IMG/VR virus record: IMGVR_UViG_3300037246_002143 | Span: 1-27,286 of that record | DNA length: 27,286 nt | Reading direction: 5' to 3' (one strand) | Source of the DNA: a virus | Shown here: positions 1 to 27,286 of the stretch, in pieces | Layout: each line of letters begins with the position of its first letter | Numbering within the stretch: position 1 is the first letter of the stretch | Translations under genes and position numbers: made by a program | The notes under the pieces: generated by a model | What the model was told of the DNA's origin: nothing | What the model saw: the letters and a program-made list of their open reading frames with translations, nothing else | Databases searched by the model: none

Positions 1-120
1 TATTATAATGATAATTCTTTGCCTGAAACAAAATGCGGTTTACATCATAGTGATGATTTAAAGTTTGATTTGATGTGGTTGAGCGTCACTTGTCCCGCTT
101 GCCTCAAGCAGCGAATTTAG
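1..120 (+). CDS. C-terminal end of a small zinc-ribbon-like phage protein (5' truncated)
   Basis: A reading frame is open from the first base of the window to a TAG at 118-120 and gives 39 residues; its start lies outside the window. The visible part has a CG pair (K-C-G, near residue 12), two adjacent histidines and a closing T-C-P-A-C-L-K motif, which resembles the zinc-ribbon ends common in short phage proteins of unknown function. The Cys/His spacing is directly visible; zinc binding is inferred. It precedes the packaging block and is separated from it by a 324 bp non-coding region. Its function is unknown. The fragment is short, so chance openness cannot be excluded, but the CxxC pattern makes a real gene likely. 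Confidence 0.55.
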   Translation, partial: YYNDNSLPETKCGLHHSDDLKFDLMWLSVTCPACLKQRI

Positions 121-128
121 TCAGATCT

Positions 129-156
129 TGACTACCTTGACTACCGTTTGACTACC
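129..156 (+). repeat. Left cluster of GACTACC direct repeats
   Basis: Three copies of TTGACTACC lie in tandem, with GACTACC at 130-136, 139-145 and 150-156, so the steps are 9 and 11 bp. The same element appears in inverted orientation at 377-419. Repeats at about one helical turn are typical of protein-binding iterons or operators; that role is inferred. Confidence 0.7.
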
Positions 157-237
157 GTTTGAATAACTAACTCCTAGCAAGTAAGCATTTGAAATAGCTA
201 CGCAAATTTAAAAAAAATATGCTTCCGGCAGGGGGGG

Positions 238-255
238 TCGCCCCAAAGGGGGCGA
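238..255 (+). terminator. GC-rich hairpin, possible terminator of the upstream gene
   Basis: A perfect 7-bp stem (TCGCCCC at 238-244 with GGGGCGA at 249-255) closes an AAAG tetraloop and is preceded by a run of seven Gs. No T tract follows on the + strand, so it is not a classical intrinsic terminator; it could end or pause transcription from the gene at 1-120 or be another RNA structure. Confidence 0.4.
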
Positions 256-376
256 AAGCGTGAAAATGGCTCTTTCAGAGGGGGAGAAAATGAGAAAAGG
301 GTCCGGGTGTTTACCACAACACATATTTATTCTTGAATATCTCTTTATATATAGTTAGTTAGAAGGTAGTAGTAGA

Positions 377-419
377 GTAGTCAAAGGGTAGTCAGATGGT
401 AGTCAGATGGTAGTCAGAC
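377..419 (+). repeat. Right cluster of GGTAGTCAGA(T/C) repeats, inverted relative to the left cluster
   Basis: Three 11-bp units, GGTAGTCAGAT at 387-397 and 398-408 and GGTAGTCAGAC at 409-419, lie head to tail, preceded by a partial unit (AGTAGTCAAAG, 377-387). The core GGTAGTC is the reverse complement of GACTACC in the left cluster. The exact 11-bp period puts the copies on nearly the same DNA face. The array ends 25 bp before the ATG of the nuclease gene, which fits an operator or activator site for the packaging operon; this is inference. Confidence 0.75.
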
Positions 420-444
420 CTATTAACACCAAAGGATGTTATAA

Positions 445-825
445 ATGGTGAACCCGAAGCAAAAAGGAAAAAGAGGCGAAGACGAAGCATGCGAATGGTT
501 GAGTAAATATATTTATGAAAACAACCGACAACTAGAAAGAAATCAGAATCAAATGTTTATTGGGGCCGATATTGTCAGCAAGCCATTTATCGTTGAGGTT
601 AAACGAAGGGAAACTTTGGCATTAGATGCTTGGTGGATACAGATTAGTAAAGTGGAAAAAAGGCTACGTGAATTTAACAAGTCATATATTCCGATTGTCA
701 TGTTTAGGCAAAACCGTAGACGTTGGGAATTTTTAATCAGTGCTACGTCGATTGGATGTACGAATGGTTATGTTAGGTTAGATGAAAATCGTTTCATGGA
801 ATGGGGAAAAAGGTATAAATTGTAA
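445..825 (+). CDS. PDDEXK-fold nuclease, Holliday-junction-resolvase-like
   Basis: A 126-residue protein with the signature of small phage PDDEXK endonucleases: an N-terminal helix with acidic residues (G-E-D-E, residues 11-14), an Asp in G-A-D-I (residue 42), and the core E-V-K (residues 51-53) followed by R-R-E. These three elements form the metal-binding active site in archaeal Hjc-like resolvases and related phage nucleases. The protein is lysine/arginine rich, as expected for DNA binding. The ATG at 445 follows AAAGGA (431-436) at a good distance. Placed directly before the terminase genes, it probably trims or resolves branched replicated DNA before packaging. The exact substrate cannot be read from the sequence. 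The family call is fairly safe, the cellular role inferred. Confidence 0.75.
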   Translation: MVNPKQKGKRGEDEACEWLSKYIYENNRQLERNQNQMFIGADIVSKPFIVEVKRRETLALDAWWIQISKVEKRLREFNKSYIPIVMFRQNRRRWEFLISATSIGCTNGYVRLDENRFMEWGKRYKL

Positions 826-866
826 ACTCATTTTACAGGATCTATTAGCTAGGCTATAGAGGGGAA

Positions 867-1478
867 ATGGGACACAACACAACGCGCTGCAGAGATTTTG
901 ACAAAGTTGTGGCGGATGAAGTTTTAGATCGAATTAGAAATGGCGAGACAATTCGTGAAATCGTGCAAGATTTGGAAATGCCCGCTAAAAACACCATTTG
1001 GGAGTGGGAAAACGGACATTTGGGCGCGCCGTCTTCATGGCGAAACGATTATGCGCGCGCGAGACAAATTCAAGCCGACTCTTTCGTTTCTGACACAATT
1101 GCGATTGCTGACCTAGTTGACGAAACAGCGCACATAGCAGCGATTGCCGCATTAGACAATTTACCCGAAGACGCGACTAACACCGAAAAAAGACGAGCAT
1201 TCTTTTACGCAAAGAAGCGTTCTTTGGAAGCAGCGAAATTACAGATAGATACTAGACGGTGGGTGGCGTCACGGATAGCCCCGCAACGGTGGGGTGACAA
1301 GGTAACGATTGAGCATGTCGGTGACGAGAATAGACCTATTGCCGTTGACATGTCGAAACTGAGTACAGAGCAATTGGAACAACTAGCAGGAATGCAACAC
1401 GCAATAACTGATGGTGAAACAGTAACGGCAGAAGCAGAAGAAGAAACGAAAGCAGGGATTCGCTTAATAGCGGGTTAA
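867..1478 (+). CDS. terS: Terminase small subunit (Sf6-like TerS)
   Basis: A 203-residue protein matching the Sf6-type small terminase pattern. It has an N-terminal helix-turn-helix region (about residues 14-46, including A-D-E-V-L-D-R-I and a W-E-W-E recognition-like helix), then a Y-A-R-A-R-Q-I-Q-A-D helix, and a later segment L-Q-I-D-T-R-R-W-V-A-S-R near residue 130 followed by P-Q-R-W-G-D-K. These segments are hallmarks of the family. TerS forms a ring that recognises the viral packaging site and regulates TerL. The C-terminal 40 residues are acidic (E-A-E-E-E-T), as usual for the TerL-interacting tail. The start ATG follows GAGGGG. Unusually, TerL does not follow directly: about 675 bp holding a GC-rich island and a small ORF lie in between. 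Confidence 0.88.
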   Translation: MGHNTTRCRDFDKVVADEVLDRIRNGETIREIVQDLEMPAKNTIWEWENGHLGAPSSWRNDYARARQIQADSFVSDTIAIADLVDETAHIAAIAALDNLPEDATNTEKRRAFFYAKKRSLEAAKLQIDTRRWVASRIAPQRWGDKVTIEHVGDENRPIAVDMSKLSTEQLEQLAGMQHAITDGETVTAEAEEETKAGIRLIAG

Positions 1479-1872
1479 CACCGAGTTTAGAAAGCAGGGT
1501 CGGCATTGCTAGCGAATCAAAGCCTAGATCTTAATAGCGCGCGCGCGATACGTGCGGCCCTGTACCGACTGAGCGCCCATCGACGCCTAACAGCTACCGG
1601 CACCGGGATAGACGCGCGCGCGGTCAACAGGGACGATCCTCGACGGTGGGGCGCGGGTGACGCGAAAAAAAACGTGAAACTAACAGAAACGCATTCTCTC
1701 TCTAAGCCACGAAACGTTAGGCGAAAACCGAAGACGGGGGGCCGGTTAGGCAAACCAGCGCCTCTACACCATAATCTAATTTTCCCAAACCTCGTTTTTT
1801 CTCATGTTAAGCCCTTTTCCACTTTCAAATCACTTTTCATCACTAACATTCAAAAACCAAACGAGGTAAAAA
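1479..1872. other. Non-coding GC-rich stretch between terS and a small ORF
   Basis: No convincing gene. From about 1535 to 1680 the base composition is much richer in GC than the neighbours and includes two alternating CG tracts (1537-1547 and 1613-1622) that are self-complementary and could pair with each other. The right part (1770-1860) is pyrimidine-rich. A 124-codon TTG-initiated frame spans 1506-1880 and another lies on the opposite strand, but both give basic, low-complexity products without recognisable motifs. The place beside terS fits a packaging (cos/pac) site or a structured RNA; neither can be shown from sequence alone. Confidence 0.5.
1789..1867 (+). promoter_or_regulatory. Inverted repeat that could mask the ribosome binding site of the 1873 gene
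   Basis: ACCTCGTTT (1789-1797) is the exact reverse complement of AAACGAGGT (1859-1867). The right arm contains the GAGGT Shine-Dalgarno sequence of the gene starting with TTG at 1873. Pairing of the 9-bp arms across a 61-nt loop would hide the ribosome site. A 9-bp match in this distance may be accidental, so control of translation is only a hypothesis. Confidence 0.3.
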
Positions 1873-2151
1873 TTGCGTAAATTTATTATCGTTCTGGCAC
1901 TATTTTCAATTTCTTGCGCTAACGATTCCGGTTCACATTTTGGTGACATTGGGCGTTTTCAAATTTCCGGTTTTGAATGGCAAACGGGTTACGGTCATAG
2001 TTGGAGTGATGGATACAAAAGCAATTTAAATGGTGTGCTTGCTCCCGAACATGGAAATTTTGGGCCTAGCACATTTAACGCTAGCAGAAGTTTTGATATG
2101 GATGAGGATAGAGTTGACACTTCGATTAAATTTATTTGGAGTCTCAAATAA
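1873..2151 (+). CDS. Small putative lipoprotein or secreted protein, unknown function
   Basis: A 92-residue protein starting with TTG at 1873, preceded by GAGGT (1863-1867). The N-terminus is a short signal-peptide-like sequence: M-R-K, a hydrophobic core (F-I-I-V-L-A-L-F), then S-I-S-C with a cysteine at residue 15 that would serve as a lipobox, though the -3 position is Ser rather than Leu. The mature part is polar, rich in Gly, Ser and aromatic residues, ends in a beta-like segment (T-S-I-K-F-I-W-S-L) and has no family I recognise. The stop codon lies 2 bp before the large terminase ATG, so the two are probably translated together. It could be a lysogen surface protein, or a host-derived cargo gene. 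The signal is visible; lipidation is inferred. Confidence 0.6.
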   Translation: MRKFIIVLALFSISCANDSGSHFGDIGRFQISGFEWQTGYGHSWSDGYKSNLNGVLAPEHGNFGPSTFNASRSFDMDEDRVDTSIKFIWSLK

Positions 2152-2153
2152 AA

Positions 2154-3632
2154 ATGAGCGCTGCTGAATTTCAAAACCTGCTTGAGCACCCCGATATGAT
2201 CCAAACGGAATTGGCCACGAGAAAATTGTCACACTTTGTCAAACAAGCGTGGCATGTCGTTGAACCTAACACCGTTTATAAACAGAGTTGGCATATTGAT
2301 GCTATTTGCGATCATTTGCAAGCTGTTTTTGACGGCGATATTCGCAATTTGTTAGTCAATATACCACCGCGTTGCATGAAGTCATTGATCATTTCAGTGT
2401 TTTGGCCTACTTGGTCTTGGATAAACAACCCTTCAACGCGGTGGTTATTTTCTAGTTACGCTCATCCGCTCGCAATTCGTGACGCTGTTAAGTCCAGACG
2501 CATTTTACAGAGCGATTGGTTTCAAGAAAGATGGGGAAAAGGCTTTAAGTTGAGTGGCGATCAAAATGCCAAACAGAGATATGACAATACGGTCGGTGGT
2601 TACAGAATCGCAACTTCCGTCGGTGGTGCTGCGACCGGCGAAGGTGGTGATTTTGTGGTGGTGGATGATCCCCATAACATTTTTGAAATAGAATCCGACA
2701 TTGTTAGAAATGGTGTGATTCTTTGGTGGGATGAAGTTATGTCAACCCGTTTGAATGATCCTGAAACGGGTGGAAAAATTATCATTATGCAAAGAGGTCA
2801 TCAGTACGATTTAGCGGGACACGTTTTAGAAAAAGGCGATTACGAACATTTGTGTTTACCGATGGAATTTGATCAGGCGCGAAAATGCTCAACGTCGATA
2901 GGTTTTACAGACCCGCGAAAACATGATGGTGAATTGCTTTGCCCGAATCGGATTGGGACCGAAGCAAACGAAAGTTTGAAAATTGCTTTGGGCAGTTATG
3001 CGTATGCCGCGCAAATGCAACAGCGTCCCGGCGCTCGTGACGGAAACATGTTTAAGATAGATGAATTGAACGTTGTTGATTCAATCAAAGAATCCAACGT
3101 AAAGAAAAGATGGCGCAGCTGGGATAAAGCGGGAACCGAAGGCGGCGGCGCTTATACAGCTGGCCCGCGAATGGGGAAGTATAAGAAGGCGCGGCCTAAC
3201 GGAACGTTTGACAAATTCGGCGTCGAAAGAACGTCAAAATATTTTATTGATGACATGGTTAGGGGTCAATGGTCTTCCGGCAAGCGCGAAAGAAAAATCC
3301 AAGATGCCGCGAAGAAAGATGGAAAGAAAGTTTTCATCATCGTTGAGCAAGAGCCCGGAAGCGGCGGTTTGGAAAGCGCGCAAGCAACGGCGCGAAATTT
3401 GGTTGGCCGACATGTAGAAATTGTTAGGCCGACTGGCGATAAGGAAGATAGGGCCGATCCGTTTTCCGTCGCGGTTGAGAATGGCCAAGTGGATATTCTG
3501 AATTCACATTGGACGTATGAATACATTGAAGAGTTGAAATATTTCCCGCGAAGTAAATATAAAGACCAAGTTGACGCATCAGCGCAAGGGTTTAATAAAT
3601 TGAGCGGCGCTGGCAAAGTCCATATTGGTTGA
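2154..3632 (+). CDS. terL: Terminase large subunit (packaging ATPase and nuclease)
   Basis: A 492-residue TerL. The N-terminal ATPase domain has a Walker A-like loop I-P-P-R-C-M-K-S (residues 70-77), where Met-Lys-Ser replaces the usual Gly-Lys-Ser, and a Walker B F-V-V-V-D-D-P-H (167-174). The C-terminal RNase-H-like nuclease domain has S-W-D-K-A-G-T (Asp324), V-E-Q-E-P-G-S-G-G (Glu398/Glu400) and a final D-Q-V-D-A (Asp471/Asp474), the expected acidic triad. TerL cuts concatemeric DNA and pumps it through the portal. I chose ATG 2154 over the TTG 18 bp upstream because GGAG at 2138-2141 serves it and it clears the previous stop. The variant P-loop occurs, to my knowledge, in one branch of TerL proteins and need not mean loss of function. 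Confidence 0.95.
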   Translation: MSAAEFQNLLEHPDMIQTELATRKLSHFVKQAWHVVEPNTVYKQSWHIDAICDHLQAVFDGDIRNLLVNIPPRCMKSLIISVFWPTWSWINNPSTRWLFSSYAHPLAIRDAVKSRRILQSDWFQERWGKGFKLSGDQNAKQRYDNTVGGYRIATSVGGAATGEGGDFVVVDDPHNIFEIESDIVRNGVILWWDEVMSTRLNDPETGGKIIIMQRGHQYDLAGHVLEKGDYEHLCLPMEFDQARKCSTSIGFTDPRKHDGELLCPNRIGTEANESLKIALGSYAYAAQMQQRPGARDGNMFKIDELNVVDSIKESNVKKRWRSWDKAGTEGGGAYTAGPRMGKYKKARPNGTFDKFGVERTSKYFIDDMVRGQWSSGKRERKIQDAAKKDGKKVFIIVEQEPGSGGLESAQATARNLVGRHVEIVRPTGDKEDRADPFSVAVENGQVDILNSHWTYEYIEELKYFPRSKYKDQVDASAQGFNKLSGAGKVHIG

Positions 3633-3639
3633 GGGTGGG

Positions 3640-3683
3640 TGCCCCTTTCATTTGAGGAATGGGGGCCAAGAGTGGAAGGGGCA
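3640..3683 (+). terminator. Hairpin after terL, possible terminator or processing site
   Basis: TGCCCCTTTCA (3640-3650) pairs with TGGAAGGGGCA (3673-3683) over 11 bp with one G-U pair, leaving a loop of about 22 nt. It begins 7 bp past the terL stop and precedes the block of signal-peptide genes. No T run follows, so it may slow transcription or shape the mRNA rather than terminate strongly. A similar hairpin with GCCCC/GGGGC arms lies at 13016-13049. Confidence 0.5.
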
Positions 3684-3714
3684 TTCAACGTGAATTCATT
3701 AAAGGAGAACTAAC

Positions 3715-4182
3715 ATGAAACGTTTTCTAACTTTCTTTCTCTCGTGCGCGTGCGCGCTCGCGTGCGCGTGGGCGCTCGCGCCTACGCTCGCGCGCGCGGA
3801 TACTGCGCCGGTAAGGATAGGACAACCAAAAAATACTTGTCAGCAATTTACAATGTGCGACGTACAAACTGCTACCGGCGATTGCGATGTAGATAAAGAT
3901 GGTACTGGCGACGAAATCGTTCTAAATACTTTTGGAATGTTTTCGTCGTTTACATTTTATGGGAACCAAAGCGTCGGAGCATTTAGTTGTGTAGTCCATT
4001 CAAATGCAACGGGGCATGATGCTGAAAGTGGATCGTTTGTTTTGCTGAGTAGTACACCGTTGAGTGATGGCAATCCGGCAATCACAATTAACGGCGGAAA
4101 CTTCGGTCGCATTTGGATGAATTGTACGTCGATTGCAACCAGCGTAATAATTACGGTGAACGCATGTCCGTCAAATCGCTAA
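3715..4182 (+). CDS. Secreted cysteine-containing protein with signal peptide, unknown function
   Basis: A 155-residue protein with a clear Sec signal peptide: M-K-R-F, a hydrophobic core full of Ala, Cys, Leu and Trp, and an A-R-A cleavage site before Asp29. The mature part has six cysteines (42, 48, 57, 92, 137, 151), suggesting disulfides formed outside the cytoplasm, and a D-V-D-K-D-G-T-G-D-E loop (residues 58-67) like the calcium-binding loops of dockerin or thrombospondin type-3 repeats. The rest looks beta-rich (G-G-N-F-G-R-I-W). The DNA for the signal core is an alternating GC tract, unlike its neighbours. AAGGAG precedes the ATG. It is the first of three consecutive signal-peptide genes lying between terL and portal. 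The role is unknown; virion decoration or a lysogen surface factor are options. Confidence 0.75.
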   Translation: MKRFLTFFLSCACALACAWALAPTLARADTAPVRIGQPKNTCQQFTMCDVQTATGDCDVDKDGTGDEIVLNTFGMFSSFTFYGNQSVGAFSCVVHSNATGHDAESGSFVLLSSTPLSDGNPAITINGGNFGRIWMNCTSIATSVIITVNACPSNR

Positions 4183-5834
4183 TCTCTATTCTAACATTTT
4201 TGTTTGTAAGTGTTGGTGTTGCCAATGCACAAGTTAATGAAATAGTTTGGGGCACTTCCAGTTTTGGTGGAACCCATCCTGTTAGCCTTTCATCGGATGT
4301 TACCGGAAACCTAACAAATGTTGGATGGTTTGATTTCAATCTCTCACTTGGGCCAAGTAGTCAGGAAGGCCGCGTATTTTGGGACGCAGAAGATGGAACT
4401 ATCGCGGTAGGAATGCCGGGTGGCAATGTCACAATGCAAGTCGGTCAAGAAATTCTAATTAGGGTTTCTAACAAGTCTGGTGGTGATATTAAGAATGGAG
4501 ATTTGGTTTACGAAACGGGTTCGCAAGGTAATCGCCTCACTATAGAAAAGTGTGATATTACCGACGCTAGTACCGTTCACATGCTTGGTATGGCTACCGA
4601 AGATATCGACGATAACGACACTGGATTTGTCACCATGTTAGGTTTGGTTCGCGGCGATGTAACCGAACCGATTGACACTTCTGGTTTCATCGAAGGCGAT
4701 AAACTCTACATGGATACCGCTGGTGGTTGGACGAAAACGCACCCATCAGATCCGACGGAAGCGGTAGTAATTATCGGACACGTTGTAAAGGTTCACGCAG
4801 AAACAGGTACAATTTATGTTGTAACCCATGAGTCTTTTACGCTTGGCAATAACTTCGATGGTTCTATGCGCCAATCCGTCATTAACCAAAGCACCGGAAC
4901 TAGCGCGGCTGCTGGTTTCACAGCAATTAACGACGGTGGCCATAGAGCAAGTTTCGCTTACAGCGGAACTAACAATTCTTTGGGCGCGGAAATTGCCAGT
5001 TTTTACAACATGGGATATGGCAATACCGTCTTTATCAATGACGGCAATGTAGACTTCGTTTGGTATTCAGATCCAACAGATCAACATGACTTCACAGCTT
5101 TTTCTAATCCAATTATGACATTGGACGCAGCGGGCGACTTGTCTGTATCTGGTGGTGTAGATGTTGGGGGCGAATTAACTTTAGGCGCAGTACAAACATT
5201 TACCCCTGATGATACAACCCCCGACGTTGAGGGGTCTTCATATTGGAAAACTGGGAGCCATATTACCATTACTGATTTTGATGGTGGCAGTTATACCGCT
5301 GGGCAAATTTTCGTTTTGGAAGTCAATCACAATGTTAGAATCGACTGTGCTGCAGGTAGTTTCTGGTGTGGTGAAACCGCTGGCGCTTGGTTTCTGGATT
5401 ACACCAACGGCGACATTCTCACTTGGATTTACAGATCCGATGGTTTTTGGTCCATTCTATCCGAAGCTTTGAGATCGGAAGAACGCACCGAAACATTTTT
5501 CTTTATCGGTGCAGAAATCGCCGAAGCCAATGACGTTGGTGTTGTTAGGTTGGCTTTTACGGCGCGCTTCCCAACCATGACCCGATTTAGTTGTGTTGCT
5601 ACAGGTGGAACAACCGCCGATCTTGATGTGTTTATCGAAAATTGTTCTGAAACCTTGTCAACCTGCGGTGCGACTGGTGCGACACTTGCAATGTCATCAA
5701 ACAACGCTCTCTATTTGGACACCGAATTCAGCGACCCCATTGCTGTTGGGGGAGAATGGTGGACGTTCAATTTCGGAACCATAACTGTTGCCCCAGAAAT
5801 CCTTCAGTGTGAAATTTCTTATGTCACTGGTTAA
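4164..5834 (+). CDS. Fibre- or decoration-like structural protein with N-terminal signal peptide
   Basis: A 556-residue protein. ATG 4164 is chosen because it gives a clean signal peptide (hydrophobic residues 6-19, V-A-N-A cleavage before Gln23); it overlaps the previous gene by 19 nt. The mature protein starts V-N-E-I-V-W-G. Residues about 90-220 resemble a beta-barrel module known from phage virion proteins: N-G-D-L-V-Y, then V-L/M-G-M-A-T-E-D-I, V-R-G-D-V and Y-M-D-T-A-G-G. A later stretch (around residues 310-335) has the M-T-L-D-A-A-G-D-L-S-V-S-G-G pattern typical of tail-fibre and spike stems. The C-terminal 150 residues are beta-like with scattered cysteines. These features point to a receptor-binding or capsid-surface protein. 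A Sec signal on such a protein is unusual. The specific role is inferred. Confidence 0.65.
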   Translation: MSVKSLISILTFLFVSVGVANAQVNEIVWGTSSFGGTHPVSLSSDVTGNLTNVGWFDFNLSLGPSSQEGRVFWDAEDGTIAVGMPGGNVTMQVGQEILIRVSNKSGGDIKNGDLVYETGSQGNRLTIEKCDITDASTVHMLGMATEDIDDNDTGFVTMLGLVRGDVTEPIDTSGFIEGDKLYMDTAGGWTKTHPSDPTEAVVIIGHVVKVHAETGTIYVVTHESFTLGNNFDGSMRQSVINQSTGTSAAAGFTAINDGGHRASFAYSGTNNSLGAEIASFYNMGYGNTVFINDGNVDFVWYSDPTDQHDFTAFSNPIMTLDAAGDLSVSGGVDVGGELTLGAVQTFTPDDTTPDVEGSSYWKTGSHITITDFDGGSYTAGQIFVLEVNHNVRIDCAAGSFWCGETAGAWFLDYTNGDILTWIYRSDGFWSILSEALRSEERTETFFFIGAEIAEANDVGVVRLAFTARFPTMTRFSCVATGGTTADLDVFIENCSETLSTCGATGATLAMSSNNALYLDTEFSDPIAVGGEWWTFNFGTITVAPEILQCEISYVTG

Positions 5835-5848
5835 ATAGGAACTATAAA

Positions 5849-6706
5849 ATGTGGAAATTGATTTTAGTTATAGCAGCAACATTGGTTTGGCCTATTGTTA
5901 GTCATTCGGATGATTCCGAAATACCTTGGGGCGCTGATAGCCTTATTCAAAATTGGTCAAATCTGACCGTCAGTAAATTCGGCGCGAATCTAGACGTTGA
6001 CGCTGCCGAAGAATCCATTTGGGATATGAACGATTTGCCGACGAGCGGCGCTGGCCCTGCTAGATGCTTTGCAAACATGGCGGCTGCTGCTGATCTTTAT
6101 GTTTCGAGTGATGACACCGCCGACGCTACCGATGAAATTACGATTGAAGTTCTTGACGCTAATTATGTTTCGTCAACAATCGTTATGGATTTGGGCGCGA
6201 TTAGTGGAACCGGAACTGCGTTTACACAAATCGGCGCTACGACTTTGCTTAGAGTCAATCGCGCTTACGCTTCTGATGTTGATTTCACCGGAAACATTTA
6301 CATTCATAAAGATAGTGATGCGGATGGTGGCACGGACGGAATACCCGATACCCCTGCAACAGATATTGTTGCTGGAATTACAGCGGGCGAAAATCAAACT
6401 TTGCAATCATGTTATACGGTTCCGGCTGGATATCATGCTTTCATTACAACATCTTGCGTCGTTAATACTAGCGAAGCTGCAGCGGGAACAGCGGTAACTT
6501 TCCGTCAACGCAAAACTGATTTTGGTTCAACTAGTTCACGTACACAATTGCTGTTGACGCTTGGTGATGAAACTTCAGAATGCGTAAGTGTTAATCCGCC
6601 TGTTAGGTTGGAAGCAAAAACAGATTTTGAATATACGGGTGGCGGTGTTGGTGTTCTTAATCAGGGAACAGCCACAACATTTGGCATGTATCTGTATCGA
6701 GACTAA
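5849..6706 (+). CDS. Putative virion surface protein with signal peptide, beta-rich
   Basis: A 285-residue protein starting M-W-K-L-I-L-V-I with a hydrophobic core to about residue 17 and a possible cleavage site S-H-S before Asp21. The mature start, D-S-E-I-P-W-G, resembles that of the preceding gene (N-E-I-V-W-G). The body is Gly, Ala, Thr and Asp rich and shows features I associate with phage capsid-decoration or fibre proteins: K-F-G-A-N-L-D-V-D near residue 44, a repeated beta pattern, and Y-T-V-P-A-G-Y-H-A-F-I near residue 190. Only a few cysteines are present. It is the last gene before the portal; AGGA precedes the ATG. A structural role is likely from context, but I cannot name a family with certainty. 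Confidence 0.6.
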   Translation: MWKLILVIAATLVWPIVSHSDDSEIPWGADSLIQNWSNLTVSKFGANLDVDAAEESIWDMNDLPTSGAGPARCFANMAAAADLYVSSDDTADATDEITIEVLDANYVSSTIVMDLGAISGTGTAFTQIGATTLLRVNRAYASDVDFTGNIYIHKDSDADGGTDGIPDTPATDIVAGITAGENQTLQSCYTVPAGYHAFITTSCVVNTSEAAAGTAVTFRQRKTDFGSTSSRTQLLLTLGDETSECVSVNPPVRLEAKTDFEYTGGGVGVLNQGTATTFGMYLYRD

Positions 6707-6754
6707 AGATGAAATTGCTAACTAACAATATTGCGTTTAAGGAAAGGAACACTA

Positions 6755-8047
6755 ATGGCATGGAGTAACCCTTGGCGCAAAAAACGCGAAGTCAAAACAA
6801 TGGTGTTGGGAACATCAGACGCATTCGGACAATTTTTGATGTTCGGCGAAAGCGGTACTGCCGCAACTCCATCTTCATCTTTAGCTTTGTATGAGCAATC
6901 AACCGCAGTCAGCATTCCAATTAACATGATCGCCGATGCTTTTTCTGTGCTTGAACCGATTCTAATTATTGATGATAAGCGAGTCAAAAATCATCCTGTA
7001 ATTGGTTTGCTAAATAAGCCTTCTCCGTATTTTTCTGGCGAGCATTTTCTTGAAATGCTTGGTAAAGAATATCTAATTACCGGGGAAACGATGTTGATTT
7101 TGCTCGGTGGTAGGCGAAGACCGCCGCTAGAACTGCAACCGATTAGCGTAAAAAATGCGTCAGTACCTGAAGGAACAGGCGGCGCGCCAAGCCAAATTCA
7201 AGTTTCTGGGAACACACTAACGGGCGAATACATTCCTGATATCACGAAAGGCGTTCTTCGATATTTCAGCGGCACTTTGCGAGAACTAATTCAGATTCGC
7301 AATTACTCAACTCGAAACAATTCGCTTTTGCGTGGGCAGTCGCCTTTGCTTGCGGCGTCGAAAGAAGTTCGTCAGCATATTTTAGGCGGAACGCATAACA
7401 TTTCGATTCTAGAAAAAGGTGGCCGCGTTAGTTTGATCTTCCATTTTGATGCTGATATGGACGATGAAGATTTTGAAGAGGCAAAGAACCGAGTTAGAGA
7501 GCAATACGGCGGCGCTGGAAACGCTGGCGAAATTGGTGTTACTGCTGGCGGCGAATTGAGTATTAAAGAAGTCGGAATTAATAACCGCGACATGGACTTT
7601 TCAGTTCTGCAGAAAATGGCTGTTAAGTCTGTGACTCTTCAATACCATGTTCCGCTTCCGTTGGTAACTGACGAACGACAAACGCTTAACAATTACAGGG
7701 AAGGAAAATTGGCGTTGTATGATGATGCTGTTATTCCTCTTTCCAAAAGAATTTTTGGCGGTTTAGGTGATACGTTGCTGCCGCGTTTTGGAGTTGATCC
7801 CGCGCGCGGGCGCATAACATTCGATCCTGATCAAGTAAGCTCGCTAGTTGCTAGGCGAAATGAAGAAGTTGGAAAGCGTCAGAAGATCGGCGTTGAATCT
7901 GATAATGAAATTCGCGCCTATCTTGGGAAAGAACCTTACGAGGGTGGCGATACTATTTTGAAATCAGCAAGTTTGATTCCTGCTGGTACAGATATATTCA
8001 CAGAAGATAATGACCCGGACTTTATTGAAATAGATGACGATTCCTAA
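6755..8047 (+). CDS. Portal protein (HK97 family)
   Basis: A 430-residue protein with the layout of HK97-type portals: an N-terminal segment ending in Y-E-Q-S-T-A-V, the P-I-N-M-I-A-D-A-F helix, the N-H-P-V-I-G-L-L-N-K-P-S-P-Y motif (about residues 80-93), a wing region with G-E-T-M-L-I-L-L, and R-G-Q-S-P-L-L-A-A near residue 200. It ends with an acidic tail. Portals form the dodecameric ring through which DNA enters and leaves and to which the tail connects. ATG 6755 is chosen because AAGGAAAGGA lies just upstream; the in-frame TTG 24 bp earlier lacks such a site. It overlaps the MuF-zeta gene by 14 nt, implying coupled translation. Confidence 0.93.
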   Translation: MAWSNPWRKKREVKTMVLGTSDAFGQFLMFGESGTAATPSSSLALYEQSTAVSIPINMIADAFSVLEPILIIDDKRVKNHPVIGLLNKPSPYFSGEHFLEMLGKEYLITGETMLILLGGRRRPPLELQPISVKNASVPEGTGGAPSQIQVSGNTLTGEYIPDITKGVLRYFSGTLRELIQIRNYSTRNNSLLRGQSPLLAASKEVRQHILGGTHNISILEKGGRVSLIFHFDADMDDEDFEEAKNRVREQYGGAGNAGEIGVTAGGELSIKEVGINNRDMDFSVLQKMAVKSVTLQYHVPLPLVTDERQTLNNYREGKLALYDDAVIPLSKRIFGGLGDTLLPRFGVDPARGRITFDPDQVSSLVARRNEEVGKRQKIGVESDNEIRAYLGKEPYEGGDTILKSASLIPAGTDIFTEDNDPDFIEIDDDS

Positions 8048-9824
8048 GCAAAAAAGACAAGCGGCGGAAGACCACAATATCAAGCTAGTGCTTGAAAGCC
8101 GTTTGCGTGCAAAAATCAACGCTTTGAATGAGAAAATCATTCGAGAGTTTACTGCTTCGGTTGCGAGAATTGGGAACATTCCAAATTTCTTTAAGTACGA
8201 AGACGCTTTAGAAAAAATTCTTACCCAACATGATCAACTTGTAGCGAGCGTTTTTATTGAGCGAATAAATAGACAAGTTGAAGCAGAAGAAAGCGGAACA
8301 AAGCAATTAATTCCGTTTATAAAATTGTCTGCCGAAGAAACTGCGATTGGCGCAATCGAATTATTTTCTGCGCGGTCTGTTGCAAAAGTCCCTGTTGTCG
8401 TTAATAGCTATCTCACAACAAAAACATCAGATAGTGTTAGCAAGATAACCGAAACAACTAAAAAAGATGCGGCAAGAGCGTTGCAGAAAGCGCAAACCAT
8501 AGCCGCTACTACAGCTGTAGAAAAAGTTGAAGTCGCTAGTTTAAGTGGTTCGATATTCCGAACTAAATTGAATGGCCGAACAACTGGCATTGTCACGTTA
8601 AACACAAACGCCGCCGCAGAATCTGCAAAACTAACACAGATCGAATTGTTGAGCGGCGAAGAACCTACGCTTGGCGGCGCGGGAACTAACAGAAGTAAAA
8701 GCAAAAAATCTTGGGCGAATATGGGCGATAGCCTAGTTCGTGCCGGTGGCAAATCTGCGTTTAATCATCTTCGCGCGGAACAGGAAGTTCAAATTGATAA
8801 ACCTTTCATCGTTAGTGGTGAAAGTTTACGTTTCCCCGGCGACATGAGTTTGGGAGCATCTATCGGTAACGTTGCGAACTGCCGATGCTCTGCTACTTAC
8901 GATATTAAGAAAGTCGTTAACACGCGAAAGGGTTTAAGTGAAGTTGCAAGTACAACTTCGCGCGGGGGCGCGCGCATAAGAGATGACGTTAACAGTTTAT
9001 TGCGCGGGCAATTGGGAAGAAACTCTAGACAATTCGCAAGGGAACGTTTGGTTCCCGCTAGCAAAGCTGGCAAAGCGGGAACGGAAGCAATGTTTCGACA
9101 TGCTGACGGATCATGGGTAGCAAGCAGACAAAAATTGCATGAAGAAATTATTGCTGAAATTATGGAAGCTGCAAAATCTGTTAAGCCGGGAGAAAAAGTG
9201 CGATTGCAATTGTTAGGCGGTGGTCCCGCGTCCGGTAAATCGACGTTAGGAATTGTTGCGCCTGATGGTTCGGTTGTAATTGACGTTGATGCTATTCGCG
9301 CATTCTTGCCGGAATTCAGAGCGGGTTCGCGCATTGGAAAAACAACCGGAGTTTTCAACAACGCAAACGCTGCAGCAATGACGCATAACGAAGCGAGTTA
9401 TTTGGGTGGCGAAATTGCTAAGCGTGCCGCGCGTATGCGCGCGCATGTAATTCTAGATCAAGTTGGCGATGGAAAAATTGATAAATTTTTGAAGAAATTG
9501 AAACCATTTCTTGATGACGGTTATAAAATTGAGGGTAATTATGTAACCGTCGATGTTGAAGAAGCACTTAGGCGCGCGCGTATCCGCGCATTGAAAACCG
9601 GAAGAACGGTTCCCGAAGAAGTAATTAGAGAATTACATGCTGGTGTTTCTGACACTACTTTGAAAATTCTAGAAAAAGGCGATGTGTTTGACGAATTTCG
9701 ATTGGTGTTTGGTGACAAAGAAGGAAAAGAAATTGCAAAGATCGTCAAAGGCAAATTGAAAATCGTTGATCAAAAATTGTGGGATGATTTTGCTGCAAAG
9801 GCTGCTGATGTTGTTGTCAAGTGA
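8034..9824 (+). CDS. MuF head protein fused to a zeta-toxin-like kinase domain
   Basis: A 596-residue fusion. The N-terminal part (to about residue 295) ends like Mu gpF / SPP1 gp7 head-morphogenesis proteins: H-L-R-A-E-Q, F-I-V-S-G-E-S-L, F-P-G-D and N-C-R-C (residues 282-285). After a linker, residues about 385-560 form a zeta/PezT-type P-loop kinase: G-G-G-P-A-S-G-K-S-T (395-404), V-I-D-V-D-A-I-R (415-422), H-N-E-A-S (451-455), L-D-Q-V-G-D-G (474-480) and R-A-R-I-R with G-R-T-V-P (514-527). The nucleotide-binding Lys, the acidic residues and the arginines are all present, so it looks active. Zeta toxins phosphorylate UDP-activated amino sugars and block cell-wall synthesis. MuF proteins travel in the head in low copy and are known as carriers of C-terminal toxins. 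It lies between portal and protease, the usual MuF position. Confidence 0.88.
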   Translation: MTIPKQKRQAAEDHNIKLVLESRLRAKINALNEKIIREFTASVARIGNIPNFFKYEDALEKILTQHDQLVASVFIERINRQVEAEESGTKQLIPFIKLSAEETAIGAIELFSARSVAKVPVVVNSYLTTKTSDSVSKITETTKKDAARALQKAQTIAATTAVEKVEVASLSGSIFRTKLNGRTTGIVTLNTNAAAESAKLTQIELLSGEEPTLGGAGTNRSKSKKSWANMGDSLVRAGGKSAFNHLRAEQEVQIDKPFIVSGESLRFPGDMSLGASIGNVANCRCSATYDIKKVVNTRKGLSEVASTTSRGGARIRDDVNSLLRGQLGRNSRQFARERLVPASKAGKAGTEAMFRHADGSWVASRQKLHEEIIAEIMEAAKSVKPGEKVRLQLLGGGPASGKSTLGIVAPDGSVVIDVDAIRAFLPEFRAGSRIGKTTGVFNNANAAAMTHNEASYLGGEIAKRAARMRAHVILDQVGDGKIDKFLKKLKPFLDDGYKIEGNYVTVDVEEALRRARIRALKTGRTVPEEVIRELHAGVSDTTLKILEKGDVFDEFRLVFGDKEGKEIAKIVKGKLKIVDQKLWDDFAAKAADVVVK

Positions 9825-9987
9825 AGACGTAATAAATATTTATTTGGAAATCGTCAATGGTGAAGCAGCGCCAAAAAATGAGCCTGAAGATCATAGAATT
9901 TTTCGCGCAAAAGTTGCAGAAGAAGTCCGACAATTGAAAAAATTAAATATGACGCTAGAAATACCAAGCGATGATTTAAGAGAATAA
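9808..9987 (+). CDS. Small helical protein, candidate antitoxin for the zeta domain
   Basis: A 59-residue protein starting at ATG 9808, supported by AAAGG at 9797-9801; in-frame starts at 9784 and 9766 are possible but have weaker sites. It overlaps the end of the MuF-zeta gene by 17 nt in another frame and stops 2 bp before the protease gene. The sequence is charged and predicted mainly helical, with an E-D-H-R-I-F-R-A-K-V-A-E-E-V helix in the middle and an acidic end. Epsilon antitoxins of zeta systems are small helical proteins, and immunity genes of MuF toxins usually lie immediately downstream, so the position fits. I see no sequence signature proving this; it may instead be an unrelated small head gene. 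Confidence 0.6.
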   Translation: MLLSSEDVINIYLEIVNGEAAPKNEPEDHRIFRAKVAEEVRQLKKLNMTLEIPSDDLRE

Positions 9988-9989
9988 CA

Positions 9990-11171
9990 ATGCCCCTAAT
10001 GAAGTGCCAAAAAGATGGTAAATCGGGGTGGAAATGGGGCGAAGGTGGTGTTTGTTTTACTGGATCTAATGGGCGCAGTCGCGCAGCGGCAGTTGGCAGA
10101 GCCATTCATGCGCAGGGGAATAAATTGCATATGAAATCTATTGAAACCAAACGCTTTGGTGGACACATTTTAGATACAAAGCAAGAAGAACGCAACGGCG
10201 TTCCCGTCGGGATTGTGTCTGGCCATATTGCGGCTTGGACCCCCGATACCGGCGGCATGTATGGAATGCCAGATAGATTTCACCCAGGCGCATTCTTGAA
10301 ATCTTTAGCCGAACATCGTTTGCGTAACAATCGACAAGTCCGAATGAAAGATCATCATGGCCGAACCATCGGCGGATTCCCGATTGAAACAATGCAAGAG
10401 GATGGAAAGGGATTGTTCGGGCGTGGCGAAATTAATCTTGAAACTCAACTTGGACGCGAAGCATATTCGCTTGCTAGGCAACGGGTACTAACTGATTTTT
10501 CAATTGGCTTCATCGCTATTGAAGACAAAATTGATGCTGGTTTCAGAGAAATTTTTGAAGCTGTAATTATCGAAGGAAGCATTGTTGATGAACCGATGAA
10601 TGTAGACGCCAACATAACAGAAGTTAAAGTTGCAATACCTTTTCAAGATTTACCGCTTGCTGAGCGGATGACGAGTTGGAATCCGCAAGCCGCTAAAGAT
10701 AGGGTGAAAGATTTCACAGAATCCAAAGGCGCGCCTAGCGGGAATTTCAAACAAGCGTTTATTTGGCTAGATGAAGAAAGGGTTGAAAGATTTGACGGTT
10801 ACAAACTGCAAATCGCCGATGTTATTGACGACAAAATGTTGGCTGTTCCGCGCGCGATTGTGAAAGCGGCGAATGAAGTTCTTAAACGCGACGTTGGGAT
10901 TCCTGATGAAGACGTTGGCGGCGTAACCCAACACATTGAAAGGTATTATGCGAAGATGGGTTTGGTTTCCCCATTTAGCGATGATGAAAAACAATTTTTT
11001 GGAGTGGAAGAAATTAAGAATTTCACTTGTAGAGATATGGAAAGGGCTTTGCGCGATAGCGGCGCGTTTTCAAAAAGCGCAGCTGTTGAACTAGCTGGAA
11101 AATTTATTGGGTTGAAAAATCCTGAAAGTGCGGCAGATATTTTGAAAGTTTTGGATAGGATAAGGATTTAA
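9990..11171 (+). CDS. Prohead maturation protease (HK97 / S78 family) with extra N- and C-terminal domains
   Basis: A 393-residue protein. Residues about 1-45 form a small module (P-L-M-K-C-Q, G-W-K-W-G, G-V-C-F-T-G) seen ahead of some phage proteases. The S78 protease core follows (about 48-215): K-D-H-H-G-R-T-I-G-G with the catalytic His at 122 or 123, L-T-D-F-S-I-G-F with Ser171, and E-G-S-I-V-D-E-P-M-N near residue 195. The C-terminal region (about 225-393) has F-D-G-Y-K-L, V-P-R-A-I and Y-Y-A-K-M-G motifs and may act as scaffold or be cleaved during assembly. The enzyme trims the capsid delta domain once the prohead is built, which fits the capsid gene directly downstream with a long helical N-terminus. 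Confidence 0.9.
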   Translation: MPLMKCQKDGKSGWKWGEGGVCFTGSNGRSRAAAVGRAIHAQGNKLHMKSIETKRFGGHILDTKQEERNGVPVGIVSGHIAAWTPDTGGMYGMPDRFHPGAFLKSLAEHRLRNNRQVRMKDHHGRTIGGFPIETMQEDGKGLFGRGEINLETQLGREAYSLARQRVLTDFSIGFIAIEDKIDAGFREIFEAVIIEGSIVDEPMNVDANITEVKVAIPFQDLPLAERMTSWNPQAAKDRVKDFTESKGAPSGNFKQAFIWLDEERVERFDGYKLQIADVIDDKMLAVPRAIVKAANEVLKRDVGIPDEDVGGVTQHIERYYAKMGLVSPFSDDEKQFFGVEEIKNFTCRDMERALRDSGAFSKSAAVELAGKFIGLKNPESAADILKVLDRIRI

Positions 11172-11190
11172 TAACAGAGGGATTCTGTTA
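11172..11190 (+). promoter_or_regulatory. Hairpin 1 in the capsid gene leader, GGGAT loop
   Basis: TAACAGA (11172-11178) pairs perfectly with TCTGTTA (11184-11190), leaving the loop GGGAT. The hairpin starts at the base after the protease stop. Together with hairpin 2 it presents a GGA in a loop, the motif bound by CsrA/RsmA proteins; that link is inferred from the motif only. Confidence 0.55.
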
Positions 11191-11193
11191 GGG

Positions 11194-11210
11194 GTCAGCG
11201 GGACGCTGAT
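11194..11210 (+). promoter_or_regulatory. Hairpin 2 in the capsid gene leader, GGA loop
   Basis: TCAGCG (11195-11200) pairs with CGCTGA (11204-11209), extended by a G-U pair, with GGA as the loop. If the innermost pair opens, the loop becomes GGGAC. It lies 4 nt after hairpin 1 and 55 nt before the capsid start codon. Confidence 0.55.
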
Positions 11211-11264
11211 ACTAAAACGAAATTGAAACAGCAACATAAACTAACGTAATTAGGAGCATTGAAA

Positions 11265-12536
11265 ATGGCTGACCCTAAAACAAATGAAGAGGTAATGAGC
11301 GCTGTTACCGAACTTCGCGGTGAAGTTGAAAAGAAGGGCTTCATTGATAAGGATAAGATTGAACGTTTGAATGAAGTTCTCGACGGACACGAAACGAAGA
11401 ATCAGCAAATCGTTTTGCTTGAGCAGTCTACAAAGAATCATGAGCAAGCGATTACTGAACTGAAAGAAGCGCGCGTTGAAGTAAAAGAAGCAGACGAGAA
11501 ACGACAAGCTGAGTTGAAGACTCAGATTGACGATCTTGAGGCGGAAGTCGCGCGCGGAATTGAAACAAAGATTGCGAATGATCCTAACGCTTACAAGAAT
11601 GGTGAAGAGTATAAGGCTCTGAATGTTTTTTGTAAGAGTGGTGAAAATTCCATGAGCGCTGAGCAGAAGGTTTTGCTCAGAACTGATTCTGCCGTCGATG
11701 GTGGAATTCTTGCGCCGAGCGAACTTGATAATCAGATTATGAAGAAGATTACTGAGATTGATCCGATTCGTTCGATTGCAAGAGTCAGAACTATCAACAG
11801 CAAGTCGATGGAAATGGCAATTCGGAACACCATTCCGGTTGCAACGTATGAAGGCGAAGCGGAAGAAGGCGCCGATAGTGTCGCCACTTACGAATCGGTG
11901 ACTGTGACGCCGTATCGCCAAACTCATACGTCGCCAATCACTAAGGACATGCTGATGGATGCGGCTTTCGATATGGATTCGGAAATTGCATCGGATTCGG
12001 CGGAAGCTTTTGGTTTTGGTGAAGGCGCTGGATTTGTTCTTGGTGATGGATTCAAGAAACCTGAAGGGTTTATGCAGAATGCAATTATTCTTGCAGCAAC
12101 CCAAGCGGGAACGACTGGCACAGCTGGTGTAATTCCTGCAGTTGATGTGATTCTTCTTACTGGCAAGCTCAAGACTGGATACAATCCTGTGTTCGTTTTG
12201 AATCGGCGAACGTTGGCGCAGTTGCGTTCACAGGTTTCAACAACTGGCCAATTCCTTTGGCAACCGGGGCTGAATGGCCCGGTAGCTAATAGTTTGGCTG
12301 GGTATCCGTATGCGGTTGCAAACACTATGGCAGATGAAGCGAATAATTCTTACTCGCTTGCCTTTGGTGATTTCCGACGGGGATACACAATCGTTGATAG
12401 AACTGGTTTGAGTGTTGTTCGTGACGAGTATACGCTCAAGAAGAAGGCGATTGTTGAATTCACGATGAATCGTTGGAATACCGGCATTGTTACTTTGCCT
12501 GAAGCAATCAAAGTCACAAAGACTCCGGCAACTTAA
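11265..12536 (+). CDS. Major capsid protein (HK97 fold)
   Basis: A 423-residue major head protein. Residues about 5-105 are charged and heptad-like (many Glu, Lys, Leu), as in the delta domain that acts as internal scaffold and is removed by the protease encoded upstream. The body has HK97 hallmarks: T-D-S-A-V-D-G-G-I-L-A-P near residue 144, D-P-I-R-S-I-A-R-V, T-Y-E-G-E-A-E-E-G in the E-loop region, then F-V-L-N-R-R-T-L-A-Q-L-R, Y-P-Y-A-V and F-G-D-F-R-R-G-Y in the P and A domains. ATG 11265 is chosen over TTG 11259 because TAGGAG (11251-11256) is at the best distance. The leader contains two GGA-loop hairpins, and codon use here favours AAG and CTC/CTT more than its neighbours, as expected for strong expression. 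Confidence 0.95.
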   Translation: MADPKTNEEVMSAVTELRGEVEKKGFIDKDKIERLNEVLDGHETKNQQIVLLEQSTKNHEQAITELKEARVEVKEADEKRQAELKTQIDDLEAEVARGIETKIANDPNAYKNGEEYKALNVFCKSGENSMSAEQKVLLRTDSAVDGGILAPSELDNQIMKKITEIDPIRSIARVRTINSKSMEMAIRNTIPVATYEGEAEEGADSVATYESVTVTPYRQTHTSPITKDMLMDAAFDMDSEIASDSAEAFGFGEGAGFVLGDGFKKPEGFMQNAIILAATQAGTTGTAGVIPAVDVILLTGKLKTGYNPVFVLNRRTLAQLRSQVSTTGQFLWQPGLNGPVANSLAGYPYAVANTMADEANNSYSLAFGDFRRGYTIVDRTGLSVVRDEYTLKKKAIVEFTMNRWNTGIVTLPEAIKVTKTPAT

Positions 12537-12583
12537 AAACTAAAAACCGGAATTTTTAACGGGCAAAAGAAAAGGAAATCAAA

Positions 12584-13003
12584 ATGGAACAAGATCTTCA
12601 TTCTGAAATCAAAGTTGTTTTTGCAATCGAGCCGGTGATTCACACCGCGCACGCAGTTGGGGCCGAGATTGATACTATTGGATTTGAATCTTGCGAGTTT
12701 GTTGTCGTAATCGGCGATGCTCTCGACGGTTCGTTTACTGCTGGCATTGATCAATCGCCGGATGATGATAGCGGTTCGCCGACTGGTGTATGGACCGCTG
12801 TACCTGCTGCCGAAGTTCTCGGCACAGATCTCGTCATTGCCATTGCGGATACTGATAAGGTATATCGCATCGGCACTATTGGGAAGGAACGTCACCAGCG
12901 TTTGACGTTGACGGAAGTTGACGCCAACTCTACTGGCATCATGGGCGCTGTTGCGATCCTTAGTCATCCTGTGATTAAGCCTGTTGCAGAGCAGTTTACC
13001 TAG
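12584..13003 (+). CDS. Capsid decoration-like or minor head protein
   Basis: A 139-residue protein directly after the capsid gene, with AAAAGGAAA before ATG 12584. The pattern is that of a beta-sandwich virion protein often found in this position: E-F-V-V-V-I-G near residue 40, an acidic S-P-D-D-D-S-G stretch, then D-K-V-Y-R-I-G-T-I-G-K and R-H-Q-R-L-T-L-T, ending A-I-L-S-H-P-V-I-K-P-V. I know this arrangement from phage genomes but the function of the family is not firmly set; capsid cementing or decoration is inferred from location, size and the probable fold. It is followed by a strong hairpin at 13016-13049 and so may end a head-gene transcript. Confidence 0.65.
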   Translation: MEQDLHSEIKVVFAIEPVIHTAHAVGAEIDTIGFESCEFVVVIGDALDGSFTAGIDQSPDDDSGSPTGVWTAVPAAEVLGTDLVIAIADTDKVYRIGTIGKERHQRLTLTEVDANSTGIMGAVAILSHPVIKPVAEQFT

Positions 13004-13015
13004 AAAATAGAAAGT

Positions 13016-13049
13016 GGGGCGCGCCGTTAATTGTTAGGCGGCGTGCCCC
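13016..13049 (+). terminator. Strong GC hairpin after the decoration-like gene
   Basis: GGGGCGCGCCG (13016-13026) pairs with CGGCGTGCCCC (13039-13049) over 11 bp with one G-U pair and a 12-nt loop. It starts 12 bp past the stop codon. Only scattered Ts follow, so it may reduce rather than end transcription, separating abundant capsid messages from connector genes. Confidence 0.6.
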
Positions 13050-13086
13050 TGCTTCCTAACCCGTATTTTAAAAAATTGGGGAAGTT

Positions 13087-13335
13087 ATGAAAGTTAAATT
13101 TCTGAGAAACGGAACCGAAGCACATATTGCGCCCAAGCGTGGAAATTTTGTATTCACAAAAGGCGAAGAAATGTCTGGACTTTCTGAAGAAATCGCTTCG
13201 CAAATGGTAAGCGATGGCAATGCTGAAATTATTAGCGACGATGCCCCAGAAGTTGAAGACGAAGAAGTTGAAACTGAAGACGAAGAAAACGACGACGAAG
13301 AAGAACCCAAAAGTAAAATGCCTTGGAGTAAGTGA
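13087..13335 (+). CDS. Small acidic head-associated protein
   Basis: An 82-residue protein with two parts. Residues 1-52 are a compact beta-like module (K-V-K-F-L-R-N-G, K-R-G-N-F-V-F, then L-S-E-E-I-A-S-Q-M-V-S-D-G-N-A-E-I-I), a pattern common in short proteins encoded between capsid and connector genes of many phages. Residues 53-76 are almost entirely Asp and Glu, and the last few are basic. The acidic tail could shield DNA-binding surfaces or bind a basic partner during assembly. No named family is certain. GGGGAAG precedes the ATG, and the stop overlaps a GTG just before the connector gene. Confidence 0.7.
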   Translation: MKVKFLRNGTEAHIAPKRGNFVFTKGEEMSGLSEEIASQMVSDGNAEIISDDAPEVEDEEVETEDEENDDEEEPKSKMPWSK

Positions 13336-13340
13336 GAGTT

Positions 13341-13904
13341 ATGCCGCTAACGTATACATACACACTAAACGACACTGGCACTTTGCCTATCTCTCTCAAA
13401 CAAGCGAAAGCTTATTTGAAAGTTGATTCCACTACAGACGATTCGGTAATTCAAGATTTGATTGCTACAGTTTTTCAGTTCGCAGAACGTTATTCCGGTA
13501 GGGATATGCGGGCGAAAACTTGGCAATTGGTACTGGATTGTTTTGACGATAGAATCCTTTTACGAAAAAGCGAAGTGTCGTCGATTACAAGTGTGAAGTA
13601 TTCCGTTAGCGGCACTCTCGACACCATTTCTAGCGCAGTTTATTACCTAAAAGCTGGCCACCAATTTAGCGAAATTTTGCTTCAAGAAGATCAAGCTTGG
13701 CCGTCTGATATTGATGAAATTGAAGCTGGCATTCAGATCATTTTTGATACGAAAACCCCACGATACATTACACAATATAAGGTTGGCGCGCTAGAACATT
13801 TGGCGTTCTTGTATGCGAATCGTGGCGATTGTGATGTTAGTGTTGCCGCGCTCAAGTCGGGCGCAACTGAAAAATACGATCAAGGTAGAATACAAAGGAT
13901 TTAA
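13341..13904 (+). CDS. Head-tail connector (HK97 gp6-like)
   Basis: A 187-residue protein with the gp6-like connector pattern: L-P-I-S-L-K-Q-A-K-A-Y-L-K-V-D near the start, D-S-V-I-Q-D-L-I helix, a F-A-E-R-Y-S-G-R segment, then T-W-Q-L-V-L-D and a strand-rich middle with S-S-I-T-S-V-K-Y. Proteins of this family form a 12- or 13-fold ring under the portal that closes the head and receives the tail. ATG 13341 gives the usual N-terminus; a GTG 9 bp upstream overlaps the previous stop and cannot be ruled out. It is followed after 3 bp by the next gene. Confidence 0.85.
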   Translation: MPLTYTYTLNDTGTLPISLKQAKAYLKVDSTTDDSVIQDLIATVFQFAERYSGRDMRAKTWQLVLDCFDDRILLRKSEVSSITSVKYSVSGTLDTISSAVYYLKAGHQFSEILLQEDQAWPSDIDEIEAGIQIIFDTKTPRYITQYKVGALEHLAFLYANRGDCDVSVAALKSGATEKYDQGRIQRI

Positions 13905-13907
13905 ATC

Positions 13908-14300
13908 ATGGCTGCAATGTCAAATTTCATGGAAACAACTGTGCTTGAGCATTTTCTTGATGCGACTTCTTACACTAGTCCCACAAGTGTATATGTTGCA
14001 ATTCACAATACCGATCCGACTGACGCCGATTCAGGAACTGAAGTTACGGGCGGCGCATACGCGCGCGTAACCATGACGGGCGGTTGGACCGTTGCGGCTG
14101 ACAACGCGACTAACACAGCGGCAGTAACTTTCCCGACTGCCACCGACGGAACGTGGGGAACGGCAGATTACTTTGGCATTTATGACGCTATTTCCGGTTC
14201 CGAACTTTTGATTCACGGTGCATTGACTGAAGGTAAAACCATTGGTGATGGCGATACGTTTGAATTCGCAATTGGAAATCTTTCAGTAACGATGGCATAA
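13908..14300 (+). CDS. Small phage structural protein
   Basis: A 130-residue protein preceded by AAAGGA (13894-13899). It shows a conserved pattern that I associate with small structural proteins in many phages: N-F-M-E-T-T-V-L-E-H-F-L-D, V-Y-V-A-I-H-N-T-D-P-T-D-A, E-V-T-G-G-A-Y-A-R-V, then F-P-T-A-T-D-G-T-W-G and L-I-H-G-A-L. The fold is probably a beta-sandwich, and a fibre-base or tail-surface role is often guessed for such proteins. It lies just before the giant repeat protein, so the two may be partners on the virion; that is inference. Confidence 0.7.
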   Translation: MAAMSNFMETTVLEHFLDATSYTSPTSVYVAIHNTDPTDADSGTEVTGGAYARVTMTGGWTVAADNATNTAAVTFPTATDGTWGTADYFGIYDAISGSELLIHGALTEGKTIGDGDTFEFAIGNLSVTMA

Positions 14301-14314
14301 AAGGTTATAAGTAA

Positions 14315-17300
14315 GTGCCCACCTATATACTAAATAATGTTGGTGGAACCCTCAATTATGACACACCTGTGGATCTTGGCGATCTTGATGACGATCCGTA
14401 TAACCCAGATGGCGTGTATTGGGTGGCAAATGATGATGGCACTGACACTTTCATGCGCGCCGGATTTGAAAATCCGTCAGATGATCTTCTAGCTGGGGAT
14501 AATTTACAAGAGTATCAAGTCCATGTAGTAAAAGTGGATACACTTGATGGCAACGATCCAACTTTAACGATTGCACTTTATAATGGTGCAACTCCTGTAC
14601 GTGATCTACTAACAGATGAACCTATTGGGAATGACCCTGCTGGTTACACTTTCAGTGTTTTCTGGAATGCAAATGAATTAACTCAAATCAGTGGCAATGC
14701 TGCTGCAATTGGTATTACAGGTAATCGTAGTGGTGGTGGGCCAACTGTTAGACGGGTTGCCGTAGTCGGTGCAGTTCGGTGGATTTCTACAGAAGATACA
14801 GGCGGCGTTACGCATCAAGGCGAAGGAATTGTTGACGGTGATGCTACCGTCGATGATGCGACTGCCGAAGTTGATCATCAAGCGATTGCCGACGTAACCG
14901 GAAGCGCGACTGTTACGCTGGCTACTGCCAGTATGACGCGGGGTGACTTTGCTGATGTAACTGGAATCGCAACTGTAACTTTGGCGACTGGCGCCATAAA
15001 GAAACTTGCCGAAGCCGAAGCCGCAGGTTTGGCTGTTGCATCTGCGCTTGCTGAAGTAGATCATCAGGCCGTCGCTGGGGTTACTGGCGTTGCGACGGTC
15101 GATGCAAGCGCACATTTGAATATTATTCTTGGTGTTCCTTTCGCACCAGACTTTGAAGCTACTGTTATAAATTTCACCGGTTCCTACCTTGATATTGATG
15201 AAGATCCGTATGACATAGATGCAAATTGGATGGATGTTGTAGATGAAACTTCCGTCTGTTTTGGCATTTTTGATCTACCTGATTCGCTTCAATACAAAGT
15301 TGTTCGAGCAGTTGGCTTGCATTCTCTTGCTGTCACCGTTCGCAAGAATGCTTCTGGCGGAACTGATCCAACTGTTGCTGCTCAGATGTTTGATAATGCT
15401 GCCGGAAGAGAAATAGTTGTCGATAATGAAACTGTAACTAGCCTAACATCAGAAGTACACACTGGCACATTCGGTTTAATACATGATCTAGATTACATAA
15501 ATCTTCCATTCTTGCGGGTTGCAATATCTGGTACTTCATCTGGCGATAGAAATATTGATATTGCTGCGATGCGTGTTTACCTTGCGATGGAAGGCACGCG
15601 CATCAAGTCTTCAGTTTCTGGCGCGGCGACAGTAACACTAGCTGATGGTGGTTTAATTAAGATTGGCGCAGCGTCGGTATCTGGCGCAGCAACCATTACT
15701 GATGCTACTGGTGGAATTATTCATCCGGCGGCAGCGTCAGTAACTGGTGTTGCAACAGTTACCCTTGCAACCGCTGACGTTCTAAAAATTGGCGCGGCTG
15801 ACGTTACTGGTGTTGCAACTGTAACGCTTGCAACTGCTGAAGTTTTACACATAGCAGCTGCAACAGTTTCTGGCGTTGCAACCGTAACGCTAGCAACAGC
15901 GAAAGTTGATCTTCAAGCAATCGGTTCGGTAACGGGTGTTGGCGATATTGACGCTGACGCCAATCTTACTTTGCGTGTTCTCGCTTCTGTAACTGGAATC
16001 GCAACCGTTACTTTAGCTACCGCAACTATGGAATATTCCGCGTCGGCAAGTGTAGCTGGCGCTGCAACAATCACCGACGCTGGTGGTGGTTTAAGATTTG
16101 ATGCTGCAGCTGATGTAACTGGCGCGGCAACAATTACTGATGCAACCGCCGAAGTTGATCATAGTGCTATCGCTTCTGTTACTGGCATTTGTACTATCAC
16201 CGACGCAACTGGTGATACCGGCGGTTTCAAACAAGGCGAAGCAGACGTAACAGGAACTGCAACAATAACTGATGCTACCGCCGAAGTTCTTCATATTGCA
16301 TCGGCGTCAGTTACTGGCGTTGCAACAATTACTGATGCGACTGGTGATGTTGGCGGAATTCAAGATGGGGCCGCAAGTGTTACCGGAACTGCAACCGTAA
16401 CGCTTGCGACTGCAATAGTTGAATATAGCGCGAATGCGTCAGTAACTGGCATTGCGACTGTAACACTAGCAACCGCAAAAGTTCTTCATAGCGCGGGCGC
16501 GAGCGTAGCGGGCGCGGCAACTATTTCCGCGCGCGCGCATATGAATATAATTCTCGGTGTTCCATTTGCGCCGAGTGCTCATCTAAATAATATAAATTTC
16601 AGTAACGGCTCTAGTGGTTGGGAACAAATCGACGACGATCCGTTTGACATAGATGCGAATTGGCTAGATATTGTAGATGAAACTAGTTTGGGTTTTTATA
16701 TTTCCGAACTTCCAAGTTCGCTTCAGTATAAAGCCATTAGAGGCATTGATTTACATACCGCCGTGATCACAGTTAGGAAAAATGCTTCTGGCGGAACAGA
16801 TCCAGACACTACTTTATCTATATTTGAAGGTGGTAACTCTAGAGAACATCCGATTCTTTCTGAAACTGTTACGGATTTAGTATCTGAAATTCACTCTGGT
16901 ACATTTAGTTTACTAGATGTTACTGATCTTACAGAATTTAATACTGGAGTCCGTAGCAATACATCAGGTGATAGAGGTGTCGATGTTGCTGCCGTTCGTG
17001 TTTATCTTGCAATGGAAGGAACCCGCATAGCGGCATCAGTTACCGGAGTTGCCACAATCACCGACGCAACTGGTGATATTCTTGGCGGAATTCAAGTTGG
17101 TGCTGCTGACGTAACCGGAATCGCAGCGACGACTGGCGATCTTACCGGAACTTATTCTGCTGATGCGGCTGTTACTGGTGTTGGTGCAATTTCTGCCGAT
17201 GCTGATTTAACTTTAGTTGGTGTTACTTCAGTAACTGGCGTTTGTACCGTCAACGCAAAACCCGGAATCAAACTTTCAACTGCTGCAGCGTCGGTAACTG

Positions 17301-18151
17301 GCGAAGCAATTCTAGATCCTGATTACAGTCATGGTTGGCTAAATATAATTCCTGATCGACCGTTCGCGCCGATTGCTGATAGAGCAGGTTTTGGTTACAC
17401 CGGAACTTTCGATTTTGTCGATGAAGATCCATATGACATTGACGATAATTGGGTAACAGTTGACAACCCCAGCGGAAATTCAAATTACATAGTTGATTTT
17501 GTTGATGCTGCTTGGCTCAAAGCAGTTCACGCGCCTAACGCACACAATTTTGCAATTACCGTTAGAAAAAATGCGGCTGGTGGAACTGATCCGGTTCGAT
17601 TGAATGTTCGCAATACGGATGGCCCAGTTCAAAGAGAAACAATAATAGACGATGAAACAGTAACTAACATAGTTTCTGAAGTTCATACTGGCACATTTAG
17701 TTTATTGTGGGCATTTGCAAACCTAACATTCCCGTCTGGTTCCAACAATTTGCGGATTGCTGTACTTGGGAAAACTTCTGGCGATAGAAATCTTGATATT
17801 GCTGCATTCAGAATGTATATGTCGCTTGAAGGAACGCGCGGCAATGCGTCAGTAACCGGAACAGCAACAGCTATTGCGACTGGTGGAATAGTTGTTAGTG
17901 CTAACGCAAACGTTACAGGAATCGCAGCTGTTTCTGCGAATGCAATTATAAAACGTTCTGCGATTGCTTCAGTTACTGGTGTTGCGTCAGTTAGTGCCGA
18001 ACCAGATTTGATAGAAGCTATTATTCTTGGGCGCATTATTTTTGAAGCAAGAATTTTCAAATCAATCGAAAGTAAAACTAACATTTATAAATCCATAAGA
18101 ACATCAAGCGAACTAACAAAAAGCATTTATACCATGTCAGAGGTTGCATAA
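14315..18151 (+). CDS. Giant modular repeat protein, likely fibre or surface structural protein
   Basis: A 1278-residue protein starting with GTG at 14315; a stop codon lies directly upstream in the same frame, so no earlier start exists. Four related globular domains (about residues 1-160, 266-430, 741-904 and 1005-1175) share a D-P-Y/F-D-I-D motif, A-V-T-V-R-K-N-A-S-G-G-T-D-P and a closing S-G-D-R-N-I-D-I-A-A with Y-L-A-M-E-G-T-R; the first copy is diverged. They are joined by about 27 repeats of roughly 20 residues with the core A-S-V-T-G-V-A-T-V-T-L-A-T-A. The last 40 residues contain three 10-residue K-S-I repeats. No cysteine framework, membrane segment or enzyme motif is seen. The build suggests an elongated beta-structured fibre with carbohydrate-binding-like knobs. 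Its site among head-tail joining genes is unusual. Function is inferred. Confidence 0.75.
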   Translation: MPTYILNNVGGTLNYDTPVDLGDLDDDPYNPDGVYWVANDDGTDTFMRAGFENPSDDLLAGDNLQEYQVHVVKVDTLDGNDPTLTIALYNGATPVRDLLTDEPIGNDPAGYTFSVFWNANELTQISGNAAAIGITGNRSGGGPTVRRVAVVGAVRWISTEDTGGVTHQGEGIVDGDATVDDATAEVDHQAIADVTGSATVTLATASMTRGDFADVTGIATVTLATGAIKKLAEAEAAGLAVASALAEVDHQAVAGVTGVATVDASAHLNIILGVPFAPDFEATVINFTGSYLDIDEDPYDIDANWMDVVDETSVCFGIFDLPDSLQYKVVRAVGLHSLAVTVRKNASGGTDPTVAAQMFDNAAGREIVVDNETVTSLTSEVHTGTFGLIHDLDYINLPFLRVAISGTSSGDRNIDIAAMRVYLAMEGTRIKSSVSGAATVTLADGGLIKIGAASVSGAATITDATGGIIHPAAASVTGVATVTLATADVLKIGAADVTGVATVTLATAEVLHIAAATVSGVATVTLATAKVDLQAIGSVTGVGDIDADANLTLRVLASVTGIATVTLATATMEYSASASVAGAATITDAGGGLRFDAAADVTGAATITDATAEVDHSAIASVTGICTITDATGDTGGFKQGEADVTGTATITDATAEVLHIASASVTGVATITDATGDVGGIQDGAASVTGTATVTLATAIVEYSANASVTGIATVTLATAKVLHSAGASVAGAATISARAHMNIILGVPFAPSAHLNNINFSNGSSGWEQIDDDPFDIDANWLDIVDETSLGFYISELPSSLQYKAIRGIDLHTAVITVRKNASGGTDPDTTLSIFEGGNSREHPILSETVTDLVSEIHSGTFSLLDVTDLTEFNTGVRSNTSGDRGVDVAAVRVYLAMEGTRIAASVTGVATITDATGDILGGIQVGAADVTGIAATTGDLTGTYSADAAVTGVGAISADADLTLVGVTSVTGVCTVNAKPGIKLSTAAASVTGEAILDPDYSHGWLNIIPDRPFAPIADRAGFGYTGTFDFVDEDPYDIDDNWVTVDNPSGNSNYIVDFVDAAWLKAVHAPNAHNFAITVRKNAAGGTDPVRLNVRNTDGPVQRETIIDDETVTNIVSEVHTGTFSLLWAFANLTFPSGSNNLRIAVLGKTSGDRNLDIAAFRMYMSLEGTRGNASVTGTATAIATGGIVVSANANVTGIAAVSANAIIKRSAIASVTGVASVSAEPDLIEAIILGRIIFEARIFKSIESKTNIYKSIRTSSELTKSIYTMSEVA
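15608..16540 (+). repeat. Array of about fifteen 60-bp coding repeats
   Basis: Within the giant protein gene, about fifteen units of 57-69 bp encode S-V-T-G-V-A-T-V-T-L-A-T-A variants in tandem. Two sub-types alternate irregularly, one with T-V-T-L-A-T-A and one with T-I-T-D-A-T. Third-base differences between copies show that the array is old or under protein-level selection rather than newly duplicated. Confidence 0.85.
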
Positions 18152-18729
18152 TGGCTAGGAAATTGATTGATAGATATTCTGATTATGACATAATCAGCAC
18201 AGCGCCAAAACTTTTTAATTACACAACTGATTTAAATGAAGTTGTAAATGACGCTTCTAGCGGTAGTGCATCGTTCAAAGTTTATGACATAAGCAAAGAC
18301 GAACTTATTTTAGCCGATGAAGCAATCGGACAAACTGAATTGAGCGTTACAAATGCTGGCGTATTTAATGAAAATGATTCAGTTGAAGTAACGCAAAATG
18401 ACGAAAGTATTTTGGCGTCAACTGTTAGTTCGGTCGATACTACAGCGGGAACAATAACAATCGCCGACTCACTAACGGTTGCAGCTGATATTGGGCAAAG
18501 AGTTAGAGTTATATTTGGTGCATCTATTTCTATGACAGAGTTTGGAACAGCAAATTTGAATACTCGCAATTGGGGTTACATTGGTATTCTTGAAAATACA
18601 CATGTCGCTCATTATGATGTTAGGGCCAAAGAAGGGCTCAACGTTGACATAGAAGTAAAAGTAACCAATAGTGTTATGACTTCTACTGATATTATCTGTG
18701 CAACCATAAAAGAAGATGATTGTGAGTAA
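18151..18729 (+). CDS. Structural protein of unknown function, partner candidate of the repeat protein
   Basis: A 192-residue protein whose ATG shares its first base with the preceding stop codon (TAATG), so its translation is likely coupled to the giant repeat protein. Residues 1-40 look helical and polar; residues about 45-125 form a beta-rich module (D-E-L-I-L-A-D, T-E-L-S-V-T-N-A-G, N-D-S-V-E-V, T-I-T-I-A-D-S-L, Q-R-V-R-V-I-F-G) of a kind often found as an insert or stand-alone domain in phage structural proteins. The C-terminus is again strand-like. I do not recognise a named family. It may link the fibre to the neck, but this is only suggested by gene order. Confidence 0.6.
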   Translation: MARKLIDRYSDYDIISTAPKLFNYTTDLNEVVNDASSGSASFKVYDISKDELILADEAIGQTELSVTNAGVFNENDSVEVTQNDESILASTVSSVDTTAGTITIADSLTVAADIGQRVRVIFGASISMTEFGTANLNTRNWGYIGILENTHVAHYDVRAKEGLNVDIEVKVTNSVMTSTDIICATIKEDDCE

Positions 18730-19108
18730 AGACATAATCAAGAGAAAAAGCAGAGTTTCATGTATCGGTGACATGAGAGAAAGAATTAAGCTACATGATC
18801 GCGCGTTGCGCGTGCCCGAATTTGGAAACTCTGATTTTTCTGAAAAATTTAGTGGAACAAAAACTGTTTGGGCAAATGTTAAAACTGTATCGGGGCAAAC
18901 ATTCTTTACCGGGGCAAATATTGACGTTAGTTTAACACATTCAATAGTCATTCGATATGACGAATCTGTAACTTCTGAAACTTGGGTTGAATTGAATAAC
19001 AACAATTTGAAGATTATTAGCGTTGAAGATTTAGATGAGCGACACGAATTTTTGCGGCTTCGATGCACCGAGCGTGGTGATAAGGATTTAGGAGCGGCGC
19101 AAGCATGA
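18716..19108 (+). CDS. Head closure / head-tail adaptor protein
   Basis: A 130-residue protein with the pattern of SPP1 gp16-like and phage head-tail joining proteins: M-R-E-R-I-K-L-H-D-R near residue 20, D-F-S-E-K-F with V-W-A-N-V-K-T after it, T-H-S-I-V-I-R-Y-D, and the late motif V-E-D-L-D-E-R-H-E-F-L-R-L-R-C-T-E-R-G. These proteins form a ring below the connector that plugs the filled head. ATG 18716 overlaps the previous gene by 14 nt; GTG at 18722 is a possible alternative. The end overlaps the next gene as ATGA. Confidence 0.85.
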   Translation: MIVSKDIIKRKSRVSCIGDMRERIKLHDRALRVPEFGNSDFSEKFSGTKTVWANVKTVSGQTFFTGANIDVSLTHSIVIRYDESVTSETWVELNNNNLKIISVEDLDERHEFLRLRCTERGDKDLGAAQA

Positions 19109-19611
19109 AAAGCGCAATTGGTGTTGAGTCTAGTCTTGGAAACAAAAAGGTGTTTCGAGAAATAAATCGCATTCGGCCAAAGGCTAGAATGGCGATTAGA
19201 AATGCTTGGTTTGATATCGGTAAAGATTTGAAGAACGAAGCTAACACAGAAATAAAACGCAAACCGAAAGGCGGAAAAACATATTACATCAGAATGAAAA
19301 GCGGAAATTATAGAAGGCATGTCGCTTCCGCTCCGGGTGAAACGCACGCGAATTTAAGTGGTGCATTGCGGAAATCTGTTAGTTGGAAAGTTCACGGTTA
19401 TTATCGAATGGATTTCGGATATGGTTTTGCAACTGGTCCGAGTAGCAGAGCGCCAGAATATGACCATGTTATCGAAGACGGATTTGAATTTAAAGATGGA
19501 CGAAAAATACTAGCGCGCCCTAGCATTGGGAACGCTGTTAAAAAAATTCAAAGAAATGCGACTAACGAATTTCATCGACAAATTGCAAGAGAATTCAAGA
19601 GAGTTAAATGA
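19105..19611 (+). CDS. HK97 gp10-like tail/neck completion protein
   Basis: A 168-residue basic protein, joined to its neighbours by ATGA overlaps on both sides. It has a lysine/arginine-rich helix-forming N-terminal half (R-P-K-A-R-M-A-I-R-N-A-W-F-D-I-G), a short loop H-V-A-S-A-P-G-E-T-H-A-N-L-S-G-A-L-R-K-S, and G-Y-G-F-A-T-G, D-G-R-K-I-L-A-R-P segments. The A-P-G-E-(x)n-L-S-G-L/A-R-S pattern is characteristic of the gp10-like group, which acts at the head-tail joint. The order closure, gp10-like, terminator is conserved across many phages, which supports the call. Confidence 0.82.
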   Translation: MKSAIGVESSLGNKKVFREINRIRPKARMAIRNAWFDIGKDLKNEANTEIKRKPKGGKTYYIRMKSGNYRRHVASAPGETHANLSGALRKSVSWKVHGYYRMDFGYGFATGPSSRAPEYDHVIEDGFEFKDGRKILARPSIGNAVKKIQRNATNEFHRQIAREFKRVK

Positions 19612-20699
19612 GAGCATCTAGCATCATTTCACAATTAAGTGTTTTGCTCCCCCAGCTTACAGATAAATTCACAACTGATATCGACGTTTTGAGCGTCACT
19701 AGATCAGGAACTGAAATGACGGTTATTTGTAATGAGCAGCATGGGCTAGAAGTCGGTCAAGCGTTTGCTGTTACCGGAACTGATGTTCCAATTGCCATTT
19801 CGTCATTGACTAGATCGGGCATAGTTGGAACTTTGGTAACTGCAACTAATCATGATTTGACTAACGCGGTCGCTACTTCAATTAGAATTACCGGCGCTAC
19901 AGAATCTGAATTTAACGGAACGTTTGTGCGAACTAACATAGTCAATCGCAAAACAATCACGTTTGTAATGGCTGATTCTGGTGCTGTTACTGCTACTGGT
20001 TCCCCGATTTTGCGGGACGCTGAATCTAAATTGCGTGATTACAATACAACTTATGAAGTTGACGACGTTATCGACGCTGCAACTTTTAAGTTTACACATT
20101 CAGTTACTGGTTTGACTGACCCTAACGGAACGATTGTTATCAGAACCAAACCTAGAATTTCGTCCGGTATCAATATCGAAAGAATTATGGCCGCATATAC
20201 AGAATCAGAGGTTGACGAATATTGGGCGTTTGTAGTTCTTGACGGTGTAACCGCTTCGCAAAGTAGACTAATCGAATCTGATGCTTTGGATAACATCCAA
20301 CGCAATGCTAGTTTTCGACAACAAATTATAGAACCTTTTTCGGTGTATGTTTTTATTCCCGTCGAAAGCGAAATCGCTGCAAGGGAATCACGCGACGAAG
20401 CTTCTGATTTGCTTCGCCCGCTTTTGAGATCACTTTTGTTTAGTCGAATAAGCACCGGACTTTATTCAGACGTACAAAACCCTGTGCAATTTGTCGGGCA
20501 TGATGTATTCAACTATGATTCGTCTGTGTATGTCCACGCATACAACTTTCAACAAGTCGCTGATATTTACGAAGAAGATACTGTTGGTCCCGATCTTGAT
20601 GTTGCTTTTCGTGAAATTGATTTCAGTATTTTTAGCGACTTTGGAACGCAAGTTGAATTCATGCAAGGAACGCCTAATTTGGATGATACCCCACTCTAG
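19608..20699 (+). CDS. Tail terminator-like protein with inserted beta domains
   Basis: A 363-residue protein in the place of the Mu gp37-like tail terminator, directly before the gp38-like protein and sheath. The N-terminal 25 residues and the C-terminal part (about 190-363, with Y-W-A-F-V-V-L, F-R-Q-Q-I-I-E-P-F-S-V-Y-V-F-I-P and D-L-L-R-P-L-L-R-S-L-L) fit a terminator of about 180-200 residues. Between them lie about 160 extra residues with two similar beta units, starting L-S-V-T-R-S-G-T and L-T-R-S-G-I-V-G, and containing I-T-G-(x)n-F-N-G-T-F, a module seen in other phage structural proteins. Terminators stop tube growth and bind the head. The insert is the odd feature; it may project outward. 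The terminator role is inferred mainly from synteny. Confidence 0.65.
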   Translation: MRASSIISQLSVLLPQLTDKFTTDIDVLSVTRSGTEMTVICNEQHGLEVGQAFAVTGTDVPIAISSLTRSGIVGTLVTATNHDLTNAVATSIRITGATESEFNGTFVRTNIVNRKTITFVMADSGAVTATGSPILRDAESKLRDYNTTYEVDDVIDAATFKFTHSVTGLTDPNGTIVIRTKPRISSGINIERIMAAYTESEVDEYWAFVVLDGVTASQSRLIESDALDNIQRNASFRQQIIEPFSVYVFIPVESEIAARESRDEASDLLRPLLRSLLFSRISTGLYSDVQNPVQFVGHDVFNYDSSVYVHAYNFQQVADIYEEDTVGPDLDVAFREIDFSIFSDFGTQVEFMQGTPNLDDTPL

Positions 20700-20707
20700 G
20701 AGAAATT

Positions 20708-20920
20708 ATGTTTATCCAAATAGAAGTTAAAAAAGATCTTGGTGATTACAAAGCCGGGGATATCATTAGTGTTGCTAGTCATGATGGTGTTCCTATTGAT
20801 AATTTTTGGCGACGACGTTTACAAGATGCAACGTTTGATGATTGCTGTTCGATTGTTAAGCCAGCTGTAAAGGAAGAAGTAACTAAAAATGTTAGTTACA
20901 AAACTAAGGAGAAAGAATAA
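20708..20920 (+). CDS. Mu gp38-like small protein (DUF2635-type)
   Basis: A 70-residue protein between terminator and sheath, the same place as gp38 in Mu. The V-P-I-D-N-F-W-R-R-R-L-Q-D-A stretch (about residues 27-40) matches the W-R-R-R-L-x-D ending typical of this small family. TAGGAG stands just before the ATG. The last 20 residues are charged. The stop overlaps the sheath ATG by 1 nt. The role is unknown, presumably in tail assembly. Confidence 0.75.
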   Translation: MFIQIEVKKDLGDYKAGDIISVASHDGVPIDNFWRRRLQDATFDDCCSIVKPAVKEEVTKNVSYKTKEKE

Positions 20921-22479
20921 TGGGCGGAACGCAAATTCTGCAGCCTGAAGTTTCGATATCGCTGGCGAACGCAGATCGCGCAGTCAGCAACACAGATCAA
21001 AAAGTGCTTATTGTTGGTCAACAAGTAGCGGCGGCGACCGCTGTTAGTGGTGAATTGCAAGCAAACCTTGCGAGTACGGGCGCGCCCGAAAACGCTTTGT
21101 TTGGTGAAGCTTCGCAAGTTGCCGCAATGGTTCGCGCGTTTCGAGCGATCAACCCGCTAGTTCAAGTTGATGTTATTCCGCTTGATGACGCTGCCGGAAC
21201 CGCTGGCACTAAAGTAATTACCATTGTTGGAACATCAAGTGAAGCCGGGACACTGGTAGTTGTAGCAGGATCTGAAACGCTTCACAGATATGAAATTGCT
21301 GTAGCGGATTTGGATACACCTACAATTATTGGTGACGCAATCGAAGCTGCAATTAATGGGGATTCAAAGTGTCCCTATACTGCTTCAAATTCAACAGGAA
21401 CTGTTACGCTTACTGCTGACAATAAGGGAACTGTTGCAAATGATCTTGGAGTTGAAACTTCAGGAATAATCGCTGGCGTTACAGGAATGGCAGTTACAAT
21501 TGGCGTTACCGGCGCAACTGATCCAACACTTACTGATATTTTGGATGTTGCAACAGATCGTTATCAGGGAATCGTTTGGCCGTTTGTTGTTGGTGCTGCG
21601 CTTGACACTTTGCTTTTGTGGCTTGATGCTAGATTCAATCCTGATAATGCGATTGAAGACGGCGTTGCGTTTTCTACCATTGTCCAATCTTACGCAAATG
21701 TTCTTGCTGCTGGCAATGCGGAGAATTCGCCGAGTCTGGTTATTTTTGGTGATAAGCTAGAAGCTGAAACTAACTATCAGGGACCAGCGCAAAATGAGCC
21801 TACTTATTCTAAGTCGGCAATGTTTGCAGCTGTTCGTTCGTTGCGACTAACACCAGACGCTTCGATTTCTAGATATCTAACTAGTTCGGCATCTTTGGAT
21901 CAATTTGGTGGCCCTGCGCTAGCGTCGTTGCCTTATTTCAACACTCCAATTCCGCAAATGCCTAACATTAAAGCGCCGCGCGGTTGGACTACTGGCGAAG
22001 TTGAATTGCTTCTTGCTGCTGGCGTTTCTGTTATTGGCGCGAATGCTACTGGTACTGCTGCGTTGGCTGGCGAAGTAGTGACAACGTACAAAACCGATAG
22101 TGGAGCAAATGCGGATATTACTTGGAAGTTTTTGAATTATGTTGATACTTCTAGTGGTGTTCGTGAATACATGTTTAGTAATTACAAGAGTCGATTTGCT
22201 CAATCTCGATTGACTGCGGGTAGTGTTAGTCGCGGGCGCGATATGGCAAATGATGTAATTATCAGAGCATACACAGAGCAGCTTTACAAAGATCTTGCTG
22301 GCCCGAATTATGTTTTGGTCCAAAATGGTGAAGATGCTTTTGTGTATTTCAAGGAAAACCTAACGGTGACACTTGATCTTGATCTTGGCAAAGCAACACT
22401 AACAATGTTTGTGCCTATCGTGACACAACTTCGCCAAATTATTGCGACTATCAAAATCGCATTTGATACGGAGATCTAA
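20920..22479 (+). CDS. Contractile tail sheath protein (Mu gpL-like)
   Basis: A 519-residue sheath subunit. Visible family features are the N-terminal P-E-V-S-I-S-L-A segment, a Rossmann-like stretch with V-L-I-V-G-Q-Q near residue 30, the F-G-E-A-S-Q-V-A-A-M-V-R-A-F-R motif (about 66-80), I-V-W-P-F-V-V-G, and a C-terminal half with W-T-T-G-E-V-E-L-L-L-A-A-G-V and I-I-R-A-Y-T-E-Q-L-Y-K-D-L, ending in the strand that swaps between subunits. Gly/Ala/Thr-rich stretches near 100-200 form the outward domain. It polymerises round the tube and contracts at infection. AAGGAG (20906-20911) gives a strong start. Together with the tube gene it proves a contractile tail. Confidence 0.95.
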   Translation: MGGTQILQPEVSISLANADRAVSNTDQKVLIVGQQVAAATAVSGELQANLASTGAPENALFGEASQVAAMVRAFRAINPLVQVDVIPLDDAAGTAGTKVITIVGTSSEAGTLVVVAGSETLHRYEIAVADLDTPTIIGDAIEAAINGDSKCPYTASNSTGTVTLTADNKGTVANDLGVETSGIIAGVTGMAVTIGVTGATDPTLTDILDVATDRYQGIVWPFVVGAALDTLLLWLDARFNPDNAIEDGVAFSTIVQSYANVLAAGNAENSPSLVIFGDKLEAETNYQGPAQNEPTYSKSAMFAAVRSLRLTPDASISRYLTSSASLDQFGGPALASLPYFNTPIPQMPNIKAPRGWTTGEVELLLAAGVSVIGANATGTAALAGEVVTTYKTDSGANADITWKFLNYVDTSSGVREYMFSNYKSRFAQSRLTAGSVSRGRDMANDVIIRAYTEQLYKDLAGPNYVLVQNGEDAFVYFKENLTVTLDLDLGKATLTMFVPIVTQLRQIIATIKIAFDTEI

Positions 22480-22484
22480 GAAAA

Positions 22485-22877
22485 ATGCCCATTCAACTAT
22501 CTGACGCAACTTTGCTTGTTAATGATGAAGTTATAATGATTGTTGCAAATTCGTTGAAGTATACTGAAGGCTTCGGCGAACAAACGGTTCGCGCTGGTTC
22601 CGTCGGTGGTGGTGCTGTTGAGCAGATTTATTCGCGTGACGTTGAATCTTCGCTGAGTAAAATCATGTTTGAATTGCATACAACGCCAGAAAACGTGAAA
22701 TTGGCGAGAACGTGGAAAGCAAATGCCAATCAAAATGTTGTGCAAATCGCTGGGAAAACTACTGAGGGTGACGTTACCAGAACATTCACCCAAGCCGCTT
22801 TTACTGGCGACCCTGAAATTGAAATCAGTACCGAAGGCGTTATTGGCATCGAATTCATGTCCAACGCAGCTATCTAA
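22485..22877 (+). CDS. Tail tube protein (Mu gpM-like)
   Basis: A 130-residue protein directly after the sheath gene (5-bp gap). It has the small-tube pattern: an N-terminal strand with L-S-D-A-T-L-L-V-N, L-K-Y-T-E-G-F-G-E-Q-T-V-R-A, a middle I-M-F-E-L-H-T-T-P-E-N, R-T-F-T-Q-A-A-F-T-G-D-P-E-I and I-S-T-E-G-V-I-G-I-E-F. Tube proteins stack as hexamer rings to form the DNA channel inside the sheath. Length and synteny agree with Mu gpM. Confidence 0.9.
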   Translation: MPIQLSDATLLVNDEVIMIVANSLKYTEGFGEQTVRAGSVGGGAVEQIYSRDVESSLSKIMFELHTTPENVKLARTWKANANQNVVQIAGKTTEGDVTRTFTQAAFTGDPEIEISTEGVIGIEFMSNAAI

Positions 22878-22897
22878 AAAGGAGATAGGCACCCGCT

Positions 22898-23365
22898 ATG
22901 CTTGACGAAAATGAAACAGAATTCCAATATATTTTGCAGATGAAATTCAGTTATGCAAACAAAGGTGAAACTGTGCAAGCAGAATTCATAACTTTGTCTG
23001 CGCCGACTTCGCGCACAACGCGCGAATGCGCGGCACTAAAACAAGCTTTTTTTAGGGCGACAAATGATCAAAGCACAACAACCACAACAAAAGAATCTGA
23101 CGATGATCTTGATATTGATGGGTCTGACGTTATGGCTTTGCTGGCCATTTCTACTAGTGTTGATCTTCCTGACGTTATGGATATTGGGAAGAAGCTTTTT
23201 CAGATGCCGGGAATCGCTTTGGTTGATGGTGAAACAAAATTGGGAAGTACTTTGATTGATCGAATGAGCGTCGATGATTTTGAATCAATGCTAGGCGATT
23301 ATCTTGTAAATTTTATTCTAGCATTTTCATTGAGGAAAATGAAAGCCAAATCATTCAAGGCATAA
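22898..23365 (+). CDS. Tail assembly chaperone, first frame (Mu gp41-like)
   Basis: A 155-residue acidic protein between the tube and tape measure genes, the fixed position of tail assembly chaperones. It has an N-terminal strand-like region, a polar Thr/Ser-rich linker with D-D-D-L-D-I-D, and a helical C-terminus (D-D-F-E-S-M-L-G-D-Y-L-V-N-F). AAGGAG lies at about 22880, some 12 bp before the ATG, which is longer than usual. The -1 frame is open from 23284 to 23490, so a programmed frameshift could join this protein to the product at 23374. Chaperones of this type coat the tape measure before the tube is built and are absent from the virion. Confidence 0.8.
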   Translation: MLDENETEFQYILQMKFSYANKGETVQAEFITLSAPTSRTTRECAALKQAFFRATNDQSTTTTTKESDDDLDIDGSDVMALLAISTSVDLPDVMDIGKKLFQMPGIALVDGETKLGSTLIDRMSVDDFESMLGDYLVNFILAFSLRKMKAKSFKA

Positions 23366-23373
23366 CAAATCTA

Positions 23374-23490
23374 ATGTCTTTCTTTGAGGGTGCTTTGAGT
23401 TACAAAGAATTGCGTGAAATGCCGTTACCTGAAATTTCAATGTTGCAAGGCGAAGCCAAGCGCATACACGCGCAAAGGAATAAAAAGTAA
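23374..23490 (+). CDS. Second-frame tail assembly chaperone segment (38 codons)
   Basis: A short frame, one base back (-1) from the preceding gene, that ends on the TAA overlapping the tape measure ATG. Read from ATG 23374 it gives 38 residues, with F-F-E-G-A-L-S-Y-K-E-L-R-E-M-P-L near the start and a basic end. The open frame reaches back to 23284, and the joined -1 reading (I-I-Q-G-I-T-N-L before the ATG) continues the same helical style, so it is more likely the frameshifted extension of the chaperone than a separate gene. The only upstream AAGG lies 13 bp away, which also argues against independent initiation. Confidence 0.65.
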   Translation: MSFFEGALSYKELREMPLPEISMLQGEAKRIHAQRNKK

Positions 23491-25112
23491 TGGCCAATAG
23501 AGTTGTTTGGACGTTCCTAGCAAGAGATAAGTTTAGCGCAGTCGCTCAACGTGTTAAGCGCAAAACTGATCAAATGAATGTTAGGTTTCAACGTCTAAAT
23601 GCAACAATGAAAAAAACAGCCGCTGGTATGAAAAAGATGGCGGTTCACATGAAAAAAGCAGCGGTCGCGGCTGGCCTTGCAGCCGGGGCCGCGCTTAAAG
23701 CATTTTCAAATATGGAAAAAGGCATTGTAAAAGTTTATGGTTTGTTAAACGTACAAGATTTAAAGAAATGGAGTAAAACCATTGATGACACAATCGCAAA
23801 TTCAATGGCTGAATTCGGAATCAATAGCGAAGAAGCTTCAACAGCGCTTTACAATGCAATATCTGTGTTGGGCGCAAGCGAAGAAACATTTAAAACATAC
23901 AACGAATCAATAAGACTAGCGGTTGGCGGAAACGCTGATCTTGCACAAGCTACCATCGGCATTGGTAAACTTAAAAATGCTTATGAAGGATTGACGGGCG
24001 CAAAAGCAGCAAACATATTGTTTGTCGCTCAACAGTTGGGCGGCGCGGATGTTAATCAACTAGCGAAAAATGTTGGTAAGGTTGCGAAACTTGCTGCGTC
24101 GATGGGGATATCTGCAGAAGAATATGTTGCAACGTTAGGTGAACTTACAAAATTTATTTCGCCAGAAGAAGCTACAACCGGAATTAAAGGTTTGACTCAA
24201 GCACTTACCGGCGCAAAGGGTGAAGCGAAGAAAATATTGAAAGAATTTGGTCTTCCGACTACGCCACAAGAATTGATAGATACTGGTTGGACCGAATCTT
24301 TGTACCTAATGAACAAAATGATTGAGGAAAATATTGATCAAGCAAAACTAGCAATCCCAAATCAAGAGGGTCTTACAGCGGCATTGGCTATGACTGGTAA
24401 ATCCGCTGAAAATGTTGCTCTATCAGTACAACAAATGGGTTCGGATCAACTAACACCGTCGTTTTTGCGGAACATGGAAACGCTAGATAGGAAATCAAAA
24501 ATCGCTGGACAAAACATGGTTTTGTTTGCTGCCGAAATTGGCAAAGAACTAAAACCGGCGATAGTATTGGCAGCAAAAGTTATCGGCGGCCTAACAAGAT
24601 GGTTTAAAAGTCTTGGTGATGCGTCAAAGAAATTCGTAGCGGGACTTGTAGTTGCGCCAATAGTGATATTTGTTCTAGTAAAAGCTTTTATGGTTCTCAA
24701 AACTGTGTTTCTTGCCCTAAAAGTTGCGTTTCTTTTCATTCTTCCCGTCTTGAAACTTGTATTTTTGGCATTTAAAATTATAGCGTGGGGAGTAGCGGCG
24801 GCTCTATCGGCTATTGGATGGGTTCCAATTGCAATTGCTGCTGCTGTTGTCGCGGTTGGTCTTCTAATTTGGAAATTTGATGTAGTGAAGCAAAAAATTA
24901 TGGAAACTTGGGGCGCTGTTAAAAACTTTTTCGGTTTTGGTGGCAATGAAAAAGAGCTAGAGGTAACTGGTGCGGCAGACCTAACAAAAACCAACAAAAC
25001 AGAAGTTGATATTGGACTCATAGCGCCAAAAAACACTGTTGAGTACATAAGATTGCGTACTTCTGGCGACACTTCGGGTTTGAAAACCGGAGTAAGCATG
25101 GTAACAGGATAA
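23490..25112 (+). CDS. Tail tape measure protein
   Basis: A 540-residue protein with the usual tape measure make-up: a basic, helical N-terminus (many Lys, Met, Ala; residues 1-70), the E-A-S-T-A-L-Y-N-A-I-S-V-L-G-A-S-E-E motif (about 114-131) and the S-P-E-E-A-T-T-G-I-K-G-L segment of the phage minor tail/TP901 type core, then hydrophobic helices between about residues 385 and 470 that could insert into the host membrane. Its length sets tail length; at about 0.15 nm per residue the tail would be about 80 nm, short for a myovirus but near Mu-like sizes. The ATG overlaps the previous stop (TAATG). Confidence 0.92.
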   Translation: MANRVVWTFLARDKFSAVAQRVKRKTDQMNVRFQRLNATMKKTAAGMKKMAVHMKKAAVAAGLAAGAALKAFSNMEKGIVKVYGLLNVQDLKKWSKTIDDTIANSMAEFGINSEEASTALYNAISVLGASEETFKTYNESIRLAVGGNADLAQATIGIGKLKNAYEGLTGAKAANILFVAQQLGGADVNQLAKNVGKVAKLAASMGISAEEYVATLGELTKFISPEEATTGIKGLTQALTGAKGEAKKILKEFGLPTTPQELIDTGWTESLYLMNKMIEENIDQAKLAIPNQEGLTAALAMTGKSAENVALSVQQMGSDQLTPSFLRNMETLDRKSKIAGQNMVLFAAEIGKELKPAIVLAAKVIGGLTRWFKSLGDASKKFVAGLVVAPIVIFVLVKAFMVLKTVFLALKVAFLFILPVLKLVFLAFKIIAWGVAAALSAIGWVPIAIAAAVVAVGLLIWKFDVVKQKIMETWGAVKNFFGFGGNEKELEVTGAADLTKTNKTEVDIGLIAPKNTVEYIRLRTSGDTSGLKTGVSMVTG

Positions 25113-26350
25113 TGGCAGACAAACTCAAAGAATATTCTGAATCAATTATTCAACATGAAGCTTCATATCGTGGCGCTTTCTTTTACATCAAAAGTTCTGA
25201 AATCGGCGGCGGTAGAAAAGACGCAAAAAAGGAATTTATCGACTCAGACCGACAAATAATTGAAGATCTTGGTAAAAAACAGCGCGTTTTTACCGTCAAT
25301 GGTTGTGTTTCTGACCGACGCGATAACACTGGAAAGCTGATTACACCCTATATTCAAGTTAGAGACACTCTAATTTCGGCTTTAGAGAAGGGTGGACCCG
25401 GAATTTTGATTCATCCTTGGTATGGAAAGCTTGAAAACATAGTTTGCAGAACGTTTACAATTTCTGAAGACGTAACTAAGTTAGGCGATTGTACTTTTAC
25501 CGCGACATTTGAGATTTCTAACACCGATGGTGTACCCGAATTCAATCCATTCGCGTTAACTGGTGTTGCGACTGGCGCTGCTACTGTTGCGACGGTTGCC
25601 GTTTCTATTTTCAGTTCAATTTGGGAAATAACAGGCGCTGCAACGGGTAATTTTCAATCCGCTATGGATAAAGCGAACGGTTATATTGATTCTGTTAACG
25701 CAGCAACTGACCCAATTGCAACATTGGCTAGCAAACTAGATGATCATTCAAACTTGATAACGTCATTTCAAAGTAATATCGCCACTCTAGTTAGCAATCC
25801 GGCGGAACTTTCGGCAAGCATTGATAGAATTATGGATAGCATAACAAGTTTGTATTCGACGCCAGAAGGGGCACTTATGGCGTTCAAAAACCTATTTAAT
25901 TTTGGCGACAATGATATTTCTGCCCCATATCCTACATTTATTTCTTCAGAGCGAACCGCAAATAATCAAGTGTTTAATTCGATGGTGCAATCTGAAGCAT
26001 TGAGCAACAGTTATCTAACTTCTTCGCAGTCAACATATAAAACTGTTACTGAAATAAATGAAATCGAAGCCGATCTTGAAACTCAATATCAAAAGTTGTT
26101 TCTTTCTGAAAATATTGACGTTGAATTGATGAATTCACTAACGGAATTGAGAACAACAACAACTGGTTTTTTCAGCGAGCAAAAATTAACTGTTAGTCAG
26201 ATAATCACAATTCAAAGTAACCCGATATCAATTAGAGCGTTGGCATATTCTTATTATGGCGATTCTTCCGACGGTGAAGATATCGCTGAATTAAATGGAT
26301 TGTATGATCTTGCTTATGAGCAAGGCGATATTAGGATTTTTACAGCATGA
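25112..26350 (+). CDS. DNA circulation protein, tail/baseplate component (Mu gpN-like)
   Basis: A 412-residue protein joined to the tape measure gene by TAATG. The first 150 residues carry the DNA-circulation N-terminal pattern: an early F-F-Y-I-K-S-S-E-I-G-G-G-R segment, E-F-I-D-S-D-R, D-L-G-K-K-Q-R-V-F-T-V-N-G, then a loop L-E-K-G-G-P-G-I-L-I-H-P-W-Y-G-K-L and F-T-A-T-F-E-I. The rest is mostly helical and polar. In Mu this protein (gpN) is part of the tail hub/baseplate complex; the family name comes from a proposed role in keeping the DNA ends together. Order tape measure, gpN, hub is as in Mu. Confidence 0.88.
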   Translation: MADKLKEYSESIIQHEASYRGAFFYIKSSEIGGGRKDAKKEFIDSDRQIIEDLGKKQRVFTVNGCVSDRRDNTGKLITPYIQVRDTLISALEKGGPGILIHPWYGKLENIVCRTFTISEDVTKLGDCTFTATFEISNTDGVPEFNPFALTGVATGAATVATVAVSIFSSIWEITGAATGNFQSAMDKANGYIDSVNAATDPIATLASKLDDHSNLITSFQSNIATLVSNPAELSASIDRIMDSITSLYSTPEGALMAFKNLFNFGDNDISAPYPTFISSERTANNQVFNSMVQSEALSNSYLTSSQSTYKTVTEINEIEADLETQYQKLFLSENIDVELMNSLTELRTTTTGFFSEQKLTVSQIITIQSNPISIRALAYSYYGDSSDGEDIAELNGLYDLAYEQGDIRIFTA

Positions 26351-27286
26351 TCATCGAAGTTGGCGGCAAAGCGTATACTGGTTGGACCGATGCAACCGTA
26401 AGTTTAAGCTTAGCCGAATTGAGTAACACATTTAGCTTTAAAGCCACTTCAGAAGATGGCGGCGCATTGCCATTTAGGGGCGGCGAACCATGCAATATTA
26501 AAGTTGACGGTGAAAAAGTCATAACTGGGAATATTGAAATTGTTGGTGTTGATGGCGAGAAAGATAGTCATACAATCACAATTTCTGGAAGGGACAAAAC
26601 AGGCGATATTGTCGATTCAAAAATTGGTTCGCTTGATAATTTACGCGCGCCAACTACGCTAGCAATTATTATTCAAGCAGTTTTAAAGCATATCAAAAGC
26701 CCTGTAAGGGTTGTTAGTCAATACTTCCCAAAACCATTTCTACCGTCTGAAGATTTAGCTTCACCAGAATTCGGCCAAGGCGTTTGGGAATTCATAGAGA
26801 GTCTCGCGCGCAAGCGCCAAGTTTTACTTACATCAAATGCAAATGGCGATCTTGTAATAACAAGATCATCAGGAATTTTTATTCCTGTAACTTTGCAGAA
26901 CAAAATTAACGATAACAGCAATAATGTGTTGTCGTATTCTGTTGGCTATGACACAACTGGGATATTTAATCTTTATCGAACTGGTGGGCAAGAAACTCCG
27001 GTCGCATTAAATAATGCTGGAGCAACATCAAATTATAGTGTAGTGGAACAAATATCTGCAATATTAGATGTTGGTATACGCCCCGGTAGACAATATTGTG
27101 TAACAGCTGAAAATTCCGGTTCAAAACAGAGCATGCTAGAAAGAAATAAATGGGAATATAATATTAGAAAATCGCGCAGTCAAGTGTATTCAGCAACAGT
27201 TCACGGGTTTAGAAATCAGACGGGTAATCTATGGGCAATCAACGAACTTGTAAATGTTGAAGATGAATTTGCTGGAATCAATTCAA
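26347..27286 (+). CDS. Baseplate hub protein (Mu gpP/gp44-like), 3' end beyond the window
   Basis: An open frame from ATG 26347, overlapping the previous stop as ATGA, runs for 313 codons to the window end without a stop. It has the gp44-like hub pattern: an N-terminal beta-barrel (I-E-V-G-G-K-A-Y-T-G-W-T-D-A), F-R-G-G-E-P and I-T-G-N-I-E-I, then I-S-G-R-D-K-T-G-D-I-V-D-S, and later V-W-E-F-I-E-S-L-A-R-K-R-Q-V-L-L and A-N-G-D-L-V-I-T-R. The hub joins the tube to the spike. About 30-60 residues are probably missing from the end. Confidence 0.9.
   Translation, partial: MIIEVGGKAYTGWTDATVSLSLAELSNTFSFKATSEDGGALPFRGGEPCNIKVDGEKVITGNIEIVGVDGEKDSHTITISGRDKTGDIVDSKIGSLDNLRAPTTLAIIIQAVLKHIKSPVRVVSQYFPKPFLPSEDLASPEFGQGVWEFIESLARKRQVLLTSNANGDLVITRSSGIFIPVTLQNKINDNSNNVLSYSVGYDTTGIFNLYRTGGQETPVALNNAGATSNYSVVEQISAILDVGIRPGRQYCVTAENSGSKQSMLERNKWEYNIRKSRSQVYSATVHGFRNQTGNLWAINELVNVEDEFAGINS

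What the first reader, a model, noticed from the sequence alone, without database searches (positions are those of the whole stretch)
8034..9824. Structural MuF head protein carrying a complete zeta-type toxin kinase
The N-terminal part ends with the MuF hallmarks (F-P-G-D, N-C-R-C) and the C-terminal part has all motifs expected of a zeta/PezT UDP-amino-sugar kinase, including the P-loop Lys402, Asp419, Glu453 and Arg518/Arg524. MuF-toxin fusions are known in temperate phages, mainly from Gram-positive hosts; here one sits in a Mu-tailed phage between portal and protease. The toxin could travel in the virion and act on the newly infected cell, on rival bacteria or on competing phages.
Basis: partly seen in the sequence, partly recalled or inferred. 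Interest (0 to 1): 0.8.

Follow-up and report, generated by a model that had tools for sequence, protein, structure and literature searches.

The report
Phage head protein carrying kinase toxin
A phage head protein carries a swappable toxin-like kinase at its tail end, and right behind its gene sits a tiny, previously unclassified protein that accompanies such kinases in dozens of unrelated phages and is probably their antidote.

Summary
ORF 8034-9824 (596 aa) is a MuF-type minor head protein (residues 1 to about 298) fused to a complete P-loop kinase of the Pfam Zeta_toxin family (residues 355-596). It lies between portal and prohead protease in a contractile-tailed phage.

The UDP-amino-sugar kinase reading is only partly supported. 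Catalytic Lys402, Asp419, Arg518 and Arg524 are kept, but none of zeta's five UNAG-site residues is, and Glu453 is not zeta's Glu100. The predicted fold matches AvrRxo1 (a 3'-NAD kinase) as well as zeta. The substrate is open.

The MuF-zeta fusion itself is published (Iyer 2017). It occurs in 65 of 89 zeta loci, 0 of 106 non-zeta loci and 29 of 34 out-of-sample zeta contigs.

Most likely this is a virion-delivered kinase effector with its own inhibitor. Activity, toxicity and delivery are inferred, not shown.

The parts
8034..9824 (+). muf-kinase gene, 596 aa
8034..8927 (+). MuF minor head domain, residues 1-298; the part kept in relatives whatever the C-terminal domain
   Evidence: PHROG 2468/3517; alignment A5; HMM boundary at residue 299
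8928..9095 (+). linker, residues 299-354
   Evidence: between the MuF HMM end and the conserved start of the kinase domain
9096..9821 (+). zeta/AvrRxo1-superfamily kinase domain, residues 355-596
   Evidence: Pfam Zeta_toxin E=5.5e-17; AF2 pLDDT 89.8; PDB fold matches
9216..9242 (+). P-loop GGGPASGKS, residues 395-403, with Lys402
   Evidence: Lys402 kept in 73/75 domains
9288..9290 (+). catalytic-base position Asp419 (zeta Asp67, AvrRxo1 Asp193)
   Evidence: 74/75; profile alignment
9384..9398 (+). HxExS motif, residues 451-455 (HNEAS here, HEESS consensus), shared with AvrRxo1 and not with zeta/PezT
9456..9470 (+). DQVGD, residues 475-479 (consensus DGTGD), in place of zeta's EGTGR UNAG-binding motif
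9585..9605 (+). Arg518 and Arg524 region
   Evidence: 75/75 and 74/75
9808..9987 (+). partner gene, 59 aa, overlapping the kinase gene by 17 nt; candidate immunity/antitoxin protein
   Evidence: (omega 0.215)
6731..8047 (+). portal protein
   Evidence: Pfam Phage_portal E=4.6e-38
9990..11171 (+). prohead protease
   Evidence: Pfam Peptidase_S78 E=9.7e-14
11259..12536 (+). major capsid protein
   Evidence: Pfam Phage_capsid E=1.9e-54
20920..22479 (+). tail sheath (contractile tail)
   Evidence: phrog_165 E=7.9e-53
23490..25112 (+). tape measure protein
   Evidence: phrog_28 E=3.3e-28

Best explanation
A modular virion effector with its own inhibitor. The MuF domain places the protein at or in the phage head next to the portal (inferred from the family). 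The C-terminal kinase is one of several interchangeable effector domains carried there, and it would enter the newly infected cell with the DNA (inferred). It transfers a phosphate from ATP to a small-molecule acceptor; the P-loop, catalytic Asp and two Arg are present (shown), so activity is likely. The acceptor is probably a nucleotide other than UNAG, for example NAD (inferred). The 59-aa helical protein encoded directly behind and overlapping it is the cognate inhibitor: it protects the cell that makes the virions, or a lysogen, while the kinase is expressed (inferred from co-occurrence, co-swapping, co-phylogeny, convergent arrangements and fusions).
For: Fold and catalytic residues. Head-gene position. 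Cassette swapping among phages related by portal and capsid genes: zeta in the window and L011; ADP-ribosyltransferase in L095 and L103; zincin-like (HEIGH) in L093; zincin plus ADP-ribosyltransferase(s) in L098 and L125; no extension in L099, L100, L123. The small downstream ORF matches the C-terminal type in 10 of 10 phages (permutation P=1.3e-5, or 6.6e-5 with the window and L011 merged). Partner family: 65 of 89 zeta loci, 0 of 106 loci without zeta; out-of-sample 29 of 34 contigs, nearly all abutting the kinase gene, about ten of them on the opposite strand. In-frame fusions to the kinase in L033 and L226. Kinase and partner distances correlate, Mantel r=0.53, 0 of 5000 permutations. Recurrent fusion: 27 of 60 N-terminal parts match Pfam Phage_Mu_F.
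Against: No activity, toxicity, inhibition or virion data. 24 of 89 zeta loci lack a partner hit; some of these end at the contig edge and others look like divergent members. The partner could be a folding or packaging chaperone. The ten phages share ancestry, so the 10-of-10 match is not ten independent events. No lysogeny gene was found in this lineage, but all records are fragments.
Confidence: 0.68

Rival explanations
1. Genuine UNAG (or other UDP-sugar) kinase of the zeta/PezT type that blocks peptidoglycan synthesis, as the first reader and Iyer et al. suggested, for example to weaken the wall during entry.
For: Best sequence score in the PDB is zeta (E=1e-18); zeta and PezT fold Z 17.4-17.6, close to AvrRxo1 at 18.7; Pfam Zeta_toxin; proposed in PMC5512222. 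Gonococcal zeta1 shows that the site of phosphorylation and the contacts can vary while UDP-sugars remain the substrate (PMC5923241).
Against: None of the five zeta UNAG-site positions is kept in this protein, and at most one (Thr118) in the family. AvrRxo1, with the same lack, does not use UNAG to a significant extent (PMC5087710).
Confidence: 0.25
2. The small downstream protein is not an inhibitor but a dedicated chaperone or loading factor that keeps the C-terminal domain competent for packaging.
For: Co-swaps with the C-terminal domain. The AvrRxo1 partner Arc1 was named a chaperone and also acts as antitoxin (PMC4938570).
Against: Opposite-strand arrangement in many loci suggests expression independent of the virion genes. 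In-frame fusions (L033, L226) fit inhibition and chaperoning equally.
Confidence: 0.2
3. The C-terminal domain is a structural or vestigial passenger without enzymatic role.
For: Some relatives have no extension and are presumably viable (L099, L100); L098 carries a zeta remnant without P-loop.
Against: Purifying selection (omega 0.23); catalytic residues kept in 73-75 of 75 domains across very divergent phages.
Confidence: 0.07

Closest known systems
MuF-fused zeta-like kinases in 'polyvalent proteins' (Iyer et al. 2017, PMC5512222)
   Same: Same architecture, explicitly stated: a zeta-toxin-like kinase fused to MuF in phages, thought to be delivered with the DNA.
   Different: That passage assumed cell-wall precursor phosphorylation; the passages read here do not mention the small partner gene, the co-swapping or the loss of the UNAG motif.
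MuF polymorphic toxins (Jamet et al. 2017, PMC5576092)
   Same: MuF N-terminus, variable toxin C-terminus, small ORF directly downstream (89% of their 191 cases).
   Different: A term search found no mention of zeta or kinase; their toxins are mostly in temperate phages of Firmicutes; here a contractile-tailed phage of unknown host with no lysogeny gene seen.
AvrRxo1-Arc1 (3'-NAD kinase effector with downstream antitoxin; PMC5087710, PMC5491322, PMC4938570)
   Same: Best fold match (Z 18.7 over 234 residues); profile similarity over nearly the full domain, including the N-terminal PER..LH and the HxES motif; kinase gene upstream of a small antitoxin gene.
   Different: Type III secreted effector of plant pathogens, no MuF; the phage partner shows no PDB match; NAD activity untested here.
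zeta/PezT toxins (epsilon-zeta, PezAT; PMC3062530)
   Same: P-loop Lys, catalytic Asp and two Arg; overall fold (Z about 17.5).
   Different: UNAG-binding residues absent; no recognisable epsilon or PezA; carried on a head protein.
Cyanophage PSS2 minor head protein ACT65592.1
   Same: MuF-like part plus zeta-type domain (35.7% identical), with a partner-family gene nearby.
   Different: 1499-aa polyprotein with a further 866 residues beyond the kinase.

Membership tests
MuF polymorphic toxins | N-terminal MuF domain in a head-gene context | tested here: met
   PHROG 2468/3517; Phage_Mu_F in 4 of 12 relatives; portal-protease context
MuF polymorphic toxins | Variable C-terminal toxin-type domain on a constant N-terminus | tested here: met
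   zeta, ADP-ribosyltransferase, zincin or none on MuF domains 48-91% identical
MuF polymorphic toxins | Small immunity ORF directly downstream | tested here: met
   59-aa ORF, type-specific; immunity function itself not tested
MuF polymorphic toxins | Carried by temperate phages | tested here: inconclusive
   No tyrosine integrase in 11 records of this lineage, all fragments; found over cut-off in 4 of 23 long records of other carriers
zeta/PezT UNAG kinases | Walker A Lys, catalytic Asp, two Arg | tested here: met
   K402, D419, R518, R524
zeta/PezT UNAG kinases | UNAG-site residues E100, T118, R120, T121, T128 | tested here: not met
   G459, V477, D479, variable, K488 by profile alignment
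zeta/PezT UNAG kinases | Epsilon or PezA antitoxin as partner | tested here: inconclusive
   Partner family gives no convincing Pfam, PHROG or PDB sequence or fold match; short helical proteins are easily missed
AvrRxo1-type 3'-NAD kinases | Fold and full-length sequence similarity | tested here: met
   E=8e-11 over profile positions 12-238; Foldseek rank 1, Z 18.7; zeta is within about 1 Z, so this does not single out AvrRxo1
AvrRxo1-type 3'-NAD kinases | Phosphorylates NAD at the adenosine 3'-OH | not testable with these tools
   needs an enzyme assay
AvrRxo1-type 3'-NAD kinases | Downstream small antitoxin of the Arc1 family | tested here: inconclusive
   Gene order is the same; no sequence link to a PDB chain found; partner is 59 aa, Arc1-like proteins mostly 81-98 aa (PMC4938570)
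Polyvalent proteins (Iyer 2017) | Several effector domains on one virion-linked polypeptide | tested here: not met
   The window protein carries one effector domain; relatives L098, L125, L016, L060 and PSS2 carry several

The most novel reading that the evidence does not exclude
A phage-specific branch of the zeta/AvrRxo1 superfamily that phosphorylates NAD (or an NAD-derived or other adenine nucleotide) in the infected cell, for example to disarm NAD-consuming anti-phage defences or to seize metabolism. It is paired with an unrecognised inhibitor family, and kinase and inhibitor move together as a cassette among head proteins of unrelated phages.
Probability: 0.27. Interest if true: 0.85.

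Novelty: new variant of a known kind. Interest (0 to 1): 0.62.

Why it matters
MuF-kinase fusions were predicted from sequence years ago with an assumed cell-wall target and, in the text read here, no partner. The small partner family gives a direct, cheap test of whether these head proteins really are toxins, and a handle to express them safely. The missing UNAG motif and the AvrRxo1-like features redirect the search for a substrate towards nucleotides, perhaps NAD. The matched swapping of effector and small gene in one phage lineage supports a toxin-immunity economy inside virions.

Tried and rejected
phmmer of the single kinase domain against PDB gave nothing significant; only the 69-sequence profile reached zeta and AvrRxo1. 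The single-sequence partner search found only the same two phages; the family appeared only after reading the ORFs behind all zeta genes. Fold search with the partner model (pLDDT 77) gave no significant match. PADLOC gave no match. Plasmid search: no match. Cellular genomes: 2 loci by a scan of 84,980 species with stricter patterns, which only about half of the viral copies would match; 2 of 284 and 4 of 398 sampled genomes by profile; the more distant cellular copies showed no partner in the short stretches read. So the kinase family looks mainly phage-borne, but this is not proof of restriction. Host of the window phage: not determined.

Full report
Observation. ORF 8034-9824 (+) encodes 596 aa. 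Residues 377-559 match Pfam Zeta_toxin at E=5.5e-17. Residues up to about 298 match PHROG head-morphogenesis families; Pfam Phage_Mu_F is reached only by relatives, but the FPGD and NCRC motifs are conserved in the alignment. The gene lies between portal (6731-8047) and prohead protease (9990-11171), ahead of the capsid gene; a tail sheath and a tape measure gene follow, so the tail is contractile. Against the 89%-identical relative L011, omega is 0.16 for MuF and 0.23 for the kinase.

What the domain is. A viral-contig scan with the kinase alignment found 172 relatives, of which 80 loci were kept. In 75 aligned domains Lys402 (73), Asp419 (74), Glu453 (75), Arg518 (75), Arg524 (74) and Tyr503 (75) are nearly invariant. 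The AlphaFold2 model has pLDDT 89.8. The best PDB fold matches are AvrRxo1-ORF1 (Z 18.4-18.7 over about 235 residues), zeta (17.4-17.6) and PezT (17.4); polynucleotide kinases follow at about 12.7. By sequence profile zeta scores best in the core (E=1e-18), while AvrRxo1 (8e-11) aligns over nearly the full profile, including an N-terminal PER..LH motif and HxES.

Substrate. Zeta contacts UNAG through Glu100, Thr118, Arg120 and Thr128, with Thr121 close by (PMC3062530). In the alignment these fall on Gly459 (Lys in 63/75), Val477 (Thr in 68/75), Asp479 (Asp in 69/75), a variable position and Lys488 (Lys in 67/75). None is kept in the window protein. Thr118 is Val here, and Thr to Val at that position made PezT non-toxic (PMC3062530). 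Glu453 aligns with zeta Tyr94, six residues before Glu100, and with the HxES glutamate of AvrRxo1. The mapping rests on a profile alignment and not on superposed structures. AvrRxo1 also lacks the UNAG motif; it phosphorylates NAD at the adenosine 3'-OH and not UNAG (PMC5087710, PMC5491322). My weights are inferences: NAD or some other nucleotide about 0.65 together, UDP-sugars about 0.25, no activity about 0.1.

Swapping. Phages related by capsid and portal keep the MuF domain (48-91% identical) but carry different C-termini: zeta (window, L011), ADP-ribosyltransferase (L095, L103), zincin-like with HEIGH (L093), zincin plus one or two ADP-ribosyltransferases (L098, L125), or none (L099, L100, L123). 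The zincin assignment, and the ADP-ribosyltransferase assignment in L125, were made by eye from motifs and similarity to their relatives. L098 also holds a zeta remnant lacking the P-loop. The small ORF between MuF and protease follows the C-terminal type in all ten phages: a 59-aa type with zeta, a 44-56-aa type with ADP-ribosyltransferase, a 66-67-aa type with zincin, both types where both domains occur, none where there is no extension (permutation P=1.3e-5, or 6.6e-5 merging the two closest phages). Shared ancestry means these are not ten independent events.

The partner family. The ORF at 9808-9987 (59 aa) overlaps the kinase gene by 17 nt and is under purifying selection (omega 0.215). 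Reading the ORFs behind all zeta genes showed that it belongs to one divergent family. An HMM finds it in 65 of 89 zeta loci and in 0 of 106 loci without zeta. Loci include duplicates of the same contig, so counts are not all independent. As an out-of-sample test, 34 zeta contigs not used to build the HMM were taken from a further scan; 29 have the partner, nearly all directly beside the kinase gene. About ten of these, and five in the first set, have it on the opposite strand. It is fused in frame to the kinase protein in L033 and L226. It accompanies the kinase whether the N-terminal part is MuF, another long part or nearly absent. Kinase and partner distances correlate (r=0.53, 0 of 5000 permutations). 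Pfam, PHROGs, PDB sequences and PADLOC hold no convincing match. The model is a two-helix hairpin with a loose tail (pLDDT 77) and has no PDB fold match.

Mechanism. Shown: fusion, predicted fold, catalytic residues, co-occurrence and co-swapping. Inferred: residence in the virion and ejection with DNA (from MuF biology), kinase activity, acceptor, and inhibition by the partner. AvrRxo1-Arc1 also has the small antitoxin gene downstream of the kinase (PMC4938570).

Relation to the literature. Iyer et al. 2017 already state that a zeta-toxin-like kinase is fused to MuF in phages and suggest cell-wall weakening (PMC5512222). A term search of Jamet et al. 2017 found neither zeta nor kinase (PMC5576092). 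Searches of the held papers turned up no description of the partner family or of AvrRxo1-like kinases in phage heads (hit lists judged by title and abstract), and that library lacks most subscription journals. The fusion is therefore a known kind; the partner family, the matched swapping and the doubt about UNAG are the additions.

Limits. The related phage records are mostly metagenome fragments with unknown hosts. No tyrosine integrase was found in this lineage's fragments, while 4 of 23 long records of other carriers have one over the cut-off. Relatives in cellular genomes are rare (about 1% of the sampled genomes of two phyla).

Noticed in passing
L098:2573-5533: A 986-aa MuF protein with zincin and ADP-ribosyltransferase domains and, between them, a decayed zeta domain that has lost its P-loop; the zeta partner gene is absent while the other two small genes are present.
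   Followed up: partly
L226:2638-5157: Kinase, partner protein, a 2H-phosphoesterase-like stretch and a protease-like stretch appear fused in one 840-aa frame (the last two judged by eye).
   Followed up: partly
L006:2886-8339; also L019, L026, L027, L031, L044, L045, L047, L049, L053, L067: A recurrent short linker such as YSEDQARDDHGRFASE or FDPRELRDPHGKWTRG precedes effector domains; it occurs four times in the L006 polyprotein and in 13 of 85 zeta ORFs. It may be a processing or packaging signal.
   Followed up: partly
L093:3938-5683: The MuF domain carries a His/Ala-rich low-complexity insert (AHAHTRAHAHAH) absent from its relatives.
   Followed up: no
window 14315-18151: A 1278-aa protein with no convincing Pfam or PHROG match lies between head-tail connector genes.
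   Followed up: no
L016:4693-9912, L057:2993-9364, L060:3337-9027: Tandem pairs of zeta-type kinase domains in one head-linked polyprotein.
   Followed up: no
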